A stretch of DNA of 64,000 bases from Gemmatirosa kalamazoonensis (GTDB lineage Bacteria > Gemmatimonadota > Gemmatimonadetes > Gemmatimonadales > Gemmatimonadaceae): positions 1,720,220 through 1,784,219 of the forward strand of contig NZ_CP007128.1 of the NCBI RefSeq assembly GCF_000522985.1, written 5' to 3'. How positions within the stretch are numbered: position 1 is the stretch's first letter; each line of letters begins with the position of its first letter. The translations under genes were made by a program, and so were the position numbers. Under the pieces are notes generated by a model. That model made no database searches and was not told the origin of the DNA. It saw only the letters and a program-made list of their open reading frames with translations. Shown one piece after another: positions 1 through 64,000 of this stretch.

Positions 1-1
1 C

Positions 2-418
2 GACACGGCGACGCACTCGCCGGAGCACGCGAAGTTCGACGTGTACTTCAACGTCGACAACGGCACGGGCAAGATCCGCGGCGTGTACCTGCAGGGGAAC
101 GACGCGATCGCGCCGCTGTTCGACGCGTGGATGTCGCCGTTCAAGAGCCGCGGCATGAAGACGCTGACGCTCGCGAACACGGGCGGCACCGATCACCTCT
201 CGTTCGACGCGGTGGGGCTGCCGGGCTTCCAGTTCATCCAGGACGAGGTGGAGTACGGCACGCGCACGCACCACTCGAACATGGATCTCTACGAGCGGCT
301 GCAGCCGGACGACATGAAGTGGAACGCGGTGGTGGTCGCGTCGTTCGTCATGCAGGCGGCGAACCGGGACGCGCAGGTGCCGAGGAAGGGCTCCACGCCG
401 GCGCGCTCGAACCAGTGA
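2..418 (+). CDS. M28-family zinc peptidase, C-terminal part (5' end outside window)
   Basis: The open frame enters from the left edge and ends at TGA 416-418, giving 138 visible residues. The fragment carries the end of a co-catalytic zinc peptidase fold: GGTDHLSF near visible residue 62 resembles the M28 stretch whose His binds zinc, and [11 protein letters not shown] resembles the conserved His-Thr-x-x-Asp region that closes the domain. Family members are usually secreted or periplasmic aminopeptidases or carboxypeptidases; the signal peptide would lie outside the window, so export cannot be checked. A palindromic repeat starts three bases after the stop, and the next gene converges on it. 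Substrate specificity cannot be judged from this fragment. Confidence 0.85.
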
Positions 419-420
419 TC

Positions 421-521
421 GCTGCGTGGCTGCGTGGCTGCGTGGCTGCGTGGCTGCGTGGCTGCGTGGCTGCGTGGCTGCGTAACGGCAGGCACGCAGC
501 CACGCAGCCACGCAGCCACGC
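421..521. repeat. GCTGCGTG tandem palindrome between convergent genes
   Basis: Eight consecutive octamers of the GCTGCGTG type (421-484) are followed by an 8-base spacer and then the inverse complement (493-521, CACGCAGC units). The transcript of either strand could form a long hairpin. It fills the whole gap between two converging genes. The same word recurs at 17688-17740 and 48319-48400, also just after a stop and also between convergent genes. A bidirectional transcription barrier is the simplest inference. Confidence 0.9.
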
Positions 522-525
522 CGCG

Positions 526-1692
526 TCACTTCTTCACCACGAACGGCACCGACAGCTGCTTGTCCCCCCACAGCATGCGGATCGTGCCGCCGTCAGGCGT
601 GGGGTCGATCGCGAACGTGAACTGCTCGACGGGCGACGCGAGCGGGGCGGCGGTGAGCGGGATGCGGACGAGGTCCTGGTCGGCCTTGTACTCGGTGCCC
701 CACTGGCCCGTCTGCTTGTTGACGACGAGCTGGTAGCCGTCGGGCGCGGCATACGTCCACAGCGTGTACTTCCCCGCGGGCACCGTCGCGCCGCCGATCA
801 TGAGGTCGGCCGACGTGGAGAGCTGCGTCGCCGCGTTCGCGCCGGTGCGCCACACGGCGTTGTACGGCACGAGCAGCCCGCCCCACACCGTGCGGCCGCG
901 CACCGAGGGGCGGCCGTAGTCGATCCAGAGCTGCGCGCCGGCCGCGGCGGCGCGCACGGTGTCGCGCGGCGACGTCTGGCCCATGTTGCCGCGCGCGGCG
1001 AACGCGGTCGCGAGTGTCGGAACGTCGACCGTCGCGACGCGCTCGACGACGATCTTGTTCGTCGACGCGGTGCCGTCGACGGCGAGCAGTCGGCCGGCCG
1101 CGTCGGTGGTCATGACGATCGGGTCGCCGAAGTAGTCGAGCGTCGCGCGGTTGCCGGCGATCGTGACCTTCAGCGGGTTCACGCCCTGCGCGCCGGCGGA
1201 GTACTGCGAGAGCGATCCGCTCGGCGCGCGCGACGCGCGGAGCTGCATCAGCGCGAGCTCCTGCATCGCGTACGAGTTCGCGAGCCCCGGCACGGTCCCC
1301 GCCGGCACGCGCGCGGCGAGGCGCACGGTGGTGTCGGCGGCGGTGAGGATCTCGCTGTACGCGGAGTCGCCGCGGAACGAGATCGTCGCCGACTTCGCGG
1401 TGTTAGGCACCAGCGAGCCGTCGGGGCGGCGCGACGCGAACTGCGCGCGCGTCACACGTCCCGCGGGGTCGAGCTCGACGACGTAGTGCGTGACGCGCAC
1501 GGTGGGCGCGCGGTTCACGACGTCGCCTTCGACGCGGTTGCCGATGCGCGCGTAGCGCTCGACGGCGACGGTGTCGGATCCGAGGCGCACGACGAACGCG
1601 CCGCCGGCGGCGGAAGCGTCCTTGGAGACGCGCTGCTGCGCGGCGAGCGGCCCGGCGACGAGTGCGAGGGCGGGGAGGAGAGCGAGTCGCAT
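526..1692 (-). CDS. Secreted DUF2911-domain protein
   Basis: The product is 388 aa. An N-terminal signal peptide (MRLALLPALALVAGPLAAQ) indicates export. The C-terminal 150 residues match the DUF2911 pattern, with WIDYGRPSVRGRTVWGGL, YNAVWRTGANAATQ, GKYTLWT and a final beta-rich stretch. The N-terminal 200 residues are beta-rich and of unknown function. The ATG at 1692 is chosen because it gives a clean signal peptide; the frame stays open further upstream without a plausible start. DUF2911 proteins are common in Bacteroidota and Gemmatimonadota and have no established biochemical role. The gene ends against the 421-521 palindrome. Confidence 0.85.
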   Translation of the reverse strand: MRLALLPALALVAGPLAAQQRVSKDASAAGGAFVVRLGSDTVAVERYARIGNRVEGDVVNRAPTVRVTHYVVELDPAGRVTRAQFASRRPDGSLVPNTAKSATISFRGDSAYSEILTAADTTVRLAARVPAGTVPGLANSYAMQELALMQLRASRAPSGSLSQYSAGAQGVNPLKVTIAGNRATLDYFGDPIVMTTDAAGRLLAVDGTASTNKIVVERVATVDVPTLATAFAARGNMGQTSPRDTVRAAAAGAQLWIDYGRPSVRGRTVWGGLLVPYNAVWRTGANAATQLSTSADLMIGGATVPAGKYTLWTYAAPDGYQLVVNKQTGQWGTEYKADQDLVRIPLTAAPLASPVEQFTFAIDPTPDGGTIRMLWGDKQLSVPFVVKK

Positions 1693-1708
1693 GGATGGGA
1701 GTCCGGGT

Positions 1709-1812
1709 GACGCGTCGGAATGGTCCGGCGCGCGCTCGAATGGTACCGCGCGGGCGACCCACGCGCGGTACCCTGGGCGAAGGGGGGGAGCCCCCCTGGG
1801 AACTACGATCCC
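1709..1812. repeat. GGGCGAAG/GGTACC interspersed element, copy 1
   Basis: A roughly 100-bp element begins with GCGTCGGAATGGT, has a variable middle, then a conserved core: GGTACC, CTGGGCGAAG, a G7-AG-C6 hairpin, and AACTACGATCC (core 1767-1811). The other copies are at 2349-2455 (inverted), 40090-40172 and 52809-52910. This copy lies in the spacer between the DUF2911 gene and the UvrC-like gene. Confidence 0.85.
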
Positions 1813-3062
1813 GCGCGCGCGCCGGCCACGCGCACCCGCTGCGGCGGGTGCTTCCGGAACCAGCTCGCGACGAGGTAGAACTCCTCGAGGTCGTGCGTCG
1901 GGATGTCCGCGCCGCTCGGATCGGGGCCCTCGTACACCCGCTGCACGAGCGCCGCGAGCTCGCGCTCCTCGGTCGACGTCGTCGGCGCCGGCCGCTCGGC
2001 GCGCACGGTGCCGCGCCGGACGAGATAGAGCCGCTCGGAGCCGTCGTGACCGCGCGCGCGGTGCACGAACGACAACCGGTCGGCGCCGGCGTGGAAGCGC
2101 GCGAGCCGCTCGGCAAGCCACTCCAGCGCCTCGAGCTTCGTCTTCAGCGAGCCCGCGCGCTCGAAGTGCCACGCTTCCGCCGCGGCGAGCATGGCGCCGC
2201 GCAGCGTCTCGATCGGGCGGCGGGTGCGGCCGGCGAGGAAGTCGCGCGCCTCCTGCACGCGCTCCGCGTACGCCGCGGCCAGCGGCGCACCGACGCAGGG
2301 GCCCAGGCAGCCTCCGAGCTCGTAGCGGAGACATCCCGGCGAGCGGGGACTAGGTACCAGGGGGGCTCCCCCCCCTTCGCCCAAGGTTCCACCCGCCGCG
2401 GTCATCGTCGGTACCGGAACGACGCGCGCCGTACCCCTCCGACGCTTCGCCGGCGCGTCCGCGAACGCGAGCCCGCCGGTCGACAGGTCGCAGTCCCGGA
2501 TGCCCGTCGCCTCGGCCAGCGCGCGCATCGCGTCGCCGAGCATCGAGAGCCGCCGGAACGGGCCGTAGAGCACCGCGGCCTCGGGGTCGTCGGAGCGGAG
2601 CACGAGCCGCAGCCCCGGCACGGGGCCCGACGTCAGACCGAGCCACCCCCGGCGGATCTCGTCCACGTTCATCGCGATGTTGAACCGCGGCCGGTGCTGC
2701 TTGATGAGCCGCAGCTCGCGGAGGAGCGCCGCGAACTCGTCGTGGCAGTACTCCCACTCGATCGCGTGCGCCATGCGGACGATGCGCGACTGCCGGTCGC
2801 GGCGCCGCCGCTTGCGCGCACTCTGGAAGTAGCTCAGCAGCCGCGTGCGCAGACGGCTCGACTTCCCGACGTAGAGCACGAGCCCCGTGGCGCCGAGCAT
2901 CCGGTACACGCCGGGCCGATTCTCCGCTTCGGCGGCGACCCGCGCGCGCAGCTGGCGACGGACGGCGACCGGCGCGGGGCCGTAGGCGACGTGTCGCAGG
3001 TCGTCGGACGCGACGGGCGCGCGGAGCTGCGGCGGGCGGGAGCGGCGGGGGGAGGGGGACAT
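1803..3062 (-). CDS. UvrC-like GIY-YIG nuclease with UVR motif, carrying an in-frame repeat element
   Basis: The protein is 419 aa. A GIY-YIG domain covers about residues 48-135, with GVYRM (51-55) and LYVGKSS (63-69). A cysteine cluster of the UvrC type (CLRYELGGCLGPC) follows near residues 243-255, then a helical UVR-like segment that in UvrC contacts UvrB. The C-terminal RNase H-like endonuclease and HhH domains of full UvrC (about 600 aa) are absent, so this resembles the N-terminal half of UvrC or a Cho-type single-incision nuclease. Residues 203-238 are encoded by a copy of a dispersed intergenic repeat (2349-2455) in frame between the two domains, giving the low-complexity stretch GGTLGEGGGAPLVPS. 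ATG 3062 is preferred over an upstream in-frame ATG at 3119, which would add 19 basic residues. Role inferred: excision-type DNA repair. Confidence 0.82.
   Translation of the reverse strand: MSPSPRRSRPPQLRAPVASDDLRHVAYGPAPVAVRRQLRARVAAEAENRPGVYRMLGATGLVLYVGKSSRLRTRLLSYFQSARKRRRRDRQSRIVRMAHAIEWEYCHDEFAALLRELRLIKQHRPRFNIAMNVDEIRRGWLGLTSGPVPGLRLVLRSDDPEAAVLYGPFRRLSMLGDAMRALAEATGIRDCDLSTGGLAFADAPAKRRRGTARVVPVPTMTAAGGTLGEGGGAPLVPSPRSPGCLRYELGGCLGPCVGAPLAAAYAERVQEARDFLAGRTRRPIETLRGAMLAAAEAWHFERAGSLKTKLEALEWLAERLARFHAGADRLSFVHRARGHDGSERLYLVRRGTVRAERPAPTTSTEERELAALVQRVYEGPDPSGADIPTHDLEEFYLVASWFRKHPPQRVRVAGARAGS
2349..2455. repeat. GGGCGAAG/GGTACC element inside a coding sequence, copy 2
   Basis: Inverted relative to copy 1. 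It contains GGTACC, the G/C hairpin, CTTCGCCC, then GGTACCGGAACGACGCGCG and TCCGACGC, matching the full element. It lies within the UvrC-like gene and is translated without frame disruption. Confidence 0.85.
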
Positions 3063-3158
3063 CGACCGAAGAATACCCAAACACCGTGAACGTGCCCACG
3101 GGCCGGTGCGCGTTCGCACGGTCTTTCACTCGGCGCCGAGGCGGCGTATGCTCGGCGC

Positions 3159-3806
3159 ATGGCCTACCCCGTCCGGCACGACGAGCCGCGCGACGACGAG
3201 GACGAGCGCCGCTCCCCACGTCTCATGACGATGGAGGAGTACTGGGTGTTCGAGCACGGGAGCCCGATCCGGCACGAGTTCGTGGCCGGTGAGGCGTTCG
3301 CGATGGTCGGCGAGTCGAAGCGTCACAGCCGGGTCGCCGGGAACATCCTCGCGCGCTGCCTGGAAGCGTCGCGAGAGGGGCCGTGCCGCGCGTTCATGAG
3401 CGGCATCAAGCTGCGGCTGCGCGACCGCGTCTACTATCCCGATGTCATGGTCGCCTGCGGACCGGAGCTGGACGACGAGTACTGCGAGGAGGCGCCCTGT
3501 CTGCTCGTCGAGGTGCTCTCCCGCTCCACGCGGCGCACCGATCAGCGCGAGAAGCTCGCGGCGTACACGACGATCCCCTCGTTAGGCACGTATCTCCTCG
3601 TCGAGCAGCGGCGCCGGCTCGTCGACCACTACCGCCGCGACGCGGCCGGGCACTGGCAGCGCGACACACTCGTCGACGAGGGCGCGATCGCGCTGTCGTG
3701 TCCCGCGATCACGCTGACGCTCGACGAGATCTACGAGGGCGTGACGCTGCCGCCGCCCGACGAGGCGCTGCGCGTCCGCGAAGAGGTGCCGGCCCAGTAC
3801 CGTTAG
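3159..3806 (+). CDS. Uma2 family (DUF820) PD-(D/E)XK endonuclease-like protein
   Basis: At 215 aa it has the usual Uma2 length. The start region has the typical LMTMEEYWVFE motif, then HEFVAGEAFAM, then the nuclease core: YYPDVMVAC supplies the Asp, and LLVEVLSRSTRRTD with a following KLAAY supplies the Glu-x-Lys-like residues of the restriction-endonuclease fold. The family is very abundant in cyanobacteria and Gemmatimonadota; its biological role is not settled, and a link to mobile DNA is often suggested. It uses ATG 3159. The stop TAG lies inside a GTTAGGC motif (3802-3808). It converges on the diguanylate cyclase with a 3-bp gap. Confidence 0.85.
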   Translation: MAYPVRHDEPRDDEDERRSPRLMTMEEYWVFEHGSPIRHEFVAGEAFAMVGESKRHSRVAGNILARCLEASREGPCRAFMSGIKLRLRDRVYYPDVMVACGPELDDEYCEEAPCLLVEVLSRSTRRTDQREKLAAYTTIPSLGTYLLVEQRRRLVDHYRRDAAGHWQRDTLVDEGAIALSCPAITLTLDEIYEGVTLPPPDEALRVREEVPAQYR

Positions 3807-3809
3807 GCG

Positions 3810-5084
3810 TCAGGCGAGCCGCACGGCGTCGCGCCCCGACTCCTTGGCCTGATAGAGCGCGCTGTCCGAGCGCCGCAGCAGCACGTCGGCGTCCTCGCCG
3901 TCGTCGGGGAAGAGGCTCACGCCGATGCTCACGGTGACGCGCACTTCGCGGTCCTCGAGCACGACCGGCGCGCGCGCCGCCTCCAGCAGCTTCTCGCCGA
4001 CCGCGGCGACGTCGGTGCCGCTGCGCAGGTCGGGCGTGAGGACCACGAACTCGTCGCCGCCGAGCCGCGCGACGGTGTCCGCCTCGCGCAGCTGCGCGGT
4101 GAGGCGCGCGCCGACCTGCTGCAGCAGCCGGTCGCCCGCGGCGTGGCCGAACGTGTCGTTGATCGACTTGAAATGATCGACGTCGAGGAAGAACACGGCG
4201 AACGGCTGGCGCGTGCGCTTCGCGTGGGCGACGAGGAACTTGAGCCGGTCCATCAGCAGCAGCCGGTTCGGCAGCCCGGTGAGCGCGTCGTGATACGCCA
4301 TGTGCTCGGCGCGGTGCGCCGCCTCCAGCGTGCGGCGCTGCTCGCCCTCGAGCAGCCAGATCACGAGGCCCAAGCCGAGCGCGAAGTTCAGCAGCAGCTG
4401 CGCCTCGGCCACCGGCAGCACCACCGGCGGCACGTCGATGGGCGGCGGCGCCGCGAGCTGCTCGGCGAGGGCGACGAGGGCCAGCGCGCCGAGCGCGACG
4501 AACGCCGCGGCGACGAGCCGCTGGCCGAGCGCGGGCGGATCGTGCAGGGTCGTCCACCGCGGGTCGGCGCCGCGGCGGTAGCGGCGCAGCGTGCGCGTCC
4601 ACAGGTCGACGCCGGCGGCGAGCTGTCCGACGCCGGTGAGCACCGCCATCACACCGACGCGAGCGACGAAGCGCCCGAACGTGGCGCCCGGCGTAGTCGC
4701 GAACGGCGCCGCGGTGACGACGGCCATCCCCGCCGCGGCGTACACGATCCACCGCTCCGGCCGGTCGGGCACATCGCGGTGCTCGGCGATCGCGAACGCG
4801 CCGAGGACGAGCCACGCCACCCGCAGGTACTCGCAAAGCAGCGTGAAGACGGCGATCGCGGTGAGCGCGAACCCGGTCGGCGGGGCGTGGCCCTCGAGGA
4901 GACCGAACCCCACGACGCCCACGAGCTGGCCCGCCATCGCCACCCAGCCGTACGTCCAGTACGCGAGCACCGGATACCCGAACCGGCGCTGGAATACCCA
5001 CAGCACGCCCGCCGTGAGGAGGGCCTGCGCGAGCTGCAGGGCGAGCATGGACGAGACGACCGACCCGATCGACGCGAGCGCCAT
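3810..5084 (-). CDS. Membrane-bound diguanylate cyclase (GGDEF)
   Basis: The protein is 424 aa. The N-terminal 230 residues form about six or seven hydrophobic segments, making a membrane sensor module. A GGDEF domain follows (about 260-420) with the active-site GGDEF intact at residues 342-346. The product-inhibition I-site is also present: READ lies five residues before GGDEF (READ-TVARL-GGDEF), so the enzyme should make c-di-GMP from two GTP and be feedback-inhibited. No partner gene is adjacent; the signal sensed is unknown. A second c-di-GMP protein is encoded at 59463 onward. Confidence 0.93.
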   Translation of the reverse strand: MALASIGSVVSSMLALQLAQALLTAGVLWVFQRRFGYPVLAYWTYGWVAMAGQLVGVVGFGLLEGHAPPTGFALTAIAVFTLLCEYLRVAWLVLGAFAIAEHRDVPDRPERWIVYAAAGMAVVTAAPFATTPGATFGRFVARVGVMAVLTGVGQLAAGVDLWTRTLRRYRRGADPRWTTLHDPPALGQRLVAAAFVALGALALVALAEQLAAPPPIDVPPVVLPVAEAQLLLNFALGLGLVIWLLEGEQRRTLEAAHRAEHMAYHDALTGLPNRLLLMDRLKFLVAHAKRTRQPFAVFFLDVDHFKSINDTFGHAAGDRLLQQVGARLTAQLREADTVARLGGDEFVVLTPDLRSGTDVAAVGEKLLEAARAPVVLEDREVRVTVSIGVSLFPDDGEDADVLLRRSDSALYQAKESGRDAVRLA

Positions 5085-5285
5085 CGAGAGACCGTGAGCG
5101 TTCGGGGGCCCGCGCCCCGCCCTGCGGCGCGGAGAGACACAGCGACTGCTGCGAGAGCAACCGCGGTTTGCGCGGGCCGCGCCGCCCGAGCGTCGGCGGT
5201 AAGCTCTACCGCCGTGACCGCTTTGGCTAGGACGACCGCACGCGCGCCCAGGATACGTTCCCGGGGTGAACCGCGCACACCAGCG

Positions 5286-6035
5286 TCATCTAGCGTGCAG
5301 CAGTTCCGCGGCGTAGTCGATTCCGCGGGCGGTCCGGGACCCGTGCCACGACAGCAGCTCCCCATCCACGAGGCGGAACCGGTCGCGGGGGAGGGCGGTG
5401 GCGGCCGCGAGCTCGTCGACGTGCCGGTCGTCGAACGGGAACGGCTCCGAGGCGAGAAGCACGAGCGCCGGGTCCGCGGCCGCGAGCTCGGCGGGCTCGA
5501 TCTCCGGGTAGCGGGGCGTGCGGGTGGCGAAGACGTTCTCCCCGCCGGCCGCATCGAGCAGCGCGCTGACGAACGTGTCGCCGCCGACCGTCATCCACGG
5601 ATTCCGCCAGATGAGATACGCCCAACGCACGGAGGGCCGGTCGGCACGCTCGGCGCGCACGCGCGCGAGCCGCGTCTCGATGTCGGCGGCGATGCGCTCG
5701 CCGGCGTCGCGCGCGTCGAGCGCAGCGGCGATGGAGCGGACCATCACGGCGGTGTCCGGCACGGTCTTCGGAAACGACACGTGGCACGCGACGCCGGCGG
5801 CGCGCAGCGCCTCGGCGTCCTCGCGGCGGTTCTCCTCCTCGTTCAGAAGCACGAGGTCGGGGCCGAGCGCGACGACGCGATCGATCTTGGGGTTCTTCGT
5901 GCCGCCCACCGACGGCACCGCGGCGACCGCGTCCGCCGGGTGCACGCAGAACTTCGTGCGCCCGACGAGCGTGTCGCCGCGGCCGAGGTCGAAGACGAGC
6001 TCCGTGAGGCTGGGGCAGAGGGAGACGACGCGCAT
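5286..6035 (-). CDS. Helical-backbone metal/cobalamin-binding protein (BtuF-like), no signal peptide
   Basis: The 249-aa product starts directly with MRVVSLCPSLTELVFDLG, the typical first strand of periplasmic cobalamin/siderophore-binding folds. VGGTKNPKIDRVVALGPDLVLLNEEEN is the characteristic inter-lobe segment. It has no signal peptide or lipobox, unlike classical BtuF, as in many stand-alone relatives annotated as cobalamin-binding proteins. No ABC permease or ATPase genes are adjacent, so a transport role is not supported by context. The spacer before it contains the 6042-6114 palindrome, which separates it from the upstream ferritin-like gene on the same strand. Confidence 0.82.
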   Translation of the reverse strand: MRVVSLCPSLTELVFDLGRGDTLVGRTKFCVHPADAVAAVPSVGGTKNPKIDRVVALGPDLVLLNEEENRREDAEALRAAGVACHVSFPKTVPDTAVMVRSIAAALDARDAGERIAADIETRLARVRAERADRPSVRWAYLIWRNPWMTVGGDTFVSALLDAAGGENVFATRTPRYPEIEPAELAAADPALVLLASEPFPFDDRHVDELAAATALPRDRFRLVDGELLSWHGSRTARGIDYAAELLHAR

Positions 6036-6041
6036 GCTGGA

Positions 6042-6114
6042 AGCTAGCGCAGAGCGTGGAGCGCAGAGCGCAGAGTGAGCGACCGGTCTCTGCGCTCTGC
6101 GCTCTGCGCTAGCT
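6042..6114. repeat. GCGCAGA palindrome
   Basis: The left arm AGCTAGCGCAGAGCG...GCGCAGAGCGCAGAG and the right arm CTCTGCGCTCTGCGC...TAGCT are inverse complements around a GTGAGCGACCGGT-like loop. It sits between two minus-strand genes. The same word family appears inside a coding sequence at 29230-29310. Confidence 0.88.
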
Positions 6115-6788
6115 CATCGCCGTGCGCGCTTGGTGCTGCCCCTCTTCGCGGTCGCCTTCTTCGCGCCGCCGCGCTTCGACGCGCCGCCCTTCTTCGCCGC
6201 GCCGCGCTTGACGGCGCCCTTCTTCGCGCCGCCCTTGCGCGCGCCGCCCTTCTTCGCGCCGCCGCGCGAGGCGCTTTTCGCGGCGGCCGCTTCGGCGTTC
6301 GCGCGCGCGGTCTCGAGCGCCATCGCGGCGTTGCTCTCGATGAACGACGCCATCGCGAGCTCCTGGTCGAGATTGCGCTGCAGCAGGTCGATGACCTCCG
6401 GGATGCCGAGGTTGCGCGCGATGGCGATGGCCGAGCGGTAGGCGGCGATCTCGTAGTGCTCGACGCGCAGGCCGGCACCGAGGTCGAACGCTTCCATGAT
6501 CGGCTTCGACGGCTCCTCCTCGGACTTGAACTCGTCGTGCTCCTGGATGATGCCGAGGATGCCGGGGCACCGCTGCGCCTGCGCGCGCTCGCCTAACGCC
6601 GCGAACGCGAGCTCGAGGTTGCCGACCTGCTGCTGCGTCTCCTCGTAGTGCTGCTCGAGGCGCGCGCGCATCTCGGCGCCGGACACCTCGCGGATCATCT
6701 TCGGCAGCGCCTTCAGAATGGTGCGCTCGGCGAACAGGATGTCACCGAGATCGTGGATCAACAGCTCCGGCAGGCTCTGTACGGACAT
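6114..6788 (-). CDS. Ferritin-like DUF892 (YciE-type) protein with lysine/alanine-rich tail
   Basis: At 224 aa it falls into two parts. Residues 1-165 match the DUF892/YciE ferritin-like four-helix domain: LLIHDLGDILFAER, MIREVSGAEMRARLEQHYEET, and GLRVEHYEIAAYRSAI with Glu and His residues suited to a di-iron site. Residues 170-224 are a tail of repeated GGAKKG, KKGA and AKRG units rich in Lys, Arg, Ala and Gly, like histone H1 or bacterial H1-like DNA-binding tails. By family knowledge YciE-type proteins are stress-induced; tail binding to DNA is an inference, parallel to Dps-type protection. ATG 6788 is chosen because the ferritin-like helix begins immediately after it. Confidence 0.87.
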   Translation of the reverse strand: MSVQSLPELLIHDLGDILFAERTILKALPKMIREVSGAEMRARLEQHYEETQQQVGNLELAFAALGERAQAQRCPGILGIIQEHDEFKSEEEPSKPIMEAFDLGAGLRVEHYEIAAYRSAIAIARNLGIPEVIDLLQRNLDQELAMASFIESNAAMALETARANAEAAAAKSASRGGAKKGGARKGGAKKGAVKRGAAKKGGASKRGGAKKATAKRGSTKRARR

Positions 6789-6973
6789 GCAAACGCTCCG
6801 GTCATGGGGTCGCCCGTGGGTGGGCAGGGAGTGTGCCGCGCGACGCGCACGTTCTTCGGCGACGGCGTCACGCACGCGGGCGACGGCGACGTTCCGTGGT
6901 CGTCGACCCGCCGCCTAGCGGGCGCGGCGGGGCGCCGTACATTCGCGCGACCGCACCGACCGGGGAGGAGCAC

Positions 6974-8617
6974 ATGCGCGGCCTGATGATGGACGACTAC
7001 CAGCTGACGATCGACGCCATCGCGCGCCGCGCCGAGACGCTGTTCGGCCGGCGCGCGATCGTCAGTCGGCGGTGCGACCGGCAGGTGGAGCGGTCGACGT
7101 ACGCCGAGGTGCTGACGCGCGGTCGGCGGCTCGCCGCCGCGCTCCATGCACTCGGCGTGCGACGCGGCGACCGCGTGGCGACGCTGTGCTGGAACCACCG
7201 CCGCCACTACGAGGCGTACCTCGCCGTGCCGCGCATGGGCGCCGTGCTGCACACGCTCAACCTGCGGCTGCACGCGGACGAGCTGGCGTACATCGTGAAC
7301 CACGCCGACGACCGCGTGGTGATCGTGGACGCGTCGCTGCTGCCGCTGTGGCACCGCGTGGCGCCGCAGGTGCGCGTGCAGCACGTGATCGTCGTGCAGG
7401 AGGATGGGCCCAACGGCTCTCCGCTCCCGGAGGGCGCGCACGACTACGACACGCTGCTCGACGCGGCCCCGGATTCGTTCGCGTTCCCCGCGCTCGACGA
7501 GCACGACGCGGCGGCGATGTGCTACACGTCGGGGACGACGGGCCGGCCGAAGGCGGTGCTGTACTCGCATCGCGCGCTCGTGCTGCACACGATGGCGGGC
7601 GCGATGGGCGACGGCTTCGGGTGCCGCGAGTCGGACGTGATCCTGCCGGTGGTGCCGATGTTCCACGCGAACGCGTGGGGGTTCCCGTACACGGCGGCGC
7701 TGACGGGCGCGTCGCTCGTCTTCCCGGGCCCGCATCTCGATCCGGCGAGCCTGCTCGAGCTGATGGTGACCGAGCGGGTGACGTGGGCCGCGGGCGTGCC
7801 GACGATCTGGCTCGGCCTCCTCGCGGCGCTCGACGCGGCGCCGGGGCGCTACGACCTCTCGGCGCTGCGCGGTCTCATCGTGGGCGGCGCGGCGCCGCCG
7901 CCGGCGATGATCAACGGCTTCGCCCAGCGGCACGGCATCGACATGTGCCACGGCTGGGGGATGACCGAGCTGTCGCCGGTGGGGAGCATCGCCGCGGTGC
8001 CGCACACGCTGCACGACGCGCCGCGCGAGGCGCAGCTGGCCTACCGCGCGAAGCAGGGGCGCCCGATCCCGTTCGTCGAGATCCGCGCGCGCGGCGAGGA
8101 CGGGCTCGTGCCGTGGGACGGCAGCACGTTAGGCGAGCTGGAGGTGCGCGGCCCGTGGGTCGCGGCGTCGTACTACGAGAGCGACGAGGGCGCGTCGCGC
8201 TTCACCGACGACGGCTGGTTCCGCACGGGCGACGTGGTCGCGATCTGGCCCGACGGCACGATCGAGGTCGCGGACCGGTCGAAGGATCTCATCAAGAGCG
8301 GCGGCGAGTGGATCAGCTCCGTCGCGCTCGAGAACGCGCTCATGGGGCATCCCGCGGTGGCGGAGGCGGCGGTGATCGCCGTACCCGACCCGCGGTGGCA
8401 GGAGCGCCCTCTCGCGGCCGTGGTGCTGAAGCCCGGCGCGACGGCGACACCCGACGAGCTGCGCGCGCATCTCGCGCCGCAGTTCGCGTCGTGGTGGCTG
8501 CCGGAGCGGTTCGAGTTCGTCGACGCGATCCCGCGCACGTCGGTCGGGAAGTTCCTGAAGTCCGCCCTGCGCGAACGGTTCGCCGATTCCGCCGTGCCGG
8601 CCGCCGCCCATGTCTGA
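6974..8617 (+). CDS. AMP-dependent fatty acid--CoA ligase
   Basis: At 547 aa this is the usual length for medium/long-chain acyl-CoA synthetases. The P-loop-like motif [12 protein letters not shown], the adenylate motif [11 protein letters not shown] and the hinge region [10 protein letters not shown]...[15 protein letters not shown] are all intact, as is the C-terminal catalytic lysine segment TSVGKFLK. It activates a carboxylic acid with ATP and transfers it to CoA. The start ATG 6974 follows a strong GGGGAGGAG ribosome site at 6961-6970. The stop overlaps the start of the next gene by 8 bp, suggesting translational coupling with the large membrane hydrolase-like protein. Chain-length preference cannot be read from sequence. 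Confidence 0.93.
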
Positions 8618-11405
8618 GCTGTTAGGCACCCGTCCCGCCGCGTCGTACGGCATGTCGGCCGACGGCGCGGCGGAGGTCGGCGCGTACGTGGCGGTGGTCG
8701 CCGTGCACGGTGTCGCCGACCAGAAGCCGTTCGAGTCGGTGGAGGCGATCGCGTCGATGCTCGCGCACGCGGCGCCGGACGCGGCGGACGGCTACGGCCC
8801 GTTCGTCGCCGAGTCGGTGCGCGTCGCGCTGCAGCCGGCGGGCGCGCCGCCGGGAAGCGCGACGCCGAAGGCGCACCGCTCGCGACTGGCGCGCGCGCTC
8901 GACGAGCGGTCGTCGTACGTCAGCGCGGCGCGCAAGCACCGCATCCGGCCGCGCGACGACACCGACGGGGACGACGTCGACGGACACACGGGGCGGTTCT
9001 CGAACGCGTTCATGGCGTCGCAGCTCGAGGCGTACGAGCCGCGCGATTCGGTCCACGAGACGCGCCGGCTCGTCGCGCGCCGCCGCACGCCGGGCGCGCC
9101 GCCGGTGGGGGTGCACGTCTACGAGTCGTACTGGGCCGACCTGTCGCGGCTGCAGTCGGGGGTGCTGCAGACGATCGGCGCGCTCTACCAGCTGCTGTTC
9201 CACCTCGGGCACCTCGGGCAGCAGGTGCTCGACTTTACGTACCTCGAGAACGGCGGTGGGACGTGGCGGTGGAGCAGCCGCGCGTACACGGCGGCCGTGC
9301 GGCTGCTCTCGCTGCCGATCGCGCTGCTCAACCTCGTGGCGCTCGTCGCGGTGCTCGCGGTCGTGCCGCGCGCGCTGATCCCCACGGCGCTGGACGACGT
9401 GCTGCTCGCTGCCGCCGCGGGGCTGGTGGGGACGGCGGGGGCCGCGTACGCGCTCTGGCGCGTCGCCCGCGCGCGGAACGCCGCGCGCCTCGAGTGGCGC
9501 GCGCCGTCGCAGCGGGCGTGGGTGATCGCGCCGCCGGTCGGCTGCGCGATCGCGGTGGCGGCGGAGCTGGCGCTCGCCGCCACGCCGTTAGGCGACGACG
9601 GCGCGCTCGCCATCGTGTGGTGGCTCGCCTGCGCGGTGCCGTTCCTGGCGCTCGTCGCGGGCTACGAGCGCGTCCGTCCGGGCGCGAAGCTCGTCGGCGC
9701 CGCGGCGTACGGCGTGGCGTTCGCCGCGTTCGTCGCGTTCCTGGGGACGTTCGCCGCGCACGCACCGACGCGCGCCCACGCGGTGGAGTACGCGGCCCTC
9801 TGGACGACGCGGCTCACGTTCGCCACGCTCGGCGCGTCGCTCGTCGTGACCGGTCTGGGCGCGATCGTGTCGGCCGCCGCGGCGTGGGTCGGCGTGCGGC
9901 TCCTGCCGCGCAGGACGCCGGCCGAGCGTGCGCGGCGGGCCCGCGCGGCGGACGCGTGCGCCACCGCGCGCCTAACGCTGTCGATCCCGTTCATCGGCTT
10001 CCTCTCGGTGACGATGGTGCTCTGGAGCGGCGTGTTCGAGGTGCTGAACCGCGCCGATACGCTGTACCGCGGCGTCGACATGCGCGTGGTGGAGACCGCC
10101 ACGGGGGCGCGGCCGTTCGTCGACTGGCTCGCCGCGCCGCCGCACGTGGTGATCGCGCTCATGGACCAGACGACATGGCGCGACGCCGGCGCCGTCAGGC
10201 GGCTGCTGCGCGACGAGGCGAGCGCGGACGAACGGGCGCGCTACGACACAGGCCGCGACGTGGCGCTCACGTACCTCCACGGGCTGCTGTTCACGCAGGC
10301 CGGCGTGGGCTTCGTCGCGATGCTCGGCGTGTCGGCGGCGTGCCTCGTGTTCTACCTCACGGTCGCGGCACCGTCGCTCGCGTCGGAGGTGGCGCAGCCC
10401 CGCGACGCGCCATTCGACGCGATGAGCGACGCCGACCGCACGCGCGCGAACGCGACGTCGCGCACGTACGGCGCGTGGCTCGATCGCGGACGGGCGTGCA
10501 TCGGCGCACTTTCGTGGGGGCTGTGGGGCGGCGCGTTCGGCGTGCCGACCGCGGTGCTGGCGCTGCTCCTCGCCGAGGTGTACGGCGCCAAGCCGGCGGA
10601 CGCGGTCCGCTTCCTCGATCTCGTGGGCCCCGGCACGCGCTCGGTGCTCGACTCGGCGGGCGCGCTGTTCGTCGGCGGCGGCGTGGCGGGGATCGCGGTG
10701 GTGATGTTCAGCAACGTGTTCTCGGACCTCACGGCGACGCTCGACGTGCTGCTCGACGTCGACAACTACATGCGCACGTCGCCGCGCGACCGCACGCCGC
10801 GGGCGCGCATCGCCGAGCGGTACGCGTCGCTGCTGCGACACCTCGCGGACTGGCGCGACGCGGCGGGCCGCGGGTACTCGCACGTCGTGATCGTGTCGCA
10901 CTCGCTCGGCACGGTGATCACGGCCGACCTGCTGCGCTACCTGCGGGAGAGCGACGACCGCGTGACGCCGTCGCCGCTCGATCGGCTCGGGCTCACGCGC
11001 GACTCGGCGGACGACGCGACGGAAGACGTGGCGGTGCACCTCGTGACGATGGGGAGCCCGCTGCGCCAGCTCTTCGGCCGGCACTTCCCGCACCTCTACG
11101 GCTGGACGCGTCCCGACGACTCGGCGCTCGCGTCGGACCGTCCGTCGGCGGCGCCGCTCGGCGTGGCGACGTGGGTGAACGCGTACCGCTCGGGGGACTA
11201 CGTGGGGCGCAACCTGTGGCTGGGGCGCGCGGACCTCGCGGTGTACGACCGCACCGGCGGCCCCGCTGCGCTCGACGCCGAGGGGCGCGCGGACTGGTGC
11301 ATCGGCGCCGGCGCGCACACGCACTACTGGGACGACACCGCTCCGGACGTAGCCGCCTACCTCGACGCGGTGGTCGTCACGGCGGCAGCGGGTATGCGCG
11401 GTTAG
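8610..11405 (+). CDS. Large multi-pass membrane protein with split alpha/beta-hydrolase signature
   Basis: The protein is 931 aa and I cannot place it in a named family. The first 40 residues contain [14 protein letters not shown], like the oxyanion-hole strand (HG) of an alpha/beta hydrolase. Residues about 230-720 hold at least eight hydrophobic segments. The C-terminal soluble part then supplies a nucleophile elbow, [12 protein letters not shown] (Ser about 765), and a late [10 protein letters not shown] that could provide the His. It thus looks like a lipase/esterase fold with a membrane domain inserted between the oxyanion strand and the nucleophile. The 8-bp overlap with the upstream acyl-CoA ligase suggests lipid metabolism, for example hydrolysis of a membrane lipid whose acyl chain is then activated. 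That link is inference. Confidence 0.8.
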
Positions 11406-11437
11406 CTTTGGCGAGATTTCATCGGAGGACGGAGAGG

Positions 11438-11869
11438 ATGCCGGCGAAGCGCGGGGACACGGTGCGCGTGCACTACACGGGCACGCTGAAGGACGGCACG
11501 CAGTTCGACTCGTCGCGCGGCCGCGAGCCGCTCGAGTTCACGTTAGGCGGGGGGCACGTGATCGCCGGCTTCGACGCCGCGGTCACCGGGATGGAGGTGG
11601 GCGAGACGCGCACGGTGACGATCCCCTCGTCCGACGCGTACGGCGACCGGAACGACGCGATGCTGCTGCGCATCCCGCGCGCGCAGGTGCCGCCGAACGT
11701 GAGCCCGCACGTGGGCCAGCAGCTCCAGGTGGGACGCGGCGGCGAGGCGGTGAACGTCACGGTGCGCGAGGTGACCCCGGAGCACGTAGTGCTCGACGCG
11801 AACCACCCGCTGGCCGGGGAGGACCTCACGTTCGCGCTGGAGCTCGTCGGTTGCGAGCCGGCGGCGTGA
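11438..11869 (+). CDS. FKBP-type peptidyl-prolyl isomerase (SlyD-like)
   Basis: A 143-aa protein: FKBP domain at the N-terminus (VRVHYTGTLKDGTQFDSS, PLEFTLGGGHVIAGFD, GMEVGETRTVTI) and a SlyD-type insert-in-flap extension, ending in NHPLAGEDLTFALELV, the SlyD family signature. It lacks the metal-binding His/Cys-rich tail of E. coli SlyD. It should catalyse prolyl cis-trans isomerisation and act as a cytosolic chaperone; no signal peptide is present. A ribosome site GGACGGAGAGG precedes ATG 11438. The stop overlaps the GTG start of the DUF3006 gene (GTGA), indicating coupling. Confidence 0.93.
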   Translation: MPAKRGDTVRVHYTGTLKDGTQFDSSRGREPLEFTLGGGHVIAGFDAAVTGMEVGETRTVTIPSSDAYGDRNDAMLLRIPRAQVPPNVSPHVGQQLQVGRGGEAVNVTVREVTPEHVVLDANHPLAGEDLTFALELVGCEPAA

Positions 11870-12153
11870 GCGCGCGCGGGTCGGACGGGGAGCGGTGGGT
11901 CGTGACCTCGTTAGGCCCGTCGGTCGCGTCGGTCGAGGTCGACGGCGACGCGATCGAGAAGGTGCCGCGGTGGCTGATCCCGGTCGACGCGCACGAGGGG
12001 GACGTGCTCGCGGTGGAGCGGTCGCGCGGGCCGGACCGCGTGTCCATCGTCGTGAAGACCGACCCCGCAGCCACCCGCGAGGCGCTCGCCGCCTCGGAGA
12101 AGCAGATGCGCGACGCGCCGGTCGACAAGAAGGGCGGCGACGTGAAGCTGTGA
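11866..12153 (+). CDS. DUF3006 domain protein
   Basis: A 95-aa protein. The fold begins WVVTSLGPSVASVEVDGDAIEKVPRW and continues with LPVD/IPVDAHEGDVLAVE, the DUF3006 pattern of a small beta-barrel-like protein. GTG 11866 is chosen because it makes a GTGA overlap with the stop of the FKBP gene; a TTG 15 bases upstream is the alternative. In many bacteria DUF3006 genes sit beside ComEC/Rec2-like metallo-beta-lactamase genes, and one converges on this gene 156 bp downstream, so the pairing is kept although the genes lie on opposite strands. Function is unknown. Confidence 0.82.
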   Translation: MSARGSDGERWVVTSLGPSVASVEVDGDAIEKVPRWLIPVDAHEGDVLAVERSRGPDRVSIVVKTDPAATREALAASEKQMRDAPVDKKGGDVKL

Positions 12154-12170
12154 CGGGGCGTGCCGTTCAG

Positions 12171-12309
12171 GGCTCCACGTACGTGTGTTCGTGGGACTGA
12201 AGAAGGACTGAAGGGGGACTGAAGAAGGACCAAACACAAAGAGTGTTGGTGGTCCTTCTTCAGTCCTCCTTCAGTCCTTCTTCAGTCCTGCAAGAACTCG
12301 TACGTGGAG
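12171..12309. repeat. GGACTGAAGAA palindrome between convergent genes
   Basis: The arms 12194-12231 and 12251-12288 are nearly perfect inverse complements, made of repeated GGACTGAAGAA and GGACTGAAGGGG words. An outer pair (GGCTCCACGTACGTG at 12171-12185 and CGTACGTGGAG at 12299-12309) extends the stem. It fills the gap between the DUF3006 gene and the converging metallo-hydrolase gene. This word was not seen elsewhere in the window. Confidence 0.9.
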
Positions 12310-13398
12310 TCATGGACGCCGCCGCCGTCGCGGCCGCTGAGCGTTAGGCGCCTCGTCGCCGGTCATGGAGCGGCACTCCCCGCTCGTCGACGCGCGGTCC
12401 GACTGGCCGTCGAGGCTCTCGCCGGGGTGCTCGGGCGTCACGGTGAACGCGCCGCCCGCGGCGGGCACGCGCACGGTGATGGTGCCGTTGCGATCGGTGC
12501 GGTACCAGGGCACGCCGGCGGCGCGGTAGGCGGCCTTCGCCTGCTCGTGCATGTGCCCGTAGTCGTTCTCCGCGCCCACCGACACGAGCACGCGGCGCGG
12601 ATGCACCTCGGCCAGGTAGTGCGCGGTGACGCCGTTGCAGCTGCCGTGGTGGTCGGCCTTCAGCACGTCCGCGCGCATGCCGGGCTGCGTGGGATAGCCG
12701 ACCTGGTCGAACCACGCGAGCTCCTCGCGCTCGGCGTCGCCGGCGAGCCACATCGTGAACCGCGACGAGTCGGCGGCGACGATCTTCACCGCGGTGGAGC
12801 GATCGTTCGGGTCCTTCGACGACGGGTCGGGGCGCACGACCTCGAGACGCGCGCCCCCCCGCATGGTGATCGTGCACACCGGCCGCCCATCGCCGCACGG
12901 GTCGTCGCTGTCGCGGTAGGTCAGCTCGCCGCGGCGCGCGCGGGCGATGATGGAGTCGCGCAGCGTGGCGAGCGTGCGGTTCGTCGACGCGTCGCGGTTC
13001 TCGAACACGTAGCGGACCTTCAGCCGCCGCCTGGACGCGAACAGCTCGCGCAGCCCCATGTAGTGATCGGCGTGCGCGTGCGACAGGACGACGACGTCGA
13101 TCGTCGTGTCGTGGCCGAGGCCGAGCGCGTCCAGGCGCGCGCCGAGCGCGTTCTGGTCCGGACCACCGTCGACGAGGGCGACGCTGCCGCCGTTCGTGAT
13201 CAGCGTGGCGTCGCCCTGACCGACGTCGAGCATGCGGATCACGAGGTCGCCCGGCGCGGTCGGGCCGCCTAACGACGTGCCGCCGCCGGGGCCGGTCGTC
13301 ACGACCGCGGTGCGATGCGACGCGCGGCGGGCGAGCACGACGCCGACGATGACCACGGCGGCGAGCACCGCGGCGATGACGAGTGGGGAGCGTCGCAC
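12310..13398 (-). CDS. Membrane-anchored ComEC/Rec2-like metallo-beta-lactamase-fold hydrolase
   Basis: A 362-aa protein. One N-terminal membrane segment (LVIAAVLAAVVIVGVVLA) is followed by an MBL domain that matches the C-terminal domain of ComEC: IRMLDVGQGDATLI, ALVDGGP, VLSHAHADHYMGL (the HxHxDH metal motif), LAGDAEREEL and KADHHGSCNG. The ComEC competence channel domain is absent. Relatives are thought to hydrolyse phosphodiester substrates outside the membrane; the substrate here is unknown. GTG 13398 is chosen because it lies 4 bp after the stop of the upstream anti-sigma-like gene and places the hydrophobic segment at the N-terminus. It is the third gene of a sigma-factor operon and stops one base beyond a palindrome. 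Confidence 0.85.
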   Translation of the reverse strand: MRRSPLVIAAVLAAVVIVGVVLARRASHRTAVVTTGPGGGTSLGGPTAPGDLVIRMLDVGQGDATLITNGGSVALVDGGPDQNALGARLDALGLGHDTTIDVVVLSHAHADHYMGLRELFASRRRLKVRYVFENRDASTNRTLATLRDSIIARARRGELTYRDSDDPCGDGRPVCTITMRGGARLEVVRPDPSSKDPNDRSTAVKIVAADSSRFTMWLAGDAEREELAWFDQVGYPTQPGMRADVLKADHHGSCNGVTAHYLAEVHPRRVLVSVGAENDYGHMHEQAKAAYRAAGVPWYRTDRNGTITVRVPAAGGAFTVTPEHPGESLDGQSDRASTSGECRSMTGDEAPNAQRPRRRRRP

Positions 13399-13402
13399 CG
13401 CG

Positions 13403-14374
13403 TCAGCTCCCGAGCGACTCGAGGAGCGCCGAGAGGTCGGCGGGCAGCGTGCCCCAGTCGGGGGCGCCGTCGGCGGCGCGCGCGACGTGCGCCGCCGCGG
13501 GCGCCTGGTCCGTCGTGGCGGAGAGGACGTCGAGCGCGCGGCGCGTGGCGCGGTGCCGGAAGAAGGTGGTGTCACGCCGCGCCGCGGCCTCGCGCGCGGT
13601 GGCGAGCCACGCGCCGAGCCACGCGTCGTCCGCGCCGACGACCGACGCGCCGGTCTCCCACCCGTCGCGCAGCAGCGCGTCCAGCGAATCGGCCGGCGCG
13701 GCGGGCCGCGCGGCGATGGCGCGGTAGATCTGGGCGGCGGGCGCGGCACCCGAGACGTCGTCGAGCAGCGCCGCGGCCCGGCGCGCGAGCGACGCGGCCG
13801 ACGTGTCGCGCGTGCGTGCCGCGAGCTGCAGCGCCGCGGCGAGCGCGCCGAAGCGCACCGCACGCGCGCGCGGCGCGAGCGCGGGACCGGCGCCGCGCGT
13901 GGCCGACCATGTCGGCTCGCCGGCCGACGGCCGCGCGTCGCCGAGCGCCGCGACGAGCGCCGCGGGGTCGTCGGCGCGGCCGGCGCGCGCGTACAGCGAC
14001 AGCCCGACCGCGGCGACGAGGACCGCGGCGGCGAGCGCGCCCCACCACGGCGTGCGCCTAACGCGTGCCGAACCGATGTCGCGCACGTCGCCGGTCGCGC
14101 GATCCGCGCCGGGCGGCGCGGAGGCGTCGATGGCGGTCGTCGGGTCGCGGACCGTCGGCGGGGGCTCGGGCGGCATCGTGCCGAGCGTGTCGAGGTCGGT
14201 CTGCTTCACCACGCCCGACTGCTCGAGGTCGCGCAGCACGGCCGCCACGTCGCCGAGCGCGTCGCGCGCGTCGTCGGACTCGGCGAGCTCCGCGAGCAGC
14301 GCCTCGCGCTCGCGGACGTTCAGTCGGCCGTCGAGAAATGCCGCGAGCCGCTCGGCGTCGACCGGTTCACTCAT
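13403..14374 (-). CDS. Anti-sigma-factor-like membrane protein
   Basis: A 323-aa protein. Its first 55 residues (MSEPVDAERLAAFLDGRLNVREREALLAELAESDD) match the N-terminal anti-sigma/zf-HC2-like helical region that counts residues in the cytoplasm, but without the HCC zinc motif. A single hydrophobic segment (WWGALAAAVLVAAVGLSLYA, about residues 110-130) precedes a 190-aa Ala-rich helical extracytoplasmic part. ATG 14374 overlaps the stop of the sigma-factor gene (ATGA), the classic arrangement for a cognate sigma/anti-sigma pair. That it inhibits the upstream sigma factor is inferred from this context. Confidence 0.78.
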   Translation of the reverse strand: MSEPVDAERLAAFLDGRLNVREREALLAELAESDDARDALGDVAAVLRDLEQSGVVKQTDLDTLGTMPPEPPPTVRDPTTAIDASAPPGADRATGDVRDIGSARVRRTPWWGALAAAVLVAAVGLSLYARAGRADDPAALVAALGDARPSAGEPTWSATRGAGPALAPRARAVRFGALAAALQLAARTRDTSAASLARRAAALLDDVSGAAPAAQIYRAIAARPAAPADSLDALLRDGWETGASVVGADDAWLGAWLATAREAAARRDTTFFRHRATRRALDVLSATTDQAPAAAHVARAADGAPDWGTLPADLSALLESLGS

Positions 14375-15291
14375 GGATGCCGACCTCCCGACCGATCGGA
14401 CGAGGACGTGGACGAGCCACTCCCCTCGGTCTCCGGGCTCGAGTCGCATGAACGCTTAGAGGGCCACGACCCGAGCGAGTTCCCGCGACCCGCGTCCGTC
14501 TCCGGCGCGTCGGCGGGGAGCGAGCCGCCGAGCAGGTCGCGCACCTGCTCGCGCGTGATGCCGGCCGTGGTCAGGTGGTGCGCCAGCGTCGCCAGCGCGC
14601 GGTCCTTCATGCGGTACAACGGCTTCTGCGGCACGTCGAGCGCACGCGCCACGTCGGCGAGACTGCGTCCTTCGAGAAAGTGCATGCGGATGACGACCTG
14701 CTCCAGCGGCTCGAGCCGGCGGATCGCCTCGTACATCGCCTCGTACGCCGTGCGCCGCTCGGCGAGGCTCTCCGCCGAGTCGACCCGGTCGTCGGCGACG
14801 GTCGACGCGGGGAGGCCGTCGAGCGACACGTCGCGCTCGTCGCCGCGACGCGGTCGTGCGCGCGCGGGCAAGCGCGCGAGCAGCACGGCGAGGTCGTGGT
14901 CGGAGGCCTCGGTCTCGCCGCGGGTGCGCAGCAGCTCCGCGGCTTCCTCGAGCCGCAGTCCGTCACGGTAGACGAGCGTCTCGAGGCGCACGGCGAGCGG
15001 TCCGTTGTGCTGCGCCGCGGCGGAGGGACGCCAGCGTCCCCACTGCTTGACGCGGAACTCGCGGCCGAGCGTCGTGACGACGGTCGTGAGGTACGTCGTG
15101 AGCCGGCTCTCGCCGCGCCACTTGCGGAGGATGCGGTAGTCGCCCTCCCAGAGGCGCTCCTTCGCCCACGATGCGAACTCCTCGGCGTCACCGTCGCGCA
15201 TCCCGAGCACGCGGGCGACGGCGTCGAGCGCGCGCTCGAGGAACGGCAAGTGGGAGAGGAACAGCGCCTCGTAGTCGTCGCGCTCCGTCAT
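14371..15291 (-). CDS. RNA polymerase sigma-70 family factor
   Basis: A 306-aa protein. Region 2 is seen in FASWAKERLWEGDYRILRKWRGESRLTTYL (with the aromatic/basic core promoter-melting residues), and region 4 in RLEPLEQVVIRMHFLEG...DVARALDVPQKPLYRMKDRALATL, a helix-turn-helix for the -35 element. The 60-residue linker and the Ser-rich C-terminal tail make it longer than typical ECF sigma factors (about 190 aa). ATG 15291 is chosen by domain start. It heads the operon sigma, anti-sigma-like protein, metallo-hydrolase. Divergent transcription of the fatty-acid desaturase begins 114 bp away. Confidence 0.85.
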   Translation of the reverse strand: MTERDDYEALFLSHLPFLERALDAVARVLGMRDGDAEEFASWAKERLWEGDYRILRKWRGESRLTTYLTTVVTTLGREFRVKQWGRWRPSAAAQHNGPLAVRLETLVYRDGLRLEEAAELLRTRGETEASDHDLAVLLARLPARARPRRGDERDVSLDGLPASTVADDRVDSAESLAERRTAYEAMYEAIRRLEPLEQVVIRMHFLEGRSLADVARALDVPQKPLYRMKDRALATLAHHLTTAGITREQVRDLLGGSLPADAPETDAGRGNSLGSWPSKRSCDSSPETEGSGSSTSSSDRSGGRHP

Positions 15292-15404
15292 TGCGCAGGG
15301 AAGGTACGCCGTGGGGACGCAAACGGATACGGCGGTGGGAAAGGCGGGGCTCGCGTCCTTCCAACGAAGAGTCCCGCGCCGTTCGACCTCCCGCCCCGCG
15401 AGCC

Positions 15405-16547
15405 ATGTCCGCAATCCTCTCGCCCGAACGCCCTGCCGCGCGCCACCGACCGACGCGCCCCGATCACTCCGTGAAGCAGGTGCGCGACACGCTGCCGCAC
15501 GACGCGCGCGAGCGCTCGGCGGCGGCCGGCGTCGCGTGCTTCGTGGTGAGCGCGCTCGGGTGGATGGCGACGGCGGCGTGGATGGCGCTCGCGCCGACGT
15601 GGTGGATGCGCGTCCTGCTCGCGGTGGCGAACGGACTCGCCGCGGGGGTGCTGTTCGTCGTCGGCCACGACGCGTGCCACGGCAGCCTCACGCCTAACGC
15701 GCGGCTCAACGCGTGGCTCGGCCGCGCGGCGTTCCTGCCGAGCCTCCACCCGTTCGTGGCGTGGGCGCACTCGCACAACGCGCTGCACCACGGCTGGACG
15801 AACCTGCGCGGCAAGGACCCGGTGTACGCGCCGCTCACGCTGGAGGAGTACCGCGCGCTGGGCCCGTGGCGCCGCACGCTGGAGCGCGCGTACCGGTCGT
15901 GGTACGGCGTGGGACTGCTGTACGTCCTCGAGATCTGGTGGCCGCTGGAGATGCGGCCGAGCGCCGAGCACCGCGCGCACATCGACCGCCGCGGCTCGTT
16001 CGCGGCCGACCGCGCGCTCGTGCTGGCGTTCGTGGCGCTGCACGCGGCGGCGCTCGCGGCGCTCGCGCGGTGGGGCGGCGCGCCGCTCGGCGCGGCGTGC
16101 GGCATCGCGGTGCTCGGCCTCGTGGTGCCGTTCGCCGCGTTCGCGTGGCTCATGGGGTTCGCGACGTTCCAGCACCACACGCACCCGCGCGTGCTGTGGT
16201 ACGACGACGAGCGCGAATGGAGCTACTTCCGGTCGCAGGTGCAGGGCACGGTGCACGTGGAGTTCCCGGCGTGGGCCGACGCGCTGCTGCACCACATCAT
16301 GGACCACACCGCGCACCACGTCGACACGCGGGTGCCGCTGTACCGGTTGAAGGACGCGCAGCGCGCGGTGGAGGCGGCGTTCGGCGAGGCGAACGTGATC
16401 ACGGAGCGGTTCACGCTCGCCGGCACGCGGCGGACGTTCCGCACGTGCCAGCTGTACGACTACCGCGCGCACCGCTGGCTGACGTTCGACGGTGTGCCGA
16501 CGACAGCCGAGCGACGGCTGGACGAGGAGGCGCGCGCGTCGGCCTAA
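15405..16547 (+). CDS. Fatty acid desaturase family protein
   Basis: A 380-aa integral membrane di-iron enzyme. The three histidine boxes are present: HDACHG (about 88-93), HSHNALHH (about 122-129) and HHIMDHTAHH (about 298-307). Hydrophobic segments surround each box as in membrane desaturases and beta-carotene hydroxylases. It should insert a double bond or hydroxyl into a lipid acyl chain using oxygen. The stop TAA lies in a GCCTAAC motif (16542-16548). It is divergent from the sigma-factor operon, so regulation by that factor is possible but not shown. Confidence 0.9.
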   Translation: MSAILSPERPAARHRPTRPDHSVKQVRDTLPHDARERSAAAGVACFVVSALGWMATAAWMALAPTWWMRVLLAVANGLAAGVLFVVGHDACHGSLTPNARLNAWLGRAAFLPSLHPFVAWAHSHNALHHGWTNLRGKDPVYAPLTLEEYRALGPWRRTLERAYRSWYGVGLLYVLEIWWPLEMRPSAEHRAHIDRRGSFAADRALVLAFVALHAAALAALARWGGAPLGAACGIAVLGLVVPFAAFAWLMGFATFQHHTHPRVLWYDDEREWSYFRSQVQGTVHVEFPAWADALLHHIMDHTAHHVDTRVPLYRLKDAQRAVEAAFGEANVITERFTLAGTRRTFRTCQLYDYRAHRWLTFDGVPTTAERRLDEEARASA

Positions 16548-16663
16548 CGATGGCCGAGTGAGAAAACCGGCGCACGCGTCCCACCAATCTCGTGACGCCG
16601 CGCGGCGTCGCCGCGTGGCGACGCCGCGCCCGACCCCGCCCGATCAGCCCCCGGAGACCCGCC

Positions 16664-17680
16664 ATGACCGCTCCACAGATGCGCCGCGCGCCCGCGGTGT
16701 TCCCCTACGTGCCGCCGACCGGCGCGACGACCGCCGAGACGCGCACCGTGTTAGGCACGCTGGCCGAAGCCGAGCGTCTGCTCGACGACACGCACGACCG
16801 GCTGCTCGACGGCGCGCTGGTCCACGGGATCGACGCGCTCGCCGGCGGCCTGCGTCGGGTGTACGACACGCTGCCGACGGAGACGTGGCGCGCGTTCGCC
16901 GAGGACGTGTGCCTGGGTCACCCGCTCGCGGGCGTCATGCACCAGGATCCGTTCCTGTGGCGCGCGTTCGAGAAGCCGCGCGGCTATCCGGGCGACGCGG
17001 GGATGCTCGACCTGATCTACGGCGCGGTGCCGCTGCCCGAGGGGACGACGCCGCTCGGCGCCGCGCTCAACGCCGTGACGATGCGGTCGCCGTCGGCGAC
17101 GAGCGTGCGCGAGCGGTGCGACCTCCTCGTCGACGCGATCGACGAGGCGGCGGCGCGGGCCGGGGGGCGCGGCGCGCGCGTGCTGTCGGTGGCGTGCGGC
17201 CACCTGCGCGAGGCCCAGCGCGCGTCCGCGGTGCTCGGCGGCGGCGTCGCCTCGTTCCACGCGCTCGACCAGGACCCGATCTCGATCGGGCTGCTGCAGC
17301 GCGAGCACGCCGCGTTAGGCGTGACGCCGGTGCTCGGCTCGGTGCGCGACGTGCTGACGCGGCGCGTGGCGTACACGGGGCTCACGCTCGCGTACGCGGC
17401 GGGGCTCTACGACTACCTGCCGACGCCGGTCGCGGCGAGCCTCACCGCGCGGCTGTTCGAGATGCTCGCGCCGGGCGGCCGGCTGCTCGTGGCGAACTTC
17501 TGCCCCGAGCTGCGCGACATCGGCGTGATGGAGTCGTACATGGCGTGGCGCCTGATCTACCGCGACGAAGCGGAGATGGGCGAGATCGCGGCGGCGGTGC
17601 CGGGCGCGGAGATCGCGCGGCAGCGCACGTTCCGTGACGGCGGGGGGAACGTGGTGTACCTGGAGATCGAGAAGGCGTGA
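16664..17680 (+). CDS. SAM-dependent methyltransferase, PhcB-like (3-hydroxy fatty acid methyl ester type)
   Basis: A 338-aa protein. A helical N-terminal region contains RAFEKPRGYPGDAGMLDLIY, characteristic of the family that includes PhcB, the synthase of the 3-OH palmitate/myristate methyl ester quorum signal in Ralstonia. The Rossmann fold follows with ARVLSVACGHLREAQ (SAM motif I, variant), FHALDQDPISI and a late LAPGGRLLVANF. The upstream desaturase fits a fatty-acid theme. Whether it makes a diffusible signal is unknown; no phcSR-like two-component genes are next to it. The gene ends just before a palindrome shared with other convergent junctions. Confidence 0.78.
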   Translation: MTAPQMRRAPAVFPYVPPTGATTAETRTVLGTLAEAERLLDDTHDRLLDGALVHGIDALAGGLRRVYDTLPTETWRAFAEDVCLGHPLAGVMHQDPFLWRAFEKPRGYPGDAGMLDLIYGAVPLPEGTTPLGAALNAVTMRSPSATSVRERCDLLVDAIDEAAARAGGRGARVLSVACGHLREAQRASAVLGGGVASFHALDQDPISIGLLQREHAALGVTPVLGSVRDVLTRRVAYTGLTLAYAAGLYDYLPTPVAASLTARLFEMLAPGGRLLVANFCPELRDIGVMESYMAWRLIYRDEAEMGEIAAAVPGAEIARQRTFRDGGGNVVYLEIEKA

Positions 17681-17687
17681 GTGATCG

Positions 17688-17740
17688 CTGCGTGGGTGCG
17701 TGGCTGCGTGACGGCCTAACGCAGCCACGCACCCACGCAG
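17688..17740. repeat. GCTGCGTG-type palindrome between convergent genes
   Basis: A perfect 22-bp stem (17688-17709 with 17719-17740) around a 9-base loop. The loop and first bases of the right arm contain a GCCTAAC motif. It lies between the methyltransferase gene and the converging transketolase gene and shares its word with 421-521 and 48319-48400. Confidence 0.92.
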
Positions 17741-17747
17741 TGGTCGC

Positions 17748-19787
17748 TCACGCTTTCCGTGCGAGGGACGCGGCGGTCTCGACCAGCTTGTCCACCGTGA
17801 TGCCGAGCTCCTTGTACACGGTCTGGTAGGGCGCCGAGGCGCCGAAGCGGGTGAGGCCGAGGACCACGCCGTCGTCGCCGATCCACCGGTACCACGCCAT
17901 CGGGTGCGCGGCCTCGATGGCGACGCGCGGCACGCCGGCCGGCAGCACCTCGGCGATGTACGCGGCGCCCTGGCGGCCGAAGACCTCGAGCGACGGCGCG
18001 CTCACGGCGCGGGCGCGGATCCCCTGGGCGGCGAGCTTCTCGCGCGCCTCGAGGACGAGCGCGACCTCCGAGCCGCTCGAGATCAGCACGACCTCGGGCG
18101 CCCCTCCTTCGCTGTCACCGAGCACGTAGGCGCCGCGGTCGAGCCCCGCGGCGCTCGCGTACTTCGCGCGGTCGATGAAGCCGAGCTTCTGACGCGTCAG
18201 CACGAGCGCGACCGGGCCGTCCGTGTGCTTCAGCGCGAAGCGCCACGCCTCCGCCGTCTCGTTCGCGTCGGCGGGCCGGATGACGGTCATGTTCGGGATC
18301 GAGCGGAGCGACACGAGCTGCTCGATCGGCTGGTGCGTGGGCCCGTCCTCGCCGAGCCCGATGGAGTCGTGCGTGTAGACGTAGACGAGGTGCCGGTGCA
18401 TGAACGCGGCGAGGCGCACCGACGGCTTCATGTAGTCGGAGAAGATGAGGAACGTCGCGCCGTACGGGATGATCCCGCCGTGCAGCGCCATGCCGTTCAT
18501 GATGCCGCCCATGCCGTGCTCGCGGATGCCCCAGTGGAAGTTCCGCCCCGCGTGGTCGTTAGGCCCGAACGCGCCGGAGCCCTTCAGCAGCGTGTTCGTC
18601 GACGGCGCGAGGTCGGCGCTGCCGCCGATCAGCTCCGGGACCTTCGCGGCGATCGCGTTCAGCACGATGCCGCTCGCGGCGCGGCTGGCGACGTTGCCGT
18701 TCTCCGCGGTGAAGCTCGGGATCGCGTCCTGCCAGCCGGCGGGGAGCTCGCCGCGCCAGCGCCGGTCGAACTCCGCGATGAGATCCGGATGCGCGGCGGC
18801 GTACGCGTTGCGCTTCCGCTCCCACTCCGCCTGCAGCTCGGCGCCGCGCGGGATCGCCTTGCGCCACTCGGCGAGCGCCTCGTCGGGAACGAAGAACGGC
18901 TCCGTCGACGGCCAGCCGAGGTTCTGCTTCGTGAGCTTGACCTCCTCCTCGCCGAGCGCCTCGCCGTGCGCCTTCGCCGTGCCGGCCTTGTGCGGGCTGC
19001 CGTAGCCGATGACGGTCTTGCACACGATCATCGACGGGCGGTCGGGCTCTCCCTTCGCCGCGTGGATCGCGCGGTCGACGGCGTCGAGGTCGTTCACGTC
19101 GTCGATGTGCTGCACGTGCCAGCCGTACGCCTCGAAGCGCTTGCCGGCGTCGTCGCTGTACGCGAGGTCGGTCGAGCCGTCGATCGTGATCTTGTTGTCG
19201 TCGTAGAAGCCGATGAGCTTCCCGAGCCGGTTGTGCCCCGCGAACGACGACGCCTCGTGGGAGATCCCCTCCATGAGATCGCCGTCGCTGCAGATGAAGT
19301 ACGTGTGGTGGTCGACGAGCCGCGCGTCGTCGCGGTTGAACACGGCGGCGAGATGCGCCTCCGCGACCGCGAAGCCGACCGCGTTCGCGACGCCCTGGCC
19401 TAACGGACCCGTCGTCGTCTCGACGCCCGGCGTGTAGGAGTACTCGGGATGGCCCGGCGTCTTGCTCTCCCACTGCCGGAACTGCTTCAGGTCGTCGAGC
19501 GTGAGGTCGTAGCCGCTGAGATAGAGCAGCGAGTAGAGCAGCATCGACGCATGGCCGCACGACAGCACGAAGCGGTCGCGGTCGGGCCATCCCGGATCGA
19601 CCGGGTTGTGCCGCAGGTGGCGCGTCCACAGCACGTAGGCGAGCGGCGCGAGGGCCATCGGCGTGCCGGGGTGCCCCGACTCGGCCTTCTGCACGGCATC
19701 CATCGCGAGCGTGCGGATGGTGTTGATGCAGAGCTGCTCGAGCGCGGCGTCGGTCGTCGGCGTCTGGGGCGTGGTGGCGGTGGCCAC
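17748..19787 (-). CDS. tkt: Transketolase
   Basis: A 679-aa full-length enzyme that exchanges two-carbon ketol units in the pentose phosphate pathway with thiamine diphosphate. Thiamine-diphosphate motif: [17 protein letters not shown]; substrate His positions in [10 protein letters not shown] and [12 protein letters not shown]; pyrimidine domain with [13 protein letters not shown] and [15 protein letters not shown]-terminal domain intact. GTG 19787 is preferred because conserved sequence begins about 15 residues later; TTG 19859 would add 24 proline-rich residues. It is monocistronic, and its 3' end abuts a palindrome. Confidence 0.96.
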
Positions 19788-20006
19788 GGGCGTATCGGGT
19801 TCGGGGATCTCCCACGGGGAGCGCGACGCCCCGCGCGGCGCGGGGGCGGAACGGTCCAAAGTTAATGCGCCCGGCGCGGGGGTCGTGAGAATCGGCGGGC
19901 CCCCGGCGCGTTTCTCGGACGCCCTCTTCTCGCGGCCTCAACCTGGAGCGCCCCGTGCCCCGCACCCGAGGGCGCATCTGGTGACCCCTCGAACCCGGAG
20001 CGCACG

Positions 20007-20501
20007 ATGACACGACTCACGATCCCACTCGCGGCGCTGCTGCTCGCCACCGGCACGACCGTCGGCGCGCAGCCGGTGCAGAAGGCGCAGCCGCCGGTCG
20101 GCCCGACGTTCCGGGTGCTCTCCACGCAGGCCACCACGCAGGAGTCGCCTGCCGTGCAGGGCATCCTCGCGCGGGTGCGCGCGCGCTTCACGAGCGACGC
20201 CGCGTTCTCGCGGCGCGTCAACGACGCGATCGCGCGTCGCGATTTCGCCGGCGCGCGCAAGCTCGTCGCCACCGTCGCGCAGCTGCCCGACACGCAGATC
20301 GTCATCGGCGTGCCGACGCGGTCCGGGGCGCGTCGCGAGAGGCGAGGGCTCGTGCGCTTCGCCTCGTACGAGCACGCCGCGGCCGCGGCGTTCAACCCGT
20401 TCTACATCCTGATCACGACGGAGAACCACGCGATCTGCTTCGGGCTCTCGGCCACGTGCATCGACGCGATTCGGAAGGCCGGCTACGAGCCGAACGTGTG
20501 A
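20007..20501 (+). CDS. Secreted protein of unknown family (paralogue 1)
   Basis: A 164-aa protein with a signal peptide (MTRLTIPLAALLLATGTTVGAQ). The mature part shares with its downstream neighbour the order FRVLSTQATTQESPAVQ, RFTSDAAFSRRVNDAIARRDFAGA, RFASYEHAAAAAFNPFYILI and a C-terminal pair of Cys (CFGLSATC). The Cys pair could form a disulphide or bind metal. I do not recognise the family. Co-directional with the paralogue 32 bp downstream, likely one transcript. Confidence 0.78.
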   Translation: MTRLTIPLAALLLATGTTVGAQPVQKAQPPVGPTFRVLSTQATTQESPAVQGILARVRARFTSDAAFSRRVNDAIARRDFAGARKLVATVAQLPDTQIVIGVPTRSGARRERRGLVRFASYEHAAAAAFNPFYILITTENHAICFGLSATCIDAIRKAGYEPNV

Positions 20502-20533
20502 CCGCTCGACCACCACTCCACCCGGAGGCATCC

Positions 20534-21052
20534 ATGCTGGCTCGAATTCGAGGGTCACTCTGTGCCGCGCTGCTCGGCGCGGCCGGCGCGCTCGGCGCGC
20601 AGCCCGTGCCGAAGGCGCCACCCGCGGCACCGAGCTTCCAGGTGCTGCATTCGTTCGCCACGCCGTCGGAGAGCCCGCAGGTGCAGGCAGTGATCGCGCG
20701 GCTCCGCACGGAGTTCACGGCCGACGCCGCGTTCACGAAGCGGCTCGACGCCGCGCTCACGCGCCGCGACTTCGCGAGCGCCGCGTCGATCGTGGGAGCG
20801 GCCACCCAACTGCAGGGCGTGCAGGTCGTCGTCGCGGCTCTCGCGCGCACGGGCGCGCGGGTCGAGCGGCGCGGCCACCGTGCGGGAATCGCACGCTTCG
20901 CGTCGTACACGCCGAGCGAAGCGTGGCGGTTCAATCCGTTCTGGCTGATCGTCGGCAGCGGGAAGCATGTGTACTGCATCGGCATCGGGTCGAACGGAAA
21001 GAAGGAATGCCACGACGCGCTGATCCAGGCCGGCTACACGCCGCTGACGTGA
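20534..21052 (+). CDS. Secreted protein of unknown family (paralogue 2)
   Basis: A 172-aa protein. Signal peptide MLARIRGSLCAALLGAAGALGAQ, then the same layout as paralogue 1: FQVLHSFATPSESPQVQ, EFTADAAFTKRLDAALTRRDFASA, IARFASYTPSEAWRFNPFWLIV and a C-terminal CIGIGSNGKKEC. ATG 20534 follows a GGAGG ribosome site at 20524. The two genes are an old tandem duplication (roughly 40 % identical by eye). The conserved part with its FNPF motif may be a small exported binding module. Confidence 0.78.
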   Translation: MLARIRGSLCAALLGAAGALGAQPVPKAPPAAPSFQVLHSFATPSESPQVQAVIARLRTEFTADAAFTKRLDAALTRRDFASAASIVGAATQLQGVQVVVAALARTGARVERRGHRAGIARFASYTPSEAWRFNPFWLIVGSGKHVYCIGIGSNGKKECHDALIQAGYTPLT

Positions 21053-21138
21053 GGGGCGCCCGGCGAGCCATCGCGTGACAGCCGGGGCGCGGTGCCGCCA
21101 ACTAGATTTCGACTCGGATTCCCGACTCCGAGGCCCCG

Positions 21139-22428
21139 ATGACTCTAGTTGACGCGCTCCCGACCGCTCCCCGTCTCTCCCGCGTCGCCGACCGATTGTA
21201 CGGCTCGCAGATCCTCGGCATCGCCGCCGAGATCCGCGCCATGGTCGCGGCGGGAGCGTCGGTCTGCAATCTCACCGTCGGCGACTTCGCGCCGGCCGAG
21301 TTCCGCATCCCGAAGGGGCTCGAGCGGCGCATCACGGACGCGCTGGCGCGCGGCGAGACGAACTACCCGCCGTCGAACGGGATGCCGGCGCTGCGCGAGG
21401 CGGTGTCCACGCTCTACCGCGAGCGCCTGGGCCTCGCGGTGGACCCGGCGAGCGTGGTCGTGTGCGGCGGGTCGCGGCCGGCGATCTACGCGGCGTACCG
21501 CTGCGTGGTCGATCCGGGCGACAAGGTGGTGTATCCGACGCCGTCGTGGAACAACGACGCGTACGTGATCCTCGCCGACGCCGACGGCGAGGTGGTGGAC
21601 TGCGACGCGTCGACGGCCTTCCTGCCGACGCGCGCCACGCTGGAGCGCGCGGTACGCGGCGCGCGACTGCTCGCGCTCAACTCGCCGCTCAATCCCGCGG
21701 GCACGGCGTTCGACGCGGAATCGTTAGGCGACATCTGCGACCTGGTGCTGGAGGAGAACGCGCGGCGCGCCGCGTCGGGGGAACGGCCGCTGTACGTGAT
21801 GTACGACCAGGTGTACTGGATGCTGACGTTCGGCGGGCTCCGGCACGTGAGCCCGGTGGGACTGCGGCCGGAGATGGCGCGCTACACGATCTTCGTCGAC
21901 GGCGTGTCGAAGGCGCTCGCGGCGACGGGGCTGCGCGTGGGCTGGGTGGTGCCGCCGGCGGACCTCGCCGGGAAGTTCTCCGACTTCCTCGGCCACGTCG
22001 GCGCGTGGGCGCCGCGGGCGGAGCAGGTGGCGGTGGCCGACTTCCTCCGCGCGCCGGCGGAGCTCGACGCGTTCGCGGCCGAGATCCGCGCCGGCGTGGA
22101 GGCGCGGCTCGACGCGCTGCACGACGGGCTCGCCGCGTTAGGCGCGCGCGGGCTGCCGGTGGAGGCGAGCCGGCCGATGGGGGCGATCTACCTGAGCGCG
22201 CGCTTCATGCTCAACGGCCGCCGCACCCCGGAGGGCGCGACGCTCGGGTCGAACGAGGACATCCGCCGCTATCTGTTAGGCGCGGCGGGGCTCGCGCTCG
22301 TGCCGTTCCAGGCGTTCGGCGTCGCGCGCGACGACGGGTGGTTCCGGCTGTCGGTGGGCGCCGTGTCGTTAGGCGAGATCGCGGCCGTGCTGCCGAGGCT
22401 CGAAACGGCGATTCGCGCGATAGGCTGA
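21139..22428 (+). CDS. Pyridoxal-phosphate aminotransferase, class I/II
   Basis: A 429-aa fold-type I PLP enzyme. Seen: NLTVGDFAPAEFRIP, NYPPSNGMPALREAV, the cofactor-contact CGGSRPAIYAAY, LALNSPLNPAGT, YVMYDQVYW and the catalytic Lys in FVDGVSKALAATGLRVGW; the C-terminal domain reads LVPFQAFGVARDDGWFRLSVG. It should move an amino group between an amino acid and a 2-oxo acid; the donor is not predictable. Four GTTAGGC motifs lie in the gene, each read as Leu-Gly (TTA-GGC). It converges on the beta-barrel gene across an imperfect palindrome. Confidence 0.92.
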   Translation: MTLVDALPTAPRLSRVADRLYGSQILGIAAEIRAMVAAGASVCNLTVGDFAPAEFRIPKGLERRITDALARGETNYPPSNGMPALREAVSTLYRERLGLAVDPASVVVCGGSRPAIYAAYRCVVDPGDKVVYPTPSWNNDAYVILADADGEVVDCDASTAFLPTRATLERAVRGARLLALNSPLNPAGTAFDAESLGDICDLVLEENARRAASGERPLYVMYDQVYWMLTFGGLRHVSPVGLRPEMARYTIFVDGVSKALAATGLRVGWVVPPADLAGKFSDFLGHVGAWAPRAEQVAVADFLRAPAELDAFAAEIRAGVEARLDALHDGLAALGARGLPVEASRPMGAIYLSARFMLNGRRTPEGATLGSNEDIRRYLLGAAGLALVPFQAFGVARDDGWFRLSVGAVSLGEIAAVLPRLETAIRAIG

Positions 22429-22535
22429 CGGCGGCTCGAGGCGAGTACTTCCGGGGATCCGGAGGCGATGTCGAAGATCTCGAGATCCGTTCGAATCGCC
22501 TCTGGATCCCCATTCGTCCTCGTCTCGCACCGCCG
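22429..22535. repeat. Imperfect palindrome between convergent genes
   Basis: The arms 22429-22469 and 22495-22535 are inverse complements at about 31 of 41 positions, including GGGGATCC and GAGGCGAT. The centre holds the perfect 12-mer GATCTCGAGATC (22476-22487). It begins at the base after the aminotransferase stop and ends shortly before the converging gene. Confidence 0.78.
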
Positions 22536-22550
22536 TCACTCATCGGCGTG

Positions 22551-23216
22551 TCAGAACGTCAGCCCGAACGCCACCGGGAACGACTGGATGGACTTCGTGT
22601 CCACGAACCCCTTGCCCCGCGTGTAGACGTTCTGCAGGCGCGTCTCCACGAACCCGTCGATGGGGCCGAGCTTGAACGCGATCCCCGCGCCGCCGTCGAC
22701 GCCGAAGTTCGTGCTGGTGAGCGTCTTGTCGAGCGCCGCGGCGGTCGTGCCGCCGGTGGCGACGCTCGTCGCCGAGGCCTGCAGCGCGTCGCGCACGTTG
22801 AACGCGCCGACGCCGGCGAGCACGTACGGGCGCACGGGCCCGTGCAGCAGGTTGAGGCGCATGCCGGCGACGCCGTCGAGCAGCGTGCGCGCGCCGTCGA
22901 GCGCGCCGACGCTCGACGCGGTGGTGCCCGTGGTGCCCGTGGTCGGCTTCGCGAACTGCATGTGCGCGTAGTCGACGTTCAGGCGCAGCGCCGGCAGGCC
23001 GCCGGGGAGCTTGAGCAGCGCGAACGCCTGCCCGTGCAGGCCGGTCTCGAGCGCGCGCGCCGTGTTGCCGGTGCGCGGGATCACGACGCCGCCGGCGATG
23101 CCGAGGCGGAGCGGACGCTCGCTCGCGGGCGAGCGCATGGGCGACTGCGCGGCGGCGCGCGCGACGGGAACGGCGGCGACGAGCGTGAGGGCGGCGAGAC
23201 GGAAGCGCGTGGACAT
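22551..23216 (-). CDS. Outer-membrane beta-barrel-like secreted protein
   Basis: A 221-aa protein with signal peptide MSTRFRLAALTLVAAVPVARA. The mature chain alternates amphipathic strands: RLGIAGGVVIPRTG, LRLNVDYAHMQF, VAGMRLNLLHGPVRPYVLAGVGAFNV, FGVDGGAGIAFKLG, and a terminal aromatic FGLTF. A C-terminal Phe is the usual signal for outer-membrane insertion. It resembles small eight-strand OmpA/OmpW-like barrels of Gemmatimonadota. Function is unknown. Confidence 0.8.
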   Translation of the reverse strand: MSTRFRLAALTLVAAVPVARAAAQSPMRSPASERPLRLGIAGGVVIPRTGNTARALETGLHGQAFALLKLPGGLPALRLNVDYAHMQFAKPTTGTTGTTASSVGALDGARTLLDGVAGMRLNLLHGPVRPYVLAGVGAFNVRDALQASATSVATGGTTAAALDKTLTSTNFGVDGGAGIAFKLGPIDGFVETRLQNVYTRGKGFVDTKSIQSFPVAFGLTF

Positions 23217-23265
23217 CGGGAGGATTCTCCGGAAGGATTCGTGGGTGGAAGTCCGACTAACGGGC

Positions 23266-24132
23266 CTAACGATCGGCGGGTTTCGTGGCGCGGACGCCAC
23301 GGCGGAGGAGCCCCGTGAGCCCGCCGAACGCCGCGAGGCCGCCGCCGAGCAGCGGGAGCGTCGCGGGCTCCGGCGTGGTGGTCGTGGGGACGATGCGCGT
23401 GATCATCCCCGGCGCGTCGCTCAGGAAGCCGCCGGGCTGGCTGATGTACTCGATCCCCGGGGCGAGCTGCAGCCCGACGTGCAGCGTGTGCGAGAAGTCC
23501 TCGATCGACTGACCCGTCACCCCCACGCCCGACGCGGAGACGCCCATCGAGACGTCCATCGTGTGGACGCAGACCGACGGGCCGGCGGCGAACGCGGGGT
23601 CGCACCAGAGCGGGACCGTCATGAGCTGCCCGACGCGCAGGCCGAGGTTGAACATCATCGGCGTCGGGCCGTTCGAGTCGAGGTAGACAGTGAGTCCGCC
23701 GCTCGTGTTGCCGGTCGCGAAGCCGTCGACCATGAACGTCGCGAAGCTGTACGAGCCGGTGGGCGCGTAGTTGTAGAACGGCACGCCCACCCGGTAGCCG
23801 ACGGTCGCGCGGGCATAGCCGTTCGGCCCCTCGGCGGCGGCGACGGCACCGGCCAGCCCGGTCGTCATGTCGGCGTAGCCCGCGGCGCTCATCGTCGACG
23901 CGGTCCAGCAGGTGGCCCCGGACGGGATGCAGCCGCCGGGGATGTCGAGGCTCGCCGACTCGACCGCCTGGGTCGTCGCGGTCCACGGGTCGTTCTGGAT
24001 GAAATCGGGTCCGGTGTAGATCTGGGTGTAGGCGGTGAAGGGTGGGATGCGGCGGATCTGCGCCGCGGCGGGACGCGGGGCGGCGAGAGCGACGACGGCG
24101 ACGACGGCGGCGGCGGATCGGGCGAGGCGCAT
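23266..24132 (-). CDS. PEP-CTERM-anchored secreted protein
   Basis: A 288-aa protein. Signal peptide MRLARSAAAVVAVVALAAPRPAAA at the N-terminus. The C-terminus is a PEP-CTERM sorting signal: TPEPATLPLLGGGLAAFGGL followed by the arginine cluster LLRRGVRATKPADR. Such signals are recognised by exosortase, usually for exopolysaccharide-associated export. The middle, with several Cys and a Gly/Tyr-rich beta pattern, has no recognised domain. No exosortase gene is in the window, though an exosortase-associated type CPBP protease lies at 49564. It is divergent from the BTAD regulator. Confidence 0.85.
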   Translation of the reverse strand: MRLARSAAAVVAVVALAAPRPAAAQIRRIPPFTAYTQIYTGPDFIQNDPWTATTQAVESASLDIPGGCIPSGATCWTASTMSAAGYADMTTGLAGAVAAAEGPNGYARATVGYRVGVPFYNYAPTGSYSFATFMVDGFATGNTSGGLTVYLDSNGPTPMMFNLGLRVGQLMTVPLWCDPAFAAGPSVCVHTMDVSMGVSASGVGVTGQSIEDFSHTLHVGLQLAPGIEYISQPGGFLSDAPGMITRIVPTTTTPEPATLPLLGGGLAAFGGLTGLLRRGVRATKPADR

Positions 24133-24203
24133 GGCGGTCACGGAGGTGGGGTGGGGCTTGGCAGCGTGCGGTCGAGGCTGCACCGTTCGCGGTGCGGCAT
24201 GCG

Positions 24204-27200
24204 ATGCCCGCCACCCTACGCCGCCACCTCACCGCCACCTCGACCGACCTCAACACGTTGTCGCAGCAGGGTTTCCGCCTCGTCACGCTGGGCCGGCTGG
24301 CGCTCCTCGACCCGGCCGGAGCCGAGGAGCCGACGCTGTCGCGGCGGCGGCGAAAGCTCGCCCTCCTCGCGTTCCTGGCGACGGCCGGCCGGCCGGTCCC
24401 GCGCGAGCGGCTGGTGGAGATGTTCTGGGGCGACGCCGACGAGGAGCGGGCGCGCCACTCGCTCTACGACGCGCTCTCCCACTTCCGCCGGGTGCTCGGC
24501 CGCGACGCGGTGACGGCGCGGCAGGAGGAGGTCGCGCTGAGCACGGACGCCGTGCTGGCCGTCGATTGCGTGGAGCTCGCGCAGGAGGCCCGGTGGGGGC
24601 ATCACGTCGCGGCGGCGCGGCTGTACGCGGGACCGTTCCTCGCCGGCGTGTCGGTGCCGGGCTCCGTGGCGTTCGACCGGTGGCGCGATGGTGAGGAGGA
24701 GCGGCTCGCGGCGCTGTTCGTGCGCAGCTCGAGCGCGGCGTGCGCGGAGCTCGGCCGGCGCGGCGAGTGGACGGAGTGCGCCGCCGTCGCCCGGCGGTGG
24801 GTCGACGCGGACCCGCTCGACGAGGCGGCCGTCGCGGCGCTCATCCGCGCCCTCGACGCCGGCGGCACCGCGGCCGGACGCCGCGCGGCGCTCGTGGCCT
24901 ACGAGCAGCTCGCCGAGTCGCTGCGCGCCTCGCTCGACGTGGACCCGGGGGACGAGGTGCAGCGGTTGGCGGCCGGCGTGCGTGAGCGGCTCGCCACGGG
25001 GACGCCGGCGGTGCTGTCCGACGTGGAGCGGGAGGCCGCGCCGCCGGTGGCCGCGCCGCCGGTCGCCGCGCCGGTGTGGACCACGCCGCCGATCGGGGAC
25101 ACGGCGGAGTTCGCGCTGGAGCCGCTGGGCGCGATCGATGGGACGGACGATGCGGGCGGAGTCGACGCGAGCGGTCGATCGACTCCGACCCCGCCGCTCC
25201 CGCCGCGCGGACCCGCACGCGCGCGTCGCAGGCTGGGCCAGGCGCTGACCGGCATGGCGATCGTGGCGCTGGCGGGGGCCGCGTGGAATGTCGGTGACAG
25301 CTGGGCGGCGCGGCGGCGGGCGGCCGCGTCGACCGACGGGGGCGGCGCCGCGGCGGCGGCGCGGCCGGTCGTCGCGCTCGTCGTCGACGCCGAGGGCGAC
25401 GCGGCGGCCGACTCGTCGCTCCGCTGGGCGGCCGACGCGCTGCTGCGCTCCGTGGACGACGAGCTGTCGCGCGCGACCGACCTCACGGTGCTGCCGCCGG
25501 AGCGGGCGCGCGGGGTGTGGCCCTCTTCCGACTCGACCGCGGAGACCGCCGCGGCGCTCGGCGCGCGGCTCGGCGCGACGCTCGTGGCGCGGGGCATCCT
25601 GCGCCGCGAGCCGGACGGGATGGTGCTCGCGCTGCGCGTGCACGACGTGGGCGCGGGCGGGCGCGTGAGCGTGTCGACGGTGATCGTCGACTCGACCAGC
25701 TTCGGGCTCGCCGATCGCACGGCGGCGCGCATCCTCGCCGCGGCGGGCGCCCGCGGGCCGGGGCTGCACTTCGCCGAGCTGGAGACGGCGAGCGCGGAAG
25801 CGTACGAGCACTACGTGCGCGCGGCGACGCTGAAGGCGGCGCTGCAGGACGGCTGGGTGCAGGAGCTCGACCGTGCGATCGCGATCGACTCGAACTTCGT
25901 GAGCGCGCTGTTCGACCGGTACCTCGCCGCGTATCTGCAGACGGACCCCGCGACCGCGGCGCGGCTGCACGACCGGATGCTGCGCGTGCTCGACCGCGCG
26001 AGCGAGCGCGATCGCCGCATGGTGCTCGCATTCGATGCACACATGGGCGCGCGCCCCGCGGTGAGCGAGGCGCAGTTCCGCGCGGCGGTCGACGCGTACC
26101 CCGACGATCCGCGGAGCTACACGCTGCTCGCGCGCGCGCTGTCGGAGCACGGGAAGTTCGACGAGGCGGAGCGCGTGCTGCGGCGCGTCATCGCGATGGC
26201 CGGCGCGGAGCCTCCCGGCGCGCCGTGCCTGTCGTGCGAGAGCTATCTGCAGCTGCGCGAGACGCAGCTCGCGGCGGGCGACGCCGCGGGGGCGGCGGCG
26301 ACGGCAGCGGAGCTCGCGGCGCGCCACCCGACGATGGCGTCGGCGTGGGAGTCGCTCGCCGACGCGTACACGCGCGCCGGCCGCGCCGACGACGCGCTCG
26401 AGGCGTGGCGCCACACGCTCGCGATGAAGGGCGATACGGTGTTCGCCCGCGCGATGACGGTGCGCACGCTCCTCGTCGCTCGGCGATTCGACGACGCGGA
26501 CACCGTGGTGCGCGCGCTGCTCGCGGCGACGCCGGGCCGCGCCGAGCCGTACGACGTGCGCGCGCTGCTGGAGCGCGAGCGCGGGCAGTTCCGCGCGTCG
26601 CTGCGGTCGGTGGACGAGGCGGTGGCGCGCGCGCACGGCACCATCGGCGTGATGGAGCTCGGCGCGTACGCGCGGCTGCACGACGCGGCGGGGCTCGCGC
26701 GGCTTCAGCGCCGCCTGACACCTCCGATGCCGCCCGCATTGGTGATGCGTCCGCTGGTGGGCCCGGAAGCGCGGGCGTGGGCGTGGTGGCTCGCGCTCGA
26801 CGCCGACGCGCGCGCCGAGTCGGGCGACACGGTGGGGCTGCGCGCGGTGGCCGACTCGCTGGAGCGGGTGGGACGGCTGTCGTACTACGCGCGCGACTGG
26901 GGGCTGCACGACCACGTGCGTGGGCTCCTCGCCGAGCGCGCGGGACGCTGGGACGAGGCGGCGCGCGACTTCGAGCGCGCGATGTACGGCCGCGCGGGAT
27001 GGACGCGCACGAATGCGGAGCTCGCACGCGCCTACCTCGCGTTAGGCAGGCCGGCCGACGCGCTGCGCGTGCTGCGCTGGGCCTGTGCCGCGCCGCTCGA
27101 CGCGATGGGGCGCTACGAGACGCGCACGGAGCTGGACCTGCTCATGGCGCGCGCGTTCGCCGCGGCGGGCACGCGCGACAGCGCGCGAACGTACGCCGGC

Positions 27201-27275
27201 TACGTGCGGGCGGCGTGGGCGCACGCGGATCCGGAGATTCGAGCGCGGCTCGCGGAGCTGCCCGCGGAACCGTAG
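24204..27275 (+). CDS. SARP/BTAD-type transcriptional regulator with membrane segment and TPR domain
   Basis: A 1023-aa protein. Residues about 20-250: winged-helix DNA-binding domain (FRLVTLGRLALLDPAG; RRRRKLALLAFLATAGRPVPRERLVEMFWGD) and a bacterial transcriptional activation domain (BTAD, TPR-like). A hydrophobic segment near 344-365 (LTGMAIVALAGAAWNV) suggests membrane anchoring; the rest, about 390-1023, contains TolB-like and TPR helices. Known relatives include the ToxR/CadC-like one-component transmembrane regulators. ATG 24204 is chosen by domain start. A second gene of the same architecture is at 34194. Targets are unknown. Confidence 0.85.
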   Translation: MPATLRRHLTATSTDLNTLSQQGFRLVTLGRLALLDPAGAEEPTLSRRRRKLALLAFLATAGRPVPRERLVEMFWGDADEERARHSLYDALSHFRRVLGRDAVTARQEEVALSTDAVLAVDCVELAQEARWGHHVAAARLYAGPFLAGVSVPGSVAFDRWRDGEEERLAALFVRSSSAACAELGRRGEWTECAAVARRWVDADPLDEAAVAALIRALDAGGTAAGRRAALVAYEQLAESLRASLDVDPGDEVQRLAAGVRERLATGTPAVLSDVEREAAPPVAAPPVAAPVWTTPPIGDTAEFALEPLGAIDGTDDAGGVDASGRSTPTPPLPPRGPARARRRLGQALTGMAIVALAGAAWNVGDSWAARRRAAASTDGGGAAAAARPVVALVVDAEGDAAADSSLRWAADALLRSVDDELSRATDLTVLPPERARGVWPSSDSTAETAAALGARLGATLVARGILRREPDGMVLALRVHDVGAGGRVSVSTVIVDSTSFGLADRTAARILAAAGARGPGLHFAELETASAEAYEHYVRAATLKAALQDGWVQELDRAIAIDSNFVSALFDRYLAAYLQTDPATAARLHDRMLRVLDRASERDRRMVLAFDAHMGARPAVSEAQFRAAVDAYPDDPRSYTLLARALSEHGKFDEAERVLRRVIAMAGAEPPGAPCLSCESYLQLRETQLAAGDAAGAAATAAELAARHPTMASAWESLADAYTRAGRADDALEAWRHTLAMKGDTVFARAMTVRTLLVARRFDDADTVVRALLAATPGRAEPYDVRALLERERGQFRASLRSVDEAVARAHGTIGVMELGAYARLHDAAGLARLQRRLTPPMPPALVMRPLVGPEARAWAWWLALDADARAESGDTVGLRAVADSLERVGRLSYYARDWGLHDHVRGLLAERAGRWDEAARDFERAMYGRAGWTRTNAELARAYLALGRPADALRVLRWACAAPLDAMGRYETRTELDLLMARAFAAAGTRDSARTYAGYVRAAWAHADPEIRARLAELPAEP

Positions 27276-27289
27276 AGGGCGGGCGCCGT

Positions 27290-27490
27290 GTGTCGGACGG
27301 CGCTCGACAGCGCGGGTGACACTGCGCGATACTGCGCGGGCGATACGGCGCCGATGCTTCGCGACGTTGCGCGAACGACGCGCACCCCGCTGGAGCACGC
27401 GGTACGGCGCCGTCGAGCGGTGTTCGCGTCGCTGGCGCCCCACCGCGCCGTATCGTAAGCGCAGTATCGCCCGCGCCGTCAGCGGCGCCG
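27290..27490. repeat. GATACGGCGC palindromic repeat cluster
   Basis: The spacer before the Tricorn-like gene is made of repeated words such as GATACGGCGC and GATACTGCGC in both orientations, forming long imperfect inverted repeats (for example GCGCGGGCGATAC on the left and GTATCGCCCGCGC on the right). A 22-base stretch starting CGCGGTACGGCGCCGTCGAG (27398-27419) is repeated exactly at 52172-52193. Confidence 0.8.
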
Positions 27491-27519
27491 TGTCAACCGC
27501 AAACCTCACCGTCGTTCCC

Positions 27520-30500
27520 GTGCGCTTCGTTCTGTCGTTCGCCTCCCTGCTGTTCGCCGCCGAGCTGGACGCCCAGGGGGCCGCTCGCCCGTCGCTCGCC
27601 GAGCCCTCGCTCTCGCCGGACGGGCGCGAGGTCGTGTTCACCTCCGGCGGCGACGTGTGGAGCGCGCCCGCCGACGGCGGCGAGGCACGGCTGCTCGTCG
27701 CCGATCCGGCGCTGGAGAGCCGGCCGCTGTTCTCGCCCGACGGGCGGCGCGTCGCGTTCGTCTCCGCGCGCACCGGCAACGGTGACGTGTACGTGCTCGA
27801 CCTCGCGAGCGGCGCCGTGCGGCGCGTGACGTTCGACGACGCGGCGGAGACGCTCGATGCGTGGAGCCGCGACGGGCGGTGGCTGTACGTCTCGTCGTCG
27901 TCGCGCGACATCGCGGGGATGAACGACGTGTATCGCGTGAGCCCCGAGGGCGGCACGCCGATGCCGGTCGCGGCGGACCGCTACGCGAGCGAGTACTGGG
28001 CGGCGCCGTCGCCGAACGGGCAGGCGCTCGCGATCACGGCGCGCGGCACGGTGAGCGGGCAGTGGTGGCGCCACGGCCGCAGCCATCTCGACGAGAGCGA
28101 GATCTGGCTCGTCTCGGATCTCGACGCAAAGGCGCCGACGTACACCCAGGTGACGACCGGCGGCGCGAAGAGCGCGTGGGCGATGTGGGCGCCGGACGCG
28201 CGCACGCTGTACTTCATGAGCGACCGCGACGGCGCCGAGAACCTGTGGGCGCAGCCGATGGACGGGCTGCGGCCTAACGGCGCGCCGCGCAAGCTCACCG
28301 CGTTCCGCGACGGCCGCGTGCTGTGGCCGAGCGCGAGCGCCGACCGGCGGACGATCGTGTTCGAGCGCGACTTCGGCGTGTGGCGCTACGACGTCGCCGG
28401 CAACGCCGCGCGCGCGGTGCCGATCACGCTGCGCGGCGCGCCGGCGGGCGGCGCGACGGAGCACGTGGCGCAGAGCGGCGGCGTGCAGGAGCTCGCGCTG
28501 TCGCCGGACGGCAGGAAGGTCGCGTTCACCGTGCGCGGCGAGGTGTTCGCCGCCGCCGCTCGGCCGGACGCGCAGGCGGGCGGCCCGGAGGCGGCGTTCC
28601 GCGTCACGAACAGCGCGGCCCTCGAGGAGGAGCTCGCGTGGAGCCCCGACAGCCGGCAGCTCGTGTACGCGTCGGACCGCGACGGCCGCTGGCGGCTGTG
28701 GCTCTACGACTTCGCGACTCGGCAGGAGCGCGCGCTGACGGCGGGCGCGGCCGGTCCGCTCGCGGGCGACGTGTCGCCGCGCTGGTCGCCGGACGGGAAG
28801 GAGATCGCGTTCACGCGCGGCGGCCGCGAGCTGCGCGCGGTGGACGTCGCGAGCGGGCGCGAGCGGCTCGTCGCCGCGGGCGCGTTCGAGCGGCCGCCGT
28901 TCACCGGCGCCGGCGACGTACGATGGAGCCCCGACGGCCGCTGGCTCGCGTTCGCGCAGCCCGCCGGCGCGAAGGGGTTCACGAACGTGTACGTCGTGGA
29001 GTCGCAGGGTGGGACGCCGCGTCCCGTGAGCTTCGTCGCGAACGCGAACACCGGCGAGGTGGCGTGGGGCGCCGATGGCTCGTACCTGCTCTTCCTCACG
29101 AGCCAGCGCACGGAGGCGACGCAGGTCGCGCGCGTGGACCTCGTGCCGCGCACGCCGCGCTTCCGCGAGGACCGGTTCCGCGACCTGTTCTCGAACCCGG
29201 CGCCGCCTAACAGAACGCGGGACACCGTGAGCGCGGAGCGCAGAGTGCAGAGCGCGGAGCGGGCGGTCGCCGCGGACACCCTCTGCGCTCCGCGCTCCGC
29301 GCTCTGCGCTGATTCGTCGCGTCGCGCCACGCGCATCGTGTTCGAGGACATCCGCCGCCGGCTCTCGCTGCTTCCGGTGGGGCTCGACGTGAACGCGATC
29401 GCGCTGAGCCCCGACGGGAAGCAGCTCGCGATCACCGCCGCCGTCGCCGGGCAGCCGAACGTGTACGTCTATCCGGTCGACGACCTCGCGACCGACGCCG
29501 TCGCGCGCCAGCTCACGACGAGCGGCGGGTTCAAGGCCGACGTGCAGTGGGCGCCCGACGGCAAGGAGCTGTTCTACCGCGAGAGCGGCCGCATCATGGC
29601 CGTGAACGTCGACACGCGCGTCGCGCGCCCGGTCGCCGCGACGGCCGAGATGGACGTCGACTTCGCGCAGGAGAAGGGCGAGCTGTTCGCCGAGGCATGG
29701 AGCTACCTGCGCGACCAGTTCTACGACGAGACGTATCACGGCGCCGACTGGAACGCGGTGCGCGAGCGGTGGGCGCCCCAGGTGGCCGGCGCGCACACGC
29801 TGCCCGAGCTGCGCCGACTGCTCAACCTCATGGTCGGGGAGCTGAACGCGTCGCACCTCGGCGTGAACCCCGGGGCGGGACAGTCGCAGCCGCCGAACAC
29901 GGGGCGGCTGGGATTGCGCTTCGACCGCATCGCCTCGGAGCGCGACGGCGTGCCGCGCGTGGCCGAAGTGCTGCCGTTAGGCCCGGCGGCAATCGCCGGC
30001 GTGCGCGTGGGCGACGCGATCGCGTCGGTGGACGGGCGCGCGGTCACGCGCGACACGAACCTGGACGACCTCCTCGCGTTCAAGATCGATCGCCGCGTGA
30101 CGCTCGGCCTCGTCGGCGCCGACGGCACGCGACGCGACGTCGCGCTGCGCCCCGTGAACCTGAACACGGAGAAGGGGCTGCTCTATCGCGCGTGGGTGGA
30201 GTCGCGACGCGCCTACGTCGACAAGGCGAGCGGCGGAAAGCTCGGCTACGTGCACATGCTCGACATGAGCGCCGAGTCGCTCGCGCAGCTCTACCTCGAC
30301 CTCGACGTGGAGAACCAGTCGAAGCAGGGCGTGGTGGTCGACGTGCGGAACAACAACGGCGGCTTCGTGAACGCGTACGCGCTCGACGTGTTCGGCCGCC
30401 GTCCGTACCTCACGATGCAGACGCGCGGCTTCGGCCCGCAGCCGGCGCGCGCGAACCTCGGTCAGCGCGCGCTCGAGCTGCCGACGGTGCTCGTGACGAA

Positions 30501-30798
30501 CCAGCACTCGCTCTCCGACGCCGAGGACTTCACCGAGGGCTGGCGCACGCTCGGCCTCGGCCCCGTGGTGGGCGAGCCGACGGCGGGGTGGATCATCTTC
30601 ACGTGGAACCAGACGCTGATGGACGGCACCGTGCTCCGGCTGCCGCGCGCGCGCATCACGGACCACGAGGGGAAGGACATGGAGCTGCACCCGCGGCCGG
30701 TGGACGTGCTGGTGGTGCGCCCGGTGGGGGAGAGCTATGCGGGGAAGGACTCGCAGCTGGACGCGGCGGTGGCGGAGCTGATGAAGAAGATCAGGTGA
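27520..30798 (+). CDS. Tricorn-like S41 serine protease with WD40/PD40 propeller repeats
   Basis: A 1092-aa exported protease. GTG 27520 is chosen because it gives a signal peptide (MRFVLSFASLLFAAELDA). Two beta-propeller regions with SPDGR(E/R)VVF, SPDGKQLAITA and similar PD40 blades fill about 30-740. A core helical domain, a PDZ domain (PLGPAAIAGVRVGDAIASVDGRAV) and the S41 protease domain (YLDLDVENQSKQGVVVDVRNN; nucleophile in TNQHSLSDAEDF) follow. Relatives degrade peptides in the periplasm. Residues about 568-600 are encoded by an in-frame palindromic repeat (29222-29325) between the propellers. No frameshift is needed. Confidence 0.9.
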   Translation: MRFVLSFASLLFAAELDAQGAARPSLAEPSLSPDGREVVFTSGGDVWSAPADGGEARLLVADPALESRPLFSPDGRRVAFVSARTGNGDVYVLDLASGAVRRVTFDDAAETLDAWSRDGRWLYVSSSSRDIAGMNDVYRVSPEGGTPMPVAADRYASEYWAAPSPNGQALAITARGTVSGQWWRHGRSHLDESEIWLVSDLDAKAPTYTQVTTGGAKSAWAMWAPDARTLYFMSDRDGAENLWAQPMDGLRPNGAPRKLTAFRDGRVLWPSASADRRTIVFERDFGVWRYDVAGNAARAVPITLRGAPAGGATEHVAQSGGVQELALSPDGRKVAFTVRGEVFAAAARPDAQAGGPEAAFRVTNSAALEEELAWSPDSRQLVYASDRDGRWRLWLYDFATRQERALTAGAAGPLAGDVSPRWSPDGKEIAFTRGGRELRAVDVASGRERLVAAGAFERPPFTGAGDVRWSPDGRWLAFAQPAGAKGFTNVYVVESQGGTPRPVSFVANANTGEVAWGADGSYLLFLTSQRTEATQVARVDLVPRTPRFREDRFRDLFSNPAPPNRTRDTVSAERRVQSAERAVAADTLCAPRSALCADSSRRATRIVFEDIRRRLSLLPVGLDVNAIALSPDGKQLAITAAVAGQPNVYVYPVDDLATDAVARQLTTSGGFKADVQWAPDGKELFYRESGRIMAVNVDTRVARPVAATAEMDVDFAQEKGELFAEAWSYLRDQFYDETYHGADWNAVRERWAPQVAGAHTLPELRRLLNLMVGELNASHLGVNPGAGQSQPPNTGRLGLRFDRIASERDGVPRVAEVLPLGPAAIAGVRVGDAIASVDGRAVTRDTNLDDLLAFKIDRRVTLGLVGADGTRRDVALRPVNLNTEKGLLYRAWVESRRAYVDKASGGKLGYVHMLDMSAESLAQLYLDLDVENQSKQGVVVDVRNNNGGFVNAYALDVFGRRPYLTMQTRGFGPQPARANLGQRALELPTVLVTNQHSLSDAEDFTEGWRTLGLGPVVGEPTAGWIIFTWNQTLMDGTVLRLPRARITDHEGKDMELHPRPVDVLVVRPVGESYAGKDSQLDAAVAELMKKIR
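29222..29325. repeat. GCGCAGA-family palindrome inside a coding sequence
   Basis: The left arm AGCGCGGAGCGCAGAG (29230-29245) and the right arm CTCTGCGCTCCGCGCT (29281-29296) form a perfect 16-bp stem, extended by further GCGCAGA-type words. It is the same word family as the intergenic 6042-6114 repeat, yet it is translated within the Tricorn-like protease. Confidence 0.88.
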
Positions 30799-30804
30799 CG
30801 GCGG

Positions 30805-30980
30805 GACGAGGACGCAAAGGGCCGCAGAGCCTTTCATTTGAACCACAGAGGACACGGAGGACACAGAGGAGAACCAGTTCAATTGGTTTCCTCCGTGTCC
30901 TCCGTGTCCTCTGTGGTTCAATACAAGAAGAGCAGCACGAGGCAGTCCTCTGCGGCCCTCCGCGTCCTCTGCGGTTCGAT
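30805..30980. repeat. Nested CAGAGGACACGGAGGA palindrome
   Basis: The inner arms 30838-30871 and 30889-30921 (CCACAGAGGACACGG and its complement) are nearly perfect. An outer pair of a different word (GAGGACGCAAAGGGCCGCAGAG near 30807-30830 and GCGGCCCTCCGCGTCCTCTGC near 30952-30972) encloses them. It lies in a same-strand spacer before the dehydrogenase gene. The word recurs at 31960-32041 and 38207-38330. Confidence 0.88.
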
Positions 30981-31078
30981 GGTGTTCTCCGCGTGCTCCA
31001 CGTCTCCGGTCGTCCGCAGATCGCGCAGATTATACCGACTGACTCTCCGCGCCTTCTGCGGCATCTGCGGACTACCTC

Positions 31079-31960
31079 ATGACGACGACCTCCGTTCCAC
31101 TCGCGCTCCTCGGCCTCGGCCACATGGGGCTCGCGCTCGCGAATCGGCTGCTCGACGCGGGCTACTCGCTGCACGTGTACAACCGCACCGCCGAGAAGGC
31201 GCGCCCGCTGGCCGAACGCGGAGCGCGCGTGGCGGAGCGGCCGGGCGATGCGGTGACGCGCGGCGGCATCGCGATCACGATGGTGAGCGACGACGCGGCG
31301 CTCGACGGCCTGACGCTCGGCCCCGACGGCATCGCGGACGCGCTCGGCGACGGCGTGCACCTCTCGATGAGCACCGTCGGACCGGCGACGGCGCGGCTGC
31401 TCGCGGTGGAGCAGGCGCGACGGGGCGGCGCGTACGTGTCGGCTCCCGTGTTCGGGCGTCCAGACGTCGCGGCGCAGGGGAAGCTGTGGGGCGTCATGTC
31501 GGGCGCCGCGGCGGCGCGCGCCCGCGTGGCGCCGCTGCTGGATGTCCTGACGCGTGGCCGCACCGACCTCGGCGACGACCCCGCCGCGGCGAGCGTGGTG
31601 AAGCTCGGTGGCAACCTGCTCATCCTCGCCGCGAACGCGGCGCTCACCGACGCGCTGTCGCTCGCCGCCGCCTACGACATCGACCCGGCAACGCTCGCGG
31701 CGCTGTACGGCGACACGCTGTTCGCGAGCCCCATGATCAAGAACTACGCGACGGGCGTCGCGCGCGCGCTGTCGTCGCACGCGCCTAACGATCCGGGCTT
31801 CAGCGTGCGGCTCGCGCGCAAGGACGTCACGCTCGCCGCGGAGGCCGCGCGGGCCGCGGGCGCGTCGCTGCGAGTCGCCGAGACCGTGCGCGCCGGGCTC
31901 GACGACGCGACGGCCGCGGGACTCGGCGACGCCGACGTGACGTCGCTGCCGCTGGCGTAA
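31079..31960 (+). CDS. NAD(P)-dependent beta-hydroxyacid dehydrogenase family protein
   Basis: A 293-aa protein of the 3-hydroxyisobutyrate/6-phosphogluconate dehydrogenase superfamily. N-terminal Rossmann motif LGLGHMGLALANRLLDAG; a substrate-binding STVGPATA; YVSAPVFGRPDVA; and the catalytic Lys in VVKLGGNLLILAANAALTDAL. It should oxidise a short hydroxyacid or reduce the corresponding semialdehyde; several soil homologues are annotated as glyoxylate/succinic semialdehyde reductase, but substrate is uncertain. The last base of its TAA stop belongs to the next palindrome's stem. Confidence 0.9.
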   Translation: MTTTSVPLALLGLGHMGLALANRLLDAGYSLHVYNRTAEKARPLAERGARVAERPGDAVTRGGIAITMVSDDAALDGLTLGPDGIADALGDGVHLSMSTVGPATARLLAVEQARRGGAYVSAPVFGRPDVAAQGKLWGVMSGAAAARARVAPLLDVLTRGRTDLGDDPAAASVVKLGGNLLILAANAALTDALSLAAAYDIDPATLAALYGDTLFASPMIKNYATGVARALSSHAPNDPGFSVRLARKDVTLAAEAARAAGASLRVAETVRAGLDDATAAGLGDADVTSLPLA

Positions 31961-32041
31961 TTGAACCGCAGAGGACGCAGAGGGTCGCAGAGGACTGCAC
32001 ATGATGTCCTCTGCGACCCTCTGCGTCCTCTGCGGTTCAAT
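31960..32041. repeat. Perfect 36-bp stem palindrome, CAGAGGAC family, between convergent genes
   Basis: Arms 31960-31995 and 32006-32041 are perfect inverse complements of 36 bp around the 10-base loop TGCACATGAT. The left arm starts at the last base of a stop codon. The words ACCGCAGAGGACGCAG and GGGTCGCAGAGGAC relate it to the repeats at 30838 and 38207. It sits between two convergent genes. Confidence 0.95.
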
Positions 32042-32063
32042 CGTACAGTGCAGCGGTACGCGT

Positions 32064-32324
32064 CTAACTCCGCTTGCGCCGCAGCGGCCCGACGTCGATG
32101 AGCACCGCGAGCACGATCCCCGCGATCTGCCAGGGCCCCCACACGCCGCCGTAGAAGTGCTGGACCGCGGCGTAGCAGAGCAGCGTCGTCGGCAGGAACA
32201 GGAACGCGAGGATGCCGAGCACCGGCGGCTGCACGATGTGCGCGAACCAGTCCGTGAGCAGGAACAGCAGGACGCAGACCAGCCGCGGGACGGCGAGCGC
32301 GAGGACGACGAGAAGACAGGGCAT
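32064..32324 (-). CDS. Small membrane protein, unknown
   Basis: An 86-aa protein with two hydrophobic segments (LLVVLALAVPRLVCVLLFLL; LGILAFLFLPTTLLCYAAV) and a third (GPWQIAGIVLAVLIDV) before a basic C-terminus (LRRKRS), so likely an inner-membrane protein with the tail inside. No domain is recognised. Converges on the dehydrogenase gene; the perfect palindrome lies between them. Confidence 0.68.
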   Translation of the reverse strand: MPCLLVVLALAVPRLVCVLLFLLTDWFAHIVQPPVLGILAFLFLPTTLLCYAAVQHFYGGVWGPWQIAGIVLAVLIDVGPLRRKRS

Positions 32325-32387
32325 GGCGGCGCGGGGCGCGAGAGAGACGCTTGTCCGTACGCGCGCCCCGGGCCGCGGGTTCCATCG

Positions 32388-32774
32388 TCAGCGGAGCCGG
32401 GCGTTGTGGCGACGCGCCGCGAACGGCGCGTCGACCACCGAGCAGACCCACGTGACGACGTAGGTACCGAGACCGCCGATGAGCAGCACGGGTGCCGTCT
32501 TGGAGTCGCCGTCGCTGATCCCATTCGCGAGCCCGAGGAAGCCCACCGCGCCGCCGGCGATCGCGATGATCGTCATCTCCCTACCTCGGCGCCTGTCGCC
32601 CACGTACATCTGCCCGGCTCCGGGCAGCAGCATGCTCAGGCCCGTGGCAACGACCGGTGACTTCGCACGCAGCCCGCTCGGCGGCACGCGCGGGGCAAGA
32701 CTCGTCGCGGCGGTCTGGGCGGCAGCTGGAGCAGCGGCGATGGCGACGGCGAGAATCGTTAGGCGTGCGCGCAT
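32388..32774 (-). CDS. Small secreted or membrane protein with two membrane segments
   Basis: A 128-aa protein. A signal peptide (MRARLTILAVAIAAAPAAAQ) is followed by LSMLLPGAGQMYVGDRRRG, the pattern of TM2/DUF5683-like membrane proteins in which two hydrophobic helices flank a short loop (here TIIAIAGGAVGFLGLANGI and VLLIGGLGTYVVTWVCSVVDA). Such proteins are widespread in Bacteroidota and Gemmatimonadota and have no assigned role. ATG 32774 is chosen by the signal peptide. Confidence 0.7.
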   Translation of the reverse strand: MRARLTILAVAIAAAPAAAQTAATSLAPRVPPSGLRAKSPVVATGLSMLLPGAGQMYVGDRRRGREMTIIAIAGGAVGFLGLANGISDGDSKTAPVLLIGGLGTYVVTWVCSVVDAPFAARRHNARLR

Positions 32775-32830
32775 GGGGCACCTCGCGGTAGCGTGGTCGA
32801 AGTGAGCGTAGCCTTCCAGTCGCCCGTCGA

Positions 32831-34078
32831 TCAGGGCAGCGGGATCCCGAAGCCGTACCGGTCGTTCAGCGCGTGCGCCGCGGCCTCCGCGAGCACCGCC
32901 GAGCCGGCGGCCGACGGGTGGAAGCCGTCGAGGCTCACGAGCGGGCCGTAGGGCTCCGCCGTCGTCAGCAGCGCCACCGCGTCGAACGGCGGCTTCACCA
33001 CCGCGCGCTCGTACAGCGCCGAGAGCGCGAAGTGCGCCCAGCCGCGGCGCTCCGCCTCGCGCCGGATGACGGCGTTCATCGACGCGAGCTGCGCGTTCAA
33101 CGCCGCGACGTCCGTCGGGTCGAGCACGTAGTCCTGGATGCCGGTCGACGACGGCGCGTTCGCGCAGCTCAACGTCGCCGGACCGAGGCCCTGCTGCGCG
33201 CGTTGGGCACCGGCGGCCGCCGCGACGGGCACGCGCACGGCGACGAACAGCACGTTCTCGCTCTCCTGGCAGTCCGACGACACGCTCACGTTGAGCGGCG
33301 CGAACGTCGCGCGCGCGTTCCACAGCTCCGCGCCGGTGCGGAAGCTCGGGAAGCTGCGCGCGTCGTCGATGAGCTCCACGAGCAGCGCGTGCTTCGTCGT
33401 CTTCTCCACGCTGTCGAGCACCGCGAGGTACTGCGGCTCCCAAATGGAAACGGGCACGACGCTGACGCCGGGCAGGTAGACGCCGTTGCGCGCGCCGAGC
33501 AGCTCGTTCGCGCCCAGCTCCACGGAGACGATCTTCGGGTTCTGCGCCATCATCGCCGTCACCTGCGACATGCCCGGCGGCAGGACGCGCGCGTACAGCG
33601 GCGCGTACGCGGGGTCGGGGTTCTCCGGCGTGGCGGTGAGCGCGTGGATCGTGCGCGCCGCGTTGATGGCGACGTTGCCGGCGGGGAGCGTGACGCCCGG
33701 CACGTTAGGCGCGCAGATGCGCGACAGGAACGGAGCGGCCGCCGGCTCGCCGCTCACGCGGAGCCCGCCGGCGAGCGGCGCGGCGAGTGGCGCGCCGCAT
33801 CCCGGCGCGTCGATGGACGGCACGCTCAGCTCGCGGCCCGCGAGACGCGCGAGCTGCGCGGGCCAGCTCGTGCTCTGGGATTGCGCGGTGACGCCGTCGG
33901 AGCGCCAGCCCATGCTCACGCTCGTGCCGATGGCGACGTACCGCTGGAACACGCCGCGGCCCTCGGAGACGAGGTCCGGCTTCACGGCGGTGGCCGGGAG
34001 ATGCGGCGCGGACGGCGCGTCCGTGCAGGCACCCGCGACGGCGGTGGCGGCGATCAGGGACAGGTGGATCGGACGCAT
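32831..34078 (-). CDS. SGNH/GDSL-hydrolase-like lipoprotein
   Basis: A 415-aa protein with a lipobox (IAATAVAGAC, Cys about 18), so it is probably tethered to a membrane. The SGNH blocks appear as YVAIGTSVSMGW (block I, GTS instead of GDS), VELGANELL (block III, G-x-N-D-like) and the catalytic-dyad block DGFHPSAAG near the end. These esterases or lipases act on acyl or acetyl groups, for example on polysaccharides. The GTS variation at the nucleophile still supplies a Ser. It is divergent from the BTAD regulator at 34194. Confidence 0.85.
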   Translation of the reverse strand: MRPIHLSLIAATAVAGACTDAPSAPHLPATAVKPDLVSEGRGVFQRYVAIGTSVSMGWRSDGVTAQSQSTSWPAQLARLAGRELSVPSIDAPGCGAPLAAPLAGGLRVSGEPAAAPFLSRICAPNVPGVTLPAGNVAINAARTIHALTATPENPDPAYAPLYARVLPPGMSQVTAMMAQNPKIVSVELGANELLGARNGVYLPGVSVVPVSIWEPQYLAVLDSVEKTTKHALLVELIDDARSFPSFRTGAELWNARATFAPLNVSVSSDCQESENVLFVAVRVPVAAAAGAQRAQQGLGPATLSCANAPSSTGIQDYVLDPTDVAALNAQLASMNAVIRREAERRGWAHFALSALYERAVVKPPFDAVALLTTAEPYGPLVSLDGFHPSAAGSAVLAEAAAHALNDRYGFGIPLP

Positions 34079-34193
34079 GGTGAGCCTCCTGGAGGTGACG
34101 GTGACGGCTCTTGCCGGTGGTGGTCGCCGGTCGTAGCGTCAGCCTCTCGCGGCTCTGTCACGTCGCTTTCACACCAGCGTCAAATCGCGATCG

Positions 34194-36866
34194 ATGCTGC
34201 GGTTGCGCACGTTCGGCGGCCTCGCGCTGCTCGATGACGGCCACCCGGTGAGCGGTCCGATGACGCAGCGCCGACGCCTCGCGCTCCTCGCCGTGCTCGC
34301 GGCGGCCGGGGACCGCGCGGTGAGCCGCGACAAGCTCGTGGGGTGGCTGTGGCCCGAGAGCGAGGAGGCGAAGGCGCGCCACGCGCTGTCGCAGTGGCTC
34401 TTCCTGCTCCGCAAGGATCTGCCGCCGAACGCGCTCCCCGGCACCGACGAGCTGCGCCTCGACCCGGCCATCCTGCCGAGCGACGTGGCGACGTTCCGCC
34501 AGGCGCTCGCCCGCGGCGACCTCGAGGCGGCGGTCGCTGTGTACGACGGGCCGTTCCTCGACGGCTTCCACCTGACCGGGGCGGGGGAGTTCGAGCGGTG
34601 GTCCGACGAGCAGCGGCGCGAGCTGGCGTCGCACTGGCGCGTCGCCGCCGAGCAGGTGGCGCGCACGCGGCTCGCCGCCGGCGACGCCGCGGGAGCCGTC
34701 GCCGTCTGGCGCCGGCTCGCGGCGGACGATCCGACGAACGCGCGTGTGGCGCGCGGGCTCATGGAGGCGCTCGACCGCGCCGGCGACCGCTCCGGCGCGC
34801 TGGCTCATGCGCGGGTGCACGCGGCGGTGCTGCGCGAGCAGCTGGACCTGCCCGCGGACGCGGACGTGGAAGCGCTCGCCGAGCGGCTGCGGCGCTCGGC
34901 CGCGCGACCCGCACCCGCCGCGAGCGCCTCCCCGACACCCGTGCCGGAGCGCGCGCCGGAGCCCGCGCCGGAGCCCGCGCCGCCCGAGCCCATCGCGCCT
35001 CCGGTGTCCGCGCCACCGCACAGGCGTCGGCGGCTCGTTCGGCTCGCGTGGGTCGCCACGGCGGCGGCGACGATCCTGCTCGTCGGCGGCGCGACGTGGG
35101 CGGCGGTGCTCGTGCCGGAGCCGCAGCGCGTGACGGCGATGACGCTCCTCACCCGTGCCCCGGTCACGCTCGACCCGCGCCGCGTCGTCGTCGCGCCGCT
35201 CGACGACCAGACGCGCGACCCGCGGCTCGCCGACTTCGGGGAGCTCGCCGCCGAATGGACGACGGCCGCGCTCTCGGGCATCGGCGAGTACGAGGTCGTG
35301 GACGCGCGCTCGGCGCTCGTCACGGCGCGCGTCGTCGACAAGTTCCCGCGGCTGCTGCGCACCGGCGACCGCGCGGTGGCGCTCGCGCGCGAGATCGGCG
35401 CGGGCATGGTCGTGCGGGGCGGCTACTACCGCGACCACGACTCGCTGCGCGTGTACGTGCAGCTCACGGACGCGGCGACGGGGCGCGTCGTCCGATCGTT
35501 GGGCGTGTCGAGCGGCAGCGCGAGCGAGCCGGAGGCGCTCGTCGTCCCCGTGAGCCGGCGCGCGGCGGCGCTGTTCGCGTCGGCGGTGGACACGTCGGCG
35601 GTGGCGATCGGGATCCGCCTCGCGCCGCCGCCGTCGTACGACGCGTACCGCGAGACGCTCGCCGCGTGGGGCCGCTACTACCAGTCCGATCTGCGGCAGG
35701 CGCTCGTCCACGCCACGCGCGCCGCGCGGCTCGACTCGACGTACGTGCTGCCGCGCGTGATGGCCGCGTACTTCCACACCGAGCTACGCGGGTGGGCGAC
35801 CGCCGACTCGCTGCTGCGCGCGGCCGAGTCCGTGCCGACGCCGCCATCGCGGCTGGAGCGCGCGTCGCTGGAGATGGTGCGTGCCGACGTGCGCGGCGAT
35901 CTGGAGGCGGAGCTGCGCGCGGCGCAGGAGCTGTCGAGCGCCTCGCCGGGGTCGGCCGAGATGGTGGTGCACGTCGCGCACATCGCGGTGTTCGCCAACC
36001 GCCCGCGCCTCGCGCTCGCCACGCTCGACCGGCTCGATCCCACGCGCGGCGTGCTGCTGTCCATCCCGTTCTACTGGAACTGGAAGACGGCGGCGCTCCA
36101 CGAGCTCGGCGACCACCGTCGCGAGCTCGACGCGGCGCACCGCGGCCACCACCAGCACCCGTTCCGCAACGCGGCCGCGTTCAACGTCGTGCGCGCGGTC
36201 GCGGCGAGCGGTGCGCCCGACGCGGCGCGCGAGATCCACTCGCTGGCGCTGCACGCGCGCACCGAGCGGTGGGACGGCGCGGCGGTGCGTCGGCGGATGC
36301 TGGTGGAAGGCAGCCGCGAGCTGCGCGCGCACGGCCGGCCCGGCGACGGGGCGCCGCTGCTCGACTCCGCGCTCGCCGAGTTCGATGCGATCGCCCGCCG
36401 CGCGGGGCGCGACACGTCGCTCGCGCTGCTCGAGGCCCGCGCGGTGCTGCTCGCCGAAGGGGGGCGCCTGACGGAGGCCCGCGCCGCGGCCGAGCGACTG
36501 CTCGCGCGCGACCCGCGTCGCGTCACCGGGCTCGGCGTGTTAGGCACCGTCGCGGCGCGCGGCGGCGACCTCGCGGCGGCACGACGCGCGGACAGCCTGC
36601 TCGCCGCGCTCCCCACGCCGTACCTGCTCGGCCGGCACACACTGTGGCGCGCGCGGATCGCGGCGCTGTCGGGCGACGGCGGCCGCGCGGTGGCGCTGCT
36701 CGAGCAGGCGCTCGACGAGGGCTACCCGATGGTGCAGGGGATCGCCGTGATGCCCGGCGACGCGTCGGAGTTCGACTACGCGGAGACGCTCGTGCACGCG
36801 GACCCCGCGTTCGACGCGCTGCGCGCGGACCCCGCGTTCCAGCGGCTGCTCGCGCCGAAGGGGTGA
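34194..36866 (+). CDS. SARP/BTAD-type regulator with membrane segment and TPR domain (second copy)
   Basis: An 890-aa protein with the same layout as the protein at 24204: a winged-helix DNA-binding domain starting at residue 3 (LRLRTFGGLALLDDG; RRRLALLAVLAAAGDRAVSRDKLVGWLWPE), a BTAD domain to about 245, a proline-rich linker, a hydrophobic segment (WVATAAATILLVGGATWAAVLV, about 283-304), and a TolB-like (RRVVVAPLDDQTRDPRLADFG) plus TPR C-terminus. The TolB-like part resembles the periplasmic sensor domain of adenylate-cyclase/CadC relatives. It probably senses an envelope cue; targets are unknown. It is divergent from the SGNH lipoprotein gene. Confidence 0.87.
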   Translation: MLRLRTFGGLALLDDGHPVSGPMTQRRRLALLAVLAAAGDRAVSRDKLVGWLWPESEEAKARHALSQWLFLLRKDLPPNALPGTDELRLDPAILPSDVATFRQALARGDLEAAVAVYDGPFLDGFHLTGAGEFERWSDEQRRELASHWRVAAEQVARTRLAAGDAAGAVAVWRRLAADDPTNARVARGLMEALDRAGDRSGALAHARVHAAVLREQLDLPADADVEALAERLRRSAARPAPAASASPTPVPERAPEPAPEPAPPEPIAPPVSAPPHRRRRLVRLAWVATAAATILLVGGATWAAVLVPEPQRVTAMTLLTRAPVTLDPRRVVVAPLDDQTRDPRLADFGELAAEWTTAALSGIGEYEVVDARSALVTARVVDKFPRLLRTGDRAVALAREIGAGMVVRGGYYRDHDSLRVYVQLTDAATGRVVRSLGVSSGSASEPEALVVPVSRRAAALFASAVDTSAVAIGIRLAPPPSYDAYRETLAAWGRYYQSDLRQALVHATRAARLDSTYVLPRVMAAYFHTELRGWATADSLLRAAESVPTPPSRLERASLEMVRADVRGDLEAELRAAQELSSASPGSAEMVVHVAHIAVFANRPRLALATLDRLDPTRGVLLSIPFYWNWKTAALHELGDHRRELDAAHRGHHQHPFRNAAAFNVVRAVAASGAPDAAREIHSLALHARTERWDGAAVRRRMLVEGSRELRAHGRPGDGAPLLDSALAEFDAIARRAGRDTSLALLEARAVLLAEGGRLTEARAAAERLLARDPRRVTGLGVLGTVAARGGDLAAARRADSLLAALPTPYLLGRHTLWRARIAALSGDGGRAVALLEQALDEGYPMVQGIAVMPGDASEFDYAETLVHADPAFDALRADPAFQRLLAPKG

Positions 36867-37087
36867 CGCGCGATCACCGCGCGGCGACGATCCGCCGCGC
36901 GTCGACTCGTGTCCCGCCCCCGCTTTCGCCCGGGGTGCTACGTCTTCGAAGCAGACGGGTATCATTCGAACGCAGCACCCCGCAGTTCGACCGCAAGGCT
37001 CGGGTATCTCCCCACCGCGGTCGCCGCGAGACTGAGGGCACCGGAGCACGCGACCCGCTCCGGCGTCCACGTCCCGGAGACCCAGCC

Positions 37088-38197
37088 ATGTCCCACGCCG
37101 CGCCGATGGCCCTGCTTCCCACGACCACCCGCGTTCCCGACACCGACGCCGAATGGCGCGCGGTCGAGGCGCGCGACGCGTCGTGGGACGGCCATCTCGT
37201 GTATGCCGTCGTCACCACCGGCGTCTACTGCCGCCCCTCGTGCCCGTCGCGTCGGCCGCGTCGGGAGAACGTGCGCTTCTTCGCCGCGCCGGCCGACGCG
37301 GAGCGCGCCGGCTTCCGCGCCTGCCGCCGCTGCCACCCGAACGGGGTGACGAACGCGGAGGCGTGCGTCGCCGCCGTGCGCGATCTGCTCGACGCGCACG
37401 TCGCGTCCGGCGGCGAGCGCCCGACGCTCGACCGACTGGCCGAGGCGGTCGGCATGAGCCCGTTCCACCTCCAGCGCTCGTTCAAGGCGCGGCTCGGCGT
37501 GTCGCCGGCGGAGTACGTTCGCGTGCGGCGCGCGGAGCGATTCAAGGCGGAGCTGCGCGGCGGCGAGACGGTGAGCCGCGCGACGTACGGCGCGGGCTAC
37601 GGCTCGAGCAGTCGCGCGTACGCCGACGCGTCGGCGCAGCTCGGGATGACGCCGGCGAGCTACCGACGCGGCGGCCGCGGCATGACGATCCGCTTCGCCG
37701 TGGTGCCGTGCGCGCTGGGCACGGTGCTCGTCGCGGGCACCGAGCGCGGTCTCTGCGCGGTGTCGCTCGGCGACGACGGCGCGGCGCTCGAGCGCGAGCT
37801 GCGCGCGGAGTATCCCGCGGCGACGATCGAGCCCGCCGGACCGTTAGGCGGCGGCGACCCGCTCGCCGCGTGGGTGGACGCGGTGGTCGCGTACCTCGAC
37901 GCGCGCGGCGCGCCGCCGGCGGCGCCCGTGGACGTCCCTGCGACGCCGTTCCAGCGCCGCGTGTGGGACGCGCTCCGCACGATCCCCGCCGGCGAGACAC
38001 GCTCGTACGGCGAGGTGGCGGCGGCGTTGGGCGCCCCGCGCGCGGCGCGGGCGGTCGCCGCCGCGTGCGCGAGCAACCGGGTGGCGCTCGTCATCCCGTG
38101 TCACCGCGTGGTGCGCGAGGGCGGCGCGCTCGCCGGCTACCGGTGGGGCACCGAGCGCAAGCAGCGGCTGCTCGACGCGGAGCGCGCGGCGCGTTAG
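37088..38197 (+). CDS. ada: Ada: bifunctional transcriptional activator / O6-alkylguanine-DNA alkyltransferase
   Basis: A 369-aa protein with all three Ada modules. N-terminal zinc/methyl-acceptor domain: VYCRPSCPSRRPRRENV with CRRCHP completing the four Cys. AraC-type helix-turn-helix near 95-195 (RLAEAVGMSPFHLQRSFKARLGVSPAEYV). C-terminal methyltransferase with the acceptor IPCHRVVREGG. In E. coli, methylation of the first domain turns Ada into an activator of ada-alkB and alkA, which fits the downstream alkA-like gene. Translation ends at TAG within a GTTAGGC motif. Confidence 0.96.
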   Translation: MSHAAPMALLPTTTRVPDTDAEWRAVEARDASWDGHLVYAVVTTGVYCRPSCPSRRPRRENVRFFAAPADAERAGFRACRRCHPNGVTNAEACVAAVRDLLDAHVASGGERPTLDRLAEAVGMSPFHLQRSFKARLGVSPAEYVRVRRAERFKAELRGGETVSRATYGAGYGSSSRAYADASAQLGMTPASYRRGGRGMTIRFAVVPCALGTVLVAGTERGLCAVSLGDDGAALERELRAEYPAATIEPAGPLGGGDPLAAWVDAVVAYLDARGAPPAAPVDVPATPFQRRVWDALRTIPAGETRSYGEVAAALGAPRAARAVAAACASNRVALVIPCHRVVREGGALAGYRWGTERKQRLLDAERAAR

Positions 38198-38206
38198 GCG
38201 CCGTTT

Positions 38207-38330
38207 GAACCACAGAGGACACGGAGGACACAGAGAAGAACCACTCTTGGTTTCCTCCGTGTCCTCTGTGGTTCGATCCAAAGAGGCCGTCCTCCGCGGC
38301 CCTCTGCGGCCCTCTGCGGCTCGAAGAACG
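38207..38330. repeat. CAGAGGACACGGAGGA palindrome with GCGGCCCTCTGC tail
   Basis: A perfect 22-bp stem (38207-38228 with 38253-38274), followed by GTCCTCCGCGGCCCTCTGCGG words (38289-38325) like those of the 30805-30980 repeat. It separates ada from alkA on the same strand; if it terminates transcription, alkA needs its own promoter. Confidence 0.88.
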
Positions 38331-38350
38331 CGACCGACCCCGACCCCACC

Positions 38351-39229
38351 GTGACCGCAACGTCTCGGCCCCTGCACCTCGCCGCGCCGGACGGCTTCGA
38401 CTTCCGCTGGATCACCGGCTTCCTCGCGCCGCGTGCGGTGCCGTCGATCGAGCGCGTCACGGACCACGCGTACGTGCGCGTGGTGCGGCTGCCGGTGCAC
38501 GGGCCGGTGCGCGTCACCGTGCGCGCGAACGGCGCGGCCCTCCGCGCGGCGTCGGACCCCGCGCTGGCGCCCGCCGTGCTCCGCGGCATCGTCACCCGCA
38601 TGCTGGACCTCGGCGAGGACGTCACGCGCTTCCGCGCCCACGTGGCGAGGGACCGCGCGTTAGGCCCGATCGTCGCGCGACACACCGCCGTGCGGCTGCC
38701 GCAGCTGCTCGACCCGTTCGAGGGGCTCGTGCGCGGGCTGCTCGGGCAGCAGGTGAGCGTGCGTGCGGCGAGCACCATCGCCGATCGGCTCGTCCGGCTG
38801 CTCGGCGAGCCGTTGGGCGGCGACGAGCCGTCGGTGGCGTTCCCGAGCGCCGACGCGGTCGCCGACGCGTCGGTCGACACGCTGCGATCGTTAGGCGTCC
38901 CGCGCACGCGCGCCGCCGCACTGCGCGCGTGCGCGGCGGCGGTGCGCGACGGACGGCTGCGCTGGGACGCCGTGCGCGCGATGCCGGCCGACGAGGCGCA
39001 GCGCGCGCTCGACGACCTCCCGGGCGTGGGGCCGTGGACCGCGTCGTACGTGCGCATGCGCGCGCTCGGCGACCGCGACGCGTTCCCGGCGGCGGACCTC
39101 GGCGTCGTGAAGGCGCTCGCGCGGCTCGGCGTCGCGCCCGCCGACGCGGAGCGCGCGGCCGAGCGGTGGCGGCCGTGGCGCGCGTACGCGACGGTGTTCC
39201 TGTGGACCTCCCTCTCCGACCCGGTGTGA
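38351..39229 (+). CDS. alkA: DNA-3-methyladenine glycosylase II (AlkA-like)
   Basis: A 292-aa protein. The HhH-GPD core shows LVRGLLGQQVSVRAASTIADRLV, the hairpin LDDLPGVGPWTASYVRMRALGD and the catalytic Asp in FPAADLGVVKAL. The N-terminal part (FDFRWITGFLAPRAV) matches the AlkA beta domain. It removes alkylated purines from DNA to start base-excision repair. The GTG start at 38351 fits the domain; the stop is one base before the next gene's ATG, so the two form a transcriptional pair, likely inducible with ada. Confidence 0.93.
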   Translation: MTATSRPLHLAAPDGFDFRWITGFLAPRAVPSIERVTDHAYVRVVRLPVHGPVRVTVRANGAALRAASDPALAPAVLRGIVTRMLDLGEDVTRFRAHVARDRALGPIVARHTAVRLPQLLDPFEGLVRGLLGQQVSVRAASTIADRLVRLLGEPLGGDEPSVAFPSADAVADASVDTLRSLGVPRTRAAALRACAAAVRDGRLRWDAVRAMPADEAQRALDDLPGVGPWTASYVRMRALGDRDAFPAADLGVVKALARLGVAPADAERAAERWRPWRAYATVFLWTSLSDPV

Positions 39230-39230
39230 C

Positions 39231-39953
39231 ATGACGACGGACACGACCTCCATCGCGGCGCGCGTCGCGGCGCTCGACTGGTCCGCCCTCGCGCGCGATC
39301 TCGACGCGCGCGGCTGGGCTGAGACGCCGCCGCTGCTGTCGGCCGCCGAGTGCGACCGGCTCGCCGCGCTGTTCGACGACGACGCACGGTTCCGCGCGCG
39401 CGTCGACATGGCTCGTCATCGCTTCGGCGAGGGACGCTACAAGTACTTCGCCGAGCCGCTGCCGGCCGAGGTAGCTGCGCTGCGGCAGGCGCTCTATCCA
39501 CCGCTCGCCGCGGTCGCGAACCGGTGGGCCGCGCTGTTAGGCGGCGAGGCCGACTTCCCCGACACGCTCGACGCGTTCCGTGCCCGGTGCGCCGCGGCGG
39601 GGCAGACGCGGCCGACGCCGCTCCTGCTCCGCTACGAGGCCGGCGGCTACAACTGCCTGCATCAGGACCTGTATGGCGCGGTGGCGTTCCCGTTCCAGGC
39701 GATGGCGATGCTGCGCGAGCCGGAGCGCGACTTCACCGGCGGCGAGTTCCTGCTCGTCGAGCAGCGGCCGCGCGCGCAGTCGGCGGGGACGGCGCTGCGG
39801 CCGGCGCGCGGCGCGATCGTGCTGTTCACGACGCGCACGCGTCCGGTGGCCGGCGCGCGCGGGCACTACCGCGTACAGATGCGGCACGGCGTGAGCCCGG
39901 TGCGGAGCGGGCGGCGGGAGACGCTGGGGGTGATCTTTCACGACGCGGCGTAG
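39231..39953 (+). CDS. 2OG-Fe(II) dioxygenase of the DNA-alkylation cluster
   Basis: A 240-aa protein of the prolyl-hydroxylase/AlkB-like superfamily. The iron site shows CLHQDLYGAV (His and Asp), a second His in QMRHGVSPVR, and an Arg in RRETLGVIFHD for 2-oxoglutarate. This family commonly sits beside ada and alkA, and here alkA ends one base before it. It may dealkylate nucleic acids or proteins oxidatively; it is not closely AlkB-like in its N-terminal half (RFGEGRYKYFAEPL). Gene context strengthens a repair role, biochemistry is inferred. Confidence 0.86.
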   Translation: MTTDTTSIAARVAALDWSALARDLDARGWAETPPLLSAAECDRLAALFDDDARFRARVDMARHRFGEGRYKYFAEPLPAEVAALRQALYPPLAAVANRWAALLGGEADFPDTLDAFRARCAAAGQTRPTPLLLRYEAGGYNCLHQDLYGAVAFPFQAMAMLREPERDFTGGEFLLVEQRPRAQSAGTALRPARGAIVLFTTRTRPVAGARGHYRVQMRHGVSPVRSGRRETLGVIFHDAA

Positions 39954-39964
39954 GGCTGATGGAA

Positions 39965-40275
39965 ACGGCGGGACGATCGACGGCGGGACGTCGAACGGCG
40001 GGACGTCTTACCGCGGGACGTCGAACGGCGGGACGTCTTACCGCGGGACGGATACGGCGGGATGGCGTGCGTTCGGAGGGATCCGGTCGGCGTCGGAATG
40101 GTACCGACGTCGATCGAGCGCGGCCGAACTATGGGCGAAGGGGGGGGAGCCCCCCCTGGTAACTACGATCCGGGCGCCCGCTCCCGCCGTTCGTCGTCCC
40201 GCCGTATATCGTCCCGCCGTATATCGTCCCGCTGTAGGCCGTCCCGCCGTCGTTCGTCCCGCCGTACCATCTCCG
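39965..40275. repeat. GGCGGGACG palindrome with a GGTACC element nested inside (gene-free spacer)
   Basis: This 324-bp spacer contains no gene I can support. Left arm: seven or so tandem GGCGGGACG(GTCG/TCTTACC) words (39965-40060). Right arm: CGTCCCGCC words (40190-40270), the inverse complement. The middle is copy 3 of the GGGCGAAG/GGTACC element (40090-40172). One repeat therefore sits inside another, as if it inserted in its loop. Confidence 0.85.
40090..40172. repeat. GGGCGAAG/GGTACC interspersed element, copy 3
   Basis: GCGTCGGAATGGTACC, then the core ATGGGCGAAG, G8-AG-C7 hairpin and TGGTAACTACGATCC, closely matching copies 1, 2 and 4. It is nested in the loop of the GGCGGGACG palindrome. 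Confidence 0.85.
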
Positions 40276-40277
40276 TC

Positions 40278-41687
40278 ATGCTCCGTCCCCTCGCCGCCGC
40301 CCTGCTCCTCGTCGTCGCACCGTTAGGCGCGCAGCCGAGGCTCTCGGCGGACCAGCAGCTCGCGCGCGACGTCCTGCGCGAGCTCGTCGAGATCAACACC
40401 GCCGACTCCGTGGGCAGCGTGACCGCCGCCGCCGAGGCCATGGCGCGCCGGTTCCGCGATGCCGGCTTCCCGGCCGAGGACGTGCGCCTCCTCGTCCCCG
40501 ACGGGCAGCCGACGAAGGGGAACCTCGTCGTGCGCTACCGCACGCGGGTGCCTAACGGCGAGCGGCCCGTCCTGCTCGTCGCGCACCTCGACGTCGTCGC
40601 CGCGAACCGCGCCGACTGGGCGTCCGACCCGTTCGTGCTGCGCGAGGAGAACGGCTTCTTCGTCGCGCGCGGCGTGGCGGACGACAAGGGCCACGCCGCG
40701 CTGTTCGTCGCCACGCTGCTGAAATGGAAGCGCGACGGGTGGGCGCCACGGCGCGACGTCATCCTCGCGCTCACCGCCGACGAGGAAGGCGGCGGCTCGA
40801 ACGGCGTGCAGTGGCTGCTCGCGAACCACCGCGAGCTCGTCGACGCGGCGTACGCGCTGAACGAGGGCGCGTTCGGCGCGCTCGCCGGCGACCGCCCGCT
40901 GTACCTCGGCTTCCAGGCCACCGAGAAGCGCTCGGCGAACTTCACGCTCACCGTGACGAACCCGGGTGGCCACTCCAGCATCCCACGCCCCGACAACGCC
41001 ATCTATCAGCTCGCGCACGCGCTCGAGCGGATCGAGTCGTACACGTTTCCCGTCGCGCTGAACGACGTGTCGCGCGCGTACTTCACGCAGACCGCGCGCG
41101 TGGTCCCGCCCGACGTCGCCGCGGCCATGCGTGCGATCGTCGCGAACCCGTCCGATGCCGCGGCCGCCGCGCGACTGTCGCGCGACCCGACGTGGGCGTC
41201 GATGCTGCGCACGACGTGCGTCGCGACGCGCCTCGCCGGCGGGCACGCGAACAACGCGCTGCCGCAGCGCGCCACGGCGACCGTGAACTGCCGCATCGTG
41301 CCGACGTCGAGCGCGGCGGAGGCGCGCGAGGCGCTCGTGCGCGTGATCGCCGACACCGGCGTGCGCGTGTCGCCCGTCGGCGCGGGCGCGACGTGGGCGA
41401 TGACGGTGGATCCGATCGACCCGCAGCTGCTCGCCGCGACGACGGCGACGACGCGCGCGCTGTGGGGCGACGTCCCGATCATCCCGCTCATGTCGACGTG
41501 GACCACCGACGGCCGCCTCCTGCGCGACGCGGGGATCCCGACCTACGGCGTGAACGGGCTGTTCACCGTGCCGGGCGAGGAGCGGATGCACGGCCTCGAC
41601 GAGAAGCTGCGCGTGCGCTCGTTCTACGACGGGCTCGCGTTCACCGACCGGCTGTTGCGGCAGATCGCCGGCGCGCCGGGAGCCTGA
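40278..41687 (+). CDS. M20/M25/M40 family metallopeptidase
   Basis: A 469-aa secreted enzyme with signal peptide MLRPLAAALLLVVAPLGAQ. Metal-binding: LLVAHLDVVAANRADW (His-x-Asp), GVADDKGHAALFVA, and ALTADEEGGGSNGV (Glu-Glu); dimerisation domain after residue 220 (VTNPGGHSSIP) and the final GERMHGLDEK His. It should cleave dipeptides or amino-acid derivatives. It ends one base before the GTG of the glycosidase gene, so they are likely co-transcribed. A role in nutrient use outside the cytoplasm is inferred. Confidence 0.93.
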   Translation: MLRPLAAALLLVVAPLGAQPRLSADQQLARDVLRELVEINTADSVGSVTAAAEAMARRFRDAGFPAEDVRLLVPDGQPTKGNLVVRYRTRVPNGERPVLLVAHLDVVAANRADWASDPFVLREENGFFVARGVADDKGHAALFVATLLKWKRDGWAPRRDVILALTADEEGGGSNGVQWLLANHRELVDAAYALNEGAFGALAGDRPLYLGFQATEKRSANFTLTVTNPGGHSSIPRPDNAIYQLAHALERIESYTFPVALNDVSRAYFTQTARVVPPDVAAAMRAIVANPSDAAAAARLSRDPTWASMLRTTCVATRLAGGHANNALPQRATATVNCRIVPTSSAAEAREALVRVIADTGVRVSPVGAGATWAMTVDPIDPQLLAATTATTRALWGDVPIIPLMSTWTTDGRLLRDAGIPTYGVNGLFTVPGEERMHGLDEKLRVRSFYDGLAFTDRLLRQIAGAPGA

Positions 41688-41688
41688 C

Positions 41689-43683
41689 GTGGCTCGGCCA
41701 GGTCGTAATCTGCGGCTGCTGCTGTCGGCCCTGGCGCTGACCGCGACGCCCGCGCACTCCCAGGCCCGCGTCGTGATCGACGTCGCGCGACGCGAGGGGC
41801 CCGTGAGCCCGTTGCTGTTCGGGCAGTTCCTCGAGTTCATGTACGAGGGCATCAAGGGCGGGCTGCACGCGGAGCTGCTGCGCGGGCGCGGGTTCGAGGA
41901 GGCGCCCGACGCGATCGGGCTGCCGCGCCCGTGGGAGCGCTACCCGGACGACCGCAACGACGACTACGCGCTCGACTTCCGGTGGGACGACTCGGTGGCG
42001 TTCGCCGTGCGCGCCGACTCGCTCACGGGCACCGGGCCATCGCACGCGCTGCGCGTCGACGCCGGCGACGGCGTCATCGCGCGCCACGGCATCTACCAGC
42101 CGCGCGTGCCGGTGCGCGGCGGCGTCCCGTACACCGCGCAGATCTGGCTCCGCGCCGCCGACTACACGGGCCCGGTCGTCCTCGCGCTCGAGGAGGACGC
42201 GAGCGGCGGACGCGTGTACGCCGAGTGGCGCGTCGACGTCGCGCCGGGCGCGTGGCGCCGCTACGCCGTCGTGCTGCACCCGATGCGGAGCGATCCGCTC
42301 GCCCGATTCGTCGTGCTCTTTCCCGGGCGCGGTCGCGTGTGGCTCGACCAGGCGTCGCTCATGCCCGCGGACACCGCGCCCGGCGGCGTCCGGCGCGACG
42401 TGTACGAGCGCGTGCGCGCGCTGCGCCCCGCGTTCATCCGCTGGCCGGGCGGCAACGTGGCGCAGGACTACCACTGGCGGTGGGGCGTCGGCCCGCGCGA
42501 CGAGCGGCCGACGTGGGTCAACCTGTCGTGGAAGCGCGAGCCCGAGCCATCGGACTTCGGCACCGACGAGTTCATCGCGTTCGCGCGATCGTTAGGCGCG
42601 GAGCCGTCGCTCACGGTCAACGTGGACGGGCGCGGCGCGACGCCGGAGGAGGCCGCGGCGTGGGTGGAGTACTGCAACGGCCCCGCGACGTCGCGGTGGG
42701 GCGCCGTGCGCGCGGCGAACGGCCATCCCGCGCCGTACGGCGTCACGCTGTGGGAGGTCGGCAACGAGATCTGGGGCGACTGGGTCCGCGGCCATACGGA
42801 CGCCGCCACCTACGCGGGCAACTTCCGCCGCTACCGCGACGCGATGCGCGCCGTCGACTCCACCATCCGCTTCATCGCCGTCGGCGACAACGACATGGCG
42901 TGGAACCGCATCGTGCTGCGCGCGGTCGGGCTGTACGTCGACTACCTCGCGATCCACCACTACTACGGCTTCGACTCCACGCAGCGCGACCTGCGCCACC
43001 TCATGGCGCGGCCGTTGGGCTACGAGCGCTTCTACGCCGACGTCGCGCGGCTCATCCGCGACGAGGTGCCCGGCCACGCGGTCGCGCTCACGATCGACGA
43101 GTGGGGGCTCGCGCTCCCCGAGGCGCGGCAGCACGGCATGGACGCGGCGCTCTACGGCGCGCGGCTCATGAACGTGTTCGAGCGCACGCCGGTCGTCGCC
43201 ATGAGCGCGGTATCGGACCTCGTGAACGGCTGGCCCGGCGGCATCGTCCAGGCGAGCCGCCACGCGCTGTTCGTCACGCCGCTCTACCATGCGAACCGGC
43301 TCTACGCGACGCACCTCGGCCGCGAGCGCGTCGGCGTCGCGCTCACGGGCGCGCCGACGTTCGGCGTGGACTCGTCGGGCGCGCCGACGCCGGCCCTCGA
43401 CGTCGTCGCCACGCGCGCCGACAGCCTGTTGTACGTCATGCTCGTGAACACCGACCCCGCGCGCGACGTGCGCGTGCGCGTCGAGGTACGGGGCGGCAGC
43501 GTGCAGAGCGACGCGACGTGGGAGCTGCTCGCGGAGCCCGACGGACGTCGCGGGTCCAACGGCTTCGCGACGCCCGACGCGATCGCCCCGCGCCGCCGGC
43601 CGCTGCGCGCCGGGAGCGCGTTCGTCGTCGACGTCCCGGCGCGCTCGGTGTCGGCCTTGACGCTGCGCGTGCGCGGCGGCTGA
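41689..43683 (+). CDS. Alpha-L-arabinofuranosidase, GH51-like, secreted
   Basis: A 664-aa protein with signal peptide (ALALTATPAHSQA). The GH51 catalytic barrel follows an N-terminal carbohydrate-binding-like part (SPLLFGQFLEFMYEGIKGGLHAELL). Acid/base Glu360 lies in LWEVGNEIWG and nucleophile Glu471 in TIDEWG. It should release arabinose from arabinan or arabinoxylan. GTG 41689 fits one base after the peptidase stop. A beta-rich C-terminal domain (about 560-664) completes it. The pair suggests plant-derived glycopeptide or polysaccharide use. Confidence 0.93.
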   Translation: MARPGRNLRLLLSALALTATPAHSQARVVIDVARREGPVSPLLFGQFLEFMYEGIKGGLHAELLRGRGFEEAPDAIGLPRPWERYPDDRNDDYALDFRWDDSVAFAVRADSLTGTGPSHALRVDAGDGVIARHGIYQPRVPVRGGVPYTAQIWLRAADYTGPVVLALEEDASGGRVYAEWRVDVAPGAWRRYAVVLHPMRSDPLARFVVLFPGRGRVWLDQASLMPADTAPGGVRRDVYERVRALRPAFIRWPGGNVAQDYHWRWGVGPRDERPTWVNLSWKREPEPSDFGTDEFIAFARSLGAEPSLTVNVDGRGATPEEAAAWVEYCNGPATSRWGAVRAANGHPAPYGVTLWEVGNEIWGDWVRGHTDAATYAGNFRRYRDAMRAVDSTIRFIAVGDNDMAWNRIVLRAVGLYVDYLAIHHYYGFDSTQRDLRHLMARPLGYERFYADVARLIRDEVPGHAVALTIDEWGLALPEARQHGMDAALYGARLMNVFERTPVVAMSAVSDLVNGWPGGIVQASRHALFVTPLYHANRLYATHLGRERVGVALTGAPTFGVDSSGAPTPALDVVATRADSLLYVMLVNTDPARDVRVRVEVRGGSVQSDATWELLAEPDGRRGSNGFATPDAIAPRRRPLRAGSAFVVDVPARSVSALTLRVRGG

Positions 43684-43689
43684 CGGCGC

Positions 43690-43717
43690 TCAAGTTCGCC
43701 GGCGTCCTTGCCGACAC
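43690..43717 (+). promoter_or_regulatory. Sigma-28-like promoter
   Basis: TCAAGTTC, 12 bases, GCCGACAC. It resembles the FliA (sigma-28) consensus TAAAGTTT-N11-GCCGATAA and lies 30 bases before the mini flagellar-like gene at 43748. The same layout with the same 12-base spacing occurs at 56405 and 57894. Confidence 0.55.
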
Positions 43718-43747
43718 TCTCCCGGGACCCACACCGGGGGAGACGGC

Positions 43748-44020
43748 ATGATCGCAGGGATCTCCAGCTCGTTCGGCGGCGTCTCGGCCGCCGCGGCGCG
43801 GTTCGACGTCGCGGCCAGCCGAGTCTCGGCCGCCACCGAGACGCTGGCCAATCCGGACACGATGGACGTCGGCGGCACGAGCGCGCTGAGCGACGCGATG
43901 GTGCAGATGGCCGTCGCCCGCTTCGCGTTCCTCGCGTCGATCCACGTCGCGCTCACGACGAGCGACATGGTGAGCCAGGCGCTGCAGCTCGGCGGCTACC
44001 GCCCCAGCGGCACCAGCTGA
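43748..44020 (+). CDS. Mini flagellar rod/hook-like protein (FlgC-like ends without the core)
   Basis: A 90-aa protein. Its start (MIAGISSSFGGVSAAAARFDVAASRVSA) resembles the N-terminal coiled-coil of flagellar rod and hook proteins (Ile-Ser-x-Ala...Ala-Ala-x-Arg-Leu-Asp-Val-x-Ala), and its end (ALSDAMVQMAVARFAFLASIHVALTTSDMVSQALQL) the C-terminal rod motif (Asp-Met-Val-x-Met-x-x-Ala-x-x-Ala-Phe). The whole middle domain is missing. No other flagellar gene is nearby. A sigma-28-like promoter precedes it. A secreted, export-apparatus-linked or vestigial function is possible; certainty is moderate. Confidence 0.65.
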   Translation: MIAGISSSFGGVSAAAARFDVAASRVSAATETLANPDTMDVGGTSALSDAMVQMAVARFAFLASIHVALTTSDMVSQALQLGGYRPSGTS

Positions 44021-44078
44021 CGGGCGCTGCGCCCGATCCATGCAAGGGCTCGCGGGCCTCACCCGTCTGGAGCCCCGC

Positions 44079-44219
44079 ATGAGCGTGCCCGTCCCCGTGC
44101 CGTCGCCCGATCCGCTGCCGCTCCCCGACCCGCAGCCGACCCCGGACCGGGAGCCGTGGCCGCCGGCGCCCACCCCGCCCGAGGACGAGCCGCCGACGAA
44201 GAAGCTGCCGATCCAGTAG
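44079..44219 (+). CDS. Small proline-rich ORF
   Basis: A 46-aa frame from ATG 44079 to TAG 44217, with repeated Pro-x pairs (VPVPSPDPLPLPDPQP), acidic residues and a Lys pair near the end. It starts 58 bases after the mini flagellar-like gene. Codon use (mostly third-position G/C) matches neighbours, but in high-GC DNA such frames occur by chance. It could be a real downstream partner. The final stop is 10 bases from the stop of the converging gene. Confidence 0.4.
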   Translation: MSVPVPVPSPDPLPLPDPQPTPDREPWPPAPTPPEDEPPTKKLPIQ

Positions 44220-44229
44220 CCGCCGCGGC

Positions 44230-44553
44230 TCAGTGCGGCGTGATGACCCGCTCGCTGCGGGGCGCCGGCACCGCGGCGGGGACGCGCTCGGCGAGCAGCT
44301 TCGCCATGTAGCGGTCCGCCTCGCCGATCCGCTCCAGCTCCACGGCCGAGGCGTCCACCGTCCGCTCGAGCTGTGCCATCCGGTCACGCAGCTCCTCCAG
44401 CGTGGCGACCAGCCGCGACTCGTCGATCGGCGGCGGCTGGCGACGCGTCTCCATCCACCGCTGGAACGCGCGGCCGAGATGGCTCGTGACGAGCAGCGCG
44501 ATCCCGCTCACGGTGGTGACGGTGATGATCTGGATGATGTCGTTGCCGCTCAT
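44230..44553 (-). CDS. Small single-pass membrane protein with coiled coil
   Basis: A 107-aa protein. One hydrophobic segment (IIQIITVTTVSGIALLVTSHL, residues 6-26) is followed by a heptad-like helical region (LVATLEELRDRMAQLERTVDASAVELERIGEADRYMAKLLAERV), so a cytoplasmic coiled coil. The architecture recalls PspB/LapA-type scaffold proteins without being homologous. No family is assigned. Confidence 0.62.
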   Translation of the reverse strand: MSGNDIIQIITVTTVSGIALLVTSHLGRAFQRWMETRRQPPPIDESRLVATLEELRDRMAQLERTVDASAVELERIGEADRYMAKLLAERVPAAVPAPRSERVITPH

Positions 44554-44670
44554 GTCGACCTCGGTGCCTGGGTCCGTCGTCGCCTACGAGGCGGTCCGCG
44601 AGGTGGTTTCCGATGCGGGGCATCCGGTCCGCGACGCGCGGCGTAGAATCGGCGAACCCGCCGACCGCCC

Positions 44671-45540
44671 ATGCGACGCTACGACATCGCCCGCCACATC
44701 GCGCGCCTCGACCCCGAGCGCGACCACGTCGAGATCGTGCACTACCTCGTCGGGTGGGAGTTCCCGTGGGACTGGGTGCGCGCGCTCGAGATGGCGCTCT
44801 ATCGCACGTTCTGCAATCCCCGCACGTCGCGGCTGCTCGACCACACGCGCGAGTTCCACGACCGCCCGCAGCGTCGCTACGACGACACCGCGCTGCTCAT
44901 GGCGGAGATCATGGAGTGGGGCTACGACAGCGACCGCGGGCGCGAGGCGCTGCGGCGGACGAACCGGTTCCACCGCCACTACGACATCGCGAACGAGGAC
45001 TTCCTCTACGTCCTCACGACGTTCCACCTCGAACCGATCCGGTGGATGGATCGTTACGGGTGGCGGCGGCTCACCGCGCACGAGAAGCGCGCGAGCTACC
45101 ACTTCTGGCGCGAGGTCGGGCGCCGCATGAACATCCGCGACATCCCGCCGACGCCGGAAGCGTTCGAGCGGTGGAGCGTGGCGTTCGAGCGCACGCACTT
45201 CGCGTTCGACGAGGCGAACCGCCGCATCGCGACGTCGACGCGCGAGCTGTTCGCCGGCTGGTTCCCGCGTCCGCTGCGCCCGCTCGTGCGCGTCGGCATC
45301 CACGCCCTGCTCGACGACACGATGCTGGCGTCGTTCGGCTTCCGCGCCGCGCCGCGCCCCGTGCGGTCGCTCGTCGCCGGCGCGCTGCGTATGCGCGGCT
45401 GGGCGCTCCGCTTCTTCCCGCCGCGCCGCCGCAAGGGCTTCATCACCGGCACGCCGCAGCGCTCGTGGCCCGACGGTTACGAGCTGACCGACCTTGGCCC
45501 GCCGCCGCTGCTGCACGCGCGCGAGGGGGCGGCGCGTTAG
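44671..45540 (+). CDS. MpaB-like oxygenase, DUF2236 family
   Basis: A 289-aa protein. The DUF2236/MpaB core shows FPWDWVRALEMALYRTF, REFHDRPQRRYDDTALLMAEIMEWGYDSD and RTNRFHRHYDIANEDFLYVLTTFHLEPIRW with the His ligands, plus a helical C-terminus. Fungal MpaB cleaves a farnesyl chain oxidatively, and bacterial relatives include heme-containing latex-clearing-type proteins; the substrate here is unknown. The stop TAG lies inside a GTTAGGC motif, 13 bp from a converging gene. Confidence 0.82.
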   Translation: MRRYDIARHIARLDPERDHVEIVHYLVGWEFPWDWVRALEMALYRTFCNPRTSRLLDHTREFHDRPQRRYDDTALLMAEIMEWGYDSDRGREALRRTNRFHRHYDIANEDFLYVLTTFHLEPIRWMDRYGWRRLTAHEKRASYHFWREVGRRMNIRDIPPTPEAFERWSVAFERTHFAFDEANRRIATSTRELFAGWFPRPLRPLVRVGIHALLDDTMLASFGFRAAPRPVRSLVAGALRMRGWALRFFPPRRRKGFITGTPQRSWPDGYELTDLGPPPLLHAREGAAR

Positions 45541-45553
45541 GCGCCCGCCGCCT

Positions 45554-46054
45554 CTACGGAGACCGGGTCAGGCAGTACGTGATGTAGTCGGTGCCGGCCG
45601 GCGTGCCGCCGAGCTGGCGCACGAGCGTCGCGACCTGGCCGCGGTGGTACGTGCCGTGGTTCACGACGTGGCGCAGCACCTCGACGAGCGGCGAGGCGCC
45701 CTCGACGCCGCTGCGGAAGCGGAACGCGAGCGGCGCGGCGAGCGCGCCCTCGGTGAGCGCGTCGAGATAACGCCGCTGCTCGCCCCACGTCGCGTCCCAC
45801 CGCGCGCGCAGCGACGCGAGGTCCGCGCAGTCGGAGAAGTCGGTGACGCGCCCCGCGACCTCACCGTGCCAGCGCGCGAGCCACGTGATCTCCGCGCCGA
45901 GCATGTGCTCCAGCGTCGCGCGCAGCGACGGGAACGAGCCGCCTAACGGGCGCGCGTACTGCTCCGGCGTGAGCGCCGCGACCGCATCCAGCGTGCGCTC
46001 GTTCGCCCAACGGTTGAACGCGAACAGCGTGCGGACGTCGTCGAGGGCGCTCAT
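45554..46054 (-). CDS. DinB family protein
   Basis: A 166-aa DinB/YfiT-like helical bundle. The three metal-binding His are seen as LEHMLGAEITWL (about 49), RHVVNHGTYHRGQ (His about 132 and 136). By family knowledge such proteins bind Ni, Zn or Mn and some are thiol transferases. ATG 46054 overlaps the stop of the deaminase gene (ATGA), so it is the second gene of a pair. Confidence 0.84.
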   Translation of the reverse strand: MSALDDVRTLFAFNRWANERTLDAVAALTPEQYARPLGGSFPSLRATLEHMLGAEITWLARWHGEVAGRVTDFSDCADLASLRARWDATWGEQRRYLDALTEGALAAPLAFRFRSGVEGASPLVEVLRHVVNHGTYHRGQVATLVRQLGGTPAGTDYITYCLTRSP

Positions 46055-46509
46055 GGCCAGAGTATAGCCTCCGCCTCGCGCGCCAGCATCGCCGCATGCT
46101 CCACGTGCCGCCCCGACCGCTCCAGCACCTCGCGCCCCGGCACGCCCGGCCACGTCGGCGCGGGCGCGTCCAGCGTCTTCACGCGCGCGGCGTCGACCAC
46201 GAACACCACCCGCCCCACGCCCGCCCACGCGATCGCCGCCGCGCACATCGCGCAGGGCTCGGCGCTCGTGTACATCGTGGCCGCGGCCAGCTCCGGCGCT
46301 CCCGCCACGGCGCCGAGCGCGCGCAGCGCGACGATCTCCGCGTGCGCCGTGACGTCCGCCGTCGTGCGCACGAGGTTCCCGCCCTCCGCGAGCAGCCGCC
46401 CGTCGGCGGCGACGACGCGCGCGCCGAACGGGTCGTCGCCGCGCTGCCGCGCCTCGAGCGCGAGCGCCACCGTGGCGCGCAGCTCCGTCAGGTCGACGTC
46501 GGTCAGCAC
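46051..46509 (-). CDS. Cytidine/deoxycytidylate-deaminase-fold nucleoside deaminase
   Basis: A 152-aa zinc deaminase. Zinc site and catalytic Glu: TAHAEIVAL; paired Cys: EPCAMCAAAI. The layout fits the guanine/cytosine/tRNA-adenosine deaminase family (ADAT2/TadA-like, GuaD). The loop AAWAGVGRVVF and short C-terminus allow a GuaD-type function but do not prove it. GTG 46509 is the first start before LTDVDLTELR. It overlaps the DinB gene. Confidence 0.84.
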   Translation of the reverse strand: MLTDVDLTELRATVALALEARQRGDDPFGARVVAADGRLLAEGGNLVRTTADVTAHAEIVALRALGAVAGAPELAAATMYTSAEPCAMCAAAIAWAGVGRVVFVVDAARVKTLDAPAPTWPGVPGREVLERSGRHVEHAAMLAREAEAILWP

Positions 46510-46784
46510 GCGGTGCCTAACGCGGCGGCGGGACGACCACGTCGTCCCGTGCGTCCGCGGCCGTCGTTCGACGCCATCACCCCCGCGGCGCCGTCCGCGC
46601 TCGTGTGCCGGCCGAGCGAGCGGCGGCGGCGCGCCGTCGTGGCCACGAGACCGATCGTGTGCGGGTCGTCCATGACGACGCCCACCTCGAGCGTCCCGCC
46701 GACCGCCGGGTCGAGCGTGCTCCCGACGCGGTGCCGTGGCGCGCTGAACTCGGGGGCGGCGAGACGGGTGCGGCGAGACGGCAT
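46503..46784 (-). CDS. Possible small ORF upstream of the deaminase
   Basis: A 93-aa frame from ATG 46784 to TGA 46503-46505, whose stop overlaps the deaminase start by seven bases. The middle (GSTLDPAVGGTLEVGVVMDD) reads like a globular protein, but the end is Arg/Gly-rich and the frame may be noise. No family is recognised. The rest of the spacer to 46976 shows nothing I can support. Confidence 0.3.
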   Translation of the reverse strand: MPSRRTRLAAPEFSAPRHRVGSTLDPAVGGTLEVGVVMDDPHTIGLVATTARRRRSLGRHTSADGAAGVMASNDGRGRTGRRGRPAAALGTAC

Positions 46785-46976
46785 GCGACGGCGGCCGGAA
46801 GTGGAGCGGGGCCGTGAATCTAGCCCGCCGCCGCCTCTCCAGCACCTCGTCGTGGACGGCGAGACTGGCGGCGAGCCACGGCGCCGGGCGGTGGCACACT
46901 GGTACCGCTCCGGGACGCGCCCTATCCTCAGGGTCTCCCGCCTCAATCGTTCCAGTCCCAGCCGCTCGCACCCGCC
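46785..46976. other. Gene-free divergent spacer
   Basis: Between the deaminase side (46509) and the amidohydrolase GTG (46977) lie 467 bases. If the small ORF at 46503-46784 is not real, all of it is unassigned. It must hold the promoters of the divergent genes; no clear promoter, repeat or RNA was recognised. Confidence 0.5.
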
Positions 46977-48317
46977 GTGTCTCGCCGCCTCCGTCTCGCC
47001 GCCGGCGCCCTCGCCGCGCTCCCGCTCAGCCTCGCGACCGCCCTCCACGCCCAGGGCGCCCAGGGCGCCCAGGGCGCCCAGGGCGACGCCGACGTCGCGC
47101 GCCGCGTGGCGGCCGTCATGCCGAAGGTCGTCGCGTGGCGGCGCGACTTCCACGAGCATCCGGAGCTGTCGAACCAGGAGGTGCGCACGTCGGGGATCGT
47201 CGCGCAGCACCTGAAGGCGCTGGGCCTCGAGGTGCGCACCGGCGTCGGGGGCACGGGCGTCGTGGGGCTGCTGCGCGGCGGGCGCCCCGGCAAGGTGGTC
47301 GCGCTGCGCGCCGACATGGACGCGCTCCCCGTCGAGGAGCTCGTCGACCTGCCGTTCAAGTCGAAGGTGCGCGCGACGTACAACGGCCAGGACGTCGGCG
47401 TCATGCACGCGTGCGGCCACGACATGCACGTCGCCATGCTGATGGGCGCCGCGGAGGTGCTCGCGGGGATGAAGGCGCAGATCCCCGGCACCGTGATGTT
47501 CGTCTTCCAGCCCGACGAGGAAGGGGAGGCGGGCAAGCCGCAGGGCGCGAAGGCGATGCTCGACGACGGCCTGTTCGCCGGCACGAAGCCGGACGCGATC
47601 TTCGGCCTGCACGTCGGCATCACGCCGGCCGACGCGGGGCAGCTCACGACGCGGCCTAACGGCTTCATGGCGGCGTCGGACTTCTTCCGCATCGTCGTGC
47701 ACGGCCGGCAGACGCACGGCGCGACGCCGTGGGACGGCGTGGACCCGGTGGTCGCCGCGGCGGCGATCGTGAACGGGCTGCAGACGATCGTGAGCCGTCA
47801 GGCGAAGCTCGTGCTCGCGCCCGCGGTCGTCACCGTCGGCGCGCTGAACGCGGGCGTGCGCAACAACATCATCCCCGACAGTGCGGTGATGATCGGCACC
47901 GTGCGCACGTTCGATCCCGGCATGCGCGACGACATCGGCAAGCGCCTCGAGCGCACGGCGAAGCTGATCGCCGAGAGCCAGGGCGCCACCGCGGACGTGA
48001 CGATCCAGCGCATGACGCCCGTGACGGCGAACGATGCCGCGCTCACGGGGCGGATGTTAGGCACCCTGCGCCGCGTGGCCGGCGCGTCGAACGTGATCGA
48101 GGGGCAGCCGGTGACCGGTGCCGAGGACTTCGGCTTCTACGCCGAGCAGGTGCCCGCGATGTTCGTGTTCCTCGGCGTGCGTCCGAAGGGGAGCCCGCTC
48201 TCGGCGTTCGTGTCGAACCACTCGCCGAAGTTCTTCGCCGACGAATCCGCGCTGCCGACCGGGGTGCGCACGCTCGTCGCGCTGGCGACGGACTACCTGG
48301 CACCTGCGACGCCGTGA
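46977..48317 (+). CDS. M20D amidohydrolase (HipO/AmaA-like)
   Basis: A 446-aa secreted amidohydrolase. Signal region with the four-fold tripeptide (AQG) after the signal peptide (47051-47085 tandem repeat of nine bases). Metal ligands: MHACGHDMHVAMLMG, VFQPDEEGEAGKPQGA, and C-terminal TGAEDFGFYAEQVPAMFVFLG. Family members hydrolyse N-acyl amino acids, hippurate or indoleacetic-acid conjugates. GTG 46977 is chosen by the signal peptide (RRLRLAAGALAALPLSLATA). The 3' end meets a palindrome shared with two other convergent junctions. Confidence 0.92.
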   Translation: MSRRLRLAAGALAALPLSLATALHAQGAQGAQGAQGDADVARRVAAVMPKVVAWRRDFHEHPELSNQEVRTSGIVAQHLKALGLEVRTGVGGTGVVGLLRGGRPGKVVALRADMDALPVEELVDLPFKSKVRATYNGQDVGVMHACGHDMHVAMLMGAAEVLAGMKAQIPGTVMFVFQPDEEGEAGKPQGAKAMLDDGLFAGTKPDAIFGLHVGITPADAGQLTTRPNGFMAASDFFRIVVHGRQTHGATPWDGVDPVVAAAAIVNGLQTIVSRQAKLVLAPAVVTVGALNAGVRNNIIPDSAVMIGTVRTFDPGMRDDIGKRLERTAKLIAESQGATADVTIQRMTPVTANDAALTGRMLGTLRRVAGASNVIEGQPVTGAEDFGFYAEQVPAMFVFLGVRPKGSPLSAFVSNHSPKFFADESALPTGVRTLVALATDYLAPATP

Positions 48318-48318
48318 T

Positions 48319-48400
48319 CGCTGCGTGGCTGCGTAGCTGCGTGGCTGCGTAACGGCACTTACGCAGCTACGCAGCTACGCAGCTACGCAGCCACGCAGCG
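48319..48400. repeat. GCTGCGTG/GCTGCGTA palindrome between convergent genes
   Basis: Left arm 48319-48351 (GCTGCGTGGCTGCGTAGC) and right arm 48360-48400 (TACGCAGC units) pair with one mismatch in the core. It begins inside the spacer that follows the M20D stop and reaches the stop of the converging gene. It is the third copy of the 421-521 word. Confidence 0.92.
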
Positions 48401-48402
48401 CT

Positions 48403-49434
48403 CTATCGCTGTGCCGCCGCGTACACCACGTGCGACACCACCCGCATCGCGTCCGTCGCGAGCGTCCATGCGCGGTCGAGGGCGTCGGCCTGAGGTTGGG
48501 CGCGCGAGCCGCGGGCCGGGCGCGGGGCCTCGCTCGCGCGCCCGGGTGTGGGGACGGGCACGCTCACCGTCCAGATGCCGCATGCGAGTCGTGTGAGACG
48601 CACCGGTGCGTGGCCGAGCGCCGCGGCGTCGCGGGCGCGGAGCGCGCGGCGATAGGCGGCCGCGTACACGCCGTGCGCATCCCACGCCGCGAGCAGCGTC
48701 TCACGCAGGTCCGCCGACGCGCCGCGCGTCCCGAGCACGAGCGCGTCGAACGAGACCGCGGCCCCCGGCACCGTGCGGCGCCGCTCCGGGTACGCGGCGG
48801 CGAGCAGCCGTCCCGCGCCGAGGTACGTGCGCTGCACCGCGGAGAGCAGCGCGTCGAGCTCCACGAAGAGCGCGGTCTGGCCGGCGAGCGTCGTCAGCTC
48901 GCGCGTGCCGAACAGCGCCGCCGTGCGCCGCGCCGCCGCGGCCGCCGCCGCGTACGACTCCGCCGCGCGCGCCGCGTGATGCTCCATCGCGTCGAGCAGG
49001 AAGCGAAGGCGCTGGGCGCGCGTGCCGAGCCCCGGGTCGTCGAACAGCCGCTCGAGCGGCGCGCGCCAGCCGAGCGCTCCGGCCGCCGACACGAGGTGCG
49101 TGGTGCCCGCGGCGGCGACGAGCAGCCGCGGCGCGAGACCGTGCGTCGCGGCGACCGCCACCGGATCCACGTCGCCCTCGAGCCCCTCGCGCGCATGCTC
49201 CTCGGCCGTCGGCCCGGACGCCGCGCGCGCCGCGTCCACCGGGCGCAGTCCGAGCGCGGCGAGCGTCGCGTCGGCCGGCGTTGGGCCGCGTGGGCGCGCA
49301 GGGATCACGCTCCATCCGTCGTCCGGAATGCGCCACGCGTCGACACCGCGGGAGAACACGACACGCTGGATCGGCGCGTCGATCTCCACGAGCAGACGTT
49401 CGAGTAGTGGATAGGAGGGCTGCTGGGCGGGCAC
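48403..49434 (-). CDS. Unknown protein, 343 aa
   Basis: A mostly helical, Ala-rich protein with no signal peptide or membrane segment. N-terminus: QPSYPLLERLLVEIDAPIQRVVFSRG; a middle GTTHLVSAAGALGW and long helices around residues 150-260; C-terminus contains RLACGIWTVSVPVP then an acidic/basic tail. I do not recognise a family. GTG 49434 is chosen because upstream codons read low-complexity; a more upstream start at 49497 is possible. Divergent from the CPBP gene. Confidence 0.62.
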   Translation of the reverse strand: MPAQQPSYPLLERLLVEIDAPIQRVVFSRGVDAWRIPDDGWSVIPARPRGPTPADATLAALGLRPVDAARAASGPTAEEHAREGLEGDVDPVAVAATHGLAPRLLVAAAGTTHLVSAAGALGWRAPLERLFDDPGLGTRAQRLRFLLDAMEHHAARAAESYAAAAAAARRTAALFGTRELTTLAGQTALFVELDALLSAVQRTYLGAGRLLAAAYPERRRTVPGAAVSFDALVLGTRGASADLRETLLAAWDAHGVYAAAYRRALRARDAAALGHAPVRLTRLACGIWTVSVPVPTPGRASEAPRPARGSRAQPQADALDRAWTLATDAMRVVSHVVYAAAQR

Positions 49435-49563
49435 GGCGGAACGGTGGGGAATCCGCGAGGTGGGCGCCCACAGTATAGTACCGACGCTACAAAACAACCG
49501 TGTAGGACTTTCGCCACACGTTTTGCCACACCGTCACCTCCGCACCGTCGCCCCGCGCCTCGC

Positions 49564-50277
49564 ATGCATCACGTGTCGCCCGCAGAAGAAGTCCGCGCGC
49601 CGTCCGCGCCGCCGCCACCGCGCGAGCATCCGCTCGCGTGGGTCGGCCCGTTCGCGGTGTTCATGGCGTGGCTCGCCGTGGATCGTCTGCTGCCGCTCGC
49701 GAATCCGACGAAGGAGGTCGTGCGCGACGTCGTGCTGGTCGCGGCGATCGTCGGCTTCTCGCGCCGCGTGCTGCCGACGCGCGCGCCGTACTGGCTCGCG
49801 AGCATCGGCGTGGGACTCGCCGTGTTCGCGCTGTGGGTGCTGCCCGACGTGCTGGTGCCGCAGTGGCGCTCGCACTGGCTGCTGCAGAACGCGATCACCG
49901 GTCGCATCACCACGTCCATCCCACCGACGGAGCTCACGCCGCTCATGCTCGTGCTGCGCACGACGCGCGCGGCGCTGCTCGTGCCGGTGATCGAGGAGCT
50001 GTTCTGGCGCGGATGGCTCCCACGCTGGCTGCAGGACACGCGCACGGAGCGCGTGCCGATGGGCCGCTACACGCCGTTCGCGTTCTGGGCGACCGCGGCG
50101 CTGTTCGCCGCGGAGCACGGCCCGTTCTGGGAGGTGGGGCTCGTCGCCGGCGTCGTGTACAACTGGTGGATGCGGCGCACGCGATCGTTAGGCGATCTCG
50201 TGCTCGCGCACGCCGTCACCAATCTCGTCCTCTCGCTGTACGTCGTCGCGAGTCGCGATTGGCGGTTCTGGATGTGA
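49564..50277 (+). CDS. CPBP glutamic-type intramembrane protease, exosortase-associated type
   Basis: A 237-aa membrane protein with about six hydrophobic segments. The CPBP motifs are seen as VIEELFWRGWLPR (Glu-Glu-x3-Arg), FAAEHGPFW and HAVTNLVLSLY. The N-terminal layout (MAWLAVDRLLPLANPTKEVVRDVVLVAAIVGF) resembles the CAAX-protease-related group linked to exosortase systems. That would fit the PEP-CTERM protein at 23266, though no exosortase is here. ATG 49564 is the first good start. Confidence 0.85.
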   Translation: MHHVSPAEEVRAPSAPPPPREHPLAWVGPFAVFMAWLAVDRLLPLANPTKEVVRDVVLVAAIVGFSRRVLPTRAPYWLASIGVGLAVFALWVLPDVLVPQWRSHWLLQNAITGRITTSIPPTELTPLMLVLRTTRAALLVPVIEELFWRGWLPRWLQDTRTERVPMGRYTPFAFWATAALFAAEHGPFWEVGLVAGVVYNWWMRRTRSLGDLVLAHAVTNLVLSLYVVASRDWRFWM

Positions 50278-50301
50278 CCTGGCGGCTGGCGGCTCGCGGC
50301 A

Positions 50302-51003
50302 TCACGGCCGCCGCAGCGGCGTCAGCACGATCTTCCGGAACTCCACCTCCGCGCCCTCCGACTGCAGCGCGATCTGCCCGTGGTCGGCCGTCGCGTCGGT
50401 GCCGTGGTTCACGAGGTCCCCGTTCACCCACACCGTGATCTCGCGGCCGACCGCCTCGATCACCATGCGGTTCCAGGCGCCTAACGGTTTCTCGGAGCCG
50501 TCGGTGAGGTTCACGATGCGGCGCGCCTTGCCCTCCGTGATCCCCCACGTCTCCGGCGGGCCGCGCCGCTGCACCATGTCGGGGACGCGGATGTCCTCCA
50601 CGATGCACCAGAAGTCGCCCGCGTTCCCGCTCTCCATCTGCACCTCGATCGACTTCGGGAACATGCCGTAGAGCGCGCGCGGCGTGGACGCGTGCACGAG
50701 CACTCCGGCGTTCCCCGGCGCGCCGGGGAAGCGGTACTCCACCTCCAGCCGGTAGTCGCGGTACACCGCGTCGGTGATGAGGTGTCCGCGCGGCTCGCCG
50801 AGCGTGACGAGGTTGCCGTCGCGCACGAGGAACGGGCTGCGGAGGCGCGGGCTCGTGTCGGCCGCCGGGACGTCGACGTGCCAGCCGGTGAGCGTGCGGC
50901 CGTCGAACAGGCTGCGCGCGGGCGACAGCCGCGCGGTGTGCGACGCGCACGCCGAGGTGCCTAACAGGACGACGAGGAGACGTGCGCGCCGCAGGTGTCT
51001 CAT
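50302..51003 (-). CDS. DUF1080 / 3-keto-disaccharide hydrolase-like lipoprotein
   Basis: A 233-aa protein with a lipobox LLGTSAC (Cys about 19). The DUF1080 beta-jelly-roll shows SLFDGRTLTGWHV, GHLITDAVYRDYRLEVEYRFPG, NAGVLVH, IEVQMESGNAGDFWC and GAWNRMVIEAVGREITVWVNGDLVNHG. Some family members are 3-keto-disaccharide hydrolases; others bind sugars. ATG 51003 overlaps the stop of the acetyltransferase gene (ATGA), so it is co-translated with it. Confidence 0.86.
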   Translation of the reverse strand: MRHLRRARLLVVLLGTSACASHTARLSPARSLFDGRTLTGWHVDVPAADTSPRLRSPFLVRDGNLVTLGEPRGHLITDAVYRDYRLEVEYRFPGAPGNAGVLVHASTPRALYGMFPKSIEVQMESGNAGDFWCIVEDIRVPDMVQRRGPPETWGITEGKARRIVNLTDGSEKPLGAWNRMVIEAVGREITVWVNGDLVNHGTDATADHGQIALQSEGAEVEFRKIVLTPLRRP

Positions 51004-51512
51004 GGGACGGGAGTCGGGTCGCCGGCCGCGAGTCGATGCAGCGCGTCGCCGGATACGCGCTGCACCGTCCACTGGTCCATCGGCACCGCGCCGATCGAGC
51101 GGTAGAAGCGGATCGCGGGCTCGTTCCAGTCGAGCACCCACCACTCCAGCCGCCCGCACTCGCGCGCCACGGCGAGCCGCGCGAGGTGCTCGAGCAGCGC
51201 GTGTCCCACGCCGCGGCCGCGGTGGTCGGGAAGCACGAACAGATCCTCGAGGTACAGCCCGCGCTGTGCGAGGAACGTGGAGTAGTTGTGGAAGAACAGC
51301 GCGAACCCCGCCGGCTCGCCGTCGACTTCGGCGATCACGACCTCGGCATCGGGGCGCGGGCCGAACAGCGAGGCGCGGATCTTCTCCTCCGTCGCCTCGC
51401 ACTCGTGCAGCAGCCGCTCGTATTCGGCGAGCCCGCGGATGAAGCGCACGATGAGCGGCACGTCCGCTTCCGTCGCAGGACGGATGCGCGGCGCAGCGCT
51501 CGCGGCGCGCAC
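51000..51512 (-). CDS. GNAT family N-acetyltransferase
   Basis: A 170-aa acetyltransferase. Motif A is YLEDLFVLPDHRGRGVGHALLEHLARLA, and the substrate segment WWVLDWNEPAIRFYRSIGAVPM resembles spermidine/diamine and aminoglycoside-type GNATs. It should transfer acetyl from acetyl-CoA to an amine. The start is GTG 51512; its stop overlaps the next gene's ATG. Confidence 0.9.
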   Translation of the reverse strand: MRAASAAPRIRPATEADVPLIVRFIRGLAEYERLLHECEATEEKIRASLFGPRPDAEVVIAEVDGEPAGFALFFHNYSTFLAQRGLYLEDLFVLPDHRGRGVGHALLEHLARLAVARECGRLEWWVLDWNEPAIRFYRSIGAVPMDQWTVQRVSGDALHRLAAGDPTPVP

Positions 51513-51516
51513 CGGA

Positions 51517-51942
51517 CTACGGCGCCGCGCTGGTGGGGAGCTGCAGCGGCTGGCCGGCGACGAGCCGCTTGGACTGCGCGTCGGGCACGAGGTTCATCGC
51601 CGCGAGCGCGTGCCCGCCGAGGATCGTCGGGTCGCCCTGCTCGGCGAAGATGACCGTGTCGACCGTCTGCGCGCCCTCGGTGGTGAAGAACGCGTAGCCG
51701 GCGAGCCGCGAGACGCGCTCGCCGTCCGGCGTGGTGAACCAGATCGGCTGACGGCGCATGATGCCGAGGTCCTCGAGCGCGGCGGCCGGGACCCACGAGT
51801 AGCGCCCCTCCGGATCGACCAGGGCGCGCAGCAGCTTCGCCTCGCTCGCGTTCGGCTGCGCGCGCACTTCGATGTTCACGAAGAACTGTCCCGCCGCGGC
51901 GCGCGTGCGCCGCCCTTCCACGAACTCTGCTCGCTTCGTCAT
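51517..51942 (-). CDS. Retropepsin-like (clan AA) protein with altered catalytic loop
   Basis: A 141-aa protein. The pattern LRALVDPEGRYSWVPAAALEDLGI, FTTPDGERVSRLAGYAFFTT, TVIFAEQGDPTILGGHALAAMNLVPD is that of single-domain clan AA aspartic proteases (LVDTGATYTVLP...DGR...LLG). The canonical Asp-Thr-Gly is Asp-Pro-Glu-Gly here, so the Asp is kept but the flap-loop Thr/Gly are changed; activity is doubtful. ATG 51942 fits domain start. It precedes the GNAT and DUF1080 genes on the same strand (4-bp gap to the next gene). Confidence 0.7.
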   Translation of the reverse strand: MTKRAEFVEGRRTRAAAGQFFVNIEVRAQPNASEAKLLRALVDPEGRYSWVPAAALEDLGIMRRQPIWFTTPDGERVSRLAGYAFFTTEGAQTVDTVIFAEQGDPTILGGHALAAMNLVPDAQSKRLVAGQPLQLPTSAAP

Positions 51943-52069
51943 CACTCGATCGCTCGTCGGTGTCGCCGCGCCCTCGCGCGCGTGCCGGTGGAATCTGCCC
52001 CGCCGCCGCGACGGATGCGAGCGAGCGGGGCTTTCGACCGGGGACGAGCGCCCTCGCGGCGGCGTCACG

Positions 52070-52265
52070 GCCCGTACACGGCGACGTACCGCGCCCTTCA
52101 CGGCGGTCGCGATACGGCGCGGACGGTACGGCGCGATGAAGCGCTAGCGGCGCCTCACGACGCTCGAACCGCGCGGTACGGCGCCGTCGAGCGACGTGAG
52201 CGCTTCGTGCGCTTCACGGCGCGTCATCGCCCGCGCAGCATCGCCGGCGCAGTACACGGCGCCGT
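52070..52265. repeat. GATACGGCGC/GGTACGGCGC palindromic cluster in a gene-free spacer
   Basis: The 326-base spacer 51943-52268 has no supported gene. Its distal part consists of words GATACGGCGC, GGTACGGCGC, GTACACGGCG in both orientations, including a hairpin CGCTCGA...TCGAGCG. A 22-base stretch (52172-52193) is identical to 27398-27419. Confidence 0.8.
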
Positions 52266-52268
52266 CGG

Positions 52269-52802
52269 TCACCACCCCATCCGCTCTCTCAACCCCAGGA
52301 TGTGCGCCGTGTGGTGCCTCCCGTGCCACGCGTACAGGCCTAACGCCGCGCGCAGCGGCACGCGCCCCGTCTCGGGATGATCGTACGCGCGCCGCTCGAA
52401 GTCCTCGACCGGGATCGCGCGCAGCACCGTCACCCAGCGCACGTGCAGCGCGTCGAGCAGGGCGAGCGACGGGGCGATCGGGAGGCGCGAGTCGCGGAGC
52501 TCGGCCCACTGCGCCTCCTCGTACGGCTTGATGCGCGGCTCGTCCTCGGTGAGCGCGAGCTTGAAGCGCACGTACGCGTTCAGGTGGCTGTCGGGGACGT
52601 GGTGCGCGACCTGGCGCACGGTCCACCCGCCGTCGCGGTACGGCGTGTCGAGCTGCGCGTCGGTGAGCCCCTCCAGCGCGGCGCGGAGCTCGCGCGGGGC
52701 GCGCTCGATCTCGTCGATGAGCCGCGCGTACGTCGCGGCGGTCGCCGTCGCCGCGTCGGGGGGCGTGAACCTGCCGATCGGGTAGCGCAGGTCGGTGGTC
52801 AT
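52269..52802 (-). CDS. DinB/YfiT-like metal-dependent protein
   Basis: A 177-aa YfiT/BstA-type protein: LRYPIGRFTPP at the N-terminus, the first His in RQVAHHVPDSH, and the others in LYAWHGRHHTAHI. Bacillithiol-S-transferase relatives share this pattern, but the cofactor for this organism is not known. ATG 52802. It is preceded by copy 4 of the GGGCGAAG element. Confidence 0.87.
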   Translation of the reverse strand: MTTDLRYPIGRFTPPDAATATAATYARLIDEIERAPRELRAALEGLTDAQLDTPYRDGGWTVRQVAHHVPDSHLNAYVRFKLALTEDEPRIKPYEEAQWAELRDSRLPIAPSLALLDALHVRWVTVLRAIPVEDFERRAYDHPETGRVPLRAALGLYAWHGRHHTAHILGLRERMGW

Positions 52803-52808
52803 GGGCGT

Positions 52809-52910
52809 CGCGTCGGAATCGTTAGGCGCGCGTCGCTTCGGTACCGCACCGCGCGCGGTCGCAGCGAACCTTGGGCGAAGGGGGGGGAGCCCCCCTGGTA
52901 CCTAGGTGCC
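52809..52910. repeat. GGGCGAAG/GGTACC interspersed element, copy 4
   Basis: GCGTCGGAATCGTT at the left, GGTACCG in the middle, then GAACCTTGGGCGAAG, the G8-AG-C6 hairpin, and TGGTACCTAGG at the right end. It sits between the DinB-like and histidine kinase genes. Confidence 0.85.
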
Positions 52911-52927
52911 GCGACCGCCGGCGGCTA

Positions 52928-54124
52928 TCACCTTCCTGCCGTCGCCGCCTCCAGCGCGTCGCGCCGCGCGGCGGTCGCCATCGTCGTCGCCGACGGCAGC
53001 CGGATCACGAACCGCGCCCCGCCCCCTCCGCCCGGCGCGTCCCCCGCCTCCACCGCGCCGCCCAGCACGTCGGTCACGATCGTCCGCACCACGGCGAGGC
53101 CGAGCCCCGTGCCGCCCCGCGCCGCGCGCGACGTCACGTACGGCTCGAACAGCCGCTCGCGCACCGCCGCGGGCAGCCCGGGCCCGTTGTCCGACACGAC
53201 CAGCTCGACCGCGCCGCCGACCGGCGCGACGGTGATCGTCACGCGTGGCGCCGGATGGCCCTCGAGTGCCTGCGCGGCGTTCGTCACGACGTTCAGCACG
53301 ATCTGGTGCACGTGCACCGGCTCGGCCAGCACCACGCACGACGGGTCGAGCGCGAGCGACAGGCTGATGCCGCGCGGCATCGACGGCCGCAGCAGCTCCA
53401 CCACCTCCTCGACGATCGCCGCCGGCGCCACCGGCACGCGCTCCGCCGCCGCCGTCCGCTCGCCGCGCAGGTAGCGGCGCATGAGCGTCACCAGCTCCGA
53501 CGCCCGGACGCTCCCCGAGTGGATGTGCCCGAAGTGCGTCCGCACCTCCGGCACCCGTGCCCGGTCGGCGCCGAGCTCCGCGTGCATCACGAGGCGGTTC
53601 AGCACGTTCATGAGGTCGTGCGCGACGCCGCTCGACAGCAGCGCGGCCGATTCCAGCTGGTTGTACCGCGCGGCATCGGGTCCCGCCTCGGCCAGCGACA
53701 CGAGCAGCTGCGCGCCGTCGCCGATGCGCGCGCCGACGAGGCGCAGCCGTCGATCGGAGAGCGGCCAGTCGAGCGTCGCCGACTGCGACGGCGAGGCCGC
53801 CACGCGCGCGCGCAGCGCCTCGACCGCCGCCGCCACCTCCGGACGCCACGGCGGCAGCACGTCGGCCGAGTGGTCGCCCGGCGCGAGCAGCGAGGCGAGG
53901 GCCGGCGGTACGCAGATCGGCGTGCACGGCCCGCCGTCGATCGGCCGCACGACGACGAGCTGGCCGGCCGCCTCGGCCACCGCGCGCGCCGTGCGCGCCT
54001 GGCGCGCGCCCCACCGCGCGGCGGCCGTCGCCGCCACGCCGACGAGCGCGCCCCCCACGAAGACGACCGCCGTCAGTGCGTGCGGGGCGTACGGCAGGGG
54101 AGCGATCGGCGCCAGCACGGTCAC
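52928..54124 (-). CDS. Sensor histidine kinase
   Basis: A 398-aa kinase. One N-terminal membrane segment (ALTAVVFVGGALVGVAATAA), a PAS-like part, then the phosphoacceptor LSSGVAHDLMNVLNRLVMH and an ATP-binding domain with NVVTNAAQAL (N box), SDNGPGLP (G1), and GGTGLGLAVV (G2). GTG 54124 overlaps the stop of the membrane partner gene, so the two are co-translated. No response regulator lies nearby, so the partner is unknown. Confidence 0.88.
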   Translation of the reverse strand: MTVLAPIAPLPYAPHALTAVVFVGGALVGVAATAAARWGARQARTARAVAEAAGQLVVVRPIDGGPCTPICVPPALASLLAPGDHSADVLPPWRPEVAAAVEALRARVAASPSQSATLDWPLSDRRLRLVGARIGDGAQLLVSLAEAGPDAARYNQLESAALLSSGVAHDLMNVLNRLVMHAELGADRARVPEVRTHFGHIHSGSVRASELVTLMRRYLRGERTAAAERVPVAPAAIVEEVVELLRPSMPRGISLSLALDPSCVVLAEPVHVHQIVLNVVTNAAQALEGHPAPRVTITVAPVGGAVELVVSDNGPGLPAAVRERLFEPYVTSRAARGGTGLGLAVVRTIVTDVLGGAVEAGDAPGGGGGARFVIRLPSATTMATAARRDALEAATAGR

Positions 54125-54822
54125 GCCGCCCCCATCGACGGCGCCGCGAGGCGCACCGCCCGCGGCTCCGGGTCGCGCACGAGCATCCCCCGCGCGATCA
54201 CCACGTACGACACGCAGTAGAGCAGCATGATCCCGTTGCTCACGGCGATCGCCGCCGCCCAGTGGCGCGCCACCAGCGTCTCCACGAGCGGCACGCGGAT
54301 CATGTTCGTCGCGAAGTACGTCACCTGGCCGACGAGGATCCAGAACCAGTCGTGCCGCGCGATCGACGCCGGGGCGCGGCGCACCTGTGCGGCGAGCGCC
54401 CACAGGCTCAGCGCCGCCAGCAGCGCGGACATCAGCGGGTCCATCACCACGACGAACTCGCGGCCGGTGCCGAGCGCGGCGAGCAGCGCCGCGGTGATCG
54501 CGAGCCACGCCGCGACGAACGCCCACCGCCACCGCGCCGCGTCCCGACCGATCCACGTGAGCAGCGGCGGCGCGAGCAGCAGCGGCATCACCCCGAACGC
54601 GAACGGGAAGAGCGGGAAGCTCCGGGGGAGCCAGTGATAGAAGTACGCGACGAAGTTCGCGAGGCCCACGAGCGCGGTCACCAGCCAGCACGTCGCGACC
54701 TGTCCCGCCGGGTCTCCGAGGAAGGACCGCCGTGCCCATCCCGCGGCGGCCGGTGGGGCGAACGCGGCGACGGTCGCGAGCGTCGGAGCGAGAAAGGCGG
54801 GCGAGAGCGGCGATGACGGCAT
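54121..54822 (-). CDS. Seven-segment membrane protein coupled to the kinase
   Basis: A 233-aa protein with about seven hydrophobic segments (ATCWLVTALVGLANFVAYFY; FPFAFGVMPLLLAPPLL; FVAAWLAITAALLAALG; LMSALLAALSLWALAAQV; WILVGQVTYFAT; IAVSNGIMLLYCVSYVVIA). It resembles stand-alone sensor membrane modules. Translational overlap with the histidine kinase suggests it supplies the signal. Confidence 0.75.
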   Translation of the reverse strand: MPSSPLSPAFLAPTLATVAAFAPPAAAGWARRSFLGDPAGQVATCWLVTALVGLANFVAYFYHWLPRSFPLFPFAFGVMPLLLAPPLLTWIGRDAARWRWAFVAAWLAITAALLAALGTGREFVVVMDPLMSALLAALSLWALAAQVRRAPASIARHDWFWILVGQVTYFATNMIRVPLVETLVARHWAAAIAVSNGIMLLYCVSYVVIARGMLVRDPEPRAVRLAAPSMGAA

Positions 54823-54883
54823 GCGGCTGACCTGCGGTGCTGCGGTGGGGCGGGCCCGGTGGACGAGGACCCGCCCCCGCGCC

Positions 54884-55198
54884 TCAGGCGAGCGGACTGT
54901 CCTCGTCGCAGTAGGGAGGGCACAGAAACGGCTCCTGCGCCAGCGCTCCCTGCGTCATGTCGGCCCCCTGCTCATCCACGCCGACCATGACGACGGTCAG
55001 GCGGCCATCCGGATGTCGGGCGGGATAGATCCGTATGGCGGCGCAACCGGGTTGACCCAAGATGCGCTCGTAGGCGTGCCGGTGGAAGGTCATCACCGGC
55101 CATCGTTTCGGCTTCTCCTCGCCCTCGTGGCGCTTGCGGATGTCGATGGCGTCCTCGAGCGAGATCGCGTGGTCCGACGGGGGGATCGGTCTGGGCAT
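54884..55198 (-). CDS. Small unknown protein
   Basis: A 104-aa protein: [54 protein letters not shown]...[13 protein letters not shown] ends with a Cys-containing LCPPYCDED. It is not secreted. A family resembling this (unknown function) occurs in Bacteroidota, but I cannot name it. ATG 55198 follows a region without a clear ribosome site. Divergent from the mug gene. Confidence 0.65.
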
Positions 55199-55314
55199 CG
55201 GTGGCTGCGTCAGGTGCGGGCGCGGCGGCGGCGTCGCGGCTTCGCGGCCGGCGCGCGGTGTCGCTATTGTCGAGTCGGCCTCGGACAACCGCAAGGATCC
55301 CCCCGCAACTCCGC

Positions 55315-55893
55315 ATGTCGCATCCCGCGCCCACCCCGCCGCCCCGCCCGACCCGGGCCGAGCTGCTCGCCGCCGTGAACCGGACGGTGGACGACGTCAT
55401 CGCGCCCGGGCTCGCGGTGCTGTTCTGCGGCATCAACCCCGGGCTCTACACCGCCGCGACGGGGCACCACTTCGCGCGCCCCGGCAACCGGTTCTGGCCC
55501 GCGCTCCACGCCGGCGGCTTCACCGACCGCGTGCTGCAGCCGTGGGAGGAGCGGCTCCTCCTGCCGTCGGGCTACGGGATCACGAACGTGGTGGAGCGCA
55601 CGACGGCGACTGCCGCGGAGCTGGCGCCCGAGGAGCTCGCGGCTGGCGGCAGGGTGCTCGTGGCGAAGGTGCAGCGCTACCGCCCGCGGGTGCTCGCGGT
55701 CCTCGGCGTCACCGCCTACCGCGCCGCGTTCGACCGGCCGCGCGCGACGCTCGGCCTGCAGCCGGAGCGCATCGGCGACACGGCGCTCTGGGTGTTGCCG
55801 AACCCGAGCGGGTTGAACGCGCATTTCCAGCTCGACGCGCTGGCGGAGCTGTTCCGGGCGCTGCACCGTTACGTCCACGCAGGCACACCCTGA
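55315..55893 (+). CDS. mug: G/U mismatch-specific DNA glycosylase
   Basis: A 192-aa Mug/TDG-type glycosylase. Active site: [27 protein letters not shown]; second motif: [13 protein letters not shown]. These match the GINPG and NPSGLNA motifs of Mug. It removes uracil or ethenocytosine opposite G. ATG 55315. It precedes mscL by 17 bp. Confidence 0.93.
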
Positions 55894-55910
55894 ACTCGAG
55901 GCGGCCTCCC

Positions 55911-56372
55911 ATGTGGAACGACTTCAAGGCGTTCGTGATGCGCGGCAACGTGATGGACCTCGCCGTCGGCGTCATCATCGGCGCCGCGTTCGGCGCCATC
56001 GTCAAATCGCTCGTCGACGACATCATCATGCCACCGATCGGCCTCATGACCGGTGGGCTCGACTTCAGCAATCAGTTCGTCCTCCTGAAGGCGGGCGCGA
56101 AGGCGCCGCCGCCGTACGCCACCCCCGCCGCGGCCCACGACGCGGGGGCGGTGACGCTGAACTACGGCGCGTTCCTGAACAACGTGCTCACGTTCCTCAT
56201 CGTCGCCCTGGCGATCTTCATGATCGTGCGGCTCGTGAATCGCCTCTACCAGCAGCCGGCCCCGCCGACGCCCGACTCGAAGCCGTGCCCCTACTGCACG
56301 ATGACCGTGTCGCTGCAGGCGAGCCGCTGCCCCCACTGCACCTCGGAGCTGACGAAGGCGCTGCCGGCCTGA
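55911..56372 (+). CDS. mscL: Large-conductance mechanosensitive channel with C-terminal zinc ribbon
   Basis: A 153-aa protein. The MscL domain is intact: [40 protein letters not shown], then a periplasmic loop, TM2 ([23 protein letters not shown]). Unusually the cytoplasmic end carries [18 protein letters not shown], a zinc-ribbon-like motif. Most MscL proteins lack this (about 130 aa). It could mediate assembly or a sensor interaction. It opens under membrane tension. Confidence 0.95.
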
Positions 56373-56404
56373 CGGCCGTTCCCCGCCGGGCTTCAAGATT
56401 CCGT

Positions 56405-56432
56405 TAAAGTCCCGCGCCCACCGTGCCGATAC
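56405..56432 (+). promoter_or_regulatory. Sigma-28-like promoter
   Basis: TAAAGTCC, 12 bases, GCCGATAC. It lies 86 bases before the first ZU5-like lipoprotein gene. The -10 element is part of GTGCCG...CGGCAC, an inverted repeat also present at the 57894 site. Confidence 0.55.
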
Positions 56433-56517
56433 CAGCGTATGCGGCACTGTGGGCGCGTGGTGCGTCCGCCGGTGCCAGGGCACGTCCTTTCTTTACCTGC
56501 ACCCACACGGGACGCAC

Positions 56518-57135
56518 ATGCTCAATCGACGGATCGCCTCATTCGCCACCCTTGCCCTGTCGCTCGTCGCGGCGGTCACGCTCTCCGCGTGCGCCGACGG
56601 CCCCGCGGCACCGGCCAACGGCCTCGCCGCCCAGTCCGCGCAGCTCGACCGCGGCGGCGTGCCCGCGCACAACTCGCCGAGCACGGTGCCGAGCAGCCTG
56701 CTGCGCAGCACGCCGCTCGCGCGCGACATCACCGCCTTCGCCGTCATCGGCCCCGCGGGCGGTGAGCTCCAGATCCCCGAAGCGGGGATGAAGCTGGAGG
56801 TGCCCGCCGGTGCGGTGCAGGCGCCGACGGTGTTCCGGGCGACGGCGCTCGCCGGCAGCGCGATCGCGTACGACTTCGGTCCGTCCGGGAGCTTCCCCGT
56901 GGCGCTGACCGTCAAGCAGGACCTGAAGGGGACGAACTTCGACAAGCAGCCCGTCGACGCCCTCATCGCCGCCTACGTGCCGGACATCAGCACGGTGAAC
57001 CGCGCGACGGGAACGGCGAAGGGCAGCGAGCCGCGAGAGACGACCCCGGATCGTGGGAGCCCGTCGAAGCTCAAGTTCACGGTGACCCACTTCTCCGGCT
57101 ACATGGTCTCGACCGGCCGCAGCTTCGGCTGGTGA
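56518..57135 (+). CDS. ZU5-like lipoprotein, copy A1
   Basis: A 205-aa protein with a lipobox LSAC. A ZU5-like segment follows (IGPAGGELQIPEAGMKLEVPAGAV...FRATALAGSAIAYDFGPSGSFPVAL), then a C-terminal VTHFSGYMVSTGRSFGW. It is copy 1 of a two-gene tandem (A1-B1-A2-B2). A sigma-28-like promoter precedes it. ZU5 domains are otherwise found in envelope or signalling proteins; function here is unknown. Confidence 0.8.
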   Translation: MLNRRIASFATLALSLVAAVTLSACADGPAAPANGLAAQSAQLDRGGVPAHNSPSTVPSSLLRSTPLARDITAFAVIGPAGGELQIPEAGMKLEVPAGAVQAPTVFRATALAGSAIAYDFGPSGSFPVALTVKQDLKGTNFDKQPVDALIAAYVPDISTVNRATGTAKGSEPRETTPDRGSPSKLKFTVTHFSGYMVSTGRSFGW

Positions 57136-57193
57136 CCACGCCACTCGACATCGACGACACGTCCTCATCAACCTGCACCTGACGAATCAGCTC

Positions 57194-57820
57194 ATGCGAA
57201 TCCGAACCTTCAGTCTCAACGCCCTCTCCGCCGTCGCGCTGCTGAGTCTCGCCGCGGCGTGCGCCGATGGGCCCACGTCCGCCAGCAGCACGCCCCGTCC
57301 GAGCGCGCCGCGGCTCGCCAGCGGCGTCTCCGTCCAGATCGGCGACACGACGCTCACGACGTTCACGATCGATCCGCTGAAGAGCGACACGTACGTCGAG
57401 GCCGGCGTCTTCAAGCTGAAGATGACCGCCGGCTCGATCTGTGATCCCGCGGTCTCGACCTACGGCCCGACCGAGTGGGACCAGCCGTGCACCACGCTCG
57501 TCGCGCCGATCGCGATCACGGCGAAGTCGTGGACGACGGCGAGCGGCAAGTCGATCGTGCAGTTCTCGCCGGACCTGCGCTTCGCGCCGGACAAGATCAA
57601 CACGCTGTACCTGTGGAAGGGCAGCTTCACCTCGGCGACGGCGGCCGTGGCGTGGTGCCCGACGGGCTCCGACAAGTGCTACGACGAGGCGTCCGCAGAC
57701 CCGTCGGTGGCGGCGACGCTCGGCACGAACGGCTTCCTGTCGCGCCGCGTGAAGCACTTCAGCGGCTACACGTCGACGTGGGGCTTCGACGGCGACGGCT
57801 CGACCTCGTACGGGCAGTAA
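57194..57820 (+). CDS. Secreted lipoprotein-like protein, copy B1
   Basis: A 208-aa protein. N-terminus has a lipobox-like LAAAC. The mature part contains VSVQIGDTTLTTFTIDPLKSD, four Cys (ICDPAV, QPCTTL, WCPTG, KCYDE), and ends with KHFSGYTSTWGFDGDGS. The HFSGY motif also ends the A proteins. From 57287 to 57796 it is nearly identical to B2. Confidence 0.78.
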   Translation: MRIRTFSLNALSAVALLSLAAACADGPTSASSTPRPSAPRLASGVSVQIGDTTLTTFTIDPLKSDTYVEAGVFKLKMTAGSICDPAVSTYGPTEWDQPCTTLVAPIAITAKSWTTASGKSIVQFSPDLRFAPDKINTLYLWKGSFTSATAAVAWCPTGSDKCYDEASADPSVAATLGTNGFLSRRVKHFSGYTSTWGFDGDGSTSYGQ

Positions 57821-57843
57821 GCCGGCACGCGCCACGAAAGGGG

Positions 57844-57882
57844 GGGGGCGCCAGCGCGATGCGCTGGCGCCCCCTCTTTTTT
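57844..57882 (+). terminator. Rho-independent terminator
   Basis: A 14-bp G/C-rich stem (57844-57857 with 57861-57874) with loop GAT, followed by a CTCTTTTTT run. It lies 20 bases after the B1 stop and separates the first A-B pair from the second. Confidence 0.93.
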
Positions 57883-57893
57883 CGCGCCGCCCC

Positions 57894-57921
57894 TCAAGTT
57901 CGCCGCCGGCGGTGCCGATAC
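57894..57921 (+). promoter_or_regulatory. Sigma-28-like promoter
   Basis: TCAAGTTC, 12 bases, GCCGATAC. It lies 79 bases before copy A2, with the same GTGCCG...CGGCAC repeat as the site before A1. Confidence 0.57.
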
Positions 57922-57999
57922 CTGCGAATGCGGCACCGCGGCCAGTCGCGCCACGGTGCCGGGGAACCTCACTCGTTACCTGCACCCCGAAGGACCCGC

Positions 58000-58641
58000 A
58001 TGTCGACTTCGCGCAACACCTCCTACCGGGCTCGTCGTCGGTTCGCCGCGGCCGGCTCGCTGTGCCTGACCCTCCTCACCGCCGGCGTGCTCGCGGCGTG
58101 TGCCGACGGTCCGTCGGCCCCGGCGACGCGGTCCGCGCCGCAGGCCGCGCAGCTCGCGAAGAGCGGCGCCAACACCGAGTCGACCGCGCTGGTCGGCGTG
58201 GTCCGCGACGAGCCGCTCGCGCAGGACATCACCGTGCAGGAGACGATCGGCCCCGAGGGTGGGGTGCTGCAGATCAAGGAAGCGGGATTGAAGCTCGAAG
58301 TCCCGGCGGGCGCCGTGTCGGCGCCGACCGTGTTCACCGCGACCGCGCTGGCGGGCAGCGCGCTGGCCTACGACTTCGGCCCCTCGGGCACGTTCCCCGT
58401 GGCGCTGACGGTGAAGCAGGACCTGAAGGGGACGAGCTGGAACAAGCACGCCGCGAGCGAGATCGCCGCCGCGTACGTGCGCGACCTGTCGTCCATCGAT
58501 CGAGCGAACGGCTCTGCGGCCGGCGACGAGATGCGTCCGACGGACGTCGACGTGAGGGGCTCCAAGCTCACGTTCACCGTGACGCACTTCTCCGGCTACA
58601 TGGTCTCGACCGGCCGCTGCTTCGGCTGGGGCGGCTGGTAA
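58000..58641 (+). CDS. ZU5-like lipoprotein, copy A2
   Basis: A 213-aa paralogue of A1: lipobox LAAC, ZU5-like IGPEGGVLQIKEAGLKLEVPAGAV, then VTHFSGYMVSTGRCFGWGGW. It is clearly diverged from A1 (about 60 % identical by eye). It is likely driven by the promoter at 57894. Confidence 0.8.
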   Translation: MSTSRNTSYRARRRFAAAGSLCLTLLTAGVLAACADGPSAPATRSAPQAAQLAKSGANTESTALVGVVRDEPLAQDITVQETIGPEGGVLQIKEAGLKLEVPAGAVSAPTVFTATALAGSALAYDFGPSGTFPVALTVKQDLKGTSWNKHAASEIAAAYVRDLSSIDRANGSAAGDEMRPTDVDVRGSKLTFTVTHFSGYMVSTGRCFGWGGW

Positions 58642-58696
58642 TCACCGCCGCCGTCTTCGATCCGACTTCATTCACCTGCACCTACTTCATCGTCTC

Positions 58697-59323
58697 ATGC
58701 GAAAGCTGACCAGCACGTTCACCGCACTCTCCGCCGTCGCCCTGACCGTCCTCGCCGCAGCCTGCGCCGACGGCCCGACGTCCGCGTCGAGCACGCCCCG
58801 TCCGAGCGCGCCGCGGCTCGCCAGCGGCGTCTCCGTCCAGATCGGCGACACGACGCTCACGACGTTCACGATCGATCCGCTGAAGAGCGACACGTACGTC
58901 GAGGCCGGCGTCTTCAAGCTGAAGATGACCGCCGGCTCGATCTGTGATCCCGCGGTCTCGACCTACGGCCCGACCGAGTGGGACCAGCCGTGCACCACGC
59001 TCGTCGCGCCGATCGCGATCACGGCGAAGTCGTGGACGACGGCGAGCGGCAAGTCGATCGTGCAGTTCTCGCCGGACCTGCGCTTCGCGCCGGACAAGAT
59101 CAACACGCTGTACCTGTGGAAGGGCAGCTTCACCTCGGCGACGGCGGCCGTGGCGTGGTGCCCGACGGGCTCCGACAAGTGCTACGACGAGGCGTCCGCG
59201 GACCCGTCGGTGGCGGCGACGCTCGGCACGAACGGCTTCCTGTCGCGCCGCGTGAAGCACTTCAGCGGCTACACGTCGACGTGGGGCTTCGACGGCGACA
59301 GCACGACCTCGTACGGCTACTGA
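58697..59323 (+). CDS. Secreted lipoprotein-like protein, copy B2
   Basis: A 208-aa protein with a distinct signal peptide (MRKLTSTFTALSAVALTVLA) fused to a mature part identical to B1 except the extreme C-terminus. The 510-nt block 58790-59299 differs from 57287-57796 at a single, synonymous base (59200). The neighbouring A copies are much more diverged, so recent gene conversion of B is likely. Confidence 0.8.
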   Translation: MRKLTSTFTALSAVALTVLAAACADGPTSASSTPRPSAPRLASGVSVQIGDTTLTTFTIDPLKSDTYVEAGVFKLKMTAGSICDPAVSTYGPTEWDQPCTTLVAPIAITAKSWTTASGKSIVQFSPDLRFAPDKINTLYLWKGSFTSATAAVAWCPTGSDKCYDEASADPSVAATLGTNGFLSRRVKHFSGYTSTWGFDGDSTTSYGY

Positions 59324-59339
59324 TCGCCGCGTGACCGGA

Positions 59340-59376
59340 GGGGAGGGCGCCATGACGGATCCGTGGCGTTCTCCCC
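59340..59376 (+). terminator. Possible terminator hairpin
   Basis: GGGGAGGGCGCCATGACGGATCCGTGGCG...CTCCCC can fold into a G/C-rich hairpin after B2. It lacks a T-run, so termination is uncertain. Confidence 0.4.
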
Positions 59377-59462
59377 GCTCGCGCGTCTACTCACGGCAAT
59401 GATCTCGCGCCGGGCCACTCGAGCCCCGGCGTGAGCCCGGCTTCCCGCTGCGTTTCTGGCCC

Positions 59463-62400
59463 GTGTCTCCATCTCCTCTGTCCTCGAGCGCGCTCCGGCG
59501 ATCGAACCTGGTCCTCCATTCGGTGGACCAGGGGAAGTCGTTCGACCAGCTCGTGGAGGAAGGGCAGGCGGCCGAGCGGCGTGGCCAGCGCGCGCAGGCG
59601 CGCGAGCGCTACGAGCTGGCGCTGCACCACCTGGGCACGGAGGCCGACGGCCACCGGGCCTCCGCGGTGCTCCGCTGGATCGCGCGCACCTACCAGGTCG
59701 ACGCCGACATGGACTCGGCGCTCGACTGCATCGCCGCCGCCATCGCCGTCGCCGAGGCGTGGGGCGACGAGGCGGCCGCGGGGCACGCGATCAACATCGA
59801 GGCCGTCGTCCGCTGGCAGCAGGGCGACCTCGACGAGGCGGAGCGGCTCTACCTCGTCGCGCGCGCGCGCGCGCTGCGCGCGGCCGACGCGAAGCTCGCC
59901 GCCATGACGGCGCAGAACCTCGGCGTCATCGCGAACATCCGCGGCGACTTCGACGAGGCGCGCAAGCGGTACGAGGCGAGCCTCAACGAGTACCGCGCGC
60001 TCGGCCTCACGAAGGACGTCTGCGTCGCGCTGAACAACCTCGGCCTCCTCCACACGCACCAGCGCCAGTGGGACGCCGCCGAGCGCGCGTTCAGCGAGGC
60101 GGTGCAGATCACCGATCTGATCGGCGACTACTCGGCGCGCATCTCGCTCGACGTGAACCTCGCCGAGATGTGGGTGGGGCGCGGCGAGTACGCGCGCGCG
60201 CAGCAGTCGGTGCGCCACGCGATGGAGTTCGCGTCGCGCACCGGCGACAGCGCGTCGATCGGCCAGGCCACCAAGCTGTTAGGCATCATCGCCCGCGACA
60301 CGGGCGACCTGGTGGATGCCGACGAGCAGTTCCGCCGCGCCGCGGAGATCGCGGTCGCGCGGCAGGACCTGCTGCTCGAGGCCGAGGTGGCGCGCGAGGA
60401 GGCGGATCTCGCGCGGCGGCAGGGGCGCAGCCGTCAGGTGCTGCAGCACCTCAACCGCGCGCACAAGCTGTTCACGCAGCTCAGCGCCCGCCGCGATCTC
60501 GCCGACATCGACCGCCGCACCGGCCGGCTCGAGGACGAGTTCCTCCAGGTCGCGCGGCGCTGGGGTGAGTCGATCGAAGCGAAGGACCGGTACACGCAGG
60601 GTCACTGCAAGCGCGTCGCCGACCTCTCCTGCGCCATCGCGGCGGAGGCGGGGTTCGACGAGCGCTCGCTGTTCTGGTTCCGCATCGGCGCGCTGCTGCA
60701 CGACGTCGGCAAGCTCGTGATCCCGGAAGAGGTGCTGAACAAGCCGGGCAAGCTCTCCGACGAGGAGTGGGCGCTCATGCGCTCCCACACCACGGCGGGC
60801 GCCGAGATGCTGGCGGACATCGAGTTCCCGTGGGACGTGCGGCCGATCGTGCTGTCGCACCACGAGCGGTGGGACGGCAAGGGCTATCCGCACGGGCTGA
60901 AGGGCGACGGCATCCCGCTCGTCGCGCGCATCCTGTGCGTGGCCGACGTGTACGACGCGCTGACGTCGATGCGCTCGTACAAGCGCGCGCTGTCGCACGA
61001 CGAGGCGATGGACGTCATGCGCCAGGACGTCGGGACGATGTTCGACCCGGCGGTGTTCACCTGGTTCGAGCGCGTGGCGCAGGGGTGGCCCGAGCGCACG
61101 CGCGTCGCGTCGTCGTCCGACGACGCCGAGGTGCCGCGCGAGCCCGATTCGGTGGCCGGCCCCGCCGCCATCGACACGGACGACCTCACGCGCATGCCGC
61201 TGCGCCGCGCGTTCCGGGAGACGGCGGAGCGCGTGCTCGAGGCGCGGCGCACGACGGAGCGTGCGGTGTCGCTGCTCGTCATCGACATCGACCACTTCAA
61301 GCTCGTGAACGACACGTTCGGCCACCTGCAGGGCGACGACCTGCTGCGCATGGTGGCCGACGTGATCCGCGTGCAGACGGGGCCGAGCGACTTCGTGGCG
61401 CGGTACGCGGGCGACGAGTTCGTCGCGCTGCTGCCGGGCACGAAGATCGAGGACGCGATCGTCGTCGGCGAGCGGCTGCGCGCGAGCGTGGAGCAGATGC
61501 GCTGCCCGCGGCGCGACGGCACCGACGAGCCGGTGCGCGTCACGCTGTCGATCGGCGCCGCGACGGCGCCGCTGCACGGCGACACGCTCGACGCGCTGTT
61601 CGCCGCCGCCGACGGCGCGCTGTACTCGTCGAAGCGGCGCGGCCGCAACGCGGTCAGCGCCGCGAGCGGCTCGGGCAGCGCGCGCGACGCGACGCTGCTG
61701 CTCGACACGTTCGTCGGCCGTGCCGGCGAGCGTCAGCGCCTCACGCGCATGCTGGACGCGAGCGCGCGCGGCGTGCCCGGCGCGGTGGCCGTCGTCGGCG
61801 AGGCCGGCGTCGGCAAGTCGACGCTGCTGCGCCAGCTCGCGCCCGAAGTCGGCGTGCGCGCCGGCTCGCTGCTCGTCGGCCGCTGTCTCGAGGCGGACGT
61901 GCGGCCGCCGTACGGCCCGTGGGCCGATGTCGTCGCCGCGATCCACGCGACGGGGCTGGTGCCGCCGCGCACGTGGCAGGAGCTGGGGCGCCTCGTCCCC
62001 GCGCTGGGCGACCCGACCGCGCCGGCCGGCGCGCCGTCGCCGAACGCGAAGTACGCGCTGCTGCACGAGCTCGAGGAGTTCCTCACCGCGGCCGCCGCGG
62101 CGCGCCCGCTCGTCGTCATCCTCGACGACGTGCAGTGGGCGGACGCGGAGACGTGGGACGCGCTGGAGTTCCTCGTGCCGCGGCTCGACCACCAGCGGCT
62201 GCTCGTCTGCCTCACCATCCGCTCGGAGGATCTGCCGGGCGAGGGCGAGCAGCGGCGCATGCGGCTGTCGCGCCACGAGTGCTACGCGGAGATTGCGTTA
62301 GGCCGGCTGTCGCGGGAGGAGCTCGAGCAGTGGCTGCGCGCGGTGCTCGGCGGCCAGGCGCCGGAGGCGGCGCTCGTCGAGCACCTCGCGGCGCACACCG

Positions 62401-64000
62401 AGGGCAATCCGCTGTTCGCCGTGCAGACGCTGCGCATGCTGGCCGAGGACGGCGGGCTGCGCTTCGACGACGGTGCATGGCGCTACACGCCGGCGCCCGA
62501 CGGCGCGCTCCCGACCGCGGTGCGCGACCTGCTCGCGCGCCGCATCGGCCGGCTCACGGACGCGACGCGCGAGATCCTCACCGTCGCCGCGGTGTTCGGC
62601 GCGCGCTTCGACGCGGATCTCCTCGTCGGCGCGAGCGGGCGCGACGAGAACGTCGTCTTCGACGCGATCGAGGAGGGCGTCGCCGCGACGGTGCTCACGC
62701 CCGTCGACGGGCGCGGCCCGAGCGCGTACGGGTTCACGCACGGGCTGCTCGCCGACGTGCTGCGGCGCGCGGGGAGCCCGCTGCGGCTGCGGCGCGTGCA
62801 CGAGCGCGTGGCGCGCATCCTCGAGACGCACACGCCGGAGGCGGTGGCGGAGATCGCCGCGCACTTCGACCGCGCCGGCTGCAGCGCGGACGCGCTGCGC
62901 CACGCGCTGAAGGCCGGCGAGCGGGCGGAGGCGGTGTACGCGTACGACGCGGCGACGGCGTGCTACGAGATGGCGTATCGCCACGCGCGGTCGCTCGCCG
63001 AGCACGCGGACGTGCAGTGGCGCCTCGCCGGTCTCGACGAGATCACGGGCCGCATCGCCGAGGCGGAGGAGAAGTGCAACCTCGTGCTGTCGTCGTACGC
63101 GGCGGGCGCGAGCGAGCTCGGTCTGCTGAGCGCCGCGAAGCGCATGCGCGAGCGACTGCGCATGGCGCGCGGCGCGCCGTTCACCGACGTGCTGCGCACG
63201 TGCACGATGCTGCTCGACGCGGCGCGCACCTCGGGCGACCGCAGCGAGGCGGTGCCGCTGCTGCTCATGATCGCGCAGCTGCACGGCCGGCTCGGCGACG
63301 GCGCGGCGGCGGTGCGTGGCGCGCACGAGGCGATCGCCGAGGCGGAGCGCAGCGGCGAGCCGCGGCTCGTGGCGGAGGCGCACATGCGACTCGGCTCCGC
63401 GCTGCTGCTCGCGTCGCCGGCCGACGCGATCCCGCACTACACGATCGCGCTCGACGGGTTCACGCACGTCGAGGATCGGCGCAGCCAGGGCGGCTGTCAC
63501 ATCAACATCGGCGTGGCGCACGATCGCTCCGGCGACCACTCGGCGGCCGAGCTGTCGTACGCGACCGCGCTCGACGTCGGCCGCGAGGTGAAGGCCGCGG
63601 ATCTCACCGCGCTCGCGTCGACGAACCTCGGCGTGCTGCTGATGAAGACGGGCCGTTTCGCCGAGGCGAAGGCGCGCTACGAGGAGGCGCTGCGGCTGTA
63701 CACGTCGACGAACAACGAGCCGTACCGCCTGACGACGCTCTACAACCTCGCGCACCTCGCGCGCGAGCGCGGCGACGCCGCCGGCGCGACGGAGCTCTAC
63801 GGCGCGGCGAAGGCGCTCGCCGAGCGGCTCGGCCAGCTCGACGTGCACGTCGGCGCGATCTGCGGCGTGGGGCTCGCGGAGCTCGCGCTCGGCCAGAACG
63901 CCGCGGCCGGCGCGCACTTCGCGGAAGCGTCGGAGCTGCTCGCGGGGCGCGAGGACGCGTGGTTCCAGTGCCGCGAGGTGCTCGAGGCGTTAGGCATCCG
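59463..64000 (+). CDS. TPR / HD-GYP / GGDEF / AAA-ATPase / TPR multidomain signalling protein (3' end outside window)
   Basis: The frame is open from GTG 59463 to the end (1512 visible codons); an in-frame TGA at 59400-59402 excludes earlier starts. Order: TPR repeats (about 40-330); HD-GYP phosphodiesterase with LLHDVGK (about 410-416) and HHERWDGKGYP (about 465-475); GGDEF-like domain with RYAGDEFVALLPG (about 645), the AGDEF variant, without a clear I-site Arg; STAND/AAA-type ATPase with GEAGVGKSTLL (about 779) and LVVILDDVQWAD; then more TPRs to the end. So c-di-GMP breakdown and synthesis domains are joined to a NTPase switch. Signal and output are unknown. Confidence 0.92.
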   Translation, partial: MSPSPLSSSALRRSNLVLHSVDQGKSFDQLVEEGQAAERRGQRAQARERYELALHHLGTEADGHRASAVLRWIARTYQVDADMDSALDCIAAAIAVAEAWGDEAAAGHAINIEAVVRWQQGDLDEAERLYLVARARALRAADAKLAAMTAQNLGVIANIRGDFDEARKRYEASLNEYRALGLTKDVCVALNNLGLLHTHQRQWDAAERAFSEAVQITDLIGDYSARISLDVNLAEMWVGRGEYARAQQSVRHAMEFASRTGDSASIGQATKLLGIIARDTGDLVDADEQFRRAAEIAVARQDLLLEAEVAREEADLARRQGRSRQVLQHLNRAHKLFTQLSARRDLADIDRRTGRLEDEFLQVARRWGESIEAKDRYTQGHCKRVADLSCAIAAEAGFDERSLFWFRIGALLHDVGKLVIPEEVLNKPGKLSDEEWALMRSHTTAGAEMLADIEFPWDVRPIVLSHHERWDGKGYPHGLKGDGIPLVARILCVADVYDALTSMRSYKRALSHDEAMDVMRQDVGTMFDPAVFTWFERVAQGWPERTRVASSSDDAEVPREPDSVAGPAAIDTDDLTRMPLRRAFRETAERVLEARRTTERAVSLLVIDIDHFKLVNDTFGHLQGDDLLRMVADVIRVQTGPSDFVARYAGDEFVALLPGTKIEDAIVVGERLRASVEQMRCPRRDGTDEPVRVTLSIGAATAPLHGDTLDALFAAADGALYSSKRRGRNAVSAASGSGSARDATLLLDTFVGRAGERQRLTRMLDASARGVPGAVAVVGEAGVGKSTLLRQLAPEVGVRAGSLLVGRCLEADVRPPYGPWADVVAAIHATGLVPPRTWQELGRLVPALGDPTAPAGAPSPNAKYALLHELEEFLTAAAAARPLVVILDDVQWADAETWDALEFLVPRLDHQRLLVCLTIRSEDLPGEGEQRRMRLSRHECYAEIALGRLSREELEQWLRAVLGGQAPEAALVEHLAAHTEGNPLFAVQTLRMLAEDGGLRFDDGAWRYTPAPDGALPTAVRDLLARRIGRLTDATREILTVAAVFGARFDADLLVGASGRDENVVFDAIEEGVAATVLTPVDGRGPSAYGFTHGLLADVLRRAGSPLRLRRVHERVARILETHTPEAVAEIAAHFDRAGCSADALRHALKAGERAEAVYAYDAATACYEMAYRHARSLAEHADVQWRLAGLDEITGRIAEAEEKCNLVLSSYAAGASELGLLSAAKRMRERLRMARGAPFTDVLRTCTMLLDAARTSGDRSEAVPLLLMIAQLHGRLGDGAAAVRGAHEAIAEAERSGEPRLVAEAHMRLGSALLLASPADAIPHYTIALDGFTHVEDRRSQGGCHINIGVAHDRSGDHSAAELSYATALDVGREVKAADLTALASTNLGVLLMKTGRFAEAKARYEEALRLYTSTNNEPYRLTTLYNLAHLARERGDAAGATELYGAAKALAERLGQLDVHVGAICGVGLAELALGQNAAAGAHFAEASELLAGREDAWFQCREVLEALGI

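Follow-up and report, generated by a model that had tools for sequence, protein, structure and literature searches.

A dispersed GAGCGNN palindrome lies in frame within the hypervariable linker of a Tricorn-like protease of Gemmatirosa kalamazoonensis

A 64,000-nucleotide stretch of the Gemmatirosa kalamazoonensis genome, referred to here as the window, contains an open reading frame (27520..30798, plus strand) for a Tricorn-like S41 peptidase of 1092 amino acids, in which the PD40 propeller repeats and the Tricorn_C1, PDZ and Peptidase_S41 domains were all found. A hypervariable linker of 43 codons (29202..29331, plus strand), modelled as disordered, holds a palindrome at 29229..29310, to which no strand is assigned, as is the case for the other palindromes in the window. 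The palindrome lies in frame within the open reading frame and is read as SAERRVQSAERAVAADTLCAPRSALCA, the translation being taken from the open frame. Its arms are made of GAGCGNN heptamers. The left arm (29229..29261, plus strand) carries five, GAGCGCG, GAGCGCA, GAGTGCA, GAGCGCG and GAGCG, and the DNA of 29229-29310 continues from these to CTCTGCGCTCCGCGCTCCGCGCTCTGCGCT; the right arm (29281..29310, plus strand) consists of the inverted heptamers CTCTGCG, CTCCGCG, CTCCGCG and CTCTGCGCT. Positions 29229-29245 pair perfectly with 29281-29297 over 17 bp, and in an alternative register 29237-29261 face 29286-29310 as 25-nt arms that are 92% paired. The sequence-only reading had described a perfect 16-bp stem inside the protease gene, made of GCGCAGA-type words in common with a palindrome at 6042..6114. 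The stem is confirmed with a core of 17 bp, and the two palindromes do use the same words as one heptamer family, the repeat unit of which we correct to the 7-bp GAGCGNN.

The palindrome in the Tricorn-like gene is real and far above chance. Hairpins of comparable score number 12 in the real window and none in three dinucleotide shuffles. One might suppose that codon bias produced the palindrome by chance, as the linkers at this site are of low complexity in all homologues. However, in 4000 rounds of resampling that kept the peptide and redrew its synonymous codons, the observed stem was never reached, which makes the palindrome a feature of the DNA rather than a by-product of the protein and refutes an origin by chance or codon bias; the words, moreover, match a dispersed family that is present in few genomes. 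We regard this explanation as extremely improbable.

Elsewhere in the window, the GAGCGNN palindrome at 6042..6114 is intergenic and ends at the stop codon of a gene at 6114-6788 on the minus strand. Behind the stop codon of the Tricorn-like gene lies a palindrome of a different family (30838..30921) with the 9-bp word CACAGAGGA, and the same gene end bears palindromes of other words in two sister-genus genomes, G015 and G182. Convergent genes flank a 36-bp perfect palindrome with the word CGCAGAGGA (31960..32041) and the palindromes at 420..525 and 48319..48400 (both with the word GCTGCGTG) and at 12194..12288 (word GGACTGAAGAA). A further GCTGCGTG palindrome (17671..17757) overlaps both stop codons of a convergent gene pair, and a CACAGAGGA palindrome (38207..38274) follows a stop codon by 9 bp. 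The only hairpins within open reading frames of the window are the Tricorn palindrome and one weak hairpin with a long loop, so that the second gene-internal family proposed from the sequence alone was not found here.

We surveyed 1.264 Mb of the genome (7,479,215 bp in 4 contigs, with replicons of 5,311,527, 1,106,233 and 1,040,503 bp among them), covering 24% of the chromosome, with genes called by a custom script. The survey identified 248 hairpins with a score of 16 or more, about one of any family per 5 kb, and their arms are mostly tandem words: CGGGACT, GAGCGNN, GCTGCGTG, GGGCAGGA, CACAGAGGA or CGCAGAGGA, GGACTGAAGAA and others. Both 1-Mb replicons hold the same word families, which rules out their confinement to the chromosome. 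In a 1.2-Mb chromosome stretch, a median of 16 bp separates the intergenic hairpins from a stop codon, and few of them (15 of 210) are found between divergent genes. Nearly all hairpins are situated at gene 3' ends, and a minority lies in frame at protein linkers or loops. The GAGCGNN copies share words alone, as every loop differs and there is no conserved sequence of the whole element. Among the CGGGACT copies at C2:540608, 964360, 1033294 and 1071721, several have one loop, TGGGGGAGCAGTTCC or its complement; such a common loop would be expected for copied elements, unlike the situation in GAGCGNN. The two arms within an element resemble each other more than they resemble the arms of other elements of the same family, which suggests that one arm serves to correct the other or that both are formed jointly.

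The position of the same families at mRNA 3' ends and the strong RNA stem might suggest a function at the mRNA level, for instance in internal pausing or attenuation, for which the hairpin would be retained, with the peptide being incidental. This reading seems improbable to us: a T-tract follows these hairpins in 1 of 110 cases, ribosomes would cover a hairpin inside a coding sequence, and no Rfam family was found at cut-off. The scarcity of TTTT behind the stem (1/110) also excludes canonical Rho-independent (intrinsic) terminators. A known RNA family was rejected for lack of any match at the Rfam cut-off; the weak microRNA-precursor matches reflect the hairpin shape alone.

A genome search for further copies inside genes, as the sequence-only reading had proposed, was successful. 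In the 1.264 Mb, 13 open reading frames contain tandem-word hairpins of only three families, CGGGACT (6 of 16 copies within open reading frames), GAGCGNN (4/16) and RCAGAGGAC (3/26), and none of the 49 copies from the stop-free families GGGCAGGA, CGCGGAG and GCTGCGTG in the surveyed stretches lies within one. Twelve hairpins in coding sequences reached a score of 19 or more with a loop under 60, compared with none after synonymous resampling. All 13 copies are located at linkers, loops or subunit junctions according to their Pfam contexts. The hosts are the Tricorn-like protease, a hybrid histidine kinase, a GAF histidine kinase, a BNR protein with a doubtful start, an unknown protein, a Ser/Thr kinase (palindrome between the kinase domain and the membrane helix), gamma-glutamyltranspeptidase (GGT; at the junction of the large and small subunits), a methyltransferase (before the Rossmann motif), ArsA (between its halves; its orthologues are few and variable), a GvpL/F protein, for which a sequence search of the PDB gave no match, and three of the proteins with CGGGACT palindromes. 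Of the last three, a SPOR protein encoded next to mutS carries the palindrome in frame directly before the SPOR domain (G000:C2:1033294-1033382, L233). A polysaccharide export protein carries it between SLBB domains (G000:C2:973673-973749, L230), where VIDVAS and PAFPL are separated by 27 amino acids and the corresponding TVDVAA and PALPL of G015 by 4, a gain of about 23 amino acids; the segment is longer than in 10 of 11 further orthologues, the remaining one having a long loop of its own. In MutS, an in-frame palindrome (IGTRDSGLGTRVPDESRVPSPESR; G000:C2:1031797-1031865, L233) forms a domain III loop of 24 amino acids, about 15 more than the 9 in G015, and most of 27 orthologues have 2-10, with two having long loops of their own. 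The SLBB and MutS palindromes are clear lineage-specific length gains.

The Tricorn-like protease is different in this respect. The sequence-only reading had the palindrome add about 33 residues there, with Tricorn homologues expected to lack precisely that stretch of about 100 bp. The comparison gave no net length gain: in 33 of 33 distinct orthologues from the family the linker is hypervariable and 23-60 codons long, compared with 43 here, and 25 orthologue sequences from named contigs, partly the same genes, agree. The claimed insertion fails because orthologues have a hypervariable linker of similar length, without the palindrome except in G015, an outcome that the sequence-only reading had itself named as a refutation. 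The presence of a dispersed repeat within the Tricorn-like coding sequence stands despite the failure of the insertion claim. In the AlphaFold model, residues 559-600 form the longest disordered, low-confidence stretch, with pLDDT below 50. A stop codon lies inside the gene of one Tricorn-like orthologue (L244:433-3627, contig JACMKY010000043.1).

We consider it probable that a dispersed REP-like palindrome with tandem GAGCGNN arms, spread by copying, has placed one of its copies in frame in the Tricorn-like gene, where it is tolerated as a passenger of the linker. Since the copies are dispersed, some copying process must presumably exist, and it is from this dispersal that mobility is suggested. 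Selection would purge copies that break genes or promoters. Copies behind stop codons would be kept, the hairpin there probably protecting or marking mRNA 3' ends, and copies in disordered linkers would likewise be kept, as the heptamer array is free of stop codons in every frame and might encode a neutral hydrophilic peptide. The Tricorn palindrome would then be a tolerated passenger of a pre-existing hypervariable inter-blade loop rather than a pure length insertion. The missing length gain at Tricorn and the different loops of all GAGCGNN copies, which ordinary mobile copies would not show, count against a mobile copy. We favour a process that copies the palindromes and homogenises their arms, combined with selection for hairpins at mRNA 3' ends. 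The words probably turn over quickly; hairpins at the same sites of sister species are made of different ones.

The best-known examples of protein-coding palindromes come from Rickettsia and from a small number of REP-rich genomes. The Rickettsia palindromic elements (RPE) described by Ogata et al. comprise, according to a review, families with conserved sequence that encode a conserved peptide (PMC10969869). As in RPE, palindromic DNA is in frame in unrelated open reading frames and contributes some tens of residues where the protein tolerates them (PMC10969869); unlike RPE, the palindromes here have arms built of tandem words of 7 or 9 bp and variable loops, and they are mostly intergenic, at gene 3' ends. 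Length gain of the RPE type is seen in the SLBB protein and MutS, but not in the Tricorn-like protease. With the GTAG/CGTC superfamilies of REPs our palindromes have in common a high copy number, a preference for the borders of convergent or unidirectional genes, some 20 bp or less from a stop codon, and a minority in open reading frames, DNA repair genes included, where they encode 20-30 amino acids (PMC3733652). In contrast to REPs, their stems are tandem words, the tags are not enriched at the foot of the stem (GTAG 7/145 against a background of 2-8; CGTC 12/145 against 21-41), and a Y1 transposase is absent: a search for PF01797 gave no match in G000 (this genome, 100% complete), which argues against Y1/RAYT mobilisation here, and one match in G015. 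Bacterial MITEs are likewise short, non-coding, dispersed inverted-repeat elements; unlike them, the palindromes lack target-site duplications, as flank matches of 192 hairpins were not above those of shuffled flanks, and no conserved terminal inverted repeat matching a known transposon was recognised. The palindromes resemble REPs and RPEs in working and are not GTAG/CGTC REP members by the features tested. The proposal of a general mobility mechanism with selection for tolerated sites is borne out as far as dispersal and the 13 open reading frames with copies at linkers, loops or junctions are concerned, whereas no REP-type transposase, target-site duplication or tag was found. No paper found in a limited literature search describes palindromes of tandem words in Gemmatimonadota. 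This free-living Gemmatimonadota genome shows the same process as Rickettsia and the REP-rich genomes, with an element of another kind that has reached housekeeping proteins such as MutS and without the transposase usually blamed. A scattered DNA repeat that normally sits just behind genes may be on its way to becoming floppy loops of working proteins.

Among the Tricorn orthologues, a palindrome in the linker was found only in the closest, that of G015 from the sister genus (score 18, compared with 19 here; 11 or less in the others), and its words, GAGCGTC and GAGCGGC, are unlike those of G. kalamazoonensis. A single palindrome might have been acquired by the linker before the two genera split from their common ancestor, with the words being rewritten differently in each lineage, a reading to which we give slightly less than an even chance. 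Five left-arm heptamers are present in both proteins, in the same frame and starting within one codon relative to the same RD codon, and intergenic sites of the sister species show a similar turnover of words; on the other hand, the right arms stop at different places. The linker of G182, the second sister-genus species, appears free of heptamers, which would speak against ancestral entry and for two independent entries of the GAGCGNN family into a tolerant linker, one per genus, but its contigs break exactly there (C145 start, C185 end; L138, L139) in a fragmented assembly. Independent entries, which we hold to be plausible though somewhat short of even, have a precedent in the different REPs reported near the same recB site of two Xanthomonas species (PMC3733652). 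They would also be favoured by the richness of both genomes in the family: this genome has 387 triplet arrays of GAGCGNN, compared with 228 and 282 for two sister-genus genomes, 45 and 73 for two further genomes and 0-10 for the other 174 genomes of the family, with reversed controls near zero in nearly all genomes. The equal number of units, the common frame and the near-identical start are, however, unlikely to have arisen by chance unless insertion is site-specific.

Palindromes of different words also occupy corresponding intergenic sites and gene ends, with statistics that rest on few sites. In the two sister-genus genomes, six orthologous sites bear a hairpin in both and the words differ at all six; two hairpins are in G015 only and five sites have one in neither, with flanks mostly 75-88% identical. 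Between G000 and G015, 7 of 59 pairs of gene ends share a hairpin, above expectation (odds ratio 4.6, p=0.033), and the words are different in every one. Palindrome sites might be inherited with their sequence being replaced wholesale, implying a process that rewrites both arms together genome-wide, which we consider possible but on balance doubtful. If true, hairpins would persist in sister species at shared gene ends and even in a shared protein linker, each species using tandem words of its own, and one could ask directly whether the hairpins are kept for structure alone and which machinery rewrites the arms. Palindromes of different words at orthologous intergenic sites of the sister-genus species can be seen at L099:17135-17229/L141, L100:4623-4771/L173 and L099:6490-6567/L140.

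Follow-up and report, generated by a model that had tools for sequence, protein, structure and literature searches.

The small gene and its locus

At position 43748 of the window, by which we mean the whole 64,000-nucleotide stretch of Gemmatirosa kalamazoonensis DNA analysed here, lies the ATG start codon of a small gene whose product, P0001, has 90 residues (Table 1). The window sits on a 5,311,527-bp contig (C2) of the 7.48-Mb host genome, and the open reading frame preceding the small gene stops at 43683. A preliminary description of this DNA had placed a reading frame of this length here, and it proved to be real and correctly positioned, with an RBS-type sequence in front of it. Directly downstream, a short proline-rich open reading frame of 59 aa occupies positions 44040-44219 (+ strand); no counterpart of it was noticed in the ORF lists of loci L002-L004.

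Table 1. Coordinates of the small gene, its parts and its upstream signals in the window
Feature	Position	Strand	Remarks
FliA (sigma-28) type promoter	43690..43717	+	TCAAGTT, 13 bases, GCCGACAC; start-to-ATG 58 bp
Probable RBS	43736..43742	+	GGGGGAG, 5 bases before ATG; read from the sequence
Small-protein gene (P0001, 90 aa)	43748..44020	+	axial-type ND0 helix, short linker, axial-type CD0 (Flg_bbr_C) helix
N-terminal half, residues 1-34	43748..43849	+	probably related to FlgE/FlgC-type N-terminal D0 segment (hhalign)
C-terminal half and GGY tail	43877..44017	+	related to FlgE/FlgK/FlgC-type C-terminal D0 segment (hhalign, genome searches)

Distribution and conservation of the family

Relatives of P0001 form a stand-alone family of proteins of about 90-100 aa with 12 members in 7 genera. 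Within the host's own taxonomic family 11 of 179 genomes carry a member, the twelfth (G141) coming from one genome of a sister family; among the genomes nearest to the host, relatives are present in 4 of 59, host included. The first profile search gave 26 matches, ten of which constitute the small family (host, G015, G028, G011, G267, G113, G173, G359, G141 and G348), the remainder being mostly long frames. Among the other rows, part of which were read, L021, L022 and L034 proved to be flagellar and L023 and L026 unrelated. Phylum-wide, a stand-alone member was found in 10 of 395 genomes, a count that leaves aside two weak matches to short frames (G145, 74 aa, and G387, 132 aa). Two further members, G426 (the L122 record) and G427, lie outside the genomes searched for flagellin. 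A contig scan returned Gemmatimonadota only (5 loci); relatives of P0001 were found neither on the viral contigs searched nor on plasmids, where neither P0001 nor the L122 protein had a tblastn match. Small stand-alone Flg_bbr_C proteins are annotated in other phyla. The literature search, to which most subscription journals were closed, found no paper on the family. The accessible part of PMC9862903, a study of Gemmatimonas flagella and calcium, does not mention the small protein.

The family keeps close company with flagella. All ten member genomes searched contain flagellin, compared with 107 of 395 genomes overall (hypergeometric 1.5e-6 when genomes are counted, 1.4e-4 when genera are, shared ancestry not being corrected for). 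The search for homologues in genomes without flagella, which the preliminary description had recommended, produced none in a genome lacking flagellin, with 10 of the 12 member genomes covered. Conversely, just 10 of the 107 flagellin-carrying genomes possess the small gene, which is thus dispensable for flagella in general and, on that ground, accessory.

In four close pairs of members dN/dS amounts to 0.08, 0.18, 0.35 and 0.23, and the differences concentrate at third codon positions. This computation shows that the small gene is conserved under purifying selection. It bears on the idea that a rod or hook gene was duplicated and that the small gene is what remains of the copy, decaying and without function; the patchy distribution and the fact that nothing but two axial-protein ends is left would lend this some plausibility. 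Such a remnant is contradicted by the selection detected in the pairs tested and by the conservation of length and promoter, as well as of gene neighbours in two genera, and we consider it highly improbable.

Relationship to the ends of flagellar axial proteins

According to the preliminary description, P0001 comprises the two ends of a rod or hook protein without the middle. At the level of the family profile this reading is supported, more strongly for the C half than for the N half, whereas P0001 alone remains at noise in Pfam. In fact, the single protein has no Pfam match at E<=10 and only an unrelated one, below the cut-off, in NCBIfam. When the ten members are taken together, PF06429 (Flg_bbr_C) is matched by six of them (best 1.3e-7) and the NCBIfam models of FlgC, FlgE, FlgF and FlgG by one each, with no match to PF00460 (Flg_bb_rod) at E<=10 in any. 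The HMM search suggested beforehand, in which noise-level scores were to count against the claim, gave such scores for P0001 alone but not for the family. The two best matches of the full-length family profile in the PDB are both FlgC (E=0.015 and 0.034); neither the N half nor the C half alone has a PDB match at E<=10.

The C-terminal relationship is apparent in genome searches. A profile built from the small proteins only finds matches across the phylum, in 100 of 395 genomes, mostly between model positions about 40-90 and long frames; those long frames that were read are the C-termini of FlgE, FlgK or FlgC. Searched against the 3481 frames of the loci, the C half matches 23 frames outside the family at E<0.01, all of them at the frame end or within about five residues of it. 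A tblastn search of plasmids with the G141 member returned 12 records; in 11 of them the annotation is FlgE or a hook-basal body protein, and each has an E of only 2-9. A simple profile of the N half scores even true axial N-termini no better than noise, with FlgC from L034 at an E of about 1.

Comparison of alignments by hhalign reached further. Thirteen axial proteins served as partners, taken either from loci fetched for their C-terminal matches or from the host flagellar genes. The C half aligned to their C-termini at P=2.8e-9, with none of 100 column shuffles as good; since loci were fetched by C-terminal matches, this result is partly selected, which is not so for the N half. The latter aligned to the 13 axial N-termini at P=5.7e-5 over 29 columns and in register, again with 0/100 column shuffles as good (score 21.4 versus a shuffled mean of 7.5 and maximum of 14.4). 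The crossed controls gave P values of 0.83 and 0.57. In P0001 the middle domain of axial proteins is absent and a short linker joins the helices instead. Computation at the sequence level supports a relationship of both ends of the small protein to the ends of axial proteins, and the weakness of the N-terminal signal argues for caution in reading them.

The predicted structure is consistent with this relationship. A monomer model built from six sequences contains helices at residues 3-34 and 42-81 joined by a linker (mean pLDDT 67.9, moderate), and such a predicted two-helix hairpin fits one of the D0 type, a likeness that is not diagnostic. Foldseek returned 317 matches at E<=10, none of them at E<=0.001; no flagellar axial protein figures among the best 50 of the 317, and SipB, a type III translocator, does appear. 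VIA-align retrieved unrelated helical hairpins with Z values of about 8.5-10, a range common for helical models, and no flagellar protein is among the 50 entries listed. Fold comparison thus does not discriminate here.

A FliA-type promoter upstream of the small gene

Reading of the regions upstream of the small genes revealed a common element that resembles a sigma-28 promoter. The same kind of element precedes all ten flagellin genes examined (host and nine member genomes), with the -35 starting 105-112 bp before the ATG. A matrix was trained on these ten flagellin promoters only, the training sites having themselves been chosen by a sigma-28-like pattern after the upstream sequences were read, and it was applied, with the same genome left out, to 11 small-gene loci (3-64 kb), each searched on both strands. 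As no site of the small-gene family was used in the matrix, it constitutes a test independent of that family. In 8 of the 11 loci (G015, G028, G267, G113, G173, G359, G348 and JACMLI) the best site of the locus lies 58-142 bp upstream of the small gene; in two, namely the 64-kb window and G141, the site before the small gene is third-best. In the matrix scan of the G011 locus no recognisable promoter was found before the small gene. G427, outside the scan, has TAAAGAA-12-GCCGATA upstream, by pattern only. Altogether, a sigma-28 type promoter precedes the small gene in 11 of the 12 members.

As a positive control, the matrix was run on a 20-kb flagellar stretch of the host, where its best site is that of FlgM and its second-best that of flagellin. 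As a negative control, block shuffles of 124 kb (20 rounds) contained no site reaching the score of the window site. A strict version of the promoter pattern occurs four times in the 7.48 Mb of the host and its mirror control not at all, a count that is descriptive only because the pattern was written after the family sites had been seen. Most small genes carry a -10 of the form GCCGA[C/G]A, slightly different from the CCGATA or TCGATA of the flagellins. The host small-gene site resembles E. coli FliA sites given in the accessible part of PMC4183435, which include TCAAGTC (flgKL), TCAACTT (modABC) and GCCGACA (aer).

With such a promoter, the small gene looks switched on together with flagellin. 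The host flagellar genes are located at C2:156-210 kb, a region with five PF06429 and five PF00460 matches, one FliA and one FlgM over the cut-off and two flagellin domains, and the small gene lies at C2:1,763,967, about 1.55 Mb away. The earlier statement that it is isolated from other flagellar genes is correct as to position; as to function it misleads, because the gene has a FliA-type promoter like those of flagellin and FlgM and flagellin is present in all ten member genomes tested.

Late expression of so small a protein might also suit a cytoplasmic regulator of late assembly, whose axial-type ends would mimic export substrates and act as a decoy for export chaperones or the export gate without being built in. 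The lack of a central domain agrees with that role, and so does the GGY found at the C-terminus of 8 of the 10 aligned members, which has no counterpart in the axial C-termini shown. However, the host already has the usual late regulator, FlgM, direct signs of chaperone binding are absent, and an exported subunit would be expected to show the D0 pattern just as well; we judge a decoy of this kind to be rather unlikely.

Other genes with FliA-type sites

In two genera the small gene has conserved neighbours, which we take from their motifs to be a patatin-like gene on the upstream side, in 7 genomes, and a PEP-CTERM gene on the downstream side, in 6. The host homologue of the latter stands elsewhere with its own strict FliA-type site, at 949-976 of locus L089 (G000:C2:1420000-1423500). 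In the window, FliA-type sites at 56405-56433 and 57894-57922 (+ strand; matrix 26.3 and 25.1) are situated just upstream of lipoprotein-like genes; the two sites of the window that outrank that of the small gene precede lipoproteins. The lipoprotein-like genes of the window belong to a partly duplicated block in which frame 57194 shares 95% identity with frame 58697. FliA-type sites also occur at 636-664 of L090 and 571-599 of L091, before lipoprotein-like genes related to those of the window.

Since similar host sites precede lipoproteins and a PEP-CTERM protein, the FliA-type regulon is not purely flagellar, and the distribution of sites suggests that it reaches surface proteins here. This mixed content argues for caution. 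It also opens the way to a different explanation, in which the small gene belongs to a broader cell-surface programme driven by a FliA-like or other regulator and its product would function, alongside the PEP-CTERM and lipoprotein genes, at the envelope or in the matrix and not in the flagellum. The neighbours are the main ground for it, together with the strict host sites before one PEP-CTERM protein and two lipoproteins. The relationship to flagellar axial ends and the flagellin of every member genome tested weigh against it, as do the training of the matrix on flagellin sites only and the single FliA-type sigma factor over the cut-off in the host. We hold such a non-flagellar role to be unlikely.

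A candidate late accessory of the flagellum

Being conserved in several genera of soil bacteria and preceded by a flagellin-type promoter, the small protein is probably an undescribed accessory part of the flagellum. On balance, we favour its being a late, FliA-controlled relative of axial proteins that would consist of D0 only and act as a flagellar accessory. As judged from the promoter, FliA would transcribe the gene at the late stage alongside flagellin and FlgM. The two D0 helices of the product would then pair as a hairpin, and the protein would probably be exported by the flagellar secretion system, the passage through the type III channel being suggested by its ends. This step and its action on the axial structure, where it may be a minor D0-only subunit or a luminal or junction piece, are the least certain; the formation of a tube or plug is possible. 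More speculative, and in our opinion doubtful, is the generalization that there is a new late class of axial components, for which FliA would direct the expression of D0-only subunits once the hook is complete. These would be exported to become part of the tube or to lie within it, perhaps as a distal adaptor or as a plug in the export channel, and would be co-regulated in Gemmatimonadota with surface PEP-CTERM proteins and lipoproteins.

In the prevailing view, the D0 ends are what axial proteins require to build the flagellar tube, the middle domains being required for identity. Conserved, made of the ends only and preceded by a late promoter, the small protein lends itself naturally, as a minimal case, to studying the role of D0 alone, and it allows one to ask whether the late flagellum has undescribed subunits. 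In addition, a description of FliA-type promoters is supplied for a poorly studied phylum.

Comparison with known systems

FlgM, the anti-sigma-28 factor that is secreted late, resembles the small protein in its size and FliA-type promoter and differs from it in sequence. The idea that the small protein substitutes for FlgM was rejected, because the flagellar region of the host encodes FlgM separately; P0001 has no Pfam match to the FlgM family (PF04316). The small gene flxA of E. coli is a parallel as an orphan, FliA-dependent gene of uncertain role; in contrast to it, the protein described here has axial-type ends, and the FlxA-type family is absent from the Pfam matches of the ten members.

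FliE and the needle and inner-rod proteins of type III systems are two-helix, D0-like subunits of about 80-105 aa, comparable in length to the small protein, for which a two-helix hairpin is predicted at moderate confidence, although no sequence match to these families at E<=10 was found in the ten members. FliE and the rod genes are early genes, whereas the small gene has a promoter of the late type. The nearest likeness is to FlgC, FlgE and FlgK (PF00460, PF06429), whose two end segments align in register with those of the family; the small protein departs from them by having no central domain, by the location of its gene away from the host flagellar cluster and by its late, FliA-type promoter.
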